From positions 62,001-126,000 of the forward strand of contig NZ_NESJ01000009.1 in the NCBI RefSeq assembly GCF_003063645.1: 64,000 nt of DNA. The letters run 5' to 3'. This document shows positions 1-64,000 of this stretch, one piece after another; position 1 is the first letter of the stretch; the number at the start of each line of letters is the position of its first letter. The notes beneath the pieces were generated by a model. That model saw only the letters and a program-made list of their open reading frames with translations. It did no database searches and was not told the origin of the DNA. This DNA is from Limnohabitans sp. 2KL-51. GTDB taxonomy: Bacteria; Pseudomonadota; Gammaproteobacteria; Burkholderiales; Burkholderiaceae_C. The translations under genes and the position numbers were made by a program.

Positions 1-536
<536 letters not shown>

Positions 537-563
537 AAGAGATGCAAGCTTTGAGGTGTACAT

Positions 564-587
564 AAAAAAGGGCCTGGCGGCCCTTTT
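564..587. terminator. Intrinsic (possibly bidirectional) terminator between the protease gene and tatC
   Basis: aaaaaagggcctggcggccctttt: GC stem with A tract on one side and T tract on the other, between convergent genes. Confidence 0.75.
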
Positions 588-611
588 CCATTTGACATCT
601 AAACACACACA

Positions 612-1400
612 TCAGCTGCCATCGGCAGCCGCATCCGGGGCCTGGGTGTGCTTGATGAAAATTTGCGCAGCCCATATCCCCAACTCATAAAGCAAGCACA
701 TGGGTATGGCCAGCGCCAGCTGAGACACCACATCGGGCGGCGTGACCACAGCGGCAATCACAAAAGCCAGCACCACGAAGTAGCCTCGGAAATCCTTGAG
801 CTTTTGAATGGTGACCACGCCCATGCGGGCCAACACCACCACGGCCACGGGCACTTCAAATGCCAGACCGAAAGCCAAGAACATGGAGAGCACAAAGCTC
901 AGGTAAGCCTCGATGTCAGGCGCGGCGGTGATACTTTTGGGGGCGAAGCTCTGAATGAAGCTGAACACCTGGCCGAACACAAAGAAATAACAAAAAGCCA
1001 CCCCGATGAAAAACAGCAAGGTGCTGGAGACCACCAAAGGCATGACCAGCTTTTTCTCATGGCTGTAAAGGCCAGGCGCAATGAAGCCCCAAACTTGGTA
1101 CAAGACCACCGGCAAAGCAACGAGGAAAGCACTCATCAGCAAAATCTTGAGCGGCACCATGAAAGGCGAAATCACAGACGTCGCGATCAAGGTGGCACCT
1201 TTGGGCAGATGCACCACCAGGGGAGCCGCCAAGATGTCGTACAAATTGCCCGGCCCTGGGTAAATGGCCAAAGCTGCGGCAGCGACGGCCACAGCAGCCA
1301 CGGCCCACATCAACCTGTCTCGCAACTCGATCAAATGCGCCACAAAAGGTTGCTCTGAACCTTTGAGTTCGTCGTCGGGCTGGGAAGGGGTTTCAGACAT
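612..1400 (-). CDS. tatC: Sec-independent translocase TatC
   Basis: 262 aa multi-spanning protein with FVAHLIELRDRL N-terminus; adjacent tatB and tatA. Confidence 0.96.
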   Translation of the reverse strand: MSETPSQPDDELKGSEQPFVAHLIELRDRLMWAVAAVAVAAAALAIYPGPGNLYDILAAPLVVHLPKGATLIATSVISPFMVPLKILLMSAFLVALPVVLYQVWGFIAPGLYSHEKKLVMPLVVSSTLLFFIGVAFCYFFVFGQVFSFIQSFAPKSITAAPDIEAYLSFVLSMFLAFGLAFEVPVAVVVLARMGVVTIQKLKDFRGYFVVLAFVIAAVVTPPDVVSQLALAIPMCLLYELGIWAAQIFIKHTQAPDAAADGS

Positions 1401-1442
1401 GGGATGGGGCAGTCTAGCGGGCGCGCAGCAAGCGCGCCAACA

Positions 1443-1910
1443 TCAAAAGGAATTAAGAGGCTTGGGCCGGTAACGGGCCACGCGGGCAGCACCCGACAAG
1501 GCTTTGGTGCGCACCCCAGAACGCGCTTTGTACCACTGGGGCATCGCACCCCGTTTGAGACGCCAGTTCTTTTCGGGACGTTTGTAGTAGGGAGGCGGAG
1601 GCTCGATGGCGGGCAAATCGCTGTTCAATCCCGCCGTGGTGTCGGCCCAGTCTTTTTCAAAATCAGAGGCCGTTGTTTGGACGGTTTGCTCGACATCGCG
1701 AGCCGCCGTCTCCATGGTCTCTTTCATCTTTTTGAGTTCTTCGAGGTCCATGGACCGGTTGACCTCGGCTTTGACGTCAGCCACATAGCGCTGCGCTTTG
1801 CCCAGCAAAGCACCCAGCGTGCGGGCAACTTTGGGCAACTTTTCAGGGCCGATGACGATCAACGCCACCACCCCGATGAGGGCCATTTTCGAAAAACTTA
1901 AGTCCAGCAC
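1443..1910 (-). CDS. tatB: Sec-independent translocase TatB
   Basis: [33 protein letters not shown] is the typical TatB N-terminus. Confidence 0.95.
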
Positions 1911-1936
1911 AGTGCAGCGTTCAGTCGTTCAAAAGC

Positions 1937-2185
1937 TCAAGACTTGGTCTTGGCTTCAACGTCGATGGTGGTTTTTTCGGTTTGAGCTGTGGTCGAAGCT
2001 GTGACCTGGCCGGCAATGGGGGCCGCGCCATCTTCGGGCTTGACGCCACCTTCTTTCATACCGTCTTTGAAGCCTTTGACAGCACCGCCAAGGTCAGAGC
2101 CCATGTTTCTGAGCTTTTTGGTGCCGAACACCATGACCACGATCAGCAGCACGATCAGCCAGTGCCAAATGGAAAAAGTACCCAT
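1937..2185 (-). CDS. tatA: Sec-independent translocase TatA
   Basis: [40 protein letters not shown]; TatA motif. Confidence 0.96.
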
Positions 2186-2280
2186 GAAAATCTCCTAAGC
2201 TAGTTGGTCAATTCTAAGGGCTGAAGCCCTGCCAAAAAAACTGCCTTGATTAGACAAGGATTTGATGACAATTCCAAATT

Positions 2281-2637
2281 TCAGCCGCGCAACCATGGCC
2301 GCGGACCTCCCATGATGTGCATGTGCAGGTGGTGCACTTCCTGTCCGCCCTCCGTCCCGCTGTTGATCACCGTGCGGAAACCGCCCTCCGGGTACGGGTT
2401 GCAACCCTCCTGCGCGGCCAGTTTGGGAGCCAGAGTCATCATATGCCCCATCAAAGCAGCGTGCTCAGGAGCCAACTGCGCCAATGACGGGATGTGCAGC
2501 TTGGGAATGATCAGGAAATGGATGGGTGCCCAGGGGTTGATGTCGTGAAAGGCGAACACATGCTCATCCTCATGCACCTTTCGCGAAGGAATCTTGCCCG
2601 CGATGATTTTGCAAAAAATACATTTCTCGTCGATCAT
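2281..2637 (-). CDS. HIT family (HinT-like) protein
   Basis: CIFCKIIAGKIPS N-terminus and HHLHMHIMGG histidine triad. Confidence 0.95.
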   Translation of the reverse strand: MIDEKCIFCKIIAGKIPSRKVHEDEHVFAFHDINPWAPIHFLIIPKLHIPSLAQLAPEHAALMGHMMTLAPKLAAQEGCNPYPEGGFRTVINSGTEGGQEVHHLHMHIMGGPRPWLRG

Positions 2638-2658
2638 GGTCTGCTCAGCTTAAAAAGA

Positions 2659-3021
2659 TCAATCCATCACGGGTCGCTGCCCGTTCAAGCGCACCATGCC
2701 CAGCACGATGCGGTACAAAAACCAAATGGAAATGGCCACCCAAGCCAGCCATCCAGGGAAAAACATCAACAAAAACAAAGGTGCCGTGACCAAGTACAGC
2801 AAAGCTGCCCAGATCACGGTGCGGATGCGGTAGCTGAAATGCGTGGCTTCCCAGCCTGGGGCATCGCCCTTTTTGACCAAATCGATGATCAGCGCCACCA
2901 CCAGCAAGGCCGGGCCCATCTGCGCCCCGGGAATCACGGCGCTCACCGCCACGATCAGGTGCAGGATGTAGCTGATCCAGCTGATGGTTTGGGTGCTGTC
3001 ATCGATGGGTTGGTGGTTCAT
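2659..3021 (-). CDS. Small DUF4870-like membrane protein
   Basis: 120 aa, several hydrophobic helices, located between HIT and hisE. Confidence 0.7.
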   Translation of the reverse strand: MNHQPIDDSTQTISWISYILHLIVAVSAVIPGAQMGPALLVVALIIDLVKKGDAPGWEATHFSYRIRTVIWAALLYLVTAPLFLLMFFPGWLAWVAISIWFLYRIVLGMVRLNGQRPVMD

Positions 3022-3045
3022 GGTTTGTTGGTCCAGTCGTCCAGT

Positions 3046-3423
3046 TTATTCGCCCAAGCGCTCACGCTCTTGCACTTTGCGCAGGGCTTTTTCTTCCAAG
3101 CCGCTCAGGCCTTCGCGGCGGGCCAGCTCGTTGACCACGTCGGCGGGTGACAGGCCATAGTGCGCCAGCGCGATCATGCTGTGGAACCACAGGTCGGCCA
3201 CTTCATAAACCAGCTTGGAGGCATCGCCGCCGTGGTCCACGTCTTTGGCGGCCATCACGGTTTCGGTGGCTTCTTCGCCGATTTTCTTCAAAAAGGCGTC
3301 GGGCCCTTTGTGAAGCAGGCGGGCCACATAGCTGGTGTCGGGATCGCCGCCGTTGGCCGCTTTGCGGCTTTCGATGATGGCGGCCAAACGGGCCAGGGTG
3401 TCGGTAGAACTCATCGCGTTCAC
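3046..3423 (-). CDS. hisE: Phosphoribosyl-ATP pyrophosphatase
   Basis: [51 protein letters not shown]; overlaps hisI by 4 bp. Confidence 0.95.
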
Positions 3424-3809
3424 TTGTAAATGGTTTCAGGGTCCTTCAGGACAGGATGAACAGTCTGCCAGCCGTCCGGCTGCAAGCTCTGAAAGAAGCA
3501 ACTGTGGCGCCCCGTGTGACAGGCAATGCCTGGCTCGTGCCCCAACTGCGTCACCATGAGCAGCACCACATCATTGTCGCAGTCGATGCGGATGTCGTGC
3601 ACCGTCTGCACGTGGCCCGACTCCTCGCCCTTGAACCACAGCTTGTTGCGGGAGCGGCTGAAATACACCGCCCTTTTCAGCTCGGCCGTCTTTTGCAGCG
3701 CCTCGCGGTTCATCCAGGCGAACATCAACACGTCGCCGGAGCTTTGTTCTTGGGCAATGACCGGCACCAGGCCTTTGTCATCCCATTTGATTTGATCGAG
3801 CCAGTTCAT
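3420..3809 (-). CDS. hisI: Phosphoribosyl-AMP cyclohydrolase
   Basis: Motifs [31 protein letters not shown] and [11 protein letters not shown]. Confidence 0.96.
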
Positions 3810-3895
3810 AGGGGGGTGATCTTAAGACATTGGGGTGTCAGGACTGCATTCGCACCTCATAGCACCGTTAATCAAGCTACTTCAAAGCCTTACCA

Positions 3896-3932
3896 GGTTG
3901 CACAAAACACTCATTGGTTGCAAAATACAACC
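3896..3932. promoter_or_regulatory. Candidate autoregulatory operator of the TA module
   Basis: GGTTGCA repeated at 3896 and 3916 (20-bp spacing); the second copy starts the inverted repeat GGTTG-caaaata-CAACC just upstream of the antitoxin SD. Confidence 0.35.
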
Positions 3933-3949
3933 CATCAAGGAGAAGCACC

Positions 3950-4168
3950 ATGGCTGTTGCAATGAAACTGTCTGACGAATTGGTCGAAGACGCCAAACCC
4001 TATGCTGCGGCGGAGCACCGTTCGGTGCCCCGACAAATTGAATATTGGGCCCGCATCGGCAAAGCCGTGATCGACAACCCTGACATGCCTTTGCGGGTAA
4101 TTCAAGACACCATGCTCTCGCGTGAAGAAGTCAAAGCGGGACTGGCTGCGCCTTATGAGTTTGGCTGA
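3950..4168 (+). CDS. ParD-like type II antitoxin
   Basis: MAVAMKLSDELVEDAKPYAAAEHRSVPRQIEYWARIGKAVIDNP; AAGGAG SD upstream; stop overlaps the next start (TGATG). Confidence 0.8.
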   Translation: MAVAMKLSDELVEDAKPYAAAEHRSVPRQIEYWARIGKAVIDNPDMPLRVIQDTMLSREEVKAGLAAPYEFG

Positions 4169-4452
4169 TGCTGCAAGTCAGCGCCTCACCATCGTTCAAC
4201 CGGGTGGCCAAAAAACTGCGCGAACGCGACAAAAAAACACTGGATGAAGCCATCAAGGCCATTCTTCAGACTCCGCAGCTGGGCGAAGAAAAGAAAGGCG
4301 ACCTCGCTGGTGTTTTTGTCTCCAAGTTCAAACTGAACGGTCAGGAAACACTGCTGGCCTATGAACTGCAGCCGCACAAAACAGCTCCCACTGAAGCCAT
4401 GCTGCTGGCGGTCGGGCCGCATGAAAATTTCTATGCGGGGTTGAAGCGGTGA
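4168..4452 (+). CDS. RelE/ParE-like toxin of type II TA system
   Basis: 94 aa; FNRVAKKLRERDKKTLDEAIKAIL and LLAYELQP fit a RelE-like fold; coupled to the antitoxin ORF. Confidence 0.75.
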   Translation: MLQVSASPSFNRVAKKLRERDKKTLDEAIKAILQTPQLGEEKKGDLAGVFVSKFKLNGQETLLAYELQPHKTAPTEAMLLAVGPHENFYAGLKR

Positions 4453-4672
4453 TAGCTGGTGGTACTCATGCTGGTGACATTTGGAACTACGCCGACAAAT
4501 GCTCACGTAGCCCGATGCGCCGCCGTCATATCGCTTGAGTCCCGAGAATGCTCGATCACACAGGCAAGACAAAAAGATGTTTTCTCTAGGGCTCAAACCA
4601 CCGCTCAGAACCGGGCTTGTTAAACAAACGGATCTGGTCTCGGCTTCGCGTGACCTATCCTTTCGTTAGAAG

Positions 4673-5452
4673 TTAGCGCGTGCATTGGATATACGCATAG
4701 TCGCCAAGCTCGGTGGCGTATGTCGCTGCAATGCTTGGGAAGGCGCCGCTTTTGATGTCGACGCTAAGCCGATCTAATCCGATCCGTACTTCAGATTCAG
4801 AAGAGAGTCGCGCGAAAGAACTGATGTTTGCCCTGACGGCCGGATCCAGGTAGAGACTCGGTCGGTGCTTACCAGAGTAGAGAAATAGATCCTGAAGCTC
4901 GTTGGTAACAAAAAACGGTTCGACAGTCACCGACTTGAAGCCCGCCTCCTGTAAAGCTTCACATATCTTGGTTTCTGTCGGCATGTTCGCGATGGACCGC
5001 TCCATCATCTCCGGAAAGTAGTGGCGCAACCAGTAGTGCCGCATTTGTTCGGCAAGACCCGTAAAGAGGACAAATTTTCCGCCTCTCAGGGTTCTGTGGA
5101 CCTCGGCGAAAGGCCTTGTTAGATCAGAGAAGTGGTGGATGGCAAGAGTGCAGATGGCCCCGTCAAAGTACCCGTCGGGAAAAGGAAGGTCGTCCGCGCT
5201 GGACTGAATCCAAGACACAGCGTTGTCCTTCTCTCTTGCTTGCGTGAGCATGACGGTCGATACATCAATGGCGCTCCACTTACCGCCGAGACCGCTTAGG
5301 GCGACGGTGTAGTTGCCGGTCCCGCACGCAAGGTCCAGATAGGCGCGTGACGACTGAAGATCTAGAGTCTGCGAGAGGGTCTTGACGATTTCAGGGTCAG
5401 CGTGACGCGACCTGGTGTAAGTCCTGCCGATGGAGTCATAGAGTTGTTGCAT
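4673..5452 (-). CDS. Class I SAM-dependent methyltransferase
   Basis: YLDLACGTGNYTVAL motif I and later Methyltransf_11-like motifs. Probable start MQQLYDSIGRTYT at 5452 (longer ORF starts at 5515). Confidence 0.85.
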   Translation of the reverse strand: MQQLYDSIGRTYTRSRHADPEIVKTLSQTLDLQSSRAYLDLACGTGNYTVALSGLGGKWSAIDVSTVMLTQAREKDNAVSWIQSSADDLPFPDGYFDGAICTLAIHHFSDLTRPFAEVHRTLRGGKFVLFTGLAEQMRHYWLRHYFPEMMERSIANMPTETKICEALQEAGFKSVTVEPFFVTNELQDLFLYSGKHRPSLYLDPAVRANISSFARLSSESEVRIGLDRLSVDIKSGAFPSIAATYATELGDYAYIQCTR

Positions 5453-5759
5453 CTGTAGCCTATCGTGATATGGCCCGCTAGGCTCGGTTAATACTTCCGA
5501 GCAGAAACGATACATCTTTTTGGTGAATTGCCTGCAAGCCGCCTGCGCCTAGGCATACAGATTCATGCATCGTGATTTCGCACTGGTACAAATTTGTCAT
5601 GAAACCCGGTGCTCCTTCCGTGTAATTCACCCGCGTGAGTTGGGGTGACCGACGTCGAGGTGTTTTTGTCTATGCTGGCCAATGAGCGCAAGGGAGAACA
5701 AAACAGCACTCGCAGCCCACTGGATGACTTGCTTTCAACGTGATTGATTGATCAGCGCA

Positions 5760-6560
<801 letters not shown>

Positions 6561-6592
6561 GGAGACTTCTCTTGTTGAATGGGTTCAGGGTT

Positions 6593-7450
6593 TTAGGGTT
6601 TCAGCACTTGTAAGCGCTGCCAGCCCGCCCAACGCCCGCCCGCAGGCAAGGTGATGGGCGTGTAGACCTGGGCTGCTTCGACGCACAGCATGTGCCGCCA
6701 GCCGTCTTCGGGCATGTCGGGCAGGCGCTTGCACAGGTCTTGCGCGGGGTTCCAGACCACCGTATTGGCCCAGCTGGGGCTTTGGCTGATGTGCAATGTA
6801 TCGTTCAGCGTCAGGGGCTTTGGCCCGGCTTCGTAGACGCGGTCAAATTCGACGGCGAAGCGGATCGTGTCGGCCGCTTGTGCATGGGTGTCGGTCAGCG
6901 AATCCCACTCGGGCTGAACGCCCAAGCCCTGCAGCGTGGCCTGCGTCACGTCGGGCACGGCCAAATAGGTGTGCAGTGCGCCAGAGAACGCCAGCGCTTG
7001 GGTGTCTGTGTTGTGAACGTCCAGCGTCAGTTGCACGGCACCCGGGCTCAGGTCGATGTGCAGCGCCAAGGCAAAGGCTTGGGGCCACCAGGTGCGGGTC
7101 TGGATGTTGTCATTCAGGCGCAGCGTGAGGCGGGCATGCTCGGCACCAAGTTCGGGCGCATCAGCCTGCCAGGCCACGTTGCGGGCAAAGCCGTGTTTGG
7201 GCAAACGGTCGGCCATGGGGCCGCGTTGGTTGAACTGCGGAAAGCACACGGGCACACCGCCACGGATGGCGGCTTGGCCGTCCAAAATGCTTTGGGGGCT
7301 GAGGTACAGGCGCTCTTGCCCGCCCGACACCCAAGACAGCACATGCGCACCGTGCAGCGCCACCAGCAGGCGGTCGCCTTGCGGCAGGGTCAATTCGCAA
7401 GCGGGCAGGCCCGCGAACGCGGTGTCGCGACAAGTGGCCTGAGCGCTCAT
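6593..7450 (-). CDS. D-hexose-6-phosphate mutarotase / aldose 1-epimerase family
   Basis: GAHVLSWVSGGQERLYLSP, IRGGVPVCFPQF and PKHGFARN motifs of the YeaD-like family. Confidence 0.9.
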   Translation of the reverse strand: MSAQATCRDTAFAGLPACELTLPQGDRLLVALHGAHVLSWVSGGQERLYLSPQSILDGQAAIRGGVPVCFPQFNQRGPMADRLPKHGFARNVAWQADAPELGAEHARLTLRLNDNIQTRTWWPQAFALALHIDLSPGAVQLTLDVHNTDTQALAFSGALHTYLAVPDVTQATLQGLGVQPEWDSLTDTHAQAADTIRFAVEFDRVYEAGPKPLTLNDTLHISQSPSWANTVVWNPAQDLCKRLPDMPEDGWRHMLCVEAAQVYTPITLPAGGRWAGWQRLQVLKP

Positions 7451-7471
7451 GTGCAATCGCGAGGGGATGGA

Positions 7472-8212
7472 TCAGCCGTTGAGTTCGTCGGCGCGTTGCT
7501 GCGCCAGCGCGAAGTCGAGGTCACCCGAATACACGGCGCGGCCGCAGATCACGCCTTCCACGCCTTCGTCCTCCACCGCGCACAACTGCTCGATGTCGGC
7601 CATGTTGGACAGGCCGCCCGATGCGATCACGGGGATGGTCAGAGCTTGGGCAAGCTTGACGGTGGCATCGATGTTGATGCCGCTGAGCATGCCGTCACGG
7701 CCGATGTCGGTGTAAATGATGGACTCAACGCCCCAGTCCTCGAACTTCTTGGCCAGGTCCACCACTTCGTGGCCGGTGAGCTTGCTCCAGCCGTCGGTGG
7801 CGACTTTGCCGTCTTTGGCGTCCAGGCCGACGATGATGTGGCCGCCAAAGGCGGTGCAGGCGTCTTTCAAAAAGCCGGGGTTCTTGACAGCTGCAGTGCC
7901 GATGATGACGTAGCGCAGGCCGCTGTCGATGTATTTTTCAATCGTGTCCAGATCGCGGATGCCACCACCGAGCTGCACCGGGATGTCGTCGCCCACGGCC
8001 TTGAGGATGGACTTGATGGCGCTGAAGTTTTGCGGCTTGCCCGCGAACGCGCCATTCAGATCCACCAGGTGCAGGCGGCGTGCGCCTTTTTCGAGCCAGG
8101 TGCGCGCCATGGCAGCGGGGTCTTCACCGAAGGTCGTGGCTTGGTCCATATCGCCTTGCTTGAGGCGAACGCAGTGGCCGTCTTTGAGGTCAATGGCGGG
8201 GATCAGAATCAT
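7472..8212 (-). CDS. hisA: ProFAR isomerase
   Basis: [44 protein letters not shown]. Confidence 0.97.
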
Positions 8213-8259
8213 GGCGAATTAAAAAAGGCTGAGGGCTGAAAAACGGCAGTGAAAACTTC

Positions 8260-8916
8260 TCAAGGCTGCCAGTGGAGGAAATTGCGGAACAAGGCCAAAC
8301 CTTGGGCCGCGCTTTTTTCGGGGTGAAACTGGGTGGCAAATATGTTGTCACGGGCAATGGCGCAAGCAAAGCGGCTGCCGTAATCGGTCTGGGCCGCGCT
8401 GTGCGCCGGGTTGGCCACCTGGGCATAGAAGCTGTGCACAAAATAATACCAGCTGCCGTCCTCGACGCCTTGCCACAGGGCATGCGCTGGTTGGTCTTGC
8501 CAAACTTGGTTCCAGCCCATTTGCGGCACTTTGTAGCGGGTGCCATCGGGCTGGATGCGTCCGGCCAAATCGAACTTGACCACGCGCCCGGGGATCAAGC
8601 CGAGGCCCGGCGTATCACCTTCGTCGCTGTGGTCCAGCAGCATTTGCATGCCCACACACACACCAAACAGGGGTTTGCTGGCAGCGGCTTCAAGCACGGC
8701 GTCCAGCAAACCCGACTCGCGCAACTCGCGCATGCAGTCGGGCATGGCGCCCTGCCCTGGCAAGACAACCCGGTGCGCGTTGCGCACGACTTGCGGATCA
8801 CTGGTGACGGTGACTTCGGCATGGTCCACGCTGGAGGCGGCGTGCATCACCGCCTGCGCCACGCTGCGCAGGTTGCCCATGCCGTAGTCCACAACGGCGA
8901 CGCGGTTGACGCTCAT
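8260..8916 (-). CDS. hisH: Imidazole glycerol phosphate synthase glutaminase subunit
   Basis: [25 protein letters not shown] and [14 protein letters not shown]; start at MSVNRVAVV (8916). Confidence 0.96.
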
Positions 8917-8918
8917 GT

Positions 8919-9509
8919 TCAGAGACTGCCTTTGGTGGAAGGGATCACGCCCGCCGAGCGTGGATCGAGTTCGAGCGCGGCACGCACGGCACGGGCGAAG
9001 GCCTTGAAAATCGTCTCGCACTGGTGGTGTGCGTTCACGCCCTTGAGGTTGTCGATGTGCAAGGTGCACAGCGCGTGGTTCACAAAGCCTTGGAAAAATT
9101 CGTAAATCAACTGGGTGTCGAGCGAGCCCAGCGAGCCGGAGGTGAAGTTCACGTCCATGTGCAAACCGGGGCGGCCTGAAAAGTCCACCACCACGCGGCT
9201 CAAAGCTTCATCAAGCGGCACATAGGCTTGGCCATAACGGCGAATGCCTTTTTTGTCGCCAATGGCCTGCGCGAAAGCTTGACCCAAGGTGATGCCAATG
9301 TCTTCCACCGTGTGGTGGCCGTCGATGTGCAGGTCGCCTTCGCAGGCGATGTCCAGATCAATCAAGCCGTGGCGAGCGATCTGGTCGAGCATGTGGTCCA
9401 GAAAACCGATGCCGCTGGCCAGCTTGGCCTGGCCTGTGCCGTCCAGGTTGATGGCGACGCGGATGTTCGTCTCGGCCGTCTTGCGGGTCACGTTTGCTGT
9501 ACGGTTCAT
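8919..9509 (-). CDS. hisB: Imidazoleglycerol-phosphate dehydratase
   Basis: [19 protein letters not shown] and [11 protein letters not shown]; start at [11 protein letters not shown] (9509). Confidence 0.97.
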
Positions 9510-10588
9510 AAGGAGACTTTCAGAGCAGCAAGGAGTTGGTCGTTTTCTGCAGCGGTGCCCACCGTCAGGCGCAGGCAATTGGCCAGCAATGGATGCATTT
9601 TAGAAATGTTCTTGATCAGCACACCGTGGGCCTTCAGACCGTCAAAGGTTTTGGCCGCATCGGGCACGCGGGCCAGGATCATGTTGGCCTCGCTGGGGAA
9701 AGGCTGCACGCCGGGCAATGCCGTCAGTGCTTGCAGCAAGCGTGTGCGCTCTTGACGCAGGTCTTGAGCCTGTGCGGCAAACACCTCGGCATGCTCCAGG
9801 GCAAACAGGGCGCACTCGGCATTGAGCACGCTGATGTTGTAAGGCGGGCGTACCTTGTCCACCTCGGCCACCAAAGCCTTGGGGCCGATCATGTAGCCCA
9901 GACGCACACCCGCCAAGCCAAACTTGGACAGCGTGCGCATGAGCAAGACATGCGAATGGTGCGTGATGCGGTCGATGTAGCTGCGGCTGGCAAAGGGCTG
10001 GTAGGCCTCGTCCATGACCACCAGGCCGCCTTGCGCGCCCTGGGCCAGCACGATCTTTTCGATCGTGTCGTCGTTCCACAGGTTGCCCGTGGGGTTGTTG
10101 GGGTAAGCCAGGTACACGATAGACGGCTTGTGTTGATGAATAGCGGCCAGCATGGTGTCTTCGTCGAGTTCAAAGTCGGCAGTGAGCGGCACGCCATGGA
10201 ACGCCAAGCCTTGCAGCTGAGCGCTCATGGCGTACATCACAAAGCCCGGCAAGGGCGACAGGATGGAAGCGCCGGGCACGTCGCAGGCCATGGCCAGCAA
10301 AGAGATCAATTCGTCCGAGCCGTTGCCCAGCATGATGTCGAAGCCTTCGGGCATGCGGGCGTGCTGGGCCAAAGCATGGCGCAGTTCGTTCACGCGGCCG
10401 TCGGGGTAGCGGTTGAGCGCCAAAGCGCCCAGTCGCTCGCCCAAAACCTTTTGCAAATCAGCAGGCAAACGGTGCGGGTTTTCCATCGCGTCGAGCTTGA
10501 CCATGCCGACCGAGTCCTGGATGGCGTAGGCGTGCATGGACTTCACGTCCTGGCGGATGCGTTGCATCAGTTGGGGGCTCACGGTCAT
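9506..10588 (-). CDS. hisC: Histidinol-phosphate aminotransferase
   Basis: YPNNPTGN and [20 protein letters not shown]-lysine region; in the his cluster. Confidence 0.96.
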
Positions 10589-11988
10589 GTCGGCTCTCGC
10601 ATGGGGGGAACAGGGTTCAAACGCAATTCGGCAGCGCGGGCGTGGGCTTGCAGGCCTTCGCCATAGGCCAGCTCGGCGGCGATGCGGCCCAGAGGCTGGG
10701 CACCGGCTTCGCTCACCTCAATCAGGCTGCTGCGTTTTTGGAAGTCGTACACGCCCAAAGGCGAGGAAAAACGCGCCGTGCCGCTGGTGGGCAGCACATG
10801 GTTGGGGCCAGCGCAGTAGTCGCCCAGCGATTCGCTGGTGAACGCGCCCAAAAAGATAGCCCCTGCGTGGCGCAGCAAAGGCTCCCAGCGGTGCGGCTCG
10901 CTGCTCGACACCTCCAGGTGCTCGGGCGCGATGCGGTTGCTAATGGCGCAGGCTTCTTCCATGCTGCGCGTGAGGATCAGCGCACCACGGTCGTTCAGGC
11001 TCTTGGCGATGATCTCGCGGCGGGGCATGGTGGGCAGCAGGCGGTCAATGGCGGCTTGCACTTCGGAGATGTAGGCCGCATCGGGGCACAGCAAAATGCT
11101 TTGCGCCAACTCGTCGTGCTCGGCCTGGCTGAACAAATCCATCGCCACCCATTCGGCGGGCGTGCTGCCATCGGCCAAGACCAGAATTTCAGAGGGGCCC
11201 GCAATCATGTCGATGCCCACGGTGCCGAACACACGCTTTTTGGCGCTGGCCACATAGGCGTTGCCCGGGCCGGTGATCTTGTCGACCTTGGGGATGGTGG
11301 CCGTGCCGTAGGCCAAAGCCCCCACCGCTTGTGCACCGCCCACGGTGAAGGCACGCGTGACGCCCGCCACATAGGCGGCGGCCAACACGAGTTCATTGCG
11401 TTCGCCCAGGCTGGAAGCGGCCGCCTCTCCAGATCCTCCCGTGGCCACGCTGCCGCGCACGGGCGTGGGCACGACCATGATGATGTCTTGCACCCCGGCC
11501 ACATGGGCGGGAATGGCATTCATCAACACCGAAGAGGGGTAAGCGGCTTTGCCACCGGGCACATAAATGCCCACGCGGTCGAGCGGTGTGACTTTTTGGC
11601 CGAGCAGCGTGCCGTCTTCGTCGCGGTAGCTCCAGCTCTCGCCAGAGGCTTTCTTTTGCGCTTCGTGGTACTTGCGCACCCGGCTTGCTGCGGCTTGCAG
11701 GGCTTCGCGTTGTGCGGCGGGCAGGCTGTCGAGTGCCGCTTTCAGTTCGGCCTGGGTGATCTCCAAAGCTTTCACATCGGGCGCTTGCAGGCCGTCAAAG
11801 CGCTGGGTGTATTCCAGCACGGCGTTATCGCCACGCTTTTGCACATCGGCCAGGATATCGGCCACGCGCTGCTCGATGGCGGCGTCGGTGTCGGCAGACC
11901 AATGCAGGCGGGCCGCAAAGGCCGCTTCAAAACCGGCATCGGCCGTGTTCAGTTGCAAGGGTTTGGCTTGCAGGCCCAACGAGTCCAT
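10585..11988 (-). CDS. hisD: Histidinol dehydrogenase (biosynthetic)
   Basis: [23 protein letters not shown] and [14 protein letters not shown]; within the his cluster. Confidence 0.97.
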
Positions 11989-11993
11989 GTTGT

Positions 11994-12635
11994 TCAGTCT
12001 TTCTTCACTGCGCCCGCAAAGGCGTCGATGATGGCGCGGATCGGTGCTTGCTTGAGTTTGAGTGCAGCTTGGTTGACCACCAAGCGCGAGCTGATGTCCA
12101 TGATGCGTTCGACTTCAATCAAGTGGTTGGCCTTGAGCGTGTTGCCCGTCGATACCAAGTCAACGATGGCGTCGGCCAGGCCCGTGAGCGGGGCCAGTTC
12201 CATGCTGCCGTAAAGTTTGATCAGGTCAACGTGCACACCCTTGGTCGCAAAAAAATCACGGGCGATGGCTGTGTATTTGGTGGCCACCTTCAGACGTGCC
12301 CCGGTGCGAACCAGCGCGGCGTAGTCGTCATCGGCGCGCACGGCCACGCTCATGCGGCATTTGGCAATATTCAGGTCCAGCGGCTGGTACAGGCCCTGGC
12401 CGCCGTGCTCGATCAAGGTATCCAAACCCGTCACGCCCAGATCGGCACCACCGTATTCCACATAGGTGGGCACATCGCTGGCACGCACCAACACCACGCG
12501 CACGTTCGGCTGATTCGTGGGCAAGATCAGTTTGCGAGATTTTTCGGGGTCTTCCAGCACCTCGATGCCTGCGGCTTTGAGCAGCGGCAGGGTTTCGTCA
12601 AAGATGCGTCCTTTGGACAGGGCCAGCGTGATCAT
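11994..12635 (-). CDS. hisG: ATP phosphoribosyltransferase (short form)
   Basis: [39 protein letters not shown]. Confidence 0.97.
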
Positions 12636-13897
12636 TTCACTCTTTCGATGTCGGCACCAAGTGCGCGCAATTTGGCTTCCATGCGGTCGTAACCTCGATC
12701 CAGGTGGTAAATGCGCTCGACGGTGGTTTCACCTTCGGCCACCAAGCCAGCAATAACCAGGCTGGCCGAGGCGCGCAAGTCAGTGGCCATCACAGTCGCG
12801 CCAGACAATTTTGGCACGCCTTCGATCACGGAGACCTTGCCCTCGATCTGGATGTGCGCGCCAAGGCGCACCAGCTCGTTGACATGCATGAAGCGGTTTT
12901 CAAAAATCGTTTCAGTCACTTTGCTGGCCCCTTGCGAGATGCAGTTGAGCGCCATGAACTGCGCCTGCATGTCGGTCGGAAAACCCGGGTATTCGGTGGT
13001 GCGAAAGCTCTGGGCTTTCAAGCGGCCTTCGGATTTGACGCGGATGAAGCCCTCACCCACTTCGATGGTGGCACCGGCTTCACGGAGTTTTTCGATGACC
13101 ACTTCGAGGTGGTCGGCTCGGCCGTGGCGCAGCACCACGTCACCACCCGTGGCAGCGACCGCGCAAAGGAATGTGCCCGCCTCGATGCGGTCAGCCACCA
13201 CTTGGTGCTGAGCGCCGTGCAAGCGGTCGACACCTTGAATGCGGATGCGGCGTGTGCCTTGGCCTTCGATCTTCGCGCCCATTTGGATCAGCATCTCAGC
13301 CAGGTCCGGAATTTCAGGCTCTTGCGCGGCGTTTTCCAGCACAGTCTCGCCTTCAGCCAAGGCGGCTGCCATCATGAAGTTTTCGGTGCCCGTCACCGTC
13401 ACCATGTCGGTGGTGATGTGCGCACCTTTGAGGCGTGTGCGGCCAGCAGGCAAGCTGGCCAACATGTAGCCGTGGTCCACCGTGATCACCGCGCCCATGG
13501 CTTGCAGGCCTTTGATGTGTTGGTCCACTGGGCGCGAACCGATGGCGCAACCGCCAGGCAAGGACACCTTGGCATGGCCAAAGCGGGCCAACAAGGGGCC
13601 CAGTGCCAGCACCGAGGCGCGCATGGTTTTCACCAGTTCGTAAGGGGCTTCGGGGTTGTTCAGGGCGCCGGCATTGAGGGTGACGCGGCCGTCTTCGTGG
13701 TGCTCGGCCGTCACGCCCATGTTGCGTATCAGCTTGAGCATGGTCGACACGTCTTGAAGCCGCGGCACATTGCTCAGGGAGACGGGCTCGGCGCTCAGCA
13801 GCGCAGCACACAGCTCGGGCAGGGCCGCGTTTTTGGCCCCTGCCACATCGAGCGTGCCTTGCAGGCGTTTGCCGCCGCGAATAATCAGTTTGTCCAT
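12632..13897 (-). CDS. murA: UDP-N-acetylglucosamine 1-carboxyvinyltransferase
   Basis: [46 protein letters not shown]. Confidence 0.97.
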
Positions 13898-13935
13898 GGG
13901 TCAGGTCAGTGCGTTGCGGCCCGAAGGCCTTCGTT

Positions 13936-14178
13936 TCATTTCGCTTGCGCAGCCCATTCGGCGGGCGTGAATGTTTTCATCGACAAGGCGTGCACCTCAT
14001 CGGTGTGCATTTTCTGGCCCAGCGTGGCGTACACCCGTTGGTGCCGCGCAATCGGGCGCATGCCGGCAAAGGCTTCGGACACCACCACGGCGCTCCAGTG
14101 GCGGCCATCGCCATCCACTGTCAGGTGGGTGCAGTCAAGACCTGCGGCAATGATGGCTTGAAGTTGGTCAGCGTTCAT
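13936..14178 (-). CDS. BolA/IbaG family protein
   Basis: 80 aa; GDGRHWSAVVVSEAFAGMRPIARHQRVYATLG. Confidence 0.92.
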   Translation of the reverse strand: MNADQLQAIIAAGLDCTHLTVDGDGRHWSAVVVSEAFAGMRPIARHQRVYATLGQKMHTDEVHALSMKTFTPAEWAAQAK

Positions 14179-14184
14179 GGGGGG

Positions 14185-14940
14185 TCAGCTCCGGATTTTG
14201 TAGCCGATGCGCAAAAGGTGAAGGGTCAGGCCGCTGATGGCGGCCAGGGCAGTGCCCACCACCGCCAGACTGAGCCAGGGGGAGACGTCGCTTTGGCCAA
14301 AAAAGCCGTAACGGAAACCGTCGATCATGTAGAAAAACGGGTTCAGGTGGCTGAGTTTTTGCCAAAATGGCGGCAGCGAATGGATGGAATAAAACACGCC
14401 CGACAAGAACGTCATGGGCATGATGATGAAGTTCTGGAAGGCGGCCATCTGGTCGAACTTTTCAGCCCACAGCCCAGCGATCACGCCCAAAGCGCCCATC
14501 ATGGCCGCACCCATGCAGGCGAAGGCCAAAATCCACAGCGGGTTCACGAAGGTGATGTTGACCATCCAGCCGGTGATGACAAACACGCCCAGACCCACGG
14601 CCAAGCCGCGCACGATGGACGAGCCCACATAGGCCACGAACCAGCTTCGGTGAGACAAGGGCGTGAGCAGCAAAAACACCAAGCTGCCCATGATCTTGCT
14701 TTGCACCAAACTGGACGAGCTGTTGGCAAACGCGTTTTGCAACACGCCCATCATGATCAGGCCCGGCAGCAAAAACGAGGTGTAGGCCACGTTGTCATAA
14801 ACCTTGACATGGTCCTCGAGCACATGGCCAAAGATCAGCATGTAAAGCACCGACGTCAACACCGGCGCGCCCACAGTCTGGAAAGCGACTTTCCAAAAAC
14901 GAAGCACTTCTTTGTAGAGCAGGGTTTGCCAGCCGGTCAT
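14185..14940 (-). CDS. ABC-2 type transporter permease (YadH-like)
   Basis: Hydrophobic permease downstream of and overlapping the ABC ATPase gene. Confidence 0.92.
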   Translation of the reverse strand: MTGWQTLLYKEVLRFWKVAFQTVGAPVLTSVLYMLIFGHVLEDHVKVYDNVAYTSFLLPGLIMMGVLQNAFANSSSSLVQSKIMGSLVFLLLTPLSHRSWFVAYVGSSIVRGLAVGLGVFVITGWMVNITFVNPLWILAFACMGAAMMGALGVIAGLWAEKFDQMAAFQNFIIMPMTFLSGVFYSIHSLPPFWQKLSHLNPFFYMIDGFRYGFFGQSDVSPWLSLAVVGTALAAISGLTLHLLRIGYKIRS

Positions 14941-15872
14941 GCCAAAGCTCCGGTGGCGGTTTGTTTGCGGTTCATCACTTCCAGGAAAACGTCTTCCAGA
15001 TCGGCTTGGCGGATCTCCACGTCTTCGACCACCAGACCCGCTGTGCGCAGGGTTGTCAGATAATTTTCGATCTCGACCGCGTTGTGAACCGGCAACTGCA
15101 CGATGCGACCCGTCACCCGGGCGATAGACGCCACGGCTGGGGGCAAGTCGCCATCCAGCTTGAAGCGCAACACCTGGCTGGTGGCAGAACGGAGCAAATC
15201 AGAGGTGCGCTCCAGCGCCAGCAACTGCCCGCGCTTGAGCATGGCAATGCGTCCGCACAAGGCTTCGGCCTCTTCAAGGTAATGGGTGGTGAGCAAGACG
15301 GTGTGGCCTTGCTTGTTGAGTTTGGCGATGAACGCCCACAAGGTCTGGCGCAGCTCCACATCGACCCCGGCGGTGGGCTCGTCAAGCACGATCACGCGGG
15401 GCTTGTGCACCAAGGCTTGTGCCACCAGCACCCTGCGTTTCATGCCGCCTGAGAGTTGACGCATGTTGGCGCCCGCCTTGTCGGCCAGGCCCAGGCTGTC
15501 CAGCAGTTCATCGATCCAGGCTTCGTTTTTCTTGACGCCAAAATACCCCGACTGGATGCGCAAAGCTTCGCGCACGGTGAAAAACGGGTCAAACACCAGC
15601 TCTTGCGGCACCACGCCCAGCAGGCGGCGCGCAGCCGCATAGTCGGTTTGCACGTCGTGGCCATGCACCAAAACACGGCCGGTGCTGGGGCGACTCAAGC
15701 CTGCCAAAGTGCTGATCAGGGTGGTTTTGCCAGCACCGTTGGGGCCGAGCAGGCCAAAAAACTCGCCCTCCTCCACATCAAAGCTGACCTGGTCAAGGGC
15801 TTTGAATGCGGCTGCGCCCGCCTGTTTGGCCGGATAAATCTTGGAAACGGATTGGAATGAGAGCGCTGGCAT
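14937..15872 (-). CDS. ABC transporter ATP-binding protein (YadG-like)
   Basis: Walker A GPNGAGKTTL, signature LSGGMKRRV, Walker B VIVLDEPTAGVD. Confidence 0.95.
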   Translation of the reverse strand: MPALSFQSVSKIYPAKQAGAAAFKALDQVSFDVEEGEFFGLLGPNGAGKTTLISTLAGLSRPSTGRVLVHGHDVQTDYAAARRLLGVVPQELVFDPFFTVREALRIQSGYFGVKKNEAWIDELLDSLGLADKAGANMRQLSGGMKRRVLVAQALVHKPRVIVLDEPTAGVDVELRQTLWAFIAKLNKQGHTVLLTTHYLEEAEALCGRIAMLKRGQLLALERTSDLLRSATSQVLRFKLDGDLPPAVASIARVTGRIVQLPVHNAVEIENYLTTLRTAGLVVEDVEIRQADLEDVFLEVMNRKQTATGALA

Positions 15873-15956
15873 GGAAGAGGTCTATTTTAAGTGCTGGCCC
15901 GCGGGCCCTGTAGGGCTGCCCTTGCAGTGGCCCCAAAAGACATAAAAACCACGCAT

Positions 15957-16232
15957 TCAAGCGGGCTGGAGCAGATCCATCACCCCGTACAAACTGGCCA
16001 GTTCGCGCAAGCGCGGCGTCATGCCCTCGACCCGCAGCACACTGCCTTTTTGGGTCAATACCCGGCGCAAGCCCAGCAACACGGCCAGCGCAGAGGAGTC
16101 AAACTCTGCCAATCCAGAAGCGTCCAGGGCCACAGAAGGCGGCAAGTCCTCCGGCAATTGCTTCACCCATTGCGCCAAGCAAGCCTCGGCCTGGTCGTGC
16201 AGCAAGCTGGCGGGCAATTTCAGAGCGCTCAT
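15957..16232 (-). CDS. mlaB: STAS-domain MlaB-like protein
   Basis: ALDASGLAEFDSSALAVLLGLRR STAS motif; mla cluster position; start at MSALKLPASL (16232). Confidence 0.85.
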   Translation of the reverse strand: MSALKLPASLLHDQAEACLAQWVKQLPEDLPPSVALDASGLAEFDSSALAVLLGLRRVLTQKGSVLRVEGMTPRLRELASLYGVMDLLQPA

Positions 16233-16242
16233 GTCAATCGGA

Positions 16243-16899
16243 TCAAGAAGCTTTGGCGTTGGACTTGTTGCGGGCGGCCAAACTGGCAATCAGCGCATCG
16301 ATGCCCCCGGCATTGATCTCTTTGGTGAACTGGTTGCGGTAGTTTTCGATCAGCCAAACGCCCAGCACGTTCAGGTCAAAAATCATCCAGCCTGCGCCTT
16401 GACCCGGGGTTTTTTCGAGTCGGTAGTCCAACTGAATCGGGTCCGCTTTGCCGCGCACCTCGGTGTTCACCACCAGGTTTTTGTCTTCCTGGCCGGCGCG
16501 CAGGGGCTTGACCACCACCACTTGGTCAGTGATCTGGCTGAGCGCACCCGAATAGGTGCGCACCAACAAAATCTTGAATTCTTCTTGCAGGCGTTTTTGT
16601 TGCTCAGGCGTGGCTTTGCGCCAAGCTGGGCCAGTGGCCAGCGCGGTCATGCGGCGAAAATTCACATGCGGCATCAGTTGCGTGTCGACCAGCTGCATGA
16701 TTTTGCCGATGTCGCCGCTGCGCAGCGCTTTGTCGGCCTTGATGGCGTTGAGCGTTTCGTTGGTGATGCGCTGGATCAAGGCCTCGGGCGCTTCATCGGC
16801 AGCCATGGACAGGCCCGAAGCGCCCAGAAGGCTTGCGGCACAGGCGGCCACAAGCACATGGCGGCGGTTCAGGAAAAGAGCGTTATCGGATTTAGACAT
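16243..16899 (-). CDS. mlaC: MlaC phospholipid-binding periplasmic protein
   Basis: Signal sequence then EALIQRITNETLNAIKADKALRSGD; TYSGALSQITDQ; start at MSKSDNALFLNRR (16899). Confidence 0.93.
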   Translation of the reverse strand: MSKSDNALFLNRRHVLVAACAASLLGASGLSMAADEAPEALIQRITNETLNAIKADKALRSGDIGKIMQLVDTQLMPHVNFRRMTALATGPAWRKATPEQQKRLQEEFKILLVRTYSGALSQITDQVVVVKPLRAGQEDKNLVVNTEVRGKADPIQLDYRLEKTPGQGAGWMIFDLNVLGVWLIENYRNQFTKEINAGGIDALIASLAARNKSNAKAS

Positions 16900-16951
16900 G
16901 AAATAACTATACGGCCTGCGGCCAAAATGCGTGTGAACAACTGTAACGGGC

Positions 16952-17689
16952 TTATTTCGGATCGGCCTCGCCATCACCGTAGTCAAAACTTGAGGGTGGG
17001 TTGCCGTCGTGTATGTCGTTGCGGCGTTTTTGCAGGTAGCCGTCACGCACAAACGAGTAAGGGTCCAGCGATGCGGCCATGACCACGTCCACGGTTTGCA
17101 GCAGTCCCGAGCGGATGTCCAAAACGCGTGTCGCGGTCAAAGCATTGCGGGTGGCCTCATCCGAAAACTGCCGCGAAACATCGCCCTGCATGTCCAGGGG
17201 CAAGGCCAGGGTGTCGCGCAGCGTGGACGGCCCCAGCAAAGGCAGCACCACATAGGGGCCAGGCTTGACACCCCAGTAACCCAAGGTCTGCCCGAAGTCT
17301 TCCTTGCGCTTTTCAAGGCGCATTTCGGTGGCCACATCCAGCAAGCCGCCCAGACCGAAAAAAGTGTTCACGTGGATGCGCATCAAAGTTTCCACCGTGG
17401 CCTGGCCCTTGAGCTGCAGGGCGCTGTTGGCCATGGACCACACATCGCCCAGATTCCCCAAAAAGTTGCCCACACCCTTGCGCACAAAGCTGGGCAGCAC
17501 TTTCACATACAGCTGGGCTGCAGGCTTGATGGCCATGGTGTCCACCACGTCGTTGAACTGGAAGACGCTGCGGTTCATCGACTCCCAAGGGTCACGCGCA
17601 TCGGCTGTTTTCACGGTGGCGCAGCCTTGCAAGGCCACAAGGCTGAACAACAGGGCCAGCGAGGCAAAGCGTTTCGTCCAGGCGATCAT
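16952..17689 (-). CDS. mlaA: MlaA/VacJ lipoprotein
   Basis: Lipobox VALQGCAT; DPWESMNRSVFQFNDVVD; GYWGVKPGPYVVLPLLGPSTLRDT. Confidence 0.95.
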   Translation of the reverse strand: MIAWTKRFASLALLFSLVALQGCATVKTADARDPWESMNRSVFQFNDVVDTMAIKPAAQLYVKVLPSFVRKGVGNFLGNLGDVWSMANSALQLKGQATVETLMRIHVNTFFGLGGLLDVATEMRLEKRKEDFGQTLGYWGVKPGPYVVLPLLGPSTLRDTLALPLDMQGDVSRQFSDEATRNALTATRVLDIRSGLLQTVDVVMAASLDPYSFVRDGYLQKRRNDIHDGNPPSSFDYGDGEADPK

Positions 17690-18165
17690 GGTTTTTTGCT
17701 TTCAGTGGTGGGTTTCTCGGCCTGGCTGAACAGAAACTGGCTGATCAGGTTTTCCAGGATGACGGCCGATTGGGTGGAGCCGATGCGGTCTCCGGCGGCC
17801 AGATTTTTCTCGTCCGCGCCAGGCGCGACATCGAGGTATTGCTCGCCCAGCAAACCGCTGGTCAGGATTTTCAGGGAGCTGTCTTGAGGAAAGGCGTGCT
17901 GGGTCTGCATGCCCAGCGTGACCTTGGCCTGGAAGGACTCGCCGTCAAATTCGATTTTCTTCACGCGCCCAACCACCACACCGGCGCTCTTGACAGCAGC
18001 GCCGGGCTTGAGCCCGCCAATATTGTCGAACTTGGCCGTGACTTCGTAGTCCTGGCTGAAACTCCAGGTGAGCAAGTTGGCTGCCTTGAGCGCCAAAAAC
18101 AGCACGGCGATAGCACCGATCAACACAAACAAACCCACCCAAACATCATTTTTTGAACGTTGCAT
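17686..18165 (-). CDS. mlaD: MlaD, MCE-domain protein
   Basis: DVWVGLFVLIGAIAVLFLALK and LLGEQYLDVAPGADEKNLAAGDRI. Confidence 0.95.
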   Translation of the reverse strand: MQRSKNDVWVGLFVLIGAIAVLFLALKAANLLTWSFSQDYEVTAKFDNIGGLKPGAAVKSAGVVVGRVKKIEFDGESFQAKVTLGMQTQHAFPQDSSLKILTSGLLGEQYLDVAPGADEKNLAAGDRIGSTQSAVILENLISQFLFSQAEKPTTESKKP

Positions 18166-18175
18166 GCCGTCCTCC

Positions 18176-18958
18176 TCAAATGCTGAACATCATCGCGGTC
18201 AGGATGAAATCCAGCCCCAATACCGACAAAGAAGAAACCACCACACTGCGTGTGGTGGCACTGGCCACACCTTCGGGCGTGGGCTTGGCCACATAGCCTT
18301 GCAGCAAGGCGATGAAGGTCACGGCCACTCCAAACACAACACTCTTGACGATGCCGTTGCCCACGTCCTTGAACACATCCACGCCGCCTTGCATCTGGCT
18401 CCAAAAAGCACCCGAGTCGACACCGATGAGCAACACGCCCACCACGTAGCCACCCAAAATGCCCACCGCACTGAACACTGCCGCGAGCAATGGCAAGGCG
18501 ATGATGCCGCCCCAAAAACGTGGTGCCAAAATGCGCTGCACCGGGTCTACCGCCATCATTTCCAGGGCGGTTAGCTGCTCACCGGCCCGCATGAGGCCAA
18601 TCTCGGCCGTGAGGGATGCCCCGGCGCGTCCTGCAAACAACAAAGCTGCAACGACCGGACCCAACTCGCGCACCAGGCTCAGTGCCACCAGCAGGCCCAG
18701 CGCCTCAGCCGAGCCGTAACGCTGCAGCGTGTAGTAGCCCTGCAAGCCCAGCACAAAGCCCACAAACAAGCCCGACACGGTGATGATGGCCAGCGAGTAA
18801 TTGCCCAAAAAATGCACCTGGTCCCGCACCAGGCCAAAGCGCTTGAGCGCCGCGCCCGACATGCCCAGCAACTTGAAAAACAGCCGAGCGGCAAAACCCC
18901 AATTGGCCAGCATCTGCCGGGTGGACGTACCCAAAGCGCCCAGCATGTCGGTGATCAT
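18176..18958 (-). CDS. mlaE: MlaE ABC permease
   Basis: AGRAGASLTAEIGLMRAGEQLTALEMMAVDP. Confidence 0.95.
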   Translation of the reverse strand: MITDMLGALGTSTRQMLANWGFAARLFFKLLGMSGAALKRFGLVRDQVHFLGNYSLAIITVSGLFVGFVLGLQGYYTLQRYGSAEALGLLVALSLVRELGPVVAALLFAGRAGASLTAEIGLMRAGEQLTALEMMAVDPVQRILAPRFWGGIIALPLLAAVFSAVGILGGYVVGVLLIGVDSGAFWSQMQGGVDVFKDVGNGIVKSVVFGVAVTFIALLQGYVAKPTPEGVASATTRSVVVSSLSVLGLDFILTAMMFSI

Positions 18959-19773
18959 GCCGACCTCCCGTTGTAGTCTTGCGCGGCCGAAGGGGCAGGG
19001 TAGTGGAAGGGCACCGGCCCATCGCTCAAGGCATGCACAAACTGGTAAATCAACGGGTCGGTGCTGGCCCGCAGCTCGGCAGGCGTGCCCTGCGCGGCCA
19101 CACCGCCGTGAGCCAGAATGACCACATGGTCGGCGATCTCAAAAGTCTCCGTCACGTCGTGCGACACCACGATGCTGGTGATGCCCAGGCTGTCGTTCAG
19201 GCGGCGAATCAATCGGGCCGCCGTGCCCAGCGAAATCGGGTCGAGGCCGGCAAAGGGCTCGTCGTACATGATCAGGTCCGGGTCCAGCGCAATGGCACGG
19301 GCCAGGGCCACGCGGCGGCTCATGCCGCCAGATATCTCGGAAGGCTTCAGGTCTCGCGCGCCGCGCAAACCCACCGCATCCAGCTTCATGAGCACGATGT
19401 CGCGGATCAGGTCTTCCGACAAACGGGTGTGTTCGCGCAAGGGAAAAGCCACGTTGTCGAACACGCTCATGTCGGTGAACAAAGCCCCAAATTGAAACAG
19501 CATGCCCATGCGACGACGGGCCGCATACAGCTCGGCTTGACGCATAGGGGTGACGTCTTGGCCATCAAACAAGAGCTGCCCTTGGCTCGAACGGATCTGG
19601 CCGCCAATAAGCCGCAGCACCGTGGTCTTGCCACCACCAGACACACCCATCAGGGCCGTGACTTGGCCACGCGGCACATTGAAGCTGAGATTCTTCAAAA
19701 TGACACGGTTGCCGTACCCGAAAGTCAGGTCGCGCAGCTCAACAAGTGGCGGTGGTGTGGATGGGGTGTTCAT
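18955..19773 (-). CDS. mlaF: MlaF ABC ATP-binding protein
   Basis: Walker A MGVSGGGKTTVL, signature SGGMSRRVALARAIA, DPDLIMYDEPFAGLDPI; first ATG at 19773. Confidence 0.95.
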   Translation of the reverse strand: MNTPSTPPPLVELRDLTFGYGNRVILKNLSFNVPRGQVTALMGVSGGGKTTVLRLIGGQIRSSQGQLLFDGQDVTPMRQAELYAARRRMGMLFQFGALFTDMSVFDNVAFPLREHTRLSEDLIRDIVLMKLDAVGLRGARDLKPSEISGGMSRRVALARAIALDPDLIMYDEPFAGLDPISLGTAARLIRRLNDSLGITSIVVSHDVTETFEIADHVVILAHGGVAAQGTPAELRASTDPLIYQFVHALSDGPVPFHYPAPSAAQDYNGRSA

Positions 19774-19783
19774 GAAAAACAAA

Positions 19784-19801
19784 AGCCGGAGGGGTCCGGC
19801 T
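19784..19801 (-). terminator. Intrinsic-terminator-like hairpin between gltD and mlaF
   Basis: Minus strand AGCCGGA-CCCC-TCCGGCT followed by TTTGTTTTTCATG; the U-rich tract runs into the mlaF ATG. Confidence 0.7.
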
Positions 19802-19878
19802 CTTGTGATGTTAACGAACCAAGGTATACGCTTTGTAAACCTTAGCGGTATAGGGATTTTACCTATAAGCAGGTAGCC

Positions 19879-21360
19879 TTAGCGTGGCAGGTCGCTCTGA
19901 CCCATTAGGAACTCGTCCACCGATCGCGCCGCTTGGCGTCCTTCGCGAATGGCCCAGACCACCAGCGACTGACCACGGCGCATGTCGCCAGCGGCAAAGA
20001 CCTTGGGCACGTTGGTGGCGTAGCCACCAGTGAAGTCGGTGCTGGCCTTGGCGTTGCCACGGGCGTCCTTGTCAATGCCAAAGGCATCGAGCACGGTGGC
20101 CACCGGGTTGGTGAAGCCCATGGCCAGCAAAACCATGTCGGCTTTGTATTCTTTCTCGGTGCCGGGCACCTCGACCATCTTGCCGTCCTTGAATTCAACG
20201 TGCACCGTCTTCAAGCCGGTGAGCTTGCCTTTTTCACCGATGAACGCTTTGGTGGAGATGGCGAATTCGCGTTGCAACAGACCTTTTTCGGCGCTCTCGT
20301 CGTGGCTGGAGCTGGTGCGCAGCTTCATTGGCCAATAGGGCCAAATCATGGCCTTGTCTTCTTTTTCGGGAGGCTCGGGCATCACCTCGAACTGGGTCAC
20401 GCTGACTGCGCCATGGCGTGTGCTGGTGCCCACGCAGTCGCTGCCGGTGTCTCCTCCACCGATCACGATGACGTTTTTAGCGTCGGCACGCAACTGGCCC
20501 TGGACCTTGTCGCCTGCATTGACCTTGTTTTGCTGCGGCAAGAATTCCATCGCGAAATGGATACCGTCCAGGTCGCGACCGGGCACGGGCAAATCACGCG
20601 ACTGCTCGGAACCGCCCGTGAGCAACACGGCATCAAAGTCTTTCTTGAGCTGCTCGGCGCTGATGGTTTCCTTGGCCCAGTTGGTGACCTTGGAATCCTT
20701 GGGCCACTCGCCGACCAGCACGCTGGCTCGGATCTTCACGCCTTCGGCTTCGAGCTGCTGCACTCGGCGGTCGATGTGCGTCTTTTCCATCTTGAAGTCA
20801 GGGATGCCGTAACGCAGCAAACCACCCACGCGGTCGTTCTTTTCGAACAAGGTCACAGCATGACCCGCTCGCGCCAGCTGCTGCGCAGCAGCCAGGCCTG
20901 CGGGGCCTGCGCCGATCACAGCCACGGTCTTGCCGGTCTTGACTTTGGCGGGACGGGGCGTGACCCAGCCTTCGGCCCAAGCGCGGTCGATGATGGCGTG
21001 CTCAATCGACTTGATGCCCACGGCATCGTCGTTGAAGTTGACCACGCAAGCGGCTTCGCAAGGCGCGGGGCAAATACGGCCGGTGAACTCGGGGAAATTG
21101 TTGGTGCTGTGCAGGACCTCGATCGCGTTTTTCCAGTCGCCTTCAAACACCAGGTTGTTGAAGTCCGGAATGATGTTGTTGACTGGGCAGCCGCTGTTGC
21201 AAAACGGTGTGCCGCAGTCCATGCAGCGTGCTGCTTGGGTTTTGGATTGCTCTTCGGTCAAACCGATCACGAATTCGCCGTAGTTTTTCAGGCGCTCGGT
21301 GACGGGTTTGTAGCCCTCTTCGATGCGCTCAAATTCCATGAAGCCGGTGATTTTTCCCAT
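19879..21360 (-). CDS. gltD: Glutamate synthase small subunit
   Basis: [49 protein letters not shown]. Confidence 0.97.
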
Positions 21361-21390
21361 GATGCTATTCCTTCAATCTTGACGTTCGGC

Positions 21391-24300
21391 TCAGGCGGCC
21401 ACGGGCTGGGCGGCCTTGGCCGCGCTCGCCACTTTGCGCGCGTTGATCTCGCCCAAGGCGCGCTTGTATTCGTTCGGGAACACTTTCACGAACTTGGCGC
21501 GTGCCGTGGCCCAGTGGTCCAGCAGTTCGCGCGCACGCTGGCTGCCGGTCCACTTGTGGTGGTCTTCCAGCAGTTTCTTGAGTTGCGCTTCGTCGGCTTG
21601 GTCGCGGTGCCAGACCTTGCGGTCCACTTGCGCTTCTTGCTCGGTCGCTGTCAGCACTTTTTCCATGCTGACCATGGCGGTGTTGCAGCGCGAAGCGAAC
21701 TCGCCGTCTTCGTCGTACACATAAGCGATACCGCCGCTCATGCCTGCGCCGAAGTTGCGGCCGGTTTTACCCAAGACCGCGACAGTGCCGCCGGTCATGT
21801 ATTCGCAACCGTGGTCGCCAGTGCCTTCGACGACCGCCGTCGCGCCCGACAGGCGTACCGCGAAACGCTCACCGGCCACGCCCGCGAAGAAGGCTTCACC
21901 GGTGGTCGCGCCGTACATGACGGTGTTGCCCACGATGATGTTTTGCGAGGCCACGCCACGGAACTCCAAGCTCGGGCGCACCACGATGCGACCGCCCGAC
22001 AAACCTTTGCCGGTGTAGTCGTTGGCCTCACCAATCAGGTACAGCGTAATGCCCTTGGCCAGGAATGCACCAAAGGACTGACCGCCCGTGCCTTCGAGCT
22101 GGATGCGCAGGGTGTCATCAGGCAAACCTTCGGGGTGCACCTTGGTCACCGCACCGGACAACATGGCACCGACCGAGCGGTTCACGTTGCGGGCGACTTC
22201 CATGAACTGGACTTTTTCGCCCTTGTCGATGGCAGCGCGGCTCTTGGCGATCAGCACGTTGTCCAGGGCTTTTTCGAGGCCGTGGTCTTGGGTGTCCACA
22301 TGGCGCACAGCCACAGTAGAGGACACTTGCGGCACAGCCAGCAAGCGACCAAAGTCCAGGCCCTTGGCTTTCCAGTGTTCCACACCGCTCTTCATGTCGA
22401 GCAGGTCGGCGCGACCCACCAAGTCGTCAAACTTGGCAATGCCCAGCTGAGCCATGATCTGGCGCACTTCTTCGGCGATGAAGAAGAAATAGTTCACGAC
22501 ATGCTCGGGCTTGCCGGTGAACTTGGCGCGCAAAGTCGGGTCTTGCGTGGCCACGCCCACGGGGCAGGTGTTCAGATGGCATTTGCGCATCATGATGCAG
22601 CCCTCGACCACCAGCGGTGCGGTGGCAAATCCGAACTCGTCAGCGCCCAATAAAGCACCAATCGCCACGTCACGGCCGGTCTTCATCTGGCCATCAGCCT
22701 GCACACGGATACGACCACGCAGGCCGTTGAGCACCAGGGTCTGCTGGGTTTCGGCCAGTCCGATTTCCCAAGGTGAGCCAGCATGCTTGACCGACGACCA
22801 GGGCGATGCGCCCGTGCCGCCGTCGTGGCCAGCGATCACCACGTGGTCGGCCTTGCACTTGGCCACACCGGCGGCAATCGTGCCCACGCCGATTTCGGAC
22901 ACGAGTTTCACGCTGATGTCGCTGTGCGGGGCCACGTTCTTCAGGTCGTGGATCAGCTGGGCCAAGTCCTCGATGGAGTAGATGTCATGGTGCGGAGGTG
23001 GCGAGATCAAACCGACACCGGGCACCGAATGGCGCAGCTTGCCGATGTAATCGGACACTTTACCGCCAGGCAACTGGCCGCCTTCACCGGGTTTGGCACC
23101 CTGGGCCATCTTGATCTGGATCTGGTCGGCGCTGGACAGGTATTCGGCCGTCACACCGAAGCGGCCCGACGCGACTTGTTTGATCTTGGAGCGCAGGCTG
23201 TCACCGGCGGCCAAAGGCATGTCCACTTCGACGTTTTCTGCACCGATCACACTCTTCAAGGAATCGCCCAACTTGATCGGGATGCCTCTGAGTTCGTTGC
23301 GGTAACGGTTGGCGTCTTCACCGCCCTCGCCCGTGTTGCTCTTGCCGCCGATGCGGTTCATGGCCACGGCCAGAGTGGCGTGCGCTTCGGTGGAGATCGA
23401 GCCCAGCGACATCGCGCCGGTGGCGAAACGTTTGACGATTTCGGCCGCAGGCTCGACTTGCTCCAGCGGGATGGCTTTGGACGGGTCGATCTTGAACTCG
23501 AACAGGCCGCGCAGCGTCATGTGGCGCTTGCTTTGGTCGTTGATGATCTGCGCGTATTCCTTGTAGGTGCTGAAGTTGTTGGCACGGGTGGAGTGCTGCA
23601 ACTTGGCGATCGCATCCGGCGTCCACATGTGCTCTTCACCACGGGCGCGCCAGGCGTATTCGCCGCCAGCGTCGAGCATGGTGGCCAGGATCGGGTCGTC
23701 GCCAAATGCAGCGGCGTGCATCCGGAAGGCTTCTTCGGCGATCTCGAACACGCCAATGCCGCCCACGCGGCTGGAAGTGCCGGTGAAGTACTTGTTGATG
23801 GTTTCGGTGTTGATCCCAATGGCTTCAAACAACTGTGAACCGCAATACGACATGTAGGTCGACACGCCCATCTTGGACATGATCTTGGACAGGCCCTTGC
23901 CGATCGCCTTGACGTAGTTGTAGAGGGCTTTCTCGGCGGACAAATCGCCGGGCAACTCTTTGTGCAGCGCGGCCAAGGTTTCCATGGCCAGGTAAGGGTG
24001 CACGGCTTCGGCGCCGTAACCGGCCAGCACCGCAAAGTGGTGCACTTCGCGGGCAGTGCCGGTCTCGACCACCAAACCAGCCGTGGTGCGCAGGCCCGCA
24101 GTGACCAGGTGCTGGTGGATGCTGGAGAGCGCCAGCAGTGCGGGCACGGCCACTTGGGTGGCGTTCACGCCCCGGTCGCTGATGATCAAGATGTTGTGGC
24201 CGCCCTTGATGGCGTCCACTGCTTCGGCGCACAGCGATGCCAGCTTGGCTTCCACGCCTTCGCGGCCCCACAACGCGGGGTAAGTGATGTCCAGCGTCGC

Positions 24301-26115
24301 ACTCTTGAACTTGCCCTTAGTGGCTTGCTCGATGTTGCGCAGCTTGGCCATGTCGGCGAAGTCCAGGATCGGCTGGCTCACTTCGAGGCGCATAGGCGGG
24401 TTGACCTGGTTGATGTCCAGCAAGTTCGGCTTGGGGCCGATGAAGGACACCAGCGACATCACGATCGCTTCGCGGATCGGGTCAATCGGGGGGTTGGTCA
24501 CCTGCGCGAACAACTGCTTGAAGTAGTTGTACAGCGGCTTGTTTTTGTCGGACAGAACGGCCAGTGGGCTGTCGTTGCCCATGGAGCCAATGGCTTCTTC
24601 ACCGGCCGAGGCCATGGGGGCCAACAAGAACTTGATGTCTTCTTGTGTGGTGCCAAAGGCTTGTTGCAGGTCGAGCAAGGCCACATCAGAAGCGGGGGCC
24701 AAAGGGGCCGCGGCGACGTCGTCCAGCTTGACGCGCAGGTTTTCTATCCACTGCTTGTAAGGTTTGGCGCTGGCCAAACCGGCCTTCAACTCTTCGTCGT
24801 TGATCATGCGGCCTTGTTCCAGATCGATCAGGAACATCTTGCCCGGCTGCAGACGCCACTTGCGCACGATCTTGCTTTCAGGAATCGGCAGCACGCCGGT
24901 CTCCGAACCCATGATGACCATGTCGTCGTCGGTGATGATGTAGCGCGATGGGCGCAGGCCGTTGCGGTCCAGTGTGGCGCCAATCTGGCGGCCGTCGGTG
25001 AACACGATCGAGGCGGGGCCGTCCCAGGGCTCCAGCATCGCGGCGTGGTATTCATAAAAGGCCTTGCGGCGCTCGTCCATGGTGGTGTGCTGCTCCCAAG
25101 GCTCGGGGATCATCATCATCACGGCCTGGCTGATGGGGTAGCCCGCCATCGTCAGCAGTTCTAGGCAGTTGTCAAAGGTAGCGGTGTCAGACTGACCGGC
25201 GAAGCTGATGGGGTAGAGCTTTTGCAGGTCGGCGGCCAACACGGGCGAAGACATCACGCCTTCACGCGCCTTCATCCAGTTGTAGTTGCCCTTGACGGTG
25301 TTGATCTCACCGTTGTGCGCTACATAGCGGTAGGGGTGGGCCAATGGCCACTCGGGGAAGGTGTTGGTGGAAAAACGCTGGTGCACCAGGCCCAGGGCCG
25401 AGACGCAGCGCTCGTCTTGCAGATCCAGGTAATAGGTGCCCACTTGGTCGGCAAGCAGCAAGCCCTTGTACACCGCGGTGCGGCTGGACATGCTGGGGAT
25501 GTAGTACTCGTTGCTGTGCGTCAAGTTCAGTGCCTGGATGGCGGCACTGGCCGTCTTGCGGATCACGTACAGCTTGCGCTCCAGCGCGTCTTGCACGATC
25601 ACATCGGCACCACGTCCGATGAAAATCTGCCGCATGACCGGCTCTTTTTCACGCACGGTGGGCGACATGGGCATGTCGCGGTTCACAGGCACATCGCGCC
25701 AGCCCAGCACCACTTGGCCTTCGGCCTTGACCGCGCGTTCCAGCTCTTGCTCGCAAGCCATGCGTGAAGCATGTTCTTTGGGCAAGAAGACCATGCCGAC
25801 GCCGTATTCACCAAAGGGTGGCAGCGCCACGCCCACAGAGCCGTCAGGGGCCGTTCCAGCCCGGGCCATCTCTTCGCGGTACAGCGCATCGGGCAGCTGA
25901 ATCAAGATACCAGCACCGTCGCCCATGAGCGCATCGGCGCCCACCGCACCCCGGTGGTCCAGGTTTTGCAAAATCTGCAGTGCCTGGGTGACGATGGCGT
26001 GCGTCTTGTGTCCTTTAATGTGGGCGACAAAGCCGACACCGCAAGCATCGTGTTCATTGGCCGGATCGTACAAACCGGTCGATTGGAAATGTTCTTTTGC
26101 ACTGGCCGAAGTCAT
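21391..26115 (-). CDS. gltB: Glutamate synthase large subunit
   Basis: 1574 aa; N-terminal [42 protein letters not shown] and Fe-S region; C-terminal GXGXG domain. Confidence 0.97.
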
Positions 26116-26182
26116 GGGCGCTCCTAAGGGTTTTCACGCAGACCGAGGAGTGTAGTGCACAGCAGCATCCATGCCAAACATT

Positions 26183-26207
26183 TTAATTGGGGTCAGATCC
26201 CAATTAA
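26183..26207. repeat. 25-bp palindromic flank of the RAYT element, left copy
   Basis: ttaattggggtcagatcccaattaa; reverse complement of the right copy with one mismatch. Confidence 0.85.
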
Positions 26208-26231
26208 TTTCGCTTTTGGGTCGACTTTGAT

Positions 26232-26253
26232 TTAATTGGGGACAGATTCAATT
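26232..26253. repeat. Additional degenerate copy of the flank repeat
   Basis: ttaattggggacagattcaatt beside the 3' end of the transposase ORF. Confidence 0.6.
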
Positions 26254-26943
26254 GGGCATTTTATTAAATGGCCGCCCGGCCTTGCCTGGCATTAGTCGGC
26301 GCGCTGTGGATTGCTGCAATTGCCCTACAAAATCGGCCGTCCCCAAGGCCCAACCCGACAAAGCGCTTTGCGTCAACTGCTCCTTTTGGGACTGCGCCAA
26401 ACCGCTTTGCACCAAATCGGCATAGGCCGCTTCGCGCGCAAATGGCGTGTTGCCCAAGCCCCAAAACAGGGCGTGCGGCGTCACCCACTTGTCACTCAAC
26501 TGCCCAATACAGTGCCTATGACTGGACCATTTGAAGTCAGCAGCCTGCCCAACCATGCCTGCCCGCACCGGGTTCAGGTCGATGTAAACCATGCACGCCA
26601 AAAGATAACGCTCACTCTCAATCAGGTTGCTGCGGTAGCGCCCTTCCCACAATGTGCCGGTGCGCTGGTGCCGTAAATTGAAGTAACGCACATAGGCCCG
26701 GCCTACAGCCTGCATCATCTGCGGCAAGCCAGTGTCGGTTTCGGGTGTGAGCAGCAAATGAAAATGGTTGTCCATGATCACGTAAGCATGGATGGCCACC
26801 TTGAAAGTTTGCGCATGCTCTTGCCACAGCGTCAGCAAACGCTCGCGGTCCGCATCGTCGCGCACGATGGCCTGGCGGTCATTGCCGCGCTGGATGATGT
26901 GGTGGGAATAGCCTGCAACGGTCAGGCGGGGTTGGCGTGCCAT
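26248..26943 (-). CDS. REP-associated tyrosine (Y1/HUH) transposase, RAYT-like
   Basis: MARQPRLTVAGYSHHIIQRGNDRQAI; HFHLLL HUH motif; GRAYVRYFNLRHQRTGTLWEGRYRS. Confidence 0.92.
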   Translation of the reverse strand: MARQPRLTVAGYSHHIIQRGNDRQAIVRDDADRERLLTLWQEHAQTFKVAIHAYVIMDNHFHLLLTPETDTGLPQMMQAVGRAYVRYFNLRHQRTGTLWEGRYRSNLIESERYLLACMVYIDLNPVRAGMVGQAADFKWSSHRHCIGQLSDKWVTPHALFWGLGNTPFAREAAYADLVQSGLAQSQKEQLTQSALSGWALGTADFVGQLQQSTARRLMPGKAGRPFNKMPN

Positions 26944-26972
26944 GAGAAAACTCCCGAATTGATAGCGCCAGT

Positions 26973-26997
26973 TTAATTGGGATCTGACCCTAATTAA
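26973..26997. repeat. 25-bp palindromic flank of the RAYT element, right copy
   Basis: ttaattgggatctgaccctaattaa. Confidence 0.85.
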
Positions 26998-27012
26998 CCA
27001 ATTAGTTCCAGG

Positions 27013-27888
27013 TCAGACTGCCTGAGGTTGAGCGATCAGGGTATAGCGCCCCCCCATCAGTGCCTCCACCCCAAACTCCTGGAGCAGAGCCTGCAAGCGC
27101 TCTCCTGATGCGCGCTTTTTCTGCCCGATGTACTTCGCCAGAATCAACTCGTTCTTCATCGAGTGCTCCCAGCCCACCAGTTCGGTCACGGTCACTTGGT
27201 AGCCTTGTGACTCCAGGTAAAGGCAACGCAGCACGTTGGTGAGCTGACTGCCAATTTCGCGGGTGTGCAGGGGGTGACGCCACAGTTCGGCCAAAGGCGT
27301 GCGCTGCAAATTGAGCGCCTTGTTCTGGTTGAGTGCCCGGGCCAGTTCGGCCTGGCAACAAGGCACCAGCACCATGAAGCGGGCCTTCTTTTGCAGGCCA
27401 AAGGCGATGGCGTCGTCGGTGGCGGTGTCGCAGGCATGCAGCGCGGTGACCACGTCGATCTGTTCCGGCAAGTCGGTGCTTTGGGTGGAGTCGGCCACGC
27501 TGACGTTCAAAAAGCGCATGCGATCAAAGCCCAATTTTTGAGCCAACGCTTTCGACGATTCCACCAGTTCGCTGCGCGTTTCGATGCCGTAGATCGTGCC
27601 CCGACCCAGGGCTTTGAAAAACAAGTCGTAAATGATGAAGCCCAGATACGACTTACCCGCACCATGATCGGCCAGCGTGGGACCGGTGTCGCTGGCGGGC
27701 AACTCTTTGAGCAGTTTTTCGATGAACTGGAACAGGTGGTAAACCTGCTTGAGCTTGCGGCGCGAGTCCTGGTTGAGCTTACCCTCGCGGGTCAGGATGT
27801 GCAGTTCTTTGAGCAGCTCCAGCGACTGACCAGGTCTAAGATCGAGGTCCAGTGGTTTGGGGTCAATGCTGAGTTTGTGTTTTGGCAT
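27013..27888 (-). CDS. SAM-dependent methyltransferase-like protein
   Basis: ADHGAGKSYLGFIIYDLF motif I-like, LHACDTATDDAI and PCCQAEL; start at MPKHKLSIDPK (27888). Confidence 0.8.
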   Translation of the reverse strand: MPKHKLSIDPKPLDLDLRPGQSLELLKELHILTREGKLNQDSRRKLKQVYHLFQFIEKLLKELPASDTGPTLADHGAGKSYLGFIIYDLFFKALGRGTIYGIETRSELVESSKALAQKLGFDRMRFLNVSVADSTQSTDLPEQIDVVTALHACDTATDDAIAFGLQKKARFMVLVPCCQAELARALNQNKALNLQRTPLAELWRHPLHTREIGSQLTNVLRCLYLESQGYQVTVTELVGWEHSMKNELILAKYIGQKKRASGERLQALLQEFGVEALMGGRYTLIAQPQAV

Positions 27889-28092
27889 GTATCCATTGAA
27901 CCTATTTTTTGACTTTTCATTTAGACAGATTGATGCCGTTGCAACCCTGTATTTCTTCCACAACTTGGAAGAATTTCATGGTTGAGCCCCCTCGGTCGCC
28001 ATGCAAACGGTGTGCGCATCACTGCAGGCAACATCTTGATTGGGGACAACACCACCAAATGACACTCTATTCGGGGTTTACGAATGACCGAC

Positions 28093-28647
28093 TCAGTCGT
28101 GTGGCCCTACATCCAACTTTTTCCAGCCCTCAGCCCCCAGCTTGTCCATCGTCTGAATGTTGGTTTGATAAATCATTTCGGCTTCGGGGAAAGCCTCCAC
28201 CGCCCGGTCGATGCTTTCCTCGCGCAGCAGGTGCAACGTGGGGTAAGGCGAGCGGTTGGTGAAATTGCCGATGTCATCCGGCTCGGTGTCGGCAAACTGG
28301 AATTGCGGGTGAAAACTCGCCACCTGAAACACGCCCTCCAAATCGAGCTCTTGCAAAACGGCGTCGGCTTCGTCCAGAAAATCGTTGAACTCCAGAAAAT
28401 CCTGCAGCATTTGCGGCACGATCAAGAGCACGGTCTCACGCTTTTCGGCTTCCATAGCGACCAGTGCCTGTAACTGCTCAATCAACTCGTCGCGCAGGCC
28501 CTCAAGGCCTTTGGCCTCGCTCAGCACGTAATGGATCTGGCCCTTGACATGCGGGGCTTTGGCAAAAGGGCACAGGTTGAGGCCAATCACGGCGCGCTCA
28601 AGCCAGCGCACGGTGTCGACAATTTCGGGGATGTTCAGGTCGGTCAT
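28093..28647 (-). CDS. DUF1415 family protein
   Basis: VRWLERAVIGLNLCPFAKAPHVKGQIHYVLS; LRDELIEQLQALV; start at MTDLNIPEIV (28647). Confidence 0.85.
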   Translation of the reverse strand: MTDLNIPEIVDTVRWLERAVIGLNLCPFAKAPHVKGQIHYVLSEAKGLEGLRDELIEQLQALVAMEAEKRETVLLIVPQMLQDFLEFNDFLDEADAVLQELDLEGVFQVASFHPQFQFADTEPDDIGNFTNRSPYPTLHLLREESIDRAVEAFPEAEMIYQTNIQTMDKLGAEGWKKLDVGPHD

Positions 28648-29855
28648 GAGCGAGATTGTGCCTGCGAGAGCAAGCGCCCAGCGGCCCAAGCCAGCACCGC
28701 ACCCACCGCACAACACCCCAGGGTCAAAAGCGGGGTGAGTTGCCAGCCGCCAGCGTGCGCCGCCAAGGCCGCCACCACGGGCGGTCCCACAAACTGGCCC
28801 AGAGCAGACAACTGCTGCACCCAGCCCACTGTGGTGGCCACTTGCTGCTCACCCGGGGCCAGACGCACCGCCAGGCTGAACAGCGTGCCCGGCACCAAGC
28901 CGCCCATGCCCGAGAAGAACAGCACCCCGGCAAAGCGCAGCCACGGCCACCCCTCGGTAACGGCGGCAAATGCCAGCGTGCTGCCCAAAGCCATGGCGCC
29001 AAAGCCCAGCCACAGCGTGGTGCGGGGGGCCCAGCCGCGTTGCAGCAATCGACCAGACGCCATGTTGCCGGCGATGTTCACCGCAGCCGCCAGCGCCGTG
29101 AGCACACCCAGCAGCGCCCCGCTCACGCCAGCGGCGGCATAAATGGACGGCAAAAACCCGACCACCGCCAACCACTGCCCGGAATACATGCCAAAGGTGA
29201 GCGCCACCAGCCAGGGGCCGCGAGCCCCCAAGGTGCTGCGCAAGCGCTGCCAGGACCCTACCGCGCCATGCGATTGCCGTGGTTGTGCAGCCACCGGATC
29301 GGCGGGCACCGCCCGCAGCAAAGCCGCCGCCATGGCCAGCGACACCATCGCAAACAAACCCCACCAAGCATTCCAGCCCCAAGCCGGAATGAACAGCGGC
29401 CCGGCCAACAGGGCCAGCGCCGTCCCCGTGGGCATGTACGCGCCCCACACGCCCAGCATGCCGGGCAGTTGGGCCACAGGCACCAGGCGACGAATCAAGG
29501 CGGGAGCGGGCAAGGCTACCAGCAAAAAACCCAAGCCTTCGATGGCCCGCAGTGCCAGCAAAGCGGTGACCGAGGTCGCGAATGCGCCCAAGCCACTGGC
29601 CAGCGCCAGCAGGCACAAGCCGCGCACCATGCTGCGCCGAAGGCCCATGCCATCGGCCCACAAGCCCATGAACACCGCCAGGCTCATGCCGGCGAGCTGC
29701 ACCATGGACAAGAGGAAACCGGACTGCACCAGCGTCAGGCCCAGCTCGGCCTGCAGCGCCGGCAAGGCGGGCGGCAGCTTGCCTACCTGCAAGGCCGCCA
29801 CGCCGCCTGCGAGGACGACAATCCAGGCGGCGCGCTGGGCGGGCACCAGACTCAC
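28644..29855 (-). CDS. MFS transporter
   Basis: 403 aa, about 12 hydrophobic segments, MFS-like loops. Confidence 0.88.
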   Translation of the reverse strand: MSLVPAQRAAWIVVLAGGVAALQVGKLPPALPALQAELGLTLVQSGFLLSMVQLAGMSLAVFMGLWADGMGLRRSMVRGLCLLALASGLGAFATSVTALLALRAIEGLGFLLVALPAPALIRRLVPVAQLPGMLGVWGAYMPTGTALALLAGPLFIPAWGWNAWWGLFAMVSLAMAAALLRAVPADPVAAQPRQSHGAVGSWQRLRSTLGARGPWLVALTFGMYSGQWLAVVGFLPSIYAAAGVSGALLGVLTALAAAVNIAGNMASGRLLQRGWAPRTTLWLGFGAMALGSTLAFAAVTEGWPWLRFAGVLFFSGMGGLVPGTLFSLAVRLAPGEQQVATTVGWVQQLSALGQFVGPPVVAALAAHAGGWQLTPLLTLGCCAVGAVLAWAAGRLLSQAQSRS

Positions 29856-31027
29856 AGCAACTTGCGCCCCGTCAGGCGTTCGTGTTCGCGCAGGGCGAAG
29901 CGGTCGGTCATGCCGGCAATGTAGTCGGCCACTGTGCGATGCACGTGGGTGGCAGCGGCAAAGTCGGTGGGCATTTCTGCAGGCTGGGCCACATAAGCGG
30001 CAAACAACTCGTGCACCACCTGCTGCGCCTGTACGGTGGTGTGCATGACTTGCGGGTGGCGATACAGCTGCGCAAACAAAAACTTCTGCAGCTCGCTGCT
30101 GCGCGACTTCATGTCGGTGCTGAAAGCCACCAACGGGCCAGCGCGACGGGCATCGTTGAGCGTGTGCACACCAGCTTGGATCACCGCTTGCCGCGTGGTG
30201 TCGATCACGTCGTACACCTGATCGCTCAGCATGCGTCGGATGGTTTCATACAGCAGTCGTCGCGGCTTGGTCGACAAACCAGGGTGCTCGGCCAAGGTTT
30301 GCTGGTGGTAATACGCAAACAGCTTCACCTCCAGCAATTGCGCCACCGTGATCAGCCCCGATCGCACACCATCGTCGATGTCGTGCGCGTTGTAGGCAAT
30401 CGCATCGGCCAGATTGCACAGCTGAGCCTCCAGACTGGGTTGGGTGCGGTCAATGAAGCGACGCGCCACACCACCGGGCTCGGCCCGCTCCAGCTGCTCG
30501 GCATTGGCGCGTGAGCAGTGCTTGAGAACGCCTTCGCGGGTTTCAAAGCTCAGATTCAGACCGTCAAACGCCGGGTAGCGCTCTTCGAGTTGGTCGACCA
30601 CGCGCAGGCTTTGCAGGTTGTGTTCAAAGCCGCCGTGCTCGGCCATGCATTCATTCAGTGCATCTTGTCCCGCATGTCCAAAAGGCGTGTGGCCCAGGTC
30701 GTGCGCCAGCGCAATAGCTTCCACCAAATCCTCGTTCAGGCCAAGGGCCCTTGCAATCGAGCGGCCCAGCTGCGCGACCTCGAGCGAGTGCGTGAGCCGC
30801 GTGCGGAACAAGTCACCTTCGTGGTTAAGGAACACCTGCGTCTTGTAGACCAGCCGCCGAAACGCGGTGGAGTGCACGATACGGTCACGGTCTCTTTGAT
30901 ACGCATTGCGCGTGGGCGCTGGCGGCTCGGCAAAGCGGCGCCCCCGGGTGTGCGCCGGGTCGCAGGCCAAGGCCGACAAAGGACCGACTGCTTGCACAGA
31001 CCCGGGTGACAAATCGCTGAGCAACAT
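29852..31027 (-). CDS. dgt: dGTPase-like HD-domain triphosphohydrolase
   Basis: RDRIVHSTAFRRLVYKTQVFLNHEGDLFRTRLTHSLEVAQ; ALAHDLGHTPFGHAGQDALN. Confidence 0.95.
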   Translation of the reverse strand: MLLSDLSPGSVQAVGPLSALACDPAHTRGRRFAEPPAPTRNAYQRDRDRIVHSTAFRRLVYKTQVFLNHEGDLFRTRLTHSLEVAQLGRSIARALGLNEDLVEAIALAHDLGHTPFGHAGQDALNECMAEHGGFEHNLQSLRVVDQLEERYPAFDGLNLSFETREGVLKHCSRANAEQLERAEPGGVARRFIDRTQPSLEAQLCNLADAIAYNAHDIDDGVRSGLITVAQLLEVKLFAYYHQQTLAEHPGLSTKPRRLLYETIRRMLSDQVYDVIDTTRQAVIQAGVHTLNDARRAGPLVAFSTDMKSRSSELQKFLFAQLYRHPQVMHTTVQAQQVVHELFAAYVAQPAEMPTDFAAATHVHRTVADYIAGMTDRFALREHERLTGRKLL

Positions 31028-31036
31028 CGCAGCGCC

Positions 31037-32164
31037 TCAGGCGCAGCAGGTGTTGATCACTTCGCGCACCATCGCGTCGGGCGTACCGCAAACCGTGGCA
31101 TGACCAGGCCCATCGATCACCACAAACTGGATGTCGCCACCGATGGCTTTCTTGTCCAGCCGCATGTGTTCGATGTAATGTCCTGCGTTGTCGGCCGCGT
31201 CAATGACCGGGCCGCGCACCGGCAAGCCTGCACGCGAAATCAAAGCCCTCAGACGCGCCACAAAAGCAGCATCGACTTTGCCCAGGCGCTGCGACAGCTC
31301 GGCGGCCATGACCATGCCGCAGCCCACGGCCTCGCCGTGCAGCCAGACGCCAAAGCCCAAACCGGCTTCGATGGCGTGGCCAAAGGTGTGACCAAAATTC
31401 AGGATGGCCCGCAGACCCGCTTCGCGCTCGTCCTGCCCCACCACCCAGGCCTTGATCTCGCAGCTGCGCTTGACGGCATGGGCCAGCGCAGCCGGGTCTT
31501 GCGCCATCAAGGCGTCGATGTTCGCCTCGATCCAGTCGAGGAAGGCCATGTCGGCAATCGGGCCGTATTTGATGACTTCGGCCAGGCCCGCGCTCAACTC
31601 ACGCGGAGGCAAGGTGGCCAAGGTGTTCAGGTCGCACACCACCCGCACTGGCTGGTAAAACGCGCCGATCATATTTTTGCCCAGCGGGTGGTTGATGGCG
31701 GTCTTGCCGCCCACCGACGAATCCACCTGCGACAAAAGTGTGGTCGGCACCTGCACAAAAGGAACACCACGCATGTAACTGGCGGCCGCAAAGCCGGTCG
31801 TATCGCCCACCACACCGCCACCCAGTGCGAACAGCACGGTTTTGCGGTCGCAACCATAACCCAGCAGCGCGTCAAAAATCAGGTTCAGGGTTGGCCAGTC
31901 TTTGTGCGCCTCACCGTCCGGCAGCACTACGGTGTGTACTTTTTTGTAGTGCGGGGCAATGACGCTGCGCAATGCGGCTTCGTAAAGCGGGGAAATCGTG
32001 TCGTTGGTCACGATCATCGCGGTCTGCGCTTTGGGCAAACCGGCCCAAGCTTCAGGGCGGCTCAGCAGGCCTTGGCCAATCTGGATGTCGTAACTGCGGT
32101 CGTCCAGCGAAATGGCGACCGTTTGAACAGGAGCGGTTTGGAGGGGGAATGTGGGCTCGGACAT
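31037..32164 (-). CDS. aroB: 3-dehydroquinate synthase
   Basis: [56 protein letters not shown]. Confidence 0.97.
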
Positions 32165-32258
32165 AGACCCCAAGTGTAGATGTTTCGCGTGAAGATCCCA
32201 CTGCTCCAGCGAACCGGTGCTGAGCGCACGCTGATGTGCAGCCCATCAAACGGGCGGA

Positions 32259-32290
32259 CGCATGCCCGGGCAGAAGGCCCGGGCCATGCG
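32259..32290 (-). terminator. GC-rich hairpin downstream of the FAH-family gene
   Basis: cgcatgcccgggc-agaag-gcccgggccatgcg; strong stem with one bulged base and no poly-U tract. Confidence 0.35.
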
Positions 32291-32303
32291 CCTTGTCGGT
32301 GTC

Positions 32304-33167
32304 TCAGAGCTTGAAGGCCACCACTTTCTGAGTTTGCTCGCCCAGACCATCAATGCCCAAACGCATCACGTCGCCACGCTTCAAGTACACAGGTGCAGAC
32401 TTGCCGTCGACTTTGACGCCCATGCCCACGCCCGGTGGTGTGCCGGTGGTGATGATGTCGCCTGGCTCGAGGGTCATGAACTGGCTCACATAGCTTACGA
32501 GCTTGGCCACGCCAAAAATCATGGTCTTGGTGTTGCCGGTTTGAAAGCGCACACCGTTCACATCAAGCCACATGCCCAAAGCTTGCGGGTTGGGCACTTC
32601 GTCGCGCGTGACCAGCCAAGGGCCCACGGGACCGAAGGTGTCGCAACCCTTGCCCTTGTCCCACGTGGCGCCGCGCTCGAGTTGGTATTCGCGCTCGCTC
32701 ACGTCGTTGACCACGCAGTAACCGGCCACGTGGTTCAGGGCGTCTTTTTGCGTGACATAGCGCGTGCGGGTACCAATGACGATGCCCAGCTCGACTTCCC
32801 AGTCGGTTTTCTTGGAGCCTTTGGGCAGCATCACGTCGTCATCAGCACCTTGAATGCAAGAAATGGTTTTAGTGAAGACGATCGGCTCGGCCGGGATGGG
32901 CATGTTGGACTCGGCCGCGTGGTCGGCGTAGTTCAGGCCGATGGCGATGAACTTGCTGGTGTATGAGATGGGCGTGCCGAAGCGTTTTTTGCCACGCACC
33001 AGGGGCAGCTTGTCGGTTTTGACCTTGGCCAACTTGGCCAAAGCTTTGTCATTCAGTTGGTCGGGCGAGATGTCTTTGACCACGCCACTCAAGTCGCGCA
33101 AGCGGCCGTCGGCGTCGATCAGGCCTGGTTTTTCTTTGCCGGGTTGGCCATAGCGAACGAGTTTCAT
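32304..33167 (-). CDS. Fumarylacetoacetate hydrolase family protein (2,4-diketo-3-deoxy-sugar-acid hydrolase-like)
   Basis: AIGLNYADHAAESNMPIPAEPIVFTK; DWEVELGIVIG; GDIITTGTPPGVGMG. Confidence 0.88.
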   Translation of the reverse strand: MKLVRYGQPGKEKPGLIDADGRLRDLSGVVKDISPDQLNDKALAKLAKVKTDKLPLVRGKKRFGTPISYTSKFIAIGLNYADHAAESNMPIPAEPIVFTKTISCIQGADDDVMLPKGSKKTDWEVELGIVIGTRTRYVTQKDALNHVAGYCVVNDVSEREYQLERGATWDKGKGCDTFGPVGPWLVTRDEVPNPQALGMWLDVNGVRFQTGNTKTMIFGVAKLVSYVSQFMTLEPGDIITTGTPPGVGMGVKVDGKSAPVYLKRGDVMRLGIDGLGEQTQKVVAFKL

Positions 33168-33191
33168 AGTTGCCTTTCAGTGTTTAAAAAA

Positions 33192-33950
33192 TCAATAAGT
33201 GGAGCGGCCGCCGGACAGATCAAAGACCGCGCCAGTGGAGAAGGAACATTCTTCGGTGCTCAGCCAGGTGACCATGGCGGCGACTTCTTCGGGCTCGCCA
33301 AAGCGGGCCATCGGAATCTTGGAGAGCATGAACTGGATGTGCTCGGGCGTCATTTGATCAAAAATCGCCGTCTTCACAGCCGCCGGGGTGACACAGTTGA
33401 CGCGCACACCCGTGTCGGCCAACTCCTTGCCCAACGATTTGGTGAGGCCAATCACGGCGGCTTTACTCGCGCTGTACGCGCTGGCGTTGGGGTTGCCGTC
33501 TTTGCCCGCGACCGAGGCGATGTTGACGATGCGCCCGTAGTTGCGCGACTTCATGTGGGCGCTGAGTTCGCGGCAGCAATGGAACAAGCCGTGCACGTTC
33601 ACATCGAACACCTGCTTCCAGGCATCGACCGGGTAGTCCCACACTTTGACGTTGGGGCCGGTGATGCCGGCGCTGTTGACCAGCACATCGACGCCCGCCA
33701 ACGCCGTGGTCTGCCCCGTGGCTTGCACCACAGAGGCGTGATCGGCCACATCGACCTGCACGGTGTTGACCAACGCACCCAACTGGCCCTTGCGCAGTTG
33801 CTCGGCCGCATGGGTCATGCCGGCTACATCGCGGTCCCAGATGGTGACCCGTGCACCTGATGCGAGCATGCGCTGTGCGATGGCATAGCCCAAACCGGTA
33901 GCCCCACCGGTGATGACCGCGTGGCGGCCTTTCATGTCGAGCAAGTTCAT
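33192..33950 (-). CDS. SDR family oxidoreductase
   Basis: AVITGGATGLGYAIAQ; NSAGITGPN; YSASKAAVIGLTKS. Confidence 0.92.
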   Translation of the reverse strand: MNLLDMKGRHAVITGGATGLGYAIAQRMLASGARVTIWDRDVAGMTHAAEQLRKGQLGALVNTVQVDVADHASVVQATGQTTALAGVDVLVNSAGITGPNVKVWDYPVDAWKQVFDVNVHGLFHCCRELSAHMKSRNYGRIVNIASVAGKDGNPNASAYSASKAAVIGLTKSLGKELADTGVRVNCVTPAAVKTAIFDQMTPEHIQFMLSKIPMARFGEPEEVAAMVTWLSTEECSFSTGAVFDLSGGRSTY

Positions 33951-33981
33951 GTGTGTCTTTCTGCGGTTGAAGTGGGGTTTA

Positions 33982-34731
33982 TCAAATGGTCATGCCACCG
34001 TCGACCATGTAGGCATTGCCGGTGGCGAAGATGGATTCGTCGGAAGCGAGGAAGGTGACGATGGGCGCGATCTCGTGCGCTTGGGCCAAACGGCCCATGG
34101 GCTGGCGGTTGATGAAATCTTGGCGAGCCTGCACCGGGTCGGCATAGCTGTTGATGCGGTCTTGCAGCGAGGGCGTGTCCACCGTGCCGGGGCAAATGCA
34201 ATTGCAGCGAATGCCCTTGCGCACGTAATCGGCCGCCACGCTTTTGGTCAAACCAATGACGGCCGCTTTGCTCGCGCCATAGATGAAACGGTTGGGCAGG
34301 CCGCGAACGCTGGAGCACACGCTGGCCATGTTGATGATGCTGCCACCCTGGCCGTCTTTTTCGAACTGCGACAGCATTTTGGGGATGGCCGCCTGGATCA
34401 TCCAGAACTGCGATCGCACGTTCAGGTTGAAGGCAAATTCCCAGTCTTCGTCGGTGGCCAGTTCGATGTTGCCGTTGTGCACAAAGCCTGCGCAGTTAAA
34501 GATGATGTCAATTCGCGTGAGGCTGGCCACTTGGGCGGCAATCGCTTTTTTGTCCAGCACGTTCAGAACGGCAGTGTGAACGTTCGCCACACCTTGGTAA
34601 GACTTGAGCAGCTCGGCGTTCACATCGGTGGCGTACACGGTGGCGCCTTCAGCGGCCATGGCCAATGCGGCGGCTTGGCCAATGCCTTGCCCGGCGGCAG
34701 TGACGAGTGCAATTTTTCCTTTGAGTCTCAT
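33982..34731 (-). CDS. SDR family oxidoreductase (2-keto-3-deoxy-fuconate dehydrogenase-like)
   Basis: ALVTAAGQGIGQAAALAMAAEGATVYATDVN; YGASKAAVIGLTKSVAADYVRKGIRCNCICPGTVDTPSL; start at MRLKGKIALV (34731). Confidence 0.9.
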   Translation of the reverse strand: MRLKGKIALVTAAGQGIGQAAALAMAAEGATVYATDVNAELLKSYQGVANVHTAVLNVLDKKAIAAQVASLTRIDIIFNCAGFVHNGNIELATDEDWEFAFNLNVRSQFWMIQAAIPKMLSQFEKDGQGGSIINMASVCSSVRGLPNRFIYGASKAAVIGLTKSVAADYVRKGIRCNCICPGTVDTPSLQDRINSYADPVQARQDFINRQPMGRLAQAHEIAPIVTFLASDESIFATGNAYMVDGGMTI

Positions 34732-35843
34732 GGTGCTTTGATCTCCAGTTGGGTGATTTGTCTTGCGGTGATGGCCGCCCAGTCCCAGGCGATGCCCAGG
34801 CCGGGGGTTTCGGGTGGCAGGGCATAACCGCCCTGCACCTGCATGCGCGAGGTGGTGATGTCGTCGAGTTGCGGGATGTATTCGACCCATGTGGCATTGG
34901 GCACGGCGGCGCAAAGGCTCACATGCAACTCCATCAAAAAGTGCGGACAAACCGCCACGTCAAAAGTTTCGGCCAAGTGCGCAGTTTTGATCCAAGGCGT
35001 GATGCCACCAATGCGGGCCACATCGGGCTGCACGATGGAGCAAGCGCCCTGCTCCAGGTATTCGCGAAACTGCATCGGGTGGTACATCGATTCGCCCACC
35101 GCCACGGGGATGGTGGTGTGCTCGCGCAACTGGCGGTGCCCCGACACGTCTTCGGCGGGCATGGGCTCTTCCATCCACGCCAAGCCCAACCCGTCAAAAG
35201 CCCGCGCCCGGCGCACAGCCTCTGCCCGGTTGAAGCCTTGGTTGGCATCGGTCATCAAGTCAAAGCCCGGCCCCACCGCATCGCGCACCGCGCTCAGACG
35301 GGCCACATCTTCGCTCACATGGGGGCGGCCAATCTTGATCTTGGCGCCTTTGAAGCCTTGCGCTTGCGCTTCCAGCGTTTGGTCCACCAGCGCCTGGGGC
35401 GACAAATGCAACCAACCGCCTTCGGTGGTGTACAGCGGCACACGCGGCTGCGCCCCGCCCAGCAACTGCCACAGCGGCAAGCCCTGGCTTTGCGCCCGCC
35501 AGTCCCACAAAGCGGTGTCCACACAAGCCAGCGCCAAGCTGGTCATGGCCCCCACAGCGGTGGCATGGGTGTGGAAAAACAGGTCTTTCCAGATGGCTTC
35601 GACCAAGACCGGGTTGCGCCCGATCAGTCGCGGCGCCAGGTGGTCCTTGAGCAAGGCCATGACCGAAGAGCCACCGGTGCCAATCGTGTAGGCGTAGCCC
35701 GTGGCCGGGATGCCATCGCTGCAGTGCAGCGTGAGCAAAATGGTCTCTTGCGTCACAAAGGACTGGATGGCGTCGGTGCGCAAGACCTTGGGTGGCAAGT
35801 TGACTTGCCGAAGGCTCACGCGATCAATGGTGACGGGGGTCAT
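34728..35843 (-). CDS. Mandelate racemase/muconate lactonizing (enolase superfamily) sugar-acid dehydratase
   Basis: GAKIKIGRPHVSEDVARLSAVRDAVG; LMTDANQGFNRAEA; WMEEPMPAEDVSGH; AVGESMY; CPHFLMELH. Confidence 0.9.
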   Translation of the reverse strand: MTPVTIDRVSLRQVNLPPKVLRTDAIQSFVTQETILLTLHCSDGIPATGYAYTIGTGGSSVMALLKDHLAPRLIGRNPVLVEAIWKDLFFHTHATAVGAMTSLALACVDTALWDWRAQSQGLPLWQLLGGAQPRVPLYTTEGGWLHLSPQALVDQTLEAQAQGFKGAKIKIGRPHVSEDVARLSAVRDAVGPGFDLMTDANQGFNRAEAVRRARAFDGLGLAWMEEPMPAEDVSGHRQLREHTTIPVAVGESMYHPMQFREYLEQGACSIVQPDVARIGGITPWIKTAHLAETFDVAVCPHFLMELHVSLCAAVPNATWVEYIPQLDDITTSRMQVQGGYALPPETPGLGIAWDWAAITARQITQLEIKAP

Positions 35844-36046
35844 GTGGGGCAGCAAGGAGGGTAAAAAAACAGGCGAAGAAGATCAACAGCCAGCAGCGGT
35901 ACCAGCAGCGGCACCTGCAAGGACATGGGTTTCAAGGCCTTGAAGCATGCGACACCCCCGCAGCAACACACGTCGTTTGCGTGACAGCCGCCATGCGGGT
36001 TTGTGCGGAGTTGCAATAGCTTTTGATCATGTGATGATTGTGCAAC

Positions 36047-36057
36047 TGGTCTGACCA
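36047..36057. promoter_or_regulatory. Candidate operator for the FCD/GntR regulator
   Basis: TGGTCTGACCA, a perfect 5-1-5 palindrome matching TNGTNNNACNA, in the divergent intergenic region. Confidence 0.6.
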
Positions 36058-36088
36058 CTTGTCCAATTCACGTTATCCCTGATTCCCT

Positions 36089-36817
36089 ATGCCCTTGCAT
36101 ACCGTGGCCCCACAGCGCTTGTACCGCCAGATTGCCGAACAACTTCGGCAGCTGATGGTGTCGGGCGAGTTCGGGCTGGGTTCGCGTCTGCCGGCCGAGC
36201 GCGACCTGGCCGTGCAGCTGGGCGTGAGCCGCCCTTCGGTGCGCGAAGCCCTGATCGCGCTGGAAGTGGAAGGCATGATCGAGGTGCGCACGGGGTCTGG
36301 CATTTATGTGCGGCAAAACACAGGGACCAAGTCGACAGCGTCCACGGCAGAGTTGGACGACAACACCCCTGCCAACTGGGGGCCTCTGGAGGTCATGAGC
36401 GCCCGCATTCTGGTCGAGGCCGAAGTGGCGGCCCTTGCCGCTGCCAACGCCCAAAAGGGCGACCTCAAAGCCATCAAGAGCGGACTGCAACAAATGAAGC
36501 TCGAAGCCGCGCGGGATGAAGTGCCTCGCCAAGGCGATGAAGCGTTTCACGAAGCCATCGCCCAAGCCTGCGGTAACAGCGTGCTGCTCGACACGGTGCA
36601 GCGCTACTGGATGGCCCGTAACGGGCCCTTGTTTGAACGGCTGGGTGATTATTTTGAACACCCCGTCTCATGGCAAACCGCCATTGCAGAACACATGGAA
36701 GTGATGCAGGCTATCGAGGCGCGTGACAGCAGCGCGGCCCGAAAAGCCATGCAAAAGCACCTGAAACAAGCCCACAAAAGATACAGCGCGAGCTGGCGCC
36801 GCGCACCCGCCCGTTAG
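36089..36817 (+). CDS. GntR/FadR-type regulator with FCD domain
   Basis: LYRQIAEQLRQLMVSGEFGLGSRLPAERDLAVQLGVSRPSVREALIALEVEGMIEVRTGSGIYV. Confidence 0.95.
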   Translation: MPLHTVAPQRLYRQIAEQLRQLMVSGEFGLGSRLPAERDLAVQLGVSRPSVREALIALEVEGMIEVRTGSGIYVRQNTGTKSTASTAELDDNTPANWGPLEVMSARILVEAEVAALAAANAQKGDLKAIKSGLQQMKLEAARDEVPRQGDEAFHEAIAQACGNSVLLDTVQRYWMARNGPLFERLGDYFEHPVSWQTAIAEHMEVMQAIEARDSSAARKAMQKHLKQAHKRYSASWRRAPAR

Positions 36818-36872
36818 GGTGGTTTTTCTGTTCCCGCGTCAGCAAATTTCAAACCCCAATGAGGAGACCAAG

Positions 36873-37862
36873 ATGAGCAAACGATTCACACTGAAAACCC
36901 TGGCCGCCGTCGGCGCCATAACCATGGGCACGCTGCTGGTCAGCACCGGCGCCATGGCCCAACAAAAAATCAAATGGGCCCACGTCTACGAAACATCAGA
37001 GCCGTACCACAGCGAATCGGTATGGGCCGCCGAAGAGATCAAAAAGCGCAGCAACGGCAAGTTCGATATCCAGGTCTTCCCGGCCTCCACACTGGGCAAA
37101 GAGACCGACATCAACCAGGGCCTGACGCTGGGCACGGTGGACATGATCATCAGCGGCTCTTCGTTTGCGGCACGCAATTACCCACGGTTTGGTATCGCTT
37201 ACTACCCCTTCATCTTTCGGGATGATGCACATTTAATCGCCTACTCCAAAAGTCCAATTTTCCAGGAAATGGTCAACGAATTTCGCGCCAAGACCGGCAT
37301 CCAGGTCACGGCCTACACCTACTACGGAGCACGCCACACCACGGCTCAAAAAGCATTCACCAATTGCGAAGGCATGAAGGGCATCAAGATCCGTGTGCCC
37401 GACGTGCCCGCCTATCGCGCCACACCTGAGTCCTGCGGCGCCAACCCCACGCCCATCGCTTTTGCCGAGGTGTATCTGGCCCTGCAAAACGGGACCGTGG
37501 AAGCGCAAGAAAACCCCTTGACCACCATCGAAGCCAAGAAGTTTTTTGAAGTGCAAAAAGCCATCATGTTGACAGGTCACATCGTGGACGGTTTGATCAC
37601 TCAAGTTGCGCCTCACTTATGGAATAAATTGAGCGATGCAGAAAAAAGAATGTTCACTGAAGTGACGCAGCAAGCTGCAGCGCGTGCCACCGCCAAGATC
37701 AAAGCGCGAGAAGTCGAGTTGGTGGACGAGTTCAAGAAAAAAGGCCTGCAAATCGTACAGGTGGACCGCAAATCTTTCCAGGATGCTGTCCTGAAAAACA
37801 AACCCCTGACCTCCATGGGTTTCACGCAGTCTGACTTTGACAAGATCCAAGCGGCCAAGTAA
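36873..37862 (+). CDS. TRAP transporter substrate-binding protein (DctP family)
   Basis: Signal peptide, then IKWAHVYETSEPYHSESVWAAEEIKKRSNGKFDIQVFPASTLGKETDINQGLTLGTVDM. Confidence 0.95.
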   Translation: MSKRFTLKTLAAVGAITMGTLLVSTGAMAQQKIKWAHVYETSEPYHSESVWAAEEIKKRSNGKFDIQVFPASTLGKETDINQGLTLGTVDMIISGSSFAARNYPRFGIAYYPFIFRDDAHLIAYSKSPIFQEMVNEFRAKTGIQVTAYTYYGARHTTAQKAFTNCEGMKGIKIRVPDVPAYRATPESCGANPTPIAFAEVYLALQNGTVEAQENPLTTIEAKKFFEVQKAIMLTGHIVDGLITQVAPHLWNKLSDAEKRMFTEVTQQAAARATAKIKAREVELVDEFKKKGLQIVQVDRKSFQDAVLKNKPLTSMGFTQSDFDKIQAAK

Positions 37863-37886
37863 GCCAGAGAAGCCCTTTGGCTGAAC

Positions 37887-37913
37887 AGGTCGGACCCGCA
37901 GGGTCCGACCTGC
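37887..37913 (+). terminator. Intrinsic terminator/attenuator-like hairpin between dctP- and dctQ-type genes
   Basis: CAGGTCGGACCC-GCA-GGGTCCGACCTG (perfect 12-bp stem) followed by ctgcgttttttc. Confidence 0.8.
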
Positions 37914-37942
37914 TGCGTTTTTTCGATTTCAAGGATTCCCCC

Positions 37943-38518
37943 ATGAGCAAACTCCCCGACCTCGACGCCATGCCCAAAGTCATGGGCGACGACGGCCAGT
38001 TTCACGCGACCGATGACGAAGTCGATCTCTCGGGCACGCCGATCGAAGCCTGGGTGGCCTTGGCCTTCTTCTGGGCCTTGGGGCTGACGGTTTTTTACCA
38101 ATTTTTCACGCGCTACGTGATGAACAACTCGGCCTCTTGGACCGAAGAAATTGCACGTTATTTGCTGATCGCAGCCGTGTTCACAGGGGCCACGATCGGC
38201 GTGGCCAAAAACAACCACATCCAGGTGGACTTTTTCTTTCGCTTCATGCCCGACTGGATGGGCCGCGCCATGGGCACTGTGGTCGATGTGATGCGCATCG
38301 CCTTCTTTGGGGCCGCCACCTTCCTCACGGGCCAGATGATGCAAAAGCTGGGCAGCTACAAGATGACCATCATCGACTTGCCCATGAACCTGGTTTATGG
38401 CGTGGTGATGGCCGGTTTTGCCGCCATGTGCCTGCGTGCCGTGTGGGTGGCCAAGGTCCATTGGCAACGCGGCTACACCGTGCTGCAACGCCCCGAATCC
38501 GAAATGACCGACCGCTGA
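37943..38518 (+). CDS. TRAP transporter small permease (DctQ family)
   Basis: Four hydrophobic segments; NSASWTEEIARYLLIAAVFTGATIGVAKNNHIQVDFF. Confidence 0.93.
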   Translation: MSKLPDLDAMPKVMGDDGQFHATDDEVDLSGTPIEAWVALAFFWALGLTVFYQFFTRYVMNNSASWTEEIARYLLIAAVFTGATIGVAKNNHIQVDFFFRFMPDWMGRAMGTVVDVMRIAFFGAATFLTGQMMQKLGSYKMTIIDLPMNLVYGVVMAGFAAMCLRAVWVAKVHWQRGYTVLQRPESEMTDR

Positions 38519-38539
38519 AACGCCCTTAGAAAGTTCTCC

Positions 38540-39934
38540 ATGTTGAAGATCCTTTTCCTTATCCTCATGAGTGGCGGCATCCCGGTGGCCATTGCCATGG
38601 CGGGCGCGTCACTGATTTACCTTTTGTTTGTCGAAAGTTCGCCACCCTTTGTGGTGATCCACCGCATGGTCTCGGGCATCGACAGCTTTCCGCTGCTGGC
38701 CGTGCCCTTCTTCATTCTGGCGGGCAACCTGATGAACAACGCGGGCATCACCAACCGCATCTACAACTATGCGCTGGCCCTGGTGGGCTGGCTCAAGGGC
38801 GGTCTCGGTCACGTCAACGTGGTGGGCTCGGTCGTGTTTGCGGGCATGAGCGGCACGGCCATTGCCGACGCTGCAGGCCTGGGCACCATTGAAATCAAAG
38901 CCATGAAAGACCATGGCTACAGCACCGAGTTTGCAGTAGGCGTGACAGCGGCTTCAGCCACGTTGGGCCCCATCATTCCGCCCAGCTTGCCCTTTGTGAT
39001 CTACGGCATGATGGCTAACGTCTCGGTGGGTGCGCTGTTCCTCGCAGGCATCTTGCCCGGCATCTTGATGGCGCTGCTGATGATGCTGACGGTGGCCTAT
39101 TTCGCGCACAAAAACGGCTGGGGCGCCGATGTGAAATTCGAGTGGCCCAAAGTCATCAAGGCCCTGGCCGAAACCGCTGTGGTGATTGGCTGGCCAATGG
39201 CGATTTGGTGGCTGGTCAAAACCATGGGCACACCGCCGCAGATCACCGTGTTTGCGGCCCTGATCGTTTTGTTTGCTGCCGATAAGTTTTTCAACTTCCA
39301 GGCCGTGTTGCCCATCATGACCCCGGTGATCCTGATTGGCGGCATGACCACCGGCGTGTTCACCCCCACCGAAGGCGCGATTGCCGCCTGTGTTTGGGCG
39401 ATCGTCTTGGGCTTCTTCTGGTACCGGTCACTGAACTTCAAAATGTTCGTCAAGATCAGTCTGGACACCGTGGAAACCACCGCCACCGTGCTGTTCATTG
39501 TGGCGGCTGCCAGCATTTTTGGCTGGATGCTCACCGCCACAGGTGTGACCACCGCCATCTCTGCTTGGGTACTGGGCTTCACGCAAGAACCTTGGGTGTT
39601 TTTGCTGCTGGCCAATGCGCTGATGCTGTTTGTCGGCTGCTTCCTCGAGCCCACTGCCGCCATCACCATACTTGTACCCATCCTGGTGCCGATTTGCCAG
39701 CAGCTGGGCATTGACCTGGTGCACTTCGGTCTGATCATGGTGCTCAATTTGATGATTGGCCTGTTGCACCCGCCCATGGGCATGGTGCTCTTTGTGTTGG
39801 CCCGCGTGGCCAAGCTCAGCGTGGAGCGAACGACGATTGCCATCTTGCCCTGGCTGTTCCCCTTGCTGGGCAGCCTGGCGGTCATCACCTACATGCCCAG
39901 CCTGGTGCTGTGGTTGCCCAAGCAGTTTTATTGA
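38540..39934 (+). CDS. TRAP transporter large permease (DctM family)
   Basis: 464 aa; PFFILAGNLMNNAGITNRIYNYALALVGWLKGGLGHVNVVGSVVFAGMSGTAIADAAGLG. Confidence 0.96.
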   Translation: MLKILFLILMSGGIPVAIAMAGASLIYLLFVESSPPFVVIHRMVSGIDSFPLLAVPFFILAGNLMNNAGITNRIYNYALALVGWLKGGLGHVNVVGSVVFAGMSGTAIADAAGLGTIEIKAMKDHGYSTEFAVGVTAASATLGPIIPPSLPFVIYGMMANVSVGALFLAGILPGILMALLMMLTVAYFAHKNGWGADVKFEWPKVIKALAETAVVIGWPMAIWWLVKTMGTPPQITVFAALIVLFAADKFFNFQAVLPIMTPVILIGGMTTGVFTPTEGAIAACVWAIVLGFFWYRSLNFKMFVKISLDTVETTATVLFIVAAASIFGWMLTATGVTTAISAWVLGFTQEPWVFLLLANALMLFVGCFLEPTAAITILVPILVPICQQLGIDLVHFGLIMVLNLMIGLLHPPMGMVLFVLARVAKLSVERTTIAILPWLFPLLGSLAVITYMPSLVLWLPKQFY

Positions 39935-39980
39935 CCTTGAGGGACAGCTGTTCAGCGCAGCCCCCAACTGATTAAAAAAT

Positions 39981-41510
39981 ATGTCCACTTCATTCATCCG
40001 CCTGCACCCGTCTGACGACGTGGTCATCGCCCGCAGCCAACTCATGAGCGGCAACGCCGTGGAGGGCGTGCCCGTGCGCGGCCTGATTCCGCCGGGCCAC
40101 AAAATCGCCACACGCGCCATCGCCGTGGGTGAGCCGGTGCGCCGCTACAACCAGATCATTGGCTTTGCGCACCAGCCCATTGCGCCGGGCGAGCATGTGC
40201 ACACGCAGAACCTGAACATGGGTGCTGAAAAAGGCAACTTCGAGCGCGATTACGCCATCGGGCAAGACGTGACACCCGAACCTGCCCGCAAGCAGGCCAC
40301 CTTCATGGGCTACAAGCGCGCAGACGGCCGCGTGGCCACACGCAACTACATCGGCGTGCTGTCGAGCGTGAACTGCTCGGCCACGGCGGCTCGCGCCATT
40401 GCCGACCATTTTTCCAAACGCAGCAACCCCGCCGCGCTGGCCAACTTTACAAATGTGGACGGGGTGGTGGCACTGACCCACGGCACCGGCTGCGGCATGG
40501 ACACCGAAGGTCTGGGCATGCAGTTGCTCGAGCGCACGCTGGCCGGTTATGCCACACACGCCAACTTCTGGGGCGTGGTGGTGGTGGGCCTGGGCTGCGA
40601 GTCCAACCAACTGGGCACCTGGCTGTCACGCAGCAGCTTGCGCGTGGGAGACACGCTCAAGGTCTTCAACATCCAGGACACAGGCGGCACACGCCTGACG
40701 GTGGAAAAGGGCATCCTGCTTATCGAAGAGATGCTGCCCCGCGCCAACGCCACCCAACGCGAGCCTTGCAGTGCCGAACACATCACCATCGGTCTGCAGT
40801 GCGGCGGCTCTGACGGTTATTCAGGCATCAGCGCCAACCCGGCTTTAGGCGCAGCGGTGGACTTGCTGGTGCAGCACGGCGGCACCGCGATCCTGAGCGA
40901 AACGCCTGAGATTTATGGTGCCGAGCATTTGCTCACGCGCCGCGCTGTCAAGCCCGAAGTGGCGCACAAACTCATCGAGCGCATCCGCTGGTGGGAAAAC
41001 TACACCGCCATCAACGGCGGCGAGATGAACAACAACCCATCCCCCGGCAACAAGGCGGGTGGCCTGACCACCATCCTGGAGAAATCATTGGGCGCGGTGG
41101 CCAAAGGTGGCACCAGCAACCTGCAAGCTGTGTACGAATACGCCGAGCCGGTCACGGCCAAAGGCTTTGTCTACATGGACACGCCGGGCTATGACCCGGT
41201 GAGCGCCACGGGCCAAGTCGCGGGTGGGGCCAACTTGATTTGCTTTACCACCGGGCGCGGCAGCGCTTATGGCTGCGCGCCATCGCCCAGCCTCAAGTTC
41301 TCGACCAACACCGCTTTGTGGAAAAAACAGGAAGAAGACATGGATCTGAACTGCGGCGAGATCGTGGACGGCGGCGTGAGCATCGCCGACATGGGACAAC
41401 GCATTTTCGAGATGATCCTGGCCGCCGCGTCGGGCGAACCGACCAAGAGCGAGCGCCACGGCTATGGGCAAAACGAGTTCGTGCCGTGGCAAGTTGGTGC
41501 GGTGATGTGA
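39981..41510 (+). CDS. UxaA/GarD-family hydro-lyase (altronate/galactarate dehydratase-like)
   Basis: SAF-like N-terminus; FMGYKRADGRVATRNYIGVLSSVNCSATAA; THGTGCGMDTEGLGMQLLERTLAGYATHANFWGVVVVGLGCE. Confidence 0.9.
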   Translation: MSTSFIRLHPSDDVVIARSQLMSGNAVEGVPVRGLIPPGHKIATRAIAVGEPVRRYNQIIGFAHQPIAPGEHVHTQNLNMGAEKGNFERDYAIGQDVTPEPARKQATFMGYKRADGRVATRNYIGVLSSVNCSATAARAIADHFSKRSNPAALANFTNVDGVVALTHGTGCGMDTEGLGMQLLERTLAGYATHANFWGVVVVGLGCESNQLGTWLSRSSLRVGDTLKVFNIQDTGGTRLTVEKGILLIEEMLPRANATQREPCSAEHITIGLQCGGSDGYSGISANPALGAAVDLLVQHGGTAILSETPEIYGAEHLLTRRAVKPEVAHKLIERIRWWENYTAINGGEMNNNPSPGNKAGGLTTILEKSLGAVAKGGTSNLQAVYEYAEPVTAKGFVYMDTPGYDPVSATGQVAGGANLICFTTGRGSAYGCAPSPSLKFSTNTALWKKQEEDMDLNCGEIVDGGVSIADMGQRIFEMILAAASGEPTKSERHGYGQNEFVPWQVGAVM

Positions 41511-41540
41511 ACACATTGACCCGCATTGCGGCTCGCCCCA

Positions 41541-41566
41541 CATCGCGCACGGGGTGCGCTCCTACA
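41541..41566 (-). repeat. REP-like hairpin, copy 1
   Basis: catcgcgcacggggtgcgctcctaca (reverse complement tgtaggagcgcaccccgtgcgcgatg). Confidence 0.8.
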
Positions 41567-41583
41567 AATACCCACAGCCTCCA

Positions 41584-41609
41584 TGTAGGAGCCCACCCCG
41601 TGGGCGATG
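41584..41609 (+). repeat. REP-like hairpin, copy 2
   Basis: tgtaggagcccaccccgtgggcgatg. Confidence 0.8.
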
Positions 41610-41633
41610 GGCGTGGCACACGCCCCAAAAAAA

Positions 41634-41660
41634 CATCGCGCACAGGAGTGCGCTCCTACA
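41634..41660 (-). repeat. REP-like hairpin, copy 3
   Basis: catcgcgcacaggagtgcgctcctaca. Confidence 0.8.
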
Positions 41661-41685
41661 ACCTCTTCGTATTGAAAGCCCCCTC

Positions 41686-42738
41686 ATGAGCCAACTCATC
41701 CAAGCCACCGATCTGCGCCAATACATCACCCGCATCATCGCGATGACCGGCAGCGCCCCGGCCGAGGCCGCGCAAGTGGCCGACAACCTGGTCATGGCCA
41801 ACCTGAGTGGCCACGACTCGCACGGCGTGGGCATGGCGCCGCGCTATGTGGACGCGGTGCTCGAAGGGGGGTTGTCGCCCAACACGGGTGTCAAGGTCTT
41901 GCTGGACACCGGGCCCTTGCTGAACCTTGACGGCCAGCGTGGCTATGGCCAGATCACCGGTGCGCAAGCCATGCAAATGGGCATTGAGCGGGCCAAGCAA
42001 CACGGCGTGTGCACCGTGGCCCTGAGCCGATCTCACCACCTGGGCCGCATCGGCCACTTGGCCGAAATGGCCGTGGCCCAAGGCTTGGTGTCGATTCATT
42101 TTGTGAACGTGCTCGCGCGCCCTGTGGTCGCGCCCTTTGGTGGTGGCGACGGCCGCTTTGGCACCAACCCCTGTTGCATCGCCGTGCCCATGGGCAAACG
42201 CGCCCCCTTTGTGCTGGACTTTGCCACCAGCCGCGTGGCGCAAGGCAAGATGCGCGTAGCGCACAACAAGGGCGAACAAGTGCCGCCTGGCTATTTGATT
42301 GACGAACACGGCCACCCCACCACCAACCCCGGCGTGGTGGTGGTGCCGCAGTCCAACGGCCTGTTCGGAGCGCTCATGACCTTTGGCGACCACAAAGGCT
42401 TTGGCATGGCCATGGCCTGCGAGCTGCTGGGCGGCGCGCTGACCGGTGGTGGCACTTGGCACCGCGAAGCCGACCACCAACGGACGGTACTCAACGGCAT
42501 GCTGACCATGCTGATCGACCCAGTGCGCCTGGGCACACAAGCCGTGTTCGAGCAAGAAGCCCTGGCCTTTGACGACTGGCTGCGCCAAAGCCCTGATGCC
42601 CCTGGCAGCGATGGCGTGCGCATGGCGGGCGATCCCGAACGCGCAGCCCGCGCTGACCGCGAGAAAAACGGCATCTGGATCGACGACGCCACCTGGGCCG
42701 AGATCGAAGCGTCTGAGAAAAAGTTGGCAGGGCGTTAA
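41686..42738 (+). CDS. Ldh family oxidoreductase (malate/L-lactate/ureidoglycolate dehydrogenase fold)
   Basis: ANLSGHDSHGVGMAPRYVDAV; GRFGTNPCCIAVPMGK; GDHKGFGMAMACELLGGALTGG; start at MSQLIQATDLR (41686). Confidence 0.92.
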   Translation: MSQLIQATDLRQYITRIIAMTGSAPAEAAQVADNLVMANLSGHDSHGVGMAPRYVDAVLEGGLSPNTGVKVLLDTGPLLNLDGQRGYGQITGAQAMQMGIERAKQHGVCTVALSRSHHLGRIGHLAEMAVAQGLVSIHFVNVLARPVVAPFGGGDGRFGTNPCCIAVPMGKRAPFVLDFATSRVAQGKMRVAHNKGEQVPPGYLIDEHGHPTTNPGVVVVPQSNGLFGALMTFGDHKGFGMAMACELLGGALTGGGTWHREADHQRTVLNGMLTMLIDPVRLGTQAVFEQEALAFDDWLRQSPDAPGSDGVRMAGDPERAARADREKNGIWIDDATWAEIEASEKKLAGR

Positions 42739-42762
42739 GCGTTGCCTGACCAAGACCTCCCT

Positions 42763-42787
42763 CGTAGGAGCCCACCGCGTGAGCGAT
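42763..42787 (+). repeat. REP-like hairpin, copy 4
   Basis: cgtaggagcccaccgcgtgagcgat. Confidence 0.75.
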
Positions 42788-42828
42788 TGGGACGATTGCG
42801 GCACACATGACTGACCAACTCCCAAACC

Positions 42829-42855
42829 CATCGCGCACAGGGGTGCGCTCCTACA
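42829..42855 (-). repeat. REP-like hairpin, copy 5
   Basis: catcgcgcacaggggtgcgctcctaca. Confidence 0.8.
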
Positions 42856-42885
42856 ACTCCATGAACTGTTCACCCCTCTGACACC

Positions 42886-44283
42886 ATGCACCTCTCAGCC
42901 CTCGCCCTGGCATCGCTGCCCGCCGATATCGTCACCCCCATTTATGACCGCCGCCACCACGCCCCCGGCGTGGTGCACTTAGGCTTGGGAGCTTTTCACC
43001 GGGCGCACCAGGCCATGGTCTTTGACCAGCTGCTGGCCGGTGGTGACACACGCTGGGGCATACACGGTGTGGGCATGACACGGCCGGATCTGGTGAACCA
43101 ACTCAAAACGCAAGACGGCCTGTACGCGGTGCGCGTGGCCGATGGTCAGGGCGTGAAATGGCAAGTGCCCGGCGCTTTGTGGCGGACCAACGTGGCCACC
43201 ACCGAGCGCGATGCGGTGGTGCAAGCCATCGCCGCGCCAAGCACCCGCTGGGTCACGCTCACCGTTACCGAAAAAGGCTACATGCCTAATCTGGCCCAAC
43301 TGCTGCTGGACGGCTTGCGCCTGCGCCAGCAAGCAGGTCTTTCGGGCATCACCATCGCATCGTGCGACAACCTGCAAGGCAACGGGCACAAGCTGCAGGC
43401 TTTGGTGAAAGCCGCCGCTGCGCCACAAGACTCCGAGGTGCTGAGTTGGCTCGATGCGCAGTGTGCCTTTCCGTGCAGCATGGTCGACCGCATCGTGCCC
43501 GCTGCCACACCTGAAGTGCTGGCCGCAGCGCACGAGGCACTGGGCGTTAAAGACCACTGCGCTTTGAGCACTGAGGGCTTTTGGGAATGGGTGATTGAAG
43601 ACCGCTTTGCCGACCCGGCAGATGCTGCCCTGTTGCAAAGCGCAGGCGTGCGTGTCACGGCCGATGTGCACAGCTACGAAGAGGCCAAGCTGCGCATGCT
43701 CAATGGCAGCCACACGGCCATGGCGCTGATGGGCGCGGTCACGGGCAGGCCTTTTATTGCCAGCTGCATTGGCGTGCCACACATCCGAGAATTTGTGTTC
43801 CGCTTGATGGGCCATGAAGTTGCGCCACACCTGAGCCGCAGCGACTGGGCTGATTACCGAACTGCGCTGATCGCCCGCTTTGGCAACCCGTATCTGAAAC
43901 ACAGCGTGCACCAGATTGCCACCGACAGCTCGCAAAAAATTCCGCAGCGCTGGCCGCCTTCAGTTCTAGGGCAAATCGCGCAAGGCGCTACTTTTGAACA
44001 CCACGCGCTGGCCGCGGCCGTGTTTGTGCGCTACACGCTGGGTGTGGACGAGCAAGGCCAAACCTATAACCTGAACGACCCACAAGCCCAGAGCCTGATG
44101 GCATTGGGTGCCGCGCAACGGACTACACCTGAGGCCTGCGTGCGCACCCTGCTAGCCCGCGAAGACCTGTGGGGCAGCGCCCTGCCCCAAGACGCAGCCT
44201 GGACGGCTCGCGTTAAGCACTGGCACCAACACATCCTGCAGCACGGCGTGGACCACGCTGTCCAGCAACTGACCGGGACCTGA
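42886..44283 (+). CDS. Mannitol dehydrogenase family protein (fructuronate reductase-like)
   Basis: VVHLGLGAFHRAHQAMVFDQLL; TVTEKGY; KLRMLNGSHTAMALMGAVTG. Confidence 0.92.
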   Translation: MHLSALALASLPADIVTPIYDRRHHAPGVVHLGLGAFHRAHQAMVFDQLLAGGDTRWGIHGVGMTRPDLVNQLKTQDGLYAVRVADGQGVKWQVPGALWRTNVATTERDAVVQAIAAPSTRWVTLTVTEKGYMPNLAQLLLDGLRLRQQAGLSGITIASCDNLQGNGHKLQALVKAAAAPQDSEVLSWLDAQCAFPCSMVDRIVPAATPEVLAAAHEALGVKDHCALSTEGFWEWVIEDRFADPADAALLQSAGVRVTADVHSYEEAKLRMLNGSHTAMALMGAVTGRPFIASCIGVPHIREFVFRLMGHEVAPHLSRSDWADYRTALIARFGNPYLKHSVHQIATDSSQKIPQRWPPSVLGQIAQGATFEHHALAAAVFVRYTLGVDEQGQTYNLNDPQAQSLMALGAAQRTTPEACVRTLLAREDLWGSALPQDAAWTARVKHWHQHILQHGVDHAVQQLTGT

Positions 44284-44286
44284 GCC

Positions 44287-45498
44287 ATGAAAATCACCGC
44301 CGCCCGCGTCATCGTCTGCAGCCCCGGCCGCAACTTCGTCACCCTTAAGATCGAGACTGACCAAGGCGTTTACGGCATCGGCGACGCCACACTCAACGGC
44401 CGCGAACTGGCGGTGGTCAGCTACCTCGAGGACCATGTTCTGCCCTGCCTGATCGGGCGCGACCCGCAGCAGATCGAAGACATCTGGCAATACCTCTACA
44501 AAGGCGCTTACTGGCGGCGCGGTCCGGTGACCATGAGCGCCATTGCGGCGGTGGACACCGCGCTGTGGGACATCAAGGCCAAGATAGCCAACATGCCGCT
44601 GTACCAGCTGCTGGGCGGTCGCAGCCGCACTGGCGTGATGGTCTACGGCCACGCCAATGGCCGCGACACAGCAGAAACCGTAGACGAAGTTTTACGCCAC
44701 AAGGAAGAAGGTTACATGGCGATACGCGCCCAAAGCGGCGTGCCCGGCCTGAACAAGGTCTATGGTGTGAGTGGCACAAACCATCTGTACGAACCCGCCG
44801 ACGGCAACTTGCCCGGCGAGCACGACTGGAGCACTGAAAAGTATTTGCGCCACACGCCCGGCCTGTTTGAAGTCGTGCGCGAAGCCGTGGGCCCCGACAT
44901 CCATTTGCTGCACGACGTGCACCACCGCCTGACGCCGATCGAGTCAGCGCAACTGGGCAAGGCGCTGGAGCCTGTGCGCATGTTCTGGATGGAAGACCCC
45001 ACCCCGGCCGAGAACCAGGAAGCATTTCAGTGGATACGCCACCACACCACCACGCCGATCGCGGTTGGCGAGATTTTCAACAGCATCTGGGACTGCAAGG
45101 CGCTGATCGAAAAGCAACTGATCGACTACATCCGCACCACCGTGGTCCACGCGGGCGGCATCACTCACTTGCGGCAAATCGCCAACCTGGCCAGCCTGTA
45201 CCAAGTGCGCACCGGCTGCCACGGCGCGACCGACTTGTCACCCGTGTGCATGGGCGCAGCCCTGCACTTTGACACCTGGGTGCCCAACTTTGGCGTGCAA
45301 GAGTTCATGCCGCACAGCAAAGAAATGCTCTCGGTCTTTCCGCACGATTACCGCTTTGAGCGCGGCATGATGCACTGCGGCGAGTCACCCGGTCACGGTG
45401 TGGACATCGACGAGAAGCTGGCCGCCAAGTACCCGTATCAGAGGGCTTATTTGCCGGTGAACCGGCTGCAGCATGATGGGACTTTGTGGAATTGGTGA
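44287..45498 (+). CDS. Enolase-superfamily D-mannonate dehydratase (ManD/RspA-like)
   Basis: [93 protein letters not shown]. Confidence 0.93.
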
Positions 45499-45556
45499 GG
45501 TGCTTTGAATGAGGGGGCTGGTTGCTGGGGTGGCAGGCCTCAAGGTCTTTGCATCT

Positions 45557-46282
45557 TTAAACGCAGGATCTCTTGTCATTTATGCCATCTTTTTGGGACT
45601 GCCACCAAGCCACGCAGGCTGTAGCCAGTGCCGCAGTGCTGTCAACACACTGCGTGCGAAGCGGTGATTGGATCGCATCCAGCGCCAAAGGTGTTTCGGT
45701 GCAAGCCAGAATCACTGCGCTTACGCCCTGGTTCAGCAGTGATTCAACGGCTTTCTCAATGAGCTTTCCTGCGCTCAAAGCGTCGCCAGCCTTGACCCGC
45801 TCAATCCCAGGCAAAACCAAGGTGCTCATTGCGATCTCGTCTGGCAAAACGACGGTATAGCCCGCGCGGTGGAGTACTGGATCAAAAATTTGGGCCGCCA
45901 AAGTAGCGCGTGTGGCGATCACGCCAATTTTTGAACCCACATCAGCCAGCAGCGTGAGCTGATTGACACTCGCATCCACAATGCTTAGAAAAGGAACTGC
46001 ACATCCCTTCAGAAGATCAGGGTACCAAAAATGTGCGGTGTTGCATGGCATGGCCAAGGCCATGGCGCCAGCTGAAATCAGGCGGTCTCTCCCGGCCATC
46101 AATTCAGGCAGTGGCGAACGCCCCCCATTGAGAATTGCTGCTGGTCGCGGCGCAATACGAGGGTCGGACTGCATCAGCATCGGTACATGATCGGCATCTT
46201 CTTTGGCATGGGTTGCCGAGATCACTTTGCTGAAGAAATCAAGGGTTGCCAAGGGTCCCATCCCGCCTAAAACTCCGATCAT
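45557..46282 (-). CDS. Aspartate/glutamate-type amino-acid racemase
   Basis: MIGVLGGMGPLATLDFFSKVI; paired catalytic cysteines in MPCNTAHFW and LACTETPLAL. Confidence 0.9.
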   Translation of the reverse strand: MIGVLGGMGPLATLDFFSKVISATHAKEDADHVPMLMQSDPRIAPRPAAILNGGRSPLPELMAGRDRLISAGAMALAMPCNTAHFWYPDLLKGCAVPFLSIVDASVNQLTLLADVGSKIGVIATRATLAAQIFDPVLHRAGYTVVLPDEIAMSTLVLPGIERVKAGDALSAGKLIEKAVESLLNQGVSAVILACTETPLALDAIQSPLRTQCVDSTAALATACVAWWQSQKDGINDKRSCV

Positions 46283-46498
46283 GATCGGTGACTCCTTCAG
46301 ATATTGCTCATTGAACGGCGATCAAATAGCCACCCGCCACAAAAGCCAAGCCCAGCTTGACTCAAAAAAATCATGGCCACTGGCCTCCAGACGAACTGAG
46401 TGACCTCTTTAAGGAAGGTCTTCAAACCCACGCCGGTGCACGTGATTGTGTGAACTCAAAAGCAAAACCCGGCGCAAGCGTCGTCATCAAGGCAGGAT

Positions 46499-47509
46499 TC
46501 AAAGAGGTTTCAAACCACTAAAAGCATCCATGTAACCGTAAAGCGCTACCGAGCCACCGGTGTGAAGGAAAACGACGTTTTCTCCCTTCTTGAAATGCCC
46601 CTTGCGGCACAGATCAATCAGGCCGGCCATGCCCTTACCCGAATACACGGGGTCAAGCAAAATCCCTTCGAGTCTGGCCATCATCGTCACGGCTTCAACC
46701 ATGCCGTCTGTCGGGACGCCGTAACCACCACCTACATAGTCGCAGTTGGCTTTCACGCTGTCGCGACTGATGCTGCCGGGGACGCCCAAGAGTTCTGCTG
46801 TTTTGACGGCCAAGTTGTAGACATTGTTTTCCTGAGCCTCTTTAGGAGCACGTACGCCAATGCCGAGTACCGGAATTTGACTGCGTGTGCCTTCAAATCC
46901 TGCCACCAAACCAGCCTGTGTGCCGGCACTTCCGGTGGCGTGCACCACGCTACTGACATTCAGGCCCAGGGTATTGAACTGGTCGACCAACTCCAATGCG
47001 CAAACCACATAACCCAGTGCGCCAATGGGGTTGGAGCCGCCGCCAGGAATGATGTAAGGCTTCTGGCCTTTGGCAACCAGCTCTTCGGCCAGCTTGGCCA
47101 TAGCGGAATTCATGTCTGTTCCACCTGGCACTTCTTGCACGTTGGCACCATATAAAAGATCGAGGAATACGTTTCCAGATTTTTTGTAATTTTCTACTTT
47201 AGAACCGGTGCGATCTTCGAGCAGTATTTCGCACTTCATGCCCATCTTTGCTGCGATGGCCACGGTTTGGCGTGCGTGATTCGATTGGGTGGCACCCTGC
47301 GTGATGATGGTGTCTGCACCATGCTTGACAGCATCGGCCATCAAAAACTCAAGCTTGCGCGTTTTGTTACCACCAGAGCCCAGGCCAGTGCAGTCGTCTC
47401 GCTTGATGTAAAGATTGGGGCCACCCAATGCCTCCGACATGCGGGGCATGAATTCAAGCGGTGTAGGACCATGGGTGATGCGTACTCGGGGGAAGTTGGT
47501 GATTTTCAT
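46499..47509 (-). CDS. PLP-dependent L-cysteate sulfo-lyase / D-cysteine desulfhydrase family (CuyA/DcyD-like)
   Basis: [76 protein letters not shown]. Confidence 0.9.
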
Positions 47510-47555
47510 TTGTGCTTTCTTTTGTGGTTTGAAATGGATGCAGTACCCGTGGTCT

Positions 47556-48800
47556 CTAAGTGGCTGCGGCTATCTGGGTAGAAACCAAGACAATTTTCCC
47601 GATCAAAACGCAGTCCTCGTCAGTCAGCGACAAGGGCGTTCGTAAATCCAGCAATTGATCCAAAACGGCCTTTGAATTTGGAATTTCTGGCTTGCAGGCA
47701 AGGTAATGCCAGTGCTCGTAATTGCTGGTAAATGCGACTGGTGCAGGGGTGCCAAACCACTTGATGTAGAGCCCACGCAAACCGCATTGCTTGAGAAATT
47801 GCTCAATTTGATGTGGCTTTAGATTCAGAGTGAATTGAATCGAGCTGGCAATGAAATCTTCCCTTGCATCCCGCGCTGGGATCGACACGTGTTGAGCTTT
47901 TGTCAGCTCGCGTTCAAGTGTGGCGTAAATGTGATTCCAACGGCGGCCACGATCAGCCAACTGCCCAATTTGGGGACGCAGCAACGCAGCGGCCAAGTTT
48001 GACATGCGCATACTGAAATTGGGTGTGACGTACTTCCAGCGCTCAAACACCTCTGCATTGGGCTTGAGGACATGCTGGTCGTACATCATGTAACAACCCG
48101 ACATCAATATGGCTTGGGCAGCGACATCATCGTCATCGGTCACCAGCAAACCACCTTCACCCGAGTTGATGTGTTTGTAGGTTTGCGCGCTGTAGCAACC
48201 CACATTGCCCCAAGTACCCGTGTGTTTCCCATCCCATTTTGCACCCATGGTGTGAGCGCAGTCTTCCACTATCGCGATGCCGTTTTGATCGCAAATGACT
48301 TTGATGGCTTGCAAGTCAGCAATGTGGCCGCGCATGTGCGAGAGCAAAAAAACTTTGGCACCACTTGTCGAGGCCTTGCGCTCCAGGTCAGCCAAGTCAG
48401 TCATGTAGTTGTCGCTGGTTTCGACCAAAATCGCATCAGCGCCAGCATGGGCAATGGCCCCCGGTACAGGTGACAGTGTGAAGGTATTGGTTAACACCTT
48501 GTCGCCCGTTTTCACACCCAGCGCCTTGAGCGCAATGAACATTGCCGCACCGCAGGAACTGACTGCCACACAGTATTTGCTGCCCACATACTCAGCGTAC
48601 TCTTGCTCGAGCAGCGAAGGCTCGGGGTAACCCTTGCCTTGCTCACCATAACGGTGCAAGCGTCCCGAGCGCATCAGGGCAATGGCGCGCTCGATGGCTT
48701 CTTCAGGTATCGGCTCGCTGGTGCTCAAGTCTTTGCCGAACCACAGGCCGTCAGGCTCAAGCAGCATGGCTGAAGAGGGTGTGGAAATCGTTGAGGACAT
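47556..48800 (-). CDS. DegT/DnrJ/EryC1/StrS family aminotransferase
   Basis: [76 protein letters not shown] lysine retained. Confidence 0.93.
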
Positions 48801-48807
48801 GGCTTGA

Positions 48808-50136
<1,329 letters not shown>

Positions 50137-50156
50137 TCAAAAAAGTTTGAATTGAA

Positions 50157-51017
50157 TCACCCACGCCCCTTCCAGGGCACAACGCGGCGCTCAACAAAAC
50201 GCACGAGGTGGTCAAAGGCGTAAGCAATTGCAGCGATCACCACAATCCCCATGATGACAATCGGCGTCTGCAAAAATCGGGATGCTGACAACACCGTGTA
50301 CCCCAAACCAGAGGTGGCAGCAACCATTTCGGCGGCCACGAGTGTTGTCCAGCCAAAACCGATGCCAACACGCATCGCTGTAAAAATTTCTGGCATCGCA
50401 GACGGTAATACGACCAGGCGAATCACTTGCCAGCGGGTTGCACCAAATGAATAGGCGGCATGAATTTGTTCTATTGCGGCCGACTTGACACCAGCACGGG
50501 CACCCAAAGCCATAGGGGCGAGTACAGAAAGAAAAATCAGTAAAACCTTAGACAGCTCATCAATGCCAAACCAGATGATCATGAGCGGCAAGTAAGCCAA
50601 TGGTGGAATGGGTCGGTAGAACTCAATAGGAGGGTCAAAAATACCGCGTGCAATTGGGCTCATCCCCATCGCAATACCCAGTGGGATACCGACGATACAG
50701 GCCAACAAGAAGGCACTGAAAACCCTCAGTGTGCTGACCCAAGTGTGCTCCCAAAAGCTGGCCCCTGTAAATCCGTCTCTCAAGATGACCAGAAAAGCGT
50801 CAATGACGCCCATGGGTGATGGCAGAAAAAGTGGTTTGATGTAACCAGCGTAAGTCACTAACCACCATACAAAGATCAAGCCAGCAATCACTACAATGCT
50901 GATCTTGAGGCTTTCGCCTTGACCTGGTACACCATAAATTTCACCCGGCTTGGCGGGTTTGGCTTTCATCCAACTTGCCTTGATGCCTTTGCCAGTCGTT
51001 GAACGGTTGTCACTCAT
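50157..51017 (-). CDS. ABC transporter permease (TauC/SsuC-like)
   Basis: WEHTWVSTLRVFSAFLLACIVGIPLGIAMGMSPIARGIFDPPIEFYRPIPPLAYLPLMIIWFGIDELSKVLLI. Confidence 0.93.
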   Translation of the reverse strand: MSDNRSTTGKGIKASWMKAKPAKPGEIYGVPGQGESLKISIVVIAGLIFVWWLVTYAGYIKPLFLPSPMGVIDAFLVILRDGFTGASFWEHTWVSTLRVFSAFLLACIVGIPLGIAMGMSPIARGIFDPPIEFYRPIPPLAYLPLMIIWFGIDELSKVLLIFLSVLAPMALGARAGVKSAAIEQIHAAYSFGATRWQVIRLVVLPSAMPEIFTAMRVGIGFGWTTLVAAEMVAATSGLGYTVLSASRFLQTPIVIMGIVVIAAIAYAFDHLVRFVERRVVPWKGRG

Positions 51018-51804
51018 CGTCAGCTCCTGCCTCATCAGCAAAGATGATCTGTAATATTTCTTCTCTCAGTTCAATAAATTCAGAGGACGCTTTGATGGCT
51101 CTGGCATTGCCCGTTTCAAAATACCGTTGACTAAACGGCAAGTCAAAGACGTGTGATATTCGACCGGGACGAGGTGACATCACAATCAATTTTGTCCCCA
51201 TGAACAACGCTTCTTCAACGCTGTGGGTGATGAAAAAAACCATTTTTCCTGTGTCGCGCCAAACTTTCAAAATCAGCTCTTGCGCTCGCTCTCGGGTCAG
51301 CGCATCCAATGCACCCAATGGCTCGTCCATCAGCAAGATAGCCGGGTCACTGGTCAGTGCCCGAGCGATCCCGACGCGTTGCTGCATTCCTCCCGACAAC
51401 TCATACGTAGCCGATTGCTCAAATTGCTCTAGACCCAGTAGCTTGATGAACTCGCGCGCAATACCCTCTCGCTTGACCTTGCCATGGCCTTGAATTTTCA
51501 AGCCGAAAGCGACGTTGTCCAGCACATTCAGCCAGGGCAACAGGGCGTGTTTTTGAAACACCACAGAGCGATCAGCGCCTGGGCCCGTGACAACCTCACC
51601 GTTCAGAGATATCTCCCCTTCACTTGGGGCCATGAATCCTGCGATCAGATTCAACAGCGTTGATTTGCCACAGCCAGATGCACCCAATGCCACCACAAAA
51701 TCTTTTTCATGAATCTCGAGGTTGATGCTTTGGAGAGCATGAACGGGTGGTTTGCCAGGAACAGGGTAATAGACCGACGCGTTTTTAATGGCAAGTGCTG
51801 TCAT
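51010..51804 (-). CDS. ABC transporter ATP-binding protein (TauB/SsuB-like)
   Basis: LGASGCGKSTLLNLIAGF; LSGGMQQRVGIARALTSDPAILLMDEPLGALDALTRE. Confidence 0.95.
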   Translation of the reverse strand: MTALAIKNASVYYPVPGKPPVHALQSINLEIHEKDFVVALGASGCGKSTLLNLIAGFMAPSEGEISLNGEVVTGPGADRSVVFQKHALLPWLNVLDNVAFGLKIQGHGKVKREGIAREFIKLLGLEQFEQSATYELSGGMQQRVGIARALTSDPAILLMDEPLGALDALTRERAQELILKVWRDTGKMVFFITHSVEEALFMGTKLIVMSPRPGRISHVFDLPFSQRYFETGNARAIKASSEFIELREEILQIIFADEAGADDE

Positions 51805-51883
51805 GGAGGACCTCGAAAGGTTTGAGCCACGTGCTGAGCCAGCCTGAACAGGTCAGCGCAGCACGCGGTACGTGCAAAGCCAA

Positions 51884-52882
51884 TTACTTGCCAGCGGCGG
51901 CTTTGGCGAATTCGGGATTCACGAACTTGGTATAGCTGTCAGCGGCTGCGCTGATACGGCCCGCGCCCTTAAGGAAGTCGGCGGTGGATTTAATGGTCGT
52001 GGCTGCACCACCGCCCATCCAGTTTGCTGACATATTCAACTCGCCATCTGGGTAGATGGCACCTTCCAATGCCGACACGACGGCAGCGGGTGTTATGCCT
52101 ACATTGGTGGCGACCGCCTTGGTTTTAGGCGAATCCACTGTCCATGCAGCTCTGTTCTTGCTGTAGTCACCATTGATTTGGTTCATGGCCTTCAAAAAGT
52201 TCACCAAACCAGCACGGTTTGCCGCAGCAAATTTGTTGGTGGCAACCCATCCATTGAAAGTAGGGAAACCGGTTTTGGCAATGGCTCCTGCGGTCGTCAT
52301 GACCTTACCGTTTTCACGAATCTTGGCTTGGACCGGATACCAGACGAAAGCTGCATCCACCGCGTTTTGAGCCCAGGCGGCTGCGATTTCAGCGGGCGAC
52401 ATGCCGACGACCGTCACGTCTTTCTCTGTCAAGTTGTACATCTTCAATGCGCCCATCAGCGAGAAGTGCGCGGTGGATCCGATCGGCACAGCGATGCGCT
52501 TGCCTTTCAAATCTGCGGGCTTGTCAATACCTGCCCCATTTCGGGTCACCAAAGCCTCTGAACTATCAATGACCTTGCCGACAGAAATCATCTGATAGTC
52601 CAGACCCGAGCTCAGGCCTGCTGACAGGGGAGAAGAGCCGATCTCGGAGATCACAATGCCGCCAGAGGCCATGGCCGCGTTGACCTCAGCACCAGAAGCG
52701 AATTGACGCCATTCAATGGTCCAGCCAGTCGCTTTTTCAAGTGTTCCGTCTGCAACGATGGCTTTGTAGGGTGCCGGGTCACCAAAGTGGCCAATCACCA
52801 CCTTGGTTTGCGCTACGGCAAGTGACACGAGACCGAAAGTGAATGCTGAGCCGACTAGCAGTGTTTTGAGCAGATTTTTCAT
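51884..52882 (-). CDS. ABC transporter substrate-binding protein (TauA-like)
   Basis: Signal peptide; VVIGHFGDPAPYKAIVADGTLEKATGWTIEWRQFASGAEVNAAMASGGIVISEIGSSPLSAGLSSG. Confidence 0.92.
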   Translation of the reverse strand: MKNLLKTLLVGSAFTFGLVSLAVAQTKVVIGHFGDPAPYKAIVADGTLEKATGWTIEWRQFASGAEVNAAMASGGIVISEIGSSPLSAGLSSGLDYQMISVGKVIDSSEALVTRNGAGIDKPADLKGKRIAVPIGSTAHFSLMGALKMYNLTEKDVTVVGMSPAEIAAAWAQNAVDAAFVWYPVQAKIRENGKVMTTAGAIAKTGFPTFNGWVATNKFAAANRAGLVNFLKAMNQINGDYSKNRAAWTVDSPKTKAVATNVGITPAAVVSALEGAIYPDGELNMSANWMGGGAATTIKSTADFLKGAGRISAAADSYTKFVNPEFAKAAAGK

Positions 52883-52991
52883 GGTGTTTTTTCAGTAAAA
52901 AAGTTGCGGGAATATGATGGACTGAAATCGGTTCACATGCTTTCATCACACATGACCTCATGGAATGTTAGATACAGCTATTTTTAAAAAA

Positions 52992-53021
52992 TAGTGCCAG
53001 ATTAATTTTTGTTTAGTGCCA
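52992..53021. promoter_or_regulatory. Candidate MocR operator: direct repeat TAGTGCCA-N14-TAGTGCCA
   Basis: Exact 8-bp direct repeats at 52992 and 53014, 22-bp periodicity, in the divergent intergenic region. Confidence 0.55.
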
Positions 53022-53159
53022 AAATTGAATAAGTTGAAATTTGCTTGGCTTCACAAGCAAAACTTCGGAGCAACCCTCAAACTATTCCGGGTTAACCCTT
53101 GATTGATGCCAACAGATCAACCAGGTGTAGCCATGATGACGTTTTAATTGGAAAAAAGC

Positions 53160-54662
53160 ATGCGGCAAAAGCAGGAAATCACTGATATTTGGGCCAAACT
53201 TTTTCCAAAATTTTCTGGCAACAGTGCCACGCTTCAAGGTCGAGTGCGAGAGATGATGGTGCACTCCATTTTGATGGGCCTGATTCCGCCTGGCGCAAAA
53301 GTCCCAACCAGTCGCGCGCTGTCGAACGCATTAGGCTTGTCTCGAAACACGGTTTCACTGGCTTTGCAAGTACTCGTTGACAAGGGTTTTTTGATTGCCA
53401 GTCCTCGAAGCGGGCTGATCGTCAATGGCGATATTTTGCTTGGCCAGGTAGACCGATCGGCCCCTTCAGAACCTATGACCTCAGGCTTGAAGTGGTCCGA
53501 AAGGTTTAAATCTCACCTCATCCATCAACGCAACATCATCAAACCTGCCAACTGGCAGGATTACGCTTACCCTTTTGTTTATGGTCAATTTGACGCAAGT
53601 TTGGTGCCGCTCAAAGACTGGCGAGCCTGCTCTCACCAAGCCTTGTTTGTACCGGCTGTCAAGAAATGGGCTCAGAACCATATTGACCGCGACTCTGAGG
53701 CCTTGGTAGAGCAAATTCAACACCGATTGTTGCCTGCACGCGGCATCATGGCCAGGCGCGATGAAATTCTCGTGACCGCGGGCTCGCAAATGGCCTGCTA
53801 CCTGTTGGCCAATGTGTTGGTGGATAAACAAACCGTTGTTGGCATTGAAGACCCTGGGTACCCGGATGCGCGCAATAACTTTTTGCTGCGCAGCGACCAT
53901 GTCAAAGCACTGCCCATAGATGCCGATGGACTGACTGCCTCTCGTGCCATGGGTCAATGTGCCTATGTTTTCGTGACTCCCAGTCATCAGTGCCCCACCA
54001 CCGTCACCATGCCGTTAAGTCGCAGGCAGGAGATTCTGGAGTTGGCCAAAAAACGTGATGTTGTTTTGTTTGAAGACGACCATGAGAGTGAGTTGAACTT
54101 TTCTGGTCGCCCTCTGCCTGCGCTGAAAAGTCTGGATACGGATGGTCGGGTTATTTACCTTGGCAGCCTGTCCAAAACACTGGTACACGGCTTGAGAATT
54201 GGCTACATCGTTGCACCTGCTGAATTGATACGCGAGCTTCGGGCCTTGCGTCGATTGATCATGCGCCATGAACCCACCAACAACTCGCACACAGCCAGCT
54301 TGTTTATTGCACAAGGGCACCATGATGCATTCATGCGCAAGTTGAACGTGACCTACAAAGAGCGACGCGAAATTTTGACCAATGCATTTTCAAAATATTT
54401 GCCGCAATTTGAAATTGCGCCCTCACTGGGCGGTTCTGGCGCCTGGATCAAAGGGCCTGAAAGTTTTAACAGCCAGTCTTTGGCAGAGCTATGCGCCGCT
54501 CGAGGCGTCCTGATAGAGCCGGGTGATATCTTCTTCAATAAATCTTCGAATAAGAACCAAGCTTACTTTCGTTTAGGCTATTCAGCCATCCATGGCTCAT
54601 TGATCGATGCTGGTGTACGTGAAATTCAACAAGCTTACAAAGACATCAATATTCATTCATGA
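53160..54662 (+). CDS. MocR family regulator (GntR wHTH fused to class I aminotransferase; TauR-like)
   Basis: GLIPPGAKVPTSRALSNALGLSRNTVSLALQVLVDKGF, then VGIEDPGYPDARNNFLLR and VIYLGSLSKTLVHGLRIGYIVAP. Confidence 0.95.
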   Translation: MRQKQEITDIWAKLFPKFSGNSATLQGRVREMMVHSILMGLIPPGAKVPTSRALSNALGLSRNTVSLALQVLVDKGFLIASPRSGLIVNGDILLGQVDRSAPSEPMTSGLKWSERFKSHLIHQRNIIKPANWQDYAYPFVYGQFDASLVPLKDWRACSHQALFVPAVKKWAQNHIDRDSEALVEQIQHRLLPARGIMARRDEILVTAGSQMACYLLANVLVDKQTVVGIEDPGYPDARNNFLLRSDHVKALPIDADGLTASRAMGQCAYVFVTPSHQCPTTVTMPLSRRQEILELAKKRDVVLFEDDHESELNFSGRPLPALKSLDTDGRVIYLGSLSKTLVHGLRIGYIVAPAELIRELRALRRLIMRHEPTNNSHTASLFIAQGHHDAFMRKLNVTYKERREILTNAFSKYLPQFEIAPSLGGSGAWIKGPESFNSQSLAELCAARGVLIEPGDIFFNKSSNKNQAYFRLGYSAIHGSLIDAGVREIQQAYKDINIHS

Positions 54663-54793
54663 CTCAACTTGAAGCATGATGTTAAAAATGACTTGTCATG
54701 TTGCACCAATGTGCAATAAGTTCAGGCCTTCGACGCCGTACGGGGCAAAGCTCGAGGTGTTTTACCAACACACCATGCCCTGTGACGCTTTCA

Positions 54794-55767
54794 TCACTGT
54801 GCTTCGATCCCCAATTCCTTGATGCGCCGGGTAATGACATCAAATTCAAGCTTGTAGTTGGCTTGTGCCTGTTCGGGTGTTGTCACCATCATTTCAAACC
54901 CCCGCTCCACCAGCTGATTTCTAACCTCTGGTGAGTTGGCAATGGCACGCATTTCCTGTCCAAGCCTCTGAACAATGGCGTTTGGCGTTTTGGCTGGTGC
55001 CAGTATGGCCATCCAAACACTGTTGAGGTAAAGGGGATCGGTCAACCCCAATTCTTTGAGCGTGGGCACCTGGGGCAAGGCTTGCGAGCGGTCTGCGCCC
55101 ATCATGGCAATGGGCACGATCTTGCCTGTGGCCACGTGCTGTCGGGCGGTGGCTACAGAAGACAACCCCAGGGTGAGGGTTTGGTTCAGCAAGTCAGTCA
55201 CCACCGGGCCTTCGCCACGCTGGGGGACGTGCACCATTTCAGCCTTGAGGTCGCGGTTGAGCGACTCACCGGCCAAATGTCCCAACCCCCCGACACCCCA
55301 TGAGCCGTAGCTGTATTTGGCGTTGGGCACGGCCATGCGCTTGAGATCTGCAAAATTCTTGATGCCACTGAGGTGCTGCTAGAAATCAGTGCAGGACTGC
55401 GCAGTATTTGGCCAACAAAGACCAGGTCTTTTTGAGGATCAAAAGGCAAACTTTTGAACAAGGCCACATTGTTGATCAGTGGATCATTGATCGACAGAAG
55501 CAAGGTGTGCCCATCCCCCTCAGCCTTGGCGACTTCTGCGACACCGATGTTGCCAGCTGCGCCCGACTTATTGTCCACCACCACGGGCTGCCCCAGAGAT
55601 TTGGAGAGTTTTTCACCAAAGAGTCTGGCCACGAAATCTGTGGCGCCTCCTGCTGGGTAAGGTACAACGAGGCGGATGGTTTTGGTCGGGTAAGTTTGTG
55701 CATGCCCTGTCAGGCAAAGCAAAGTCGCAAACAGTCCCAAAGCGAGGGGCTTGATCAATTGTTTCAT
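54794..55767 (-). pseudogene. Bug/TctC-family substrate-binding protein interrupted by a frameshift
   Basis: N-terminal half in ORF 55198-55767 (YPTKTIRLVVPYPAGGATDFVARLFGEKLSKSLGQPVVVDNKSGAAGNIG); C-terminal half in another frame, ORF 54794-55336. The other frame also encodes GIKNFADLKRMAVPNAKYSYGSWG near 55372. Confidence 0.85.
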
Positions 55768-55800
55768 AGGGTCTCCTGGTGTGTTAAAGGATTTAAACGG

Positions 55801-56844
55801 TCATGCCGCGAGGTCTTCGGCGCTTTTTTCGTCAGAAAGTGTCTTTCTGAACTGCATCAACGCGGCATCGAAATGCAAAGGCAGCATGGGGTTGAATGCA
55901 GGTGTTTGCATGTTCAGGTGCTGCGCGGTGATCATGTTCCGGTCTTCTTCAAAGGCCTGGACCAAGGAGTTGTAGATGCTTTGTGTAACCGTTTCATCGC
56001 CCAGATCGCTTTGGTGGGACTGCTGAAAGAAGTAGTGGGTACTGTTTTCGGTTTCAGGGGTCAGTGTCTGGCAGCTGTGAAGTTGGACAGCTTGACTCAT
56101 GTCACCAGGTGCGGTGCCTACGGGCTTGCCACCCGAGTGCATCAACAAGGTTGCAGGCAGTAAAAATTCATAATCGAACCAACGGTCGAGATGGGTTGTA
56201 AAGGTCCTGAAGCGTTGGTAAAAAGGCGGTGACGGCACGTCAGGAATGTGCCGAATGACGCGAATTCCACGCTGCCCAGGCTGGGTGACCTTCTCGATTG
56301 TCGGCCTGGCTTGGGCAATGGCCGTTGAACCACCTAGAGTTTTTTCATGCACATAACTCAGGTGAGAAAAATCCAGCAGGTTGTCACAGATAAGAAGGTA
56401 AGGGGTGTCGTAGTGCAGGTAACCAGGGATGTTTTTCCAAGCCGGGTCACTGCACGAAAAATTGTCTGGCAAAAAGGCTTCATCTGCTTTGGTCGGGTCG
56501 CCCATCCAGACAAACACCCAGTTATTTTTGGTGACCACGGGGTAAGCGCGCACACAGGCTTTTGAGGGCACCTTGTCGGCTCCCGGGATTTCGGTGCAAT
56601 GCCCTTGGGCATTGAACTTGAGGCCGTGATAACCACAGCGGATGCTGTCACCTTCGCGGCGACCGGCTGACAGGGGTGCGTGTCGATGGCAGCATCTGTT
56701 TTCAAGGGCGGCCAATTTGCCGTCTTGCTTGCGATACACCACGACGGGCTCATTAAGAACCTTTCGCTGGAATAACTCTGTTGATTCAGCCGATGGTATT
56801 TCATGCTCCCAAGCAATCACATACCAGCAATTTTTAATCCACAT
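55801..56844 (-). CDS. Rieske 2Fe-2S aromatic ring-hydroxylating oxygenase, alpha subunit
   Basis: Rieske CCHRHAPLSAGRREGDSIRCGYHGLKFNAQGHCTEIPG and mononuclear-Fe motif DFSHLSYVH. Alternative start at 56883. Confidence 0.93.
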   Translation of the reverse strand: MWIKNCWYVIAWEHEIPSAESTELFQRKVLNEPVVVYRKQDGKLAALENRCCHRHAPLSAGRREGDSIRCGYHGLKFNAQGHCTEIPGADKVPSKACVRAYPVVTKNNWVFVWMGDPTKADEAFLPDNFSCSDPAWKNIPGYLHYDTPYLLICDNLLDFSHLSYVHEKTLGGSTAIAQARPTIEKVTQPGQRGIRVIRHIPDVPSPPFYQRFRTFTTHLDRWFDYEFLLPATLLMHSGGKPVGTAPGDMSQAVQLHSCQTLTPETENSTHYFFQQSHQSDLGDETVTQSIYNSLVQAFEEDRNMITAQHLNMQTPAFNPMLPLHFDAALMQFRKTLSDEKSAEDLAA

Positions 56845-56966
56845 GCATGAACCTTGTTGTTGCCGTTTGACCCACGTCATCAATCAATGTACGAGCATGA
56901 GAAAAAGCTGTCTGTCCCCTTCGAAAGGGACAACGCTAGGATCTTGGACGGCTTTTGCGAAGCTGT

Positions 56967-57797
56967 TCAGCTGACCGTAAGCCAGCGAACCAAACGCAAA
57001 CGGTCGCTGGGACCCCCTTGCGCTTGAAGCTTGGCATAGGCACGCTTGCGCAGCGTCATCACAGTCGAAGGTGCAACGCCCAGGTCGACAGCAATGCCAT
57101 CCACACTCATGCCTGAAGCAATGCGTGCGCACACGGCCCTTTCCCGGGCCGACAGACCTGGCGCACGGGCATGCAGAGCATCTTCCAATTGCTCCGCCGT
57201 TGTGGCACCACTGAAAATCTTGAGCCCAGCAAGGCGCGACCTGAAAACCTGTGCGATCAGTGCCCCTAGGGGAAGCAGTGTCTCAAGTTCACCCGGGGTG
57301 AAGTGACCCTGTTTGGCAGAGCGGTAAAGATTCACAGCCAAGCGATGCTCGGGTGAGGGAGAAAACAGAAACGACAAGCGGTCTGGCAAATTTTCACGTT
57401 CGTAAATGTCACGTTTCCAAGCGTTGTCTGGAATATCTTCACGCATCACATGCAAGGCAGCAACACCCTCGCACTTTTTATCATGGGCGTGCATTTGGTC
57501 CAGCAGGTGCGTGACCGGATCTTGTTTGAAGTACAAGTTTCGGTAACGTTCAAAACATTCTCTTGTGACATCACGGTTCGGCTGGCTTTCTTTGGTCGCG
57601 TAGGCAAACTGAATCGGTTTTTGACCCGAAGAGGGATGCTCAACCAGGGAGATGTAATCAACGTCGCTGATCTGGTTGATGGCTTGAAGTATGGGCTGGC
57701 TGATGGTCAGAACGCTCACATTCAGCAGGTTCGACAAAACCGATACGGGCATCTTGGCTGTACCCGTTGTCTTGGAAAAGTCCCAAAATTCTTGCAT
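56967..57797 (-). CDS. LuxR-type HTH transcriptional regulator
   Basis: C-terminal GLSARERAVCARIASGMSVDGIAVDLGVAPSTVMTLRKRAYAKL. Confidence 0.88.
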   Translation of the reverse strand: MQEFWDFSKTTGTAKMPVSVLSNLLNVSVLTISQPILQAINQISDVDYISLVEHPSSGQKPIQFAYATKESQPNRDVTRECFERYRNLYFKQDPVTHLLDQMHAHDKKCEGVAALHVMREDIPDNAWKRDIYERENLPDRLSFLFSPSPEHRLAVNLYRSAKQGHFTPGELETLLPLGALIAQVFRSRLAGLKIFSGATTAEQLEDALHARAPGLSARERAVCARIASGMSVDGIAVDLGVAPSTVMTLRKRAYAKLQAQGGPSDRLRLVRWLTVS

Positions 57798-57866
57798 GGA
57801 TCGTTTATACGTCAGCCCATGACCCTTGTCATCAGGACTTGCGATCGTGGGGGACTTGATGCCTGC

Positions 57867-58496
57867 CTAAATCATCCGCCCCAACGCCGCCTGCAAATGC
57901 TCTGACGGCAAACGCTTGAAGCCCGAATGGGCAAAGCGCTGCAAGCGCCCCTGAATGAAGGCCACCAGCAAGGATGCGGTCACTTGGGCATTGGCCGTTG
58001 GCGTGGCGGACTCGGTGCCTTTGAGGGATTGGCGCAGTTGCGCTTCGATCTTGTCAAACAGCAAGTTGATGCGCTCTTGCAAGCGCTCGTGCTCCAGCAC
58101 CAGCGCATCGCCGTTCATGACGCGGCACATGCCGGGGTTTTTTTCGGCGAACTGCAGCAGCAGTGTCACGATGCGCGTGGCTTGGTTGGGGCCCACAGGT
58201 TCGCGGTCGGTGACTTGCCGAATCAAACCGATCACGGACTGGTCCACAAAGTCGATCAGGCCTTCGAACATCTGCGCCTTGCTGGCAAAGTGACGGTACA
58301 AGGCCGCTTCGCTCACGCCGATTTTGGTGGCCAAGCCTGCGGTGGTGACGCGTTCGGCACCGGGCTGCTCGAGCATGGCCACCAGGGTTTGCAATATCTG
58401 CAACCGGCGTTCACCGGGGCGTGGCCGTTTGCGTGCCAGCGTCGCGTCCTCGTCGCGCTCGTGCTCGTGCTTTGAGGATGGATCTGAAACTGCCAT
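57867..58496 (-). CDS. slmA: SlmA-like TetR-family nucleoid occlusion factor
   Basis: RRLQILQTLVAMLEQPGAERVTTAGLATKIGVSEAALYRHFASKAQMFEGLIDFVDQSV; adjacent to argB. Confidence 0.88.
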   Translation of the reverse strand: MAVSDPSSKHEHERDEDATLARKRPRPGERRLQILQTLVAMLEQPGAERVTTAGLATKIGVSEAALYRHFASKAQMFEGLIDFVDQSVIGLIRQVTDREPVGPNQATRIVTLLLQFAEKNPGMCRVMNGDALVLEHERLQERINLLFDKIEAQLRQSLKGTESATPTANAQVTASLLVAFIQGRLQRFAHSGFKRLPSEHLQAALGRMI

Positions 58497-58539
58497 GTCT
58501 TCCCTTTGTGGTGTCGCCGCGCTTGCTGTCGGTCTGGTT

Positions 58540-59439
58540 TTATCGGCTGCGGATCATGGTGCCAAAAGCTTGCTCAGAAAGCACCTCGAGCAGCATGGCA
58601 TGGGGCACACGGCCGTCGATGATGTGCACCGCGTTGACGCCGCTTTTGGCGGCATCGAGCGCGCCCGCAATTTTGGGGATCATGCCGCCGCTGATGGTGC
58701 CGTCGGCACACAATTCGTCAATGCGGCTGGGGGTCAGATCGGTGAGCAAGTTGCCTTCTTTGTCGAGCACACCCCGGATGTTGGTGAGCATGAGCAACTT
58801 TTCGGCTTGCAGCACGGCGGCCAGCTTGGCGGCCACCACGTCGGCGTTGATGTTGTAGCTTTCATTGTTGACACCAAAACCAATGGGGCTGACCACCGGA
58901 ATGAAGGCGTCGTCTTGCAGGCATTGGAGGATAGAGGGGTCAATGCTTTCAATCTCGCCGACCTGGCCCACGTCGTGTTCTTTGGTGGGGTCTTGACTGT
59001 CGATCAGGCGCAGTTTTTTGGCACGAATCAGGCCACCGTCTCGACCCGTCAGGCCCACGGCTTTGCCGCCGGCGCGGTTGATCATGCCGACGATGTCTTG
59101 CTGCACTTCGCCGCCCAGCACCCACTCGACCACTTCCATGGTTTCGGCATCGGTCACGCGCATGCCTTGGATGAATTCGCCGGTTTTGCCCAGGCGCTTC
59201 AAGGCCGTTTCGATCTGTGGGCCGCCGCCGTGCACCACCACCGGGTTCATGCCCACCAGTTTGAGCAGCACCACGTCTTCGGCAAAGGCTTGCTGCAGGG
59301 CCGGGTCGGTCATGGCGTTGCCGCCGTATTTGATGACCAGTGTCTTGCCGTGGAACTTGCGGATGTAGGGCATGGCCTGCGCCAGGATCTGGGCTTGGTC
59401 ATGCGGTGCAACGGTGGAGGCAGCAGTGGTGTCGGTCAT
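58540..59439 (-). CDS. argB: Acetylglutamate kinase
   Basis: [43 protein letters not shown]; start at [10 protein letters not shown] (59439). Confidence 0.97.
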
Positions 59440-59507
59440 GGTTCGAAACGGGGTTGTCGAAGAAGGTTCACAAAGTTCTGGAGATTGTGCCGCAAGCCCA
59501 AGACAGC

Positions 59508-60404
59508 TCAGAGAATCTCGGCCAGCATGCGGTTGACACCTTGCTGCCAGGGCGGCAACACCAGCCCAAAGGCTTGCTGCAGTTTGTGGGTGCTGAGGCG
59601 CGAATTGAAAGGCCGCTTGGCCGGCGTCGGGAAAGCCGAAGTGGGCACGGGGGCGATGTCGGTCACTTTCAGGCCCTGCTCGGGATGGAGGTGCCGCGCC
59701 TGCGCGATCACATGGCTGGCATAGCCGTGCCAACTGGTTTCACCCGAAGCCACCAGGTGGTAAATGCCTGCCAAAGCCGGTGTCGGGTTGGCCATGGCTT
59801 GGCGGATGGCGTGGGCCGTCACATCGGCGATCAGGTCTGCGCCGGTGGGCGCGCCGTGTTGGTCATCGATCACCGTGAGGCGTTCGCGTTCACCAGCCAG
59901 GCGCAGCATGGTCTTGGCAAAGTTACCGCCCCGCGCTGCATACACCCAGCTGGTGCGAAAAATCAGGTGTTTGCAACCACTGGCAACAATGGCTTGCTCG
60001 CCTTCGAGTTTGGTCTGGCCGTATACGCTGAGCGGCCCGGTGGCATCGCCCTCTTGCCAAGCTTGATTGCCTTGGCCGCTGAACACGTAGTCGGTCGAGT
60101 AATGCACCAGCCAGGCACCGATTGCGGCAGCGGACTGCGCCAGCGCGGCGGGGGCGGTGGCGTTCAGGCAGCGGGCCAGGTCGGGTTCGGACTCGGCCTT
60201 GTCGACTGCCGTGTGGGCGGCGGCGTTGACGATGACGTCGGGACGCCAGTCGCGCACCGTTTGCGCCAGGCGCTCCGGGTGGTTCAAGTCACCGCAAAAG
60301 TCTGTGCTGTGCCGGTCCAGCGCCAACACTGGGCCCAAGGGGGCCAGGCTGCGCTGCAATTCCCAGCCGACCTGGCCATTTTTTCCAAGCAATAGGATTT
60401 TCAT
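59508..60404 (-). CDS. rfbD: dTDP-4-dehydrorhamnose reductase
   Basis: [43 protein letters not shown]. Confidence 0.95.
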
Positions 60405-61465
60405 GAGGCTTGGTATTGTTTTTGGACCCAGTCGCGGTAGGCGCCGCTTTGCACATTGCTGACCCATTGCGGGTTGGCCAGGTACCACTGCACGGTTTTG
60501 CGGATGCCGGTTTCAAAGGTCTCGGCCGGCTTCCAGCCCAACTCGGCCTCGATCTTGTGGGCATCGATGGCATAGCGCCGGTCATGGCCGGGGCGGTCGG
60601 TCACGTAGCTGATTTGCTGGGCGTAGGGCTGGCCGTCGGCGCGGGGGCGCAACTCGTCCAGCAGCGCGCACACCGTTTTCACAATCTCGATGTTGGGCTT
60701 TTCGTTCCAGCCGCCCACGTTGTAGGTCTCGCCCAGGCGGCCAGCTTCGAGCACGCGGCGAATCGCGCTGCAGTGGTCCTTCACATACAGCCAGTCACGG
60801 ATCTGCATGCCGTCTCCGTAGACCGGCAAAGGCTTGCCCGCCAATGCATTGACGATCATGAGTGGGATGAGTTTTTCGGGAAAGTGATACGGGCCGTAGT
60901 TGTTGGAGCAGTTGGTGGTGAGCACCGGCAGGCCATAGGTGTGGTGCCAGGCGCGCACCAGGTGGTCAGATGCGGCCTTGCTTGCGCTGTAGGGGCTGTT
61001 GGGCTCGTAGCGGTGCGTCTCGGCAAAGGCGGGGTCGTCTTTGGCCAGCGAGCCGTAGACCTCGTCGGTGGAGACGTGCAAAAAACGGAAAGCCGATTTG
61101 CGACTTTCAGGCAAAGCCGACCAGTACCCACGCACCGATTCCAGCAATCGGAAGGTGCCCACGATGTTCGTTTCGATGAAGTCTACCGGGCCATGGATGG
61201 AGCGGTCCACATGGCTTTCGGCGGCGAAGTTGAGCACAGCGCGGGGTTGGTGCTCGGCCAGCAATCGGCTGACCAGTTCGGCGTCACCGATGTCACCTTG
61301 CACAAAGACATGCCGCGCATCGCCTTGCAGGCTGGACAAGGTTTCCAGATTGCCCGCGTAGGTGAGTTTGTCGAGGTTGATGATGGGCTCTTGGCTGGAT
61401 GCCAGCCAGTCCAGCACAAAGTTGGCGCCAATGAATCCGGCCGCGCCGGTGACAAGAAGGGTCAT
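60401..61465 (-). CDS. rfbB: dTDP-glucose 4,6-dehydratase
   Basis: [76 protein letters not shown]. Confidence 0.96.
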
Positions 61466-61622
61466 GGATGAGGTCTGCTCAAGGGTGCCACGGGAGGCTG
61501 CACCAACAAATGCTGATTTTAGAAGCATCGCCGGGTGATTCCGACAAACAGCGGCTGGCTGCAACCCAGAGCCCAAAGTAGCGGCATCAGGTTACAGTGG
61601 CAGTCTGTTCAGGAAGTGCACC

Positions 61623-62213
61623 ATGGCCTCATCAAAAGACACCCCCCACAAGACCCACCCCATGGCCAACGCCTCTGAAAGCGTGACGCCGCCAGCGCAG
61701 CATGTTTGGCTGGCAGGCTTGGGGGCGCTGGCCAAAGCGCAGCAAGAAGGCAGCAAAGCGATGGAGGCACTGGTGAACGACGGACTGGCTTTTCAGCGCA
61801 AAAGCCAGTCCGAGGCGCAACAACGCCTGCAAGAGGCCACTGAGCGCCTGAGCCACCTGACCACCGACTTTGGTCAATCTACCTCAGGGCGAGTGGACAA
61901 GCTGGAACACCTGTTTGAAGACCGCGTGGCCAAGGCCTTGCATCGGCTGGGCATGCCCTCGCTGCTGGACATCCAGATGCTCAACGACCGCGTGACCCAA
62001 CTCGAAACGCAGTGGCTCGCCATGAGCGGCAGCACAAAACAGCAAGCCCAGGCGGCCGCCAAAAAGGCCAAGTCCTTGTCGAAGTCGGCACGCCAAGCCT
62101 CGGGCAAACCCATGGTCAAAGCTGTGGGCAAAACAGCCGCAAAAACTGCTGCCAAATCCGCCCCCAAGACTTCATCGGCCAGCGCCAAAAAGCAGCGCAG
62201 CAAATCGGCCTGA
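61623..62213 (+). CDS. PhaF/PhaI-like phasin with Lys/Ala-rich C-terminal tail
   Basis: HVWLAGLGALAKAQQEGSKAMEALVNDG; coiled-coil centre; AAKTAAKSAPKTSSASAKKQRSKSA tail. Confidence 0.88.
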   Translation: MASSKDTPHKTHPMANASESVTPPAQHVWLAGLGALAKAQQEGSKAMEALVNDGLAFQRKSQSEAQQRLQEATERLSHLTTDFGQSTSGRVDKLEHLFEDRVAKALHRLGMPSLLDIQMLNDRVTQLETQWLAMSGSTKQQAQAAAKKAKSLSKSARQASGKPMVKAVGKTAAKTAAKSAPKTSSASAKKQRSKSA

Positions 62214-62241
62214 TCGGCCTGGCCCACGCCGCTGACTTGCC

Positions 62242-62907
62242 ATGGCCAAAAAAGCCCCCCGCCGCACCGCTGAGCGCATCGCCGAGGTGACGCTGGGCCT
62301 TTTCAACCGGTTCGGCGAACCAAATGTGTCAACCACGCTGATCTCGGCAGAACTGAGCATCAGCCCCGGCAACCTCTACTACCACTTTGCCTCCAAGGAC
62401 GCACTGGTCAACCACCTGTTTGACCAGTACGAGAGCGCCATGCTGGCCCTGCTGGATGCTGCGCCGGATGTGCAAGACATTGAGGACGCCTGGTTTTTTC
62501 TGCACTCGCTTTTTGAGCGCGTCTGGAACCACCGCTTTTTGTACCGCGACCTGAACAATTTGTTGTCGGGCAACCGGCATCTGGAAATGCATTTTCATGC
62601 CGTGCTCACGCGCAAGACCCATGCGTTTCGGCAGATGCTGGAATCACTTGCGGCAGCGGGTCTGATGCGCATCGACCCGGACAGCATCGAAACCCTGTCA
62701 GCCAGCATGTCGGTGATGGTGACGTATTGGCTCAGCTACGAGTATGTTCGAGACCCACGACACGCCATGGAGCCCGCCAACTCAGGTTTGGCCCTGACCC
62801 GAGGGGCTCAGCATGTACTGGCCTTGCTGACGCCTTATATGGCCAGCGCTGACTTGCAAAATCACCTGCGCGGCCTGAGCACAGCCTACAGCGCGACTCA
62901 GCGCTGA
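62242..62907 (+). CDS. TetR/AcrR family regulator (PhaD-like)
   Basis: RIAEVTLGLFNRFGEPNVSTTLISAELSISPGNLYYHFASKDALVNHLF; directly downstream of the phasin gene. Confidence 0.88.
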   Translation: MAKKAPRRTAERIAEVTLGLFNRFGEPNVSTTLISAELSISPGNLYYHFASKDALVNHLFDQYESAMLALLDAAPDVQDIEDAWFFLHSLFERVWNHRFLYRDLNNLLSGNRHLEMHFHAVLTRKTHAFRQMLESLAAAGLMRIDPDSIETLSASMSVMVTYWLSYEYVRDPRHAMEPANSGLALTRGAQHVLALLTPYMASADLQNHLRGLSTAYSATQR

Positions 62908-62939
62908 AAGACCGCCTGACGGGCGCTGCGCTGCGGCCT

Positions 62940-63707
62940 TCAGGCAAAGCGCGATGCGGCTATGGCCAAGAGACCATCGAAAATCAGGTTGTCCACCAGC
63001 TCGAATTGCACCGACATGCTCGGGGCCATTTTCCAGCCTGCACCGCCCGTCATGATGCACATCGGCTCCAGGTGGGTGTGGTCTCGCAGGTGCTGCACCA
63101 TGCGCTCGCACGCCCCGGCAATGGCGTAAGTGCCACCGCTGGTCAGGGCGTCGCTGGTGTTGGTGGGAAAAGGGGTCACCTCGCCCGTGGGCACATGCAA
63201 CCCGGCTGTGCCCGACTCGAGGGCACGCAGCATGATGCCGTGGCCCGGCAGGATCAGGCCTCCCAAAAAGCGCCCTTCGGCGTCTATGGCCTCCACCGTG
63301 ACGGCTGTGCCCACCATGACCACCACCAGCGGGCGCGCAGGACCTGACTGCGCCAGCATGCGCTGGCGCGCACCGATCATGGCCACCCAGCGGTCTGCAC
63401 CCAAGCGCGAGGGGTAGTCGTAGCCGTTGATGAGCCCGGCTTCTTGCGAGCTGGGCACCACCCACTGGGGCGGGAAGTCCCACAACTCCATTTGCTCTTG
63501 CACCCGGCGCTTGATGGCATCACCCGCCACCACGCAGCCGAGCATATGGCGTGGCACTGGCAACTGGGCCCAAGAGCCTTCCGAAAGCCGGTCGATGTTT
63601 TCGAGGAATTCGGCGCCGTGGGCCACCAATTCAGCACGAGGACTGGGTTGCGCGTACAGCGCCCATTTCAGGCGGGTATTGCCTACGTCGATGGCTAAAA
63701 ATGTCAT
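62940..63707 (-). CDS. coaX: Type III pantothenate kinase
   Basis: [52 protein letters not shown]. Confidence 0.94.
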
Positions 63708-63753
63708 CCGCCGATGATAATGATTTTTGACAACTGCCCTTTCGGGCTGTCCC

Positions 63754-64000
63754 TCAGTCAGGCTGCCCGGCAGTTTTGGCTTTGTGGATGGCAGCTTGAG
63801 CATCACGGCCCAAATTAGCTGGCACCTCATTCCCCTCAATCTGAAGCATCAGGCCCAGCAGGCGTGCACCATGCTCCACCGCCATGGAGGCGTATTTGAT
63901 GTCGCCTTGAACCAGCGCACTGGCCATGAGTTCGACCCTCTCATAAGCATAGATATTGCCCGACACTTTGCCCGCCACGACGATGCGACTGGCCATGACA
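63754..64000 (-). CDS. Bactofilin-like polymer-forming protein, C-terminal part (5' end outside window)
   Basis: [47 protein letters not shown] beta-repeat pattern; ORF reaches the window edge. Confidence 0.85.

Follow-up and report, generated by a model that had tools for sequence, protein, structure and literature searches.

The operon at positions 45557-54662 of the window, the 64,000-nucleotide stretch of Limnohabitans sp. 2KL-51 DNA analysed here, very probably encodes a C3 aminosulfonate pathway that ends in the desulfonation of cysteate. The favoured reading of its function, which is somewhat better than an even proposition, is that a MocR regulator controls the import of cysteinolate (2-amino-3-hydroxypropane-1-sulfonate) and its desulfonation to completion. 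Import would be carried out by TauABC-like proteins, and an HpsN-like zinc enzyme would oxidize the CH2OH group of cysteinolate to the carboxylate in a four-electron, NAD-dependent reaction, modelled on that of histidinol dehydrogenase with histidinol, to yield L-cysteate. CuyB would then convert L-cysteate into D-cysteate, which CuyA would cleave to pyruvate, ammonia, and sulfite. A DegT aminotransferase would interconvert cysteinolate and 3-hydroxy-2-oxopropanesulfonate, providing an entry point for the other enantiomer or for the keto compound. The features of the locus are as follows:

45557..46282, minus strand: CuyB, cysteate racemase (NF052483, 242 bits, cut-off 190; Cys80 in MPCNT and Cys194 in ACTET)
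46499..47509, minus strand: CuyA, D-cysteate sulfo-lyase (NF052482, 561 bits, cut-off 450)
47556..48800, minus strand: DegT/ArnB-type aminotransferase, putative cysteinolate aminotransferase (PF01041, 196 bits)
48808..50127, minus strand: HpsN-like zinc/NAD dehydrogenase, putative cysteinolate (amino-alcohol) dehydrogenase (61.5% identity to Cupriavidus pinatubonensis HpsN; conserved residues)
50157..51041, minus strand: TauC-like permease (NF007545, 295.7 bits, below the cut-off of 342)
51010..51804, minus strand: TauB-like ATPase (NF008421, 326.5 bits, below the cut-off of 357)
51884..52882, minus strand: TauA-like substrate-binding protein (taurine-binding model TIGR01729, 278 bits, below the cut-off of 304; nearest solved structure 6ssy)
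52988..53022, minus strand: candidate MocR operator, direct repeat TTGGCACTA / CTGGCACTA, 22 bp apart (conserved in all 8 of the intergenic regions aligned)
53148..54662, plus strand: divergent MocR-type regulator (Pfam GntR and Aminotran_1_2)

Organization and recurrence of the locus

ORF calling confirmed the eight genes as complete, in the order and at the coordinates given by the initial annotation. Its family calls also hold for every gene in NCBIfam and Pfam profile searches judged against curated cut-offs, and more strongly so for CuyA and CuyB. The C3-sulfonate catabolism it had proposed is supported, as are the identities of CuyA and CuyB and the HpsN-like character of the dehydrogenase, and a cysteinolate- or cysteate-like substrate is still the best reading of the sequence. 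The genes of the operon are spaced by 7-216 nt with a single overlap, where the TTG start of tauC falls within tauB (a later start is possible), which amounts to an operon-like layout. The G+C content is 51-55% at 46-58 kb, compared to 60-63% in most neighbouring bins, consistent with horizontal acquisition of this stretch.

The same gene order, including the divergent MocR gene, is found in seven other loci, all of them from Burkholderiales (L007, L008, L010, L021, L022, L023, and L031; no CuyB was seen in L007). The core of four enzymes was found again in other orders and classes. This recurrence argues that the arrangement is not due to chance. The initial annotation knew of no described operon with exactly this combination, but the neighbourhood search shows it to be widespread rather than unique.

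Terminal steps: CuyA and CuyB

The steps of CuyA and CuyB are assigned by curated models, both of which score above their cut-offs. The models for D-cysteine desulfhydrase equivalogs and ACC deaminase score CuyA below their own cut-offs, so that an identity as either of these enzymes, the alternative raised in the initial annotation, was rejected at the level of sequence models. CuyB carries both cysteines expected of the racemase fold. The direction of the racemization had to be reversed with respect to the earlier proposal, in which the racemase supplied the L form to the lyase: D-cysteate is the preferred substrate of CuyA, and CuyB converts L to D (PMC11382572), in agreement with the name of model NF052482. 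Both enzymes, and hence the terminal steps, are shared with bacterial cysteate dissimilation. However, the window operon adds the HpsN-like dehydrogenase and the DegT aminotransferase upstream, which implies a precursor of cysteate.

The HpsN-like dehydrogenase

The dehydrogenase matches PDB 8v35 (phmmer, E 3e-177), and it scores 593 bits with HpsN (sulfopropanediol 3-dehydrogenase) of C. pinatubonensis, against at most 227 bits with any HisD. It keeps the GRYAH motif and the following residues named in the HpsN structure paper (PMC11382572): the catalytic Glu318 and His319, the zinc ligand Asp352, and the sulfonate-binding His126 and Lys353 in HpsN numbering, which is one lower than that of the window protein (His127, Glu319, His320, Asp353, and Lys354; Gln322 corresponds to position 321). 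Ser226 of HpsN is replaced by Thr.

The fold, the zinc, and the four-electron chemistry are common to HisD, and the histidinol dehydrogenase model TIGR00069 also matches the protein above its cut-off. A true HisD identity was nevertheless dismissed, given the presence of His126 and Lys353 and of a separate HisD-like gene in the window (10603-11886) that lacks them. The product of this second gene is 34% identical to the HpsN-like protein and has Tyr at both positions. The initial description of the enzyme as a histidinol-dehydrogenase paralog is thus retained in its HpsN-like character and corrected in its placement, which is within the HpsN lineage and not in a loose set of HisD paralogs. These features strongly suggest that the enzyme acts on a C3 sulfonate alcohol, and this alcohol is predicted to be cysteinolate. 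In C. pinatubonensis HpsN, L-cysteate sits in the active site much like its own product, R-sulfolactate (PMC11382572).

A residue distinguishing two HpsN contexts

In an alignment of 79 proteins (the HpsN set and outgroups), position 321, which follows the catalytic His319 by two residues, was chosen as the best-separating of all columns. Glu or Thr occupies it in 15 of the 16 HpsN proteins encoded with HpsO/HpsP, while Gln or His is present in all 59 encoded without them, and the separation holds even inside one alphaproteobacterial clade. The exception is L058, where HpsO/HpsP are present and HpsN has Gln. With the discriminating columns removed, the resulting tree shows three changes of context and three of residue class. 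Only two independent contrasts are available, for which no significance can be claimed, and since this column had been chosen for its separation, position 321 is a lead rather than a test with a p-value. The HpsN proteins of both contexts interleave in the HpsN tree without forming two clades; a clean subfamily argument was therefore dropped, and the interleaving would fit either repeated substrate shifts or a broad substrate range. As the window HpsN shares Gln at this position with the HpsN proteins found without HpsO/HpsP, its substrate is probably other than 2,3-dihydroxypropanesulfonate (DHPS).

A related known system is the DHPS operon of C. pinatubonensis (hpsR-N-O-U-P-suyAB, L101). Both operons hold an HpsN orthologue with the catalytic residues, but the C. 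pinatubonensis enzyme has Glu at position 321, and the window operon lacks HpsO, HpsP, HpsU, and SuyAB, has a MocR instead of a LacI regulator, and includes a TauABC-like importer.

DegT and the partners of the HpsN-DegT pair

The expected PLP lysine of DegT (Lys209) and Asp180 are invariant across the family. With this protein as the marker, loci were collected from plasmid records, genomes of the order, and one genome per species, giving 92 once a duplicate and an outgroup had been removed. Of at least 586 matches in the species scan, the 80 best were kept, and the loci are therefore a sample of the closest relatives. They span Alpha-, Beta-, and Gammaproteobacteria, sulfate reducers of the Desulfobacterota, and SAR324. 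A DegT match at E <1e-60 was present in only four of 300 genomes sampled from the window's order, counting the genome of the window itself, which indicates a patchy distribution. Of the 92 loci, 70 encode HpsN and DegT on the same strand, 47 of them within 150 nt. Where the sequence extends at least 3 kb to each side (64 loci), HpsN lies at most 3 kb from DegT in 46.

The partners of this pair are interchangeable. CuyA and CuyB accompany it in 30 of the 70 HpsN-DegT loci (CuyA alone in 4 and CuyB alone in 1), a PLP amino-acid decarboxylase (PF00282) in 6, and HpsO with HpsP in 9, while 20 have no lyase, decarboxylase, or HpsO/HpsP nearby. CuyA is absent from all six decarboxylase loci, three of which are near-copies, as expected if cysteate is a shared intermediate; it is the one compound plausibly common to CuyA/CuyB and the decarboxylase, whose substrate is putative. 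The name cysteate decarboxylase was not adopted for the PF00282 partner, because its solved relatives are mixed and no NCBIfam cut-off was reached. For the Desulfobacterales loci L045 and L053, a role in N-demethylation was considered and likewise abandoned, as their neighbours do not support it, save for one MtaA/CmuA-like protein.

In the loci with HpsO/HpsP, cysteinolate would, once deaminated, feed into the DHPS route. These loci need no cysteate, which makes it unlikely that DegT is solely a sulfopyruvate aminotransferase. The predicted interconversion of cysteinolate and its 2-keto form by DegT would fit both settings, because HpsO and HpsP have been regarded as 2-dehydrogenases of DHPS. 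Oxidation at C3 has instead been reported (PMC11131964).

Transport and regulation

None of the NCBIfam taurine models is reached by the three transporter proteins, so that the ligand cannot be told from the transporter. The solved structure nearest to the TauA-like protein is a taurine-binding protein (6ssy). The best NCBIfam match of the MocR-type regulator is PdxR, narrowly missed (317.9 bits, cut-off 320), and the matches listed for it include no TauR model. Orthologues with 77-97% identity are encoded divergently from tauA in the seven other loci. Both half-sites of the direct repeat between tauA and mocR occur at the same spacing in every aligned intergenic region, while the rest of these regions varies. 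As MocR regulators bind direct repeats, this conserved element is likely the MocR operator.

Alternative pathways

A DHPS pathway through the known CuyA branch would assign the same genes differently: HpsN would produce sulfolactate, an unlinked dehydrogenase would convert it into sulfopyruvate, and DegT would be the missing sulfopyruvate aminotransferase that forms L-cysteate for CuyB and CuyA. This branch is known in Ruegeria pomeroyi, where the sulfopyruvate aminotransferase gene is still unknown, and it combines HpsN and CuyA in one organism, as here; in R. pomeroyi and Roseovarius nubinhibens, however, it uses HpsO, HpsP, and SlcD (PMC11382572), none of which is present in the window operon. 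HpsN belongs to the family of the DHPS enzyme, and the genome encodes four Ldh_2 proteins of unknown role, but none of them passes the cut-off for L-sulfolactate dehydrogenase (NF040650; best match in the genome 212 bits, cut-off 500). Neither a sulfopyruvate decarboxylase alpha subunit nor an HpsO orthologue (best match 43%) was found in the genome, so that the known DHPS routes lack parts. The two types of candidate sulfolactate dehydrogenase queried (Ldh_2 and alpha-hydroxyacid-oxidase) are absent from the window operon and from the DegT loci, except for distant Ldh_2 relatives in L030, L016, L021, and the sugar-acid cluster of the window. Moreover, DegT also occurs in HpsN/HpsO/HpsP operons, one of them with SuyAB (L058), and the window HpsN bears the signature of proteins found without HpsO/HpsP. 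Finally, Ruegeria sp. SCSIO 43209 (L104) holds CuyA, CuyB, and HpsN, while DegT and HpsO/HpsP are both absent from the stretch read. The output of HpsN can thus get to CuyB where no sulfolactate dehydrogenase or aminotransferase is encoded locally. The route through sulfolactate is thereby weakened and appears unlikely. Elsewhere in the genome, contig C14 carries a SuyB-like protein (40%), an Ldh_2 protein, and a D-2-hydroxyacid dehydrogenase, a possible sulfolactate route for which no curated model was reached.

The same net reaction as in the favoured cysteinolate pathway could also proceed through keto compounds, with DegT deaminating cysteinolate, HpsN oxidizing the keto-alcohol to sulfopyruvate, and DegT re-aminating this product, which would itself serve as the amino acceptor, to L-cysteate. 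Such a route would explain the frequent pairing of DegT and HpsN, and the need for a racemase whichever enantiomer is supplied, but the locus of L104 does without DegT. To our knowledge, HpsN has not been described as acting on a ketone, and in the HpsN-sulfolactate structure the C2 hydroxyl ligates the zinc (PMC11382572). This route is improbable. Slightly more remote still is an operon for the uptake of cysteate or taurine, where HpsN and DegT would serve a side substrate. The TauABC-like transporter and the use of cysteate by CuyA and CuyB would accord with it, as would the presence in the genome of Xsc (1048 bits, cut-off 676), but HpsN and DegT form the conserved core, and CuyA/CuyB are missing from about half of the loci. 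The xsc gene adjoins those for a phosphate acetyltransferase and for a molybdopterin/Fe-S/membrane trio, matched by no model, which may be a sulfite dehydrogenase.

Possible implications for cysteinolate turnover

Cysteinolate is widespread in marine microalgae, where its cellular level can exceed that of DMSP (PMC8703288), and roseobacter aminolipids carry it as their head group (PMC11631085). The open-access literature searched yielded no genes for its catabolism, and a description in a subscription journal is possible. A broader role is proposed tentatively: HpsN proteins with Gln or His at position 321, together with DegT, might form a general bacterial module for cysteinolate, an abundant osmolyte of algae, and would be the first enzymes for its turnover. 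In aerobes as in sulfidogens, this module would be plugged into CuyB/CuyA, into the decarboxylation of cysteate to taurine, or, with DegT and HpsO/HpsP, into the DHPS pathway. Some lineages would place genes for N-demethylation in front of it, so that N-methylated cysteinolate could be used.

The operon provides concrete candidate genes for cysteinolate catabolism in cultured strains, along with a residue whose role can be tested. Ancylobacter pratisalsi, Shinella sumterensis, and Pseudomonas sp. MPC6 are among the cultured carriers. A function is also suggested for many genes whose current annotation is histidinol dehydrogenase, D-cysteine desulfhydrase, or sugar aminotransferase. As the core genes are common to many distant bacteria, a step still missing from the sulfur cycle could be put to the test.

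Loci with N-Demethylation Genes or without HpsN

Among the loci gathered using the DegT protein (the putative cysteinolate aminotransferase) as a marker, N-demethylation genes lie close to this gene and/or that of HpsN, the histidinol-dehydrogenase-like putative cysteinolate dehydrogenase, in the gene neighbourhoods of L011, L013, L014, L041, L046, L051, L079, and L080. These neighbours include dimethylglycine-dehydrogenase-like FAD/GcvT proteins, with 58–64% identity to the L014 copy, as well as MttB-like proteins (L014, L041, L051, and L079). The L013 neighbourhood holds a GbcA/GbcB-like Rieske system accompanied by FolD and PurU. Their proximity to HpsN and/or DegT suggests that N-methylated cysteinolate is a substrate in some lineages.

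The HpsN from L033 groups with Rubrivivax in the HpsN tree, although the record is titled as a Klebsiella pneumoniae MAG; this is probably a mislabelled or contaminated bin.

The Window Operon and Its Genome

In L010 and L031, a gene for a YeiH-type sulfate exporter is located between cuyA and cuyB. The corresponding spacer of the window operon (46283–46498, 216 nt) holds no gene as read, and the exporter gene has possibly been lost in this lineage.

Two further features lie beyond the mocR end:

54794–55767, minus strand, Bug/TctC-type binding protein (family assigned by eye), read in two frames, of 180 and 189 aa, that overlap
55801–56883, minus strand, Rieske-type oxygenase, inside the low-G+C stretch that also holds the operon

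Due to its two overlapping frames, the former gene looks frameshifted, which looks like either a pseudogene or a sequencing error. The oxygenase has only a weak NCBIfam match, to 4beta-methylsterol monooxygenase (97.5 bits against a cut-off of 600).

The same genome holds a second sulfonate locus (L136):

contig C14, 8000–24000, containing xsc, a pta-like gene, and a molybdopterin/4Fe-4S/membrane trio resembling sulfite dehydrogenase

One ORF of this locus has, by eye, the appearance of a TauE/SafE protein.

Roseobacter DegT without HpsN

Several marine roseobacter loci (L073, L077, L083, L090, L092, L095, and L097) hold DegT without HpsN. These DegT proteins exhibit approximately 60% identity to that of Ancylobacter, and in L073, L077, and L095 their genes adjoin glmU/glmS-like genes. 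They might serve cysteinolate synthesis for the roseobacter aminolipid SAL.
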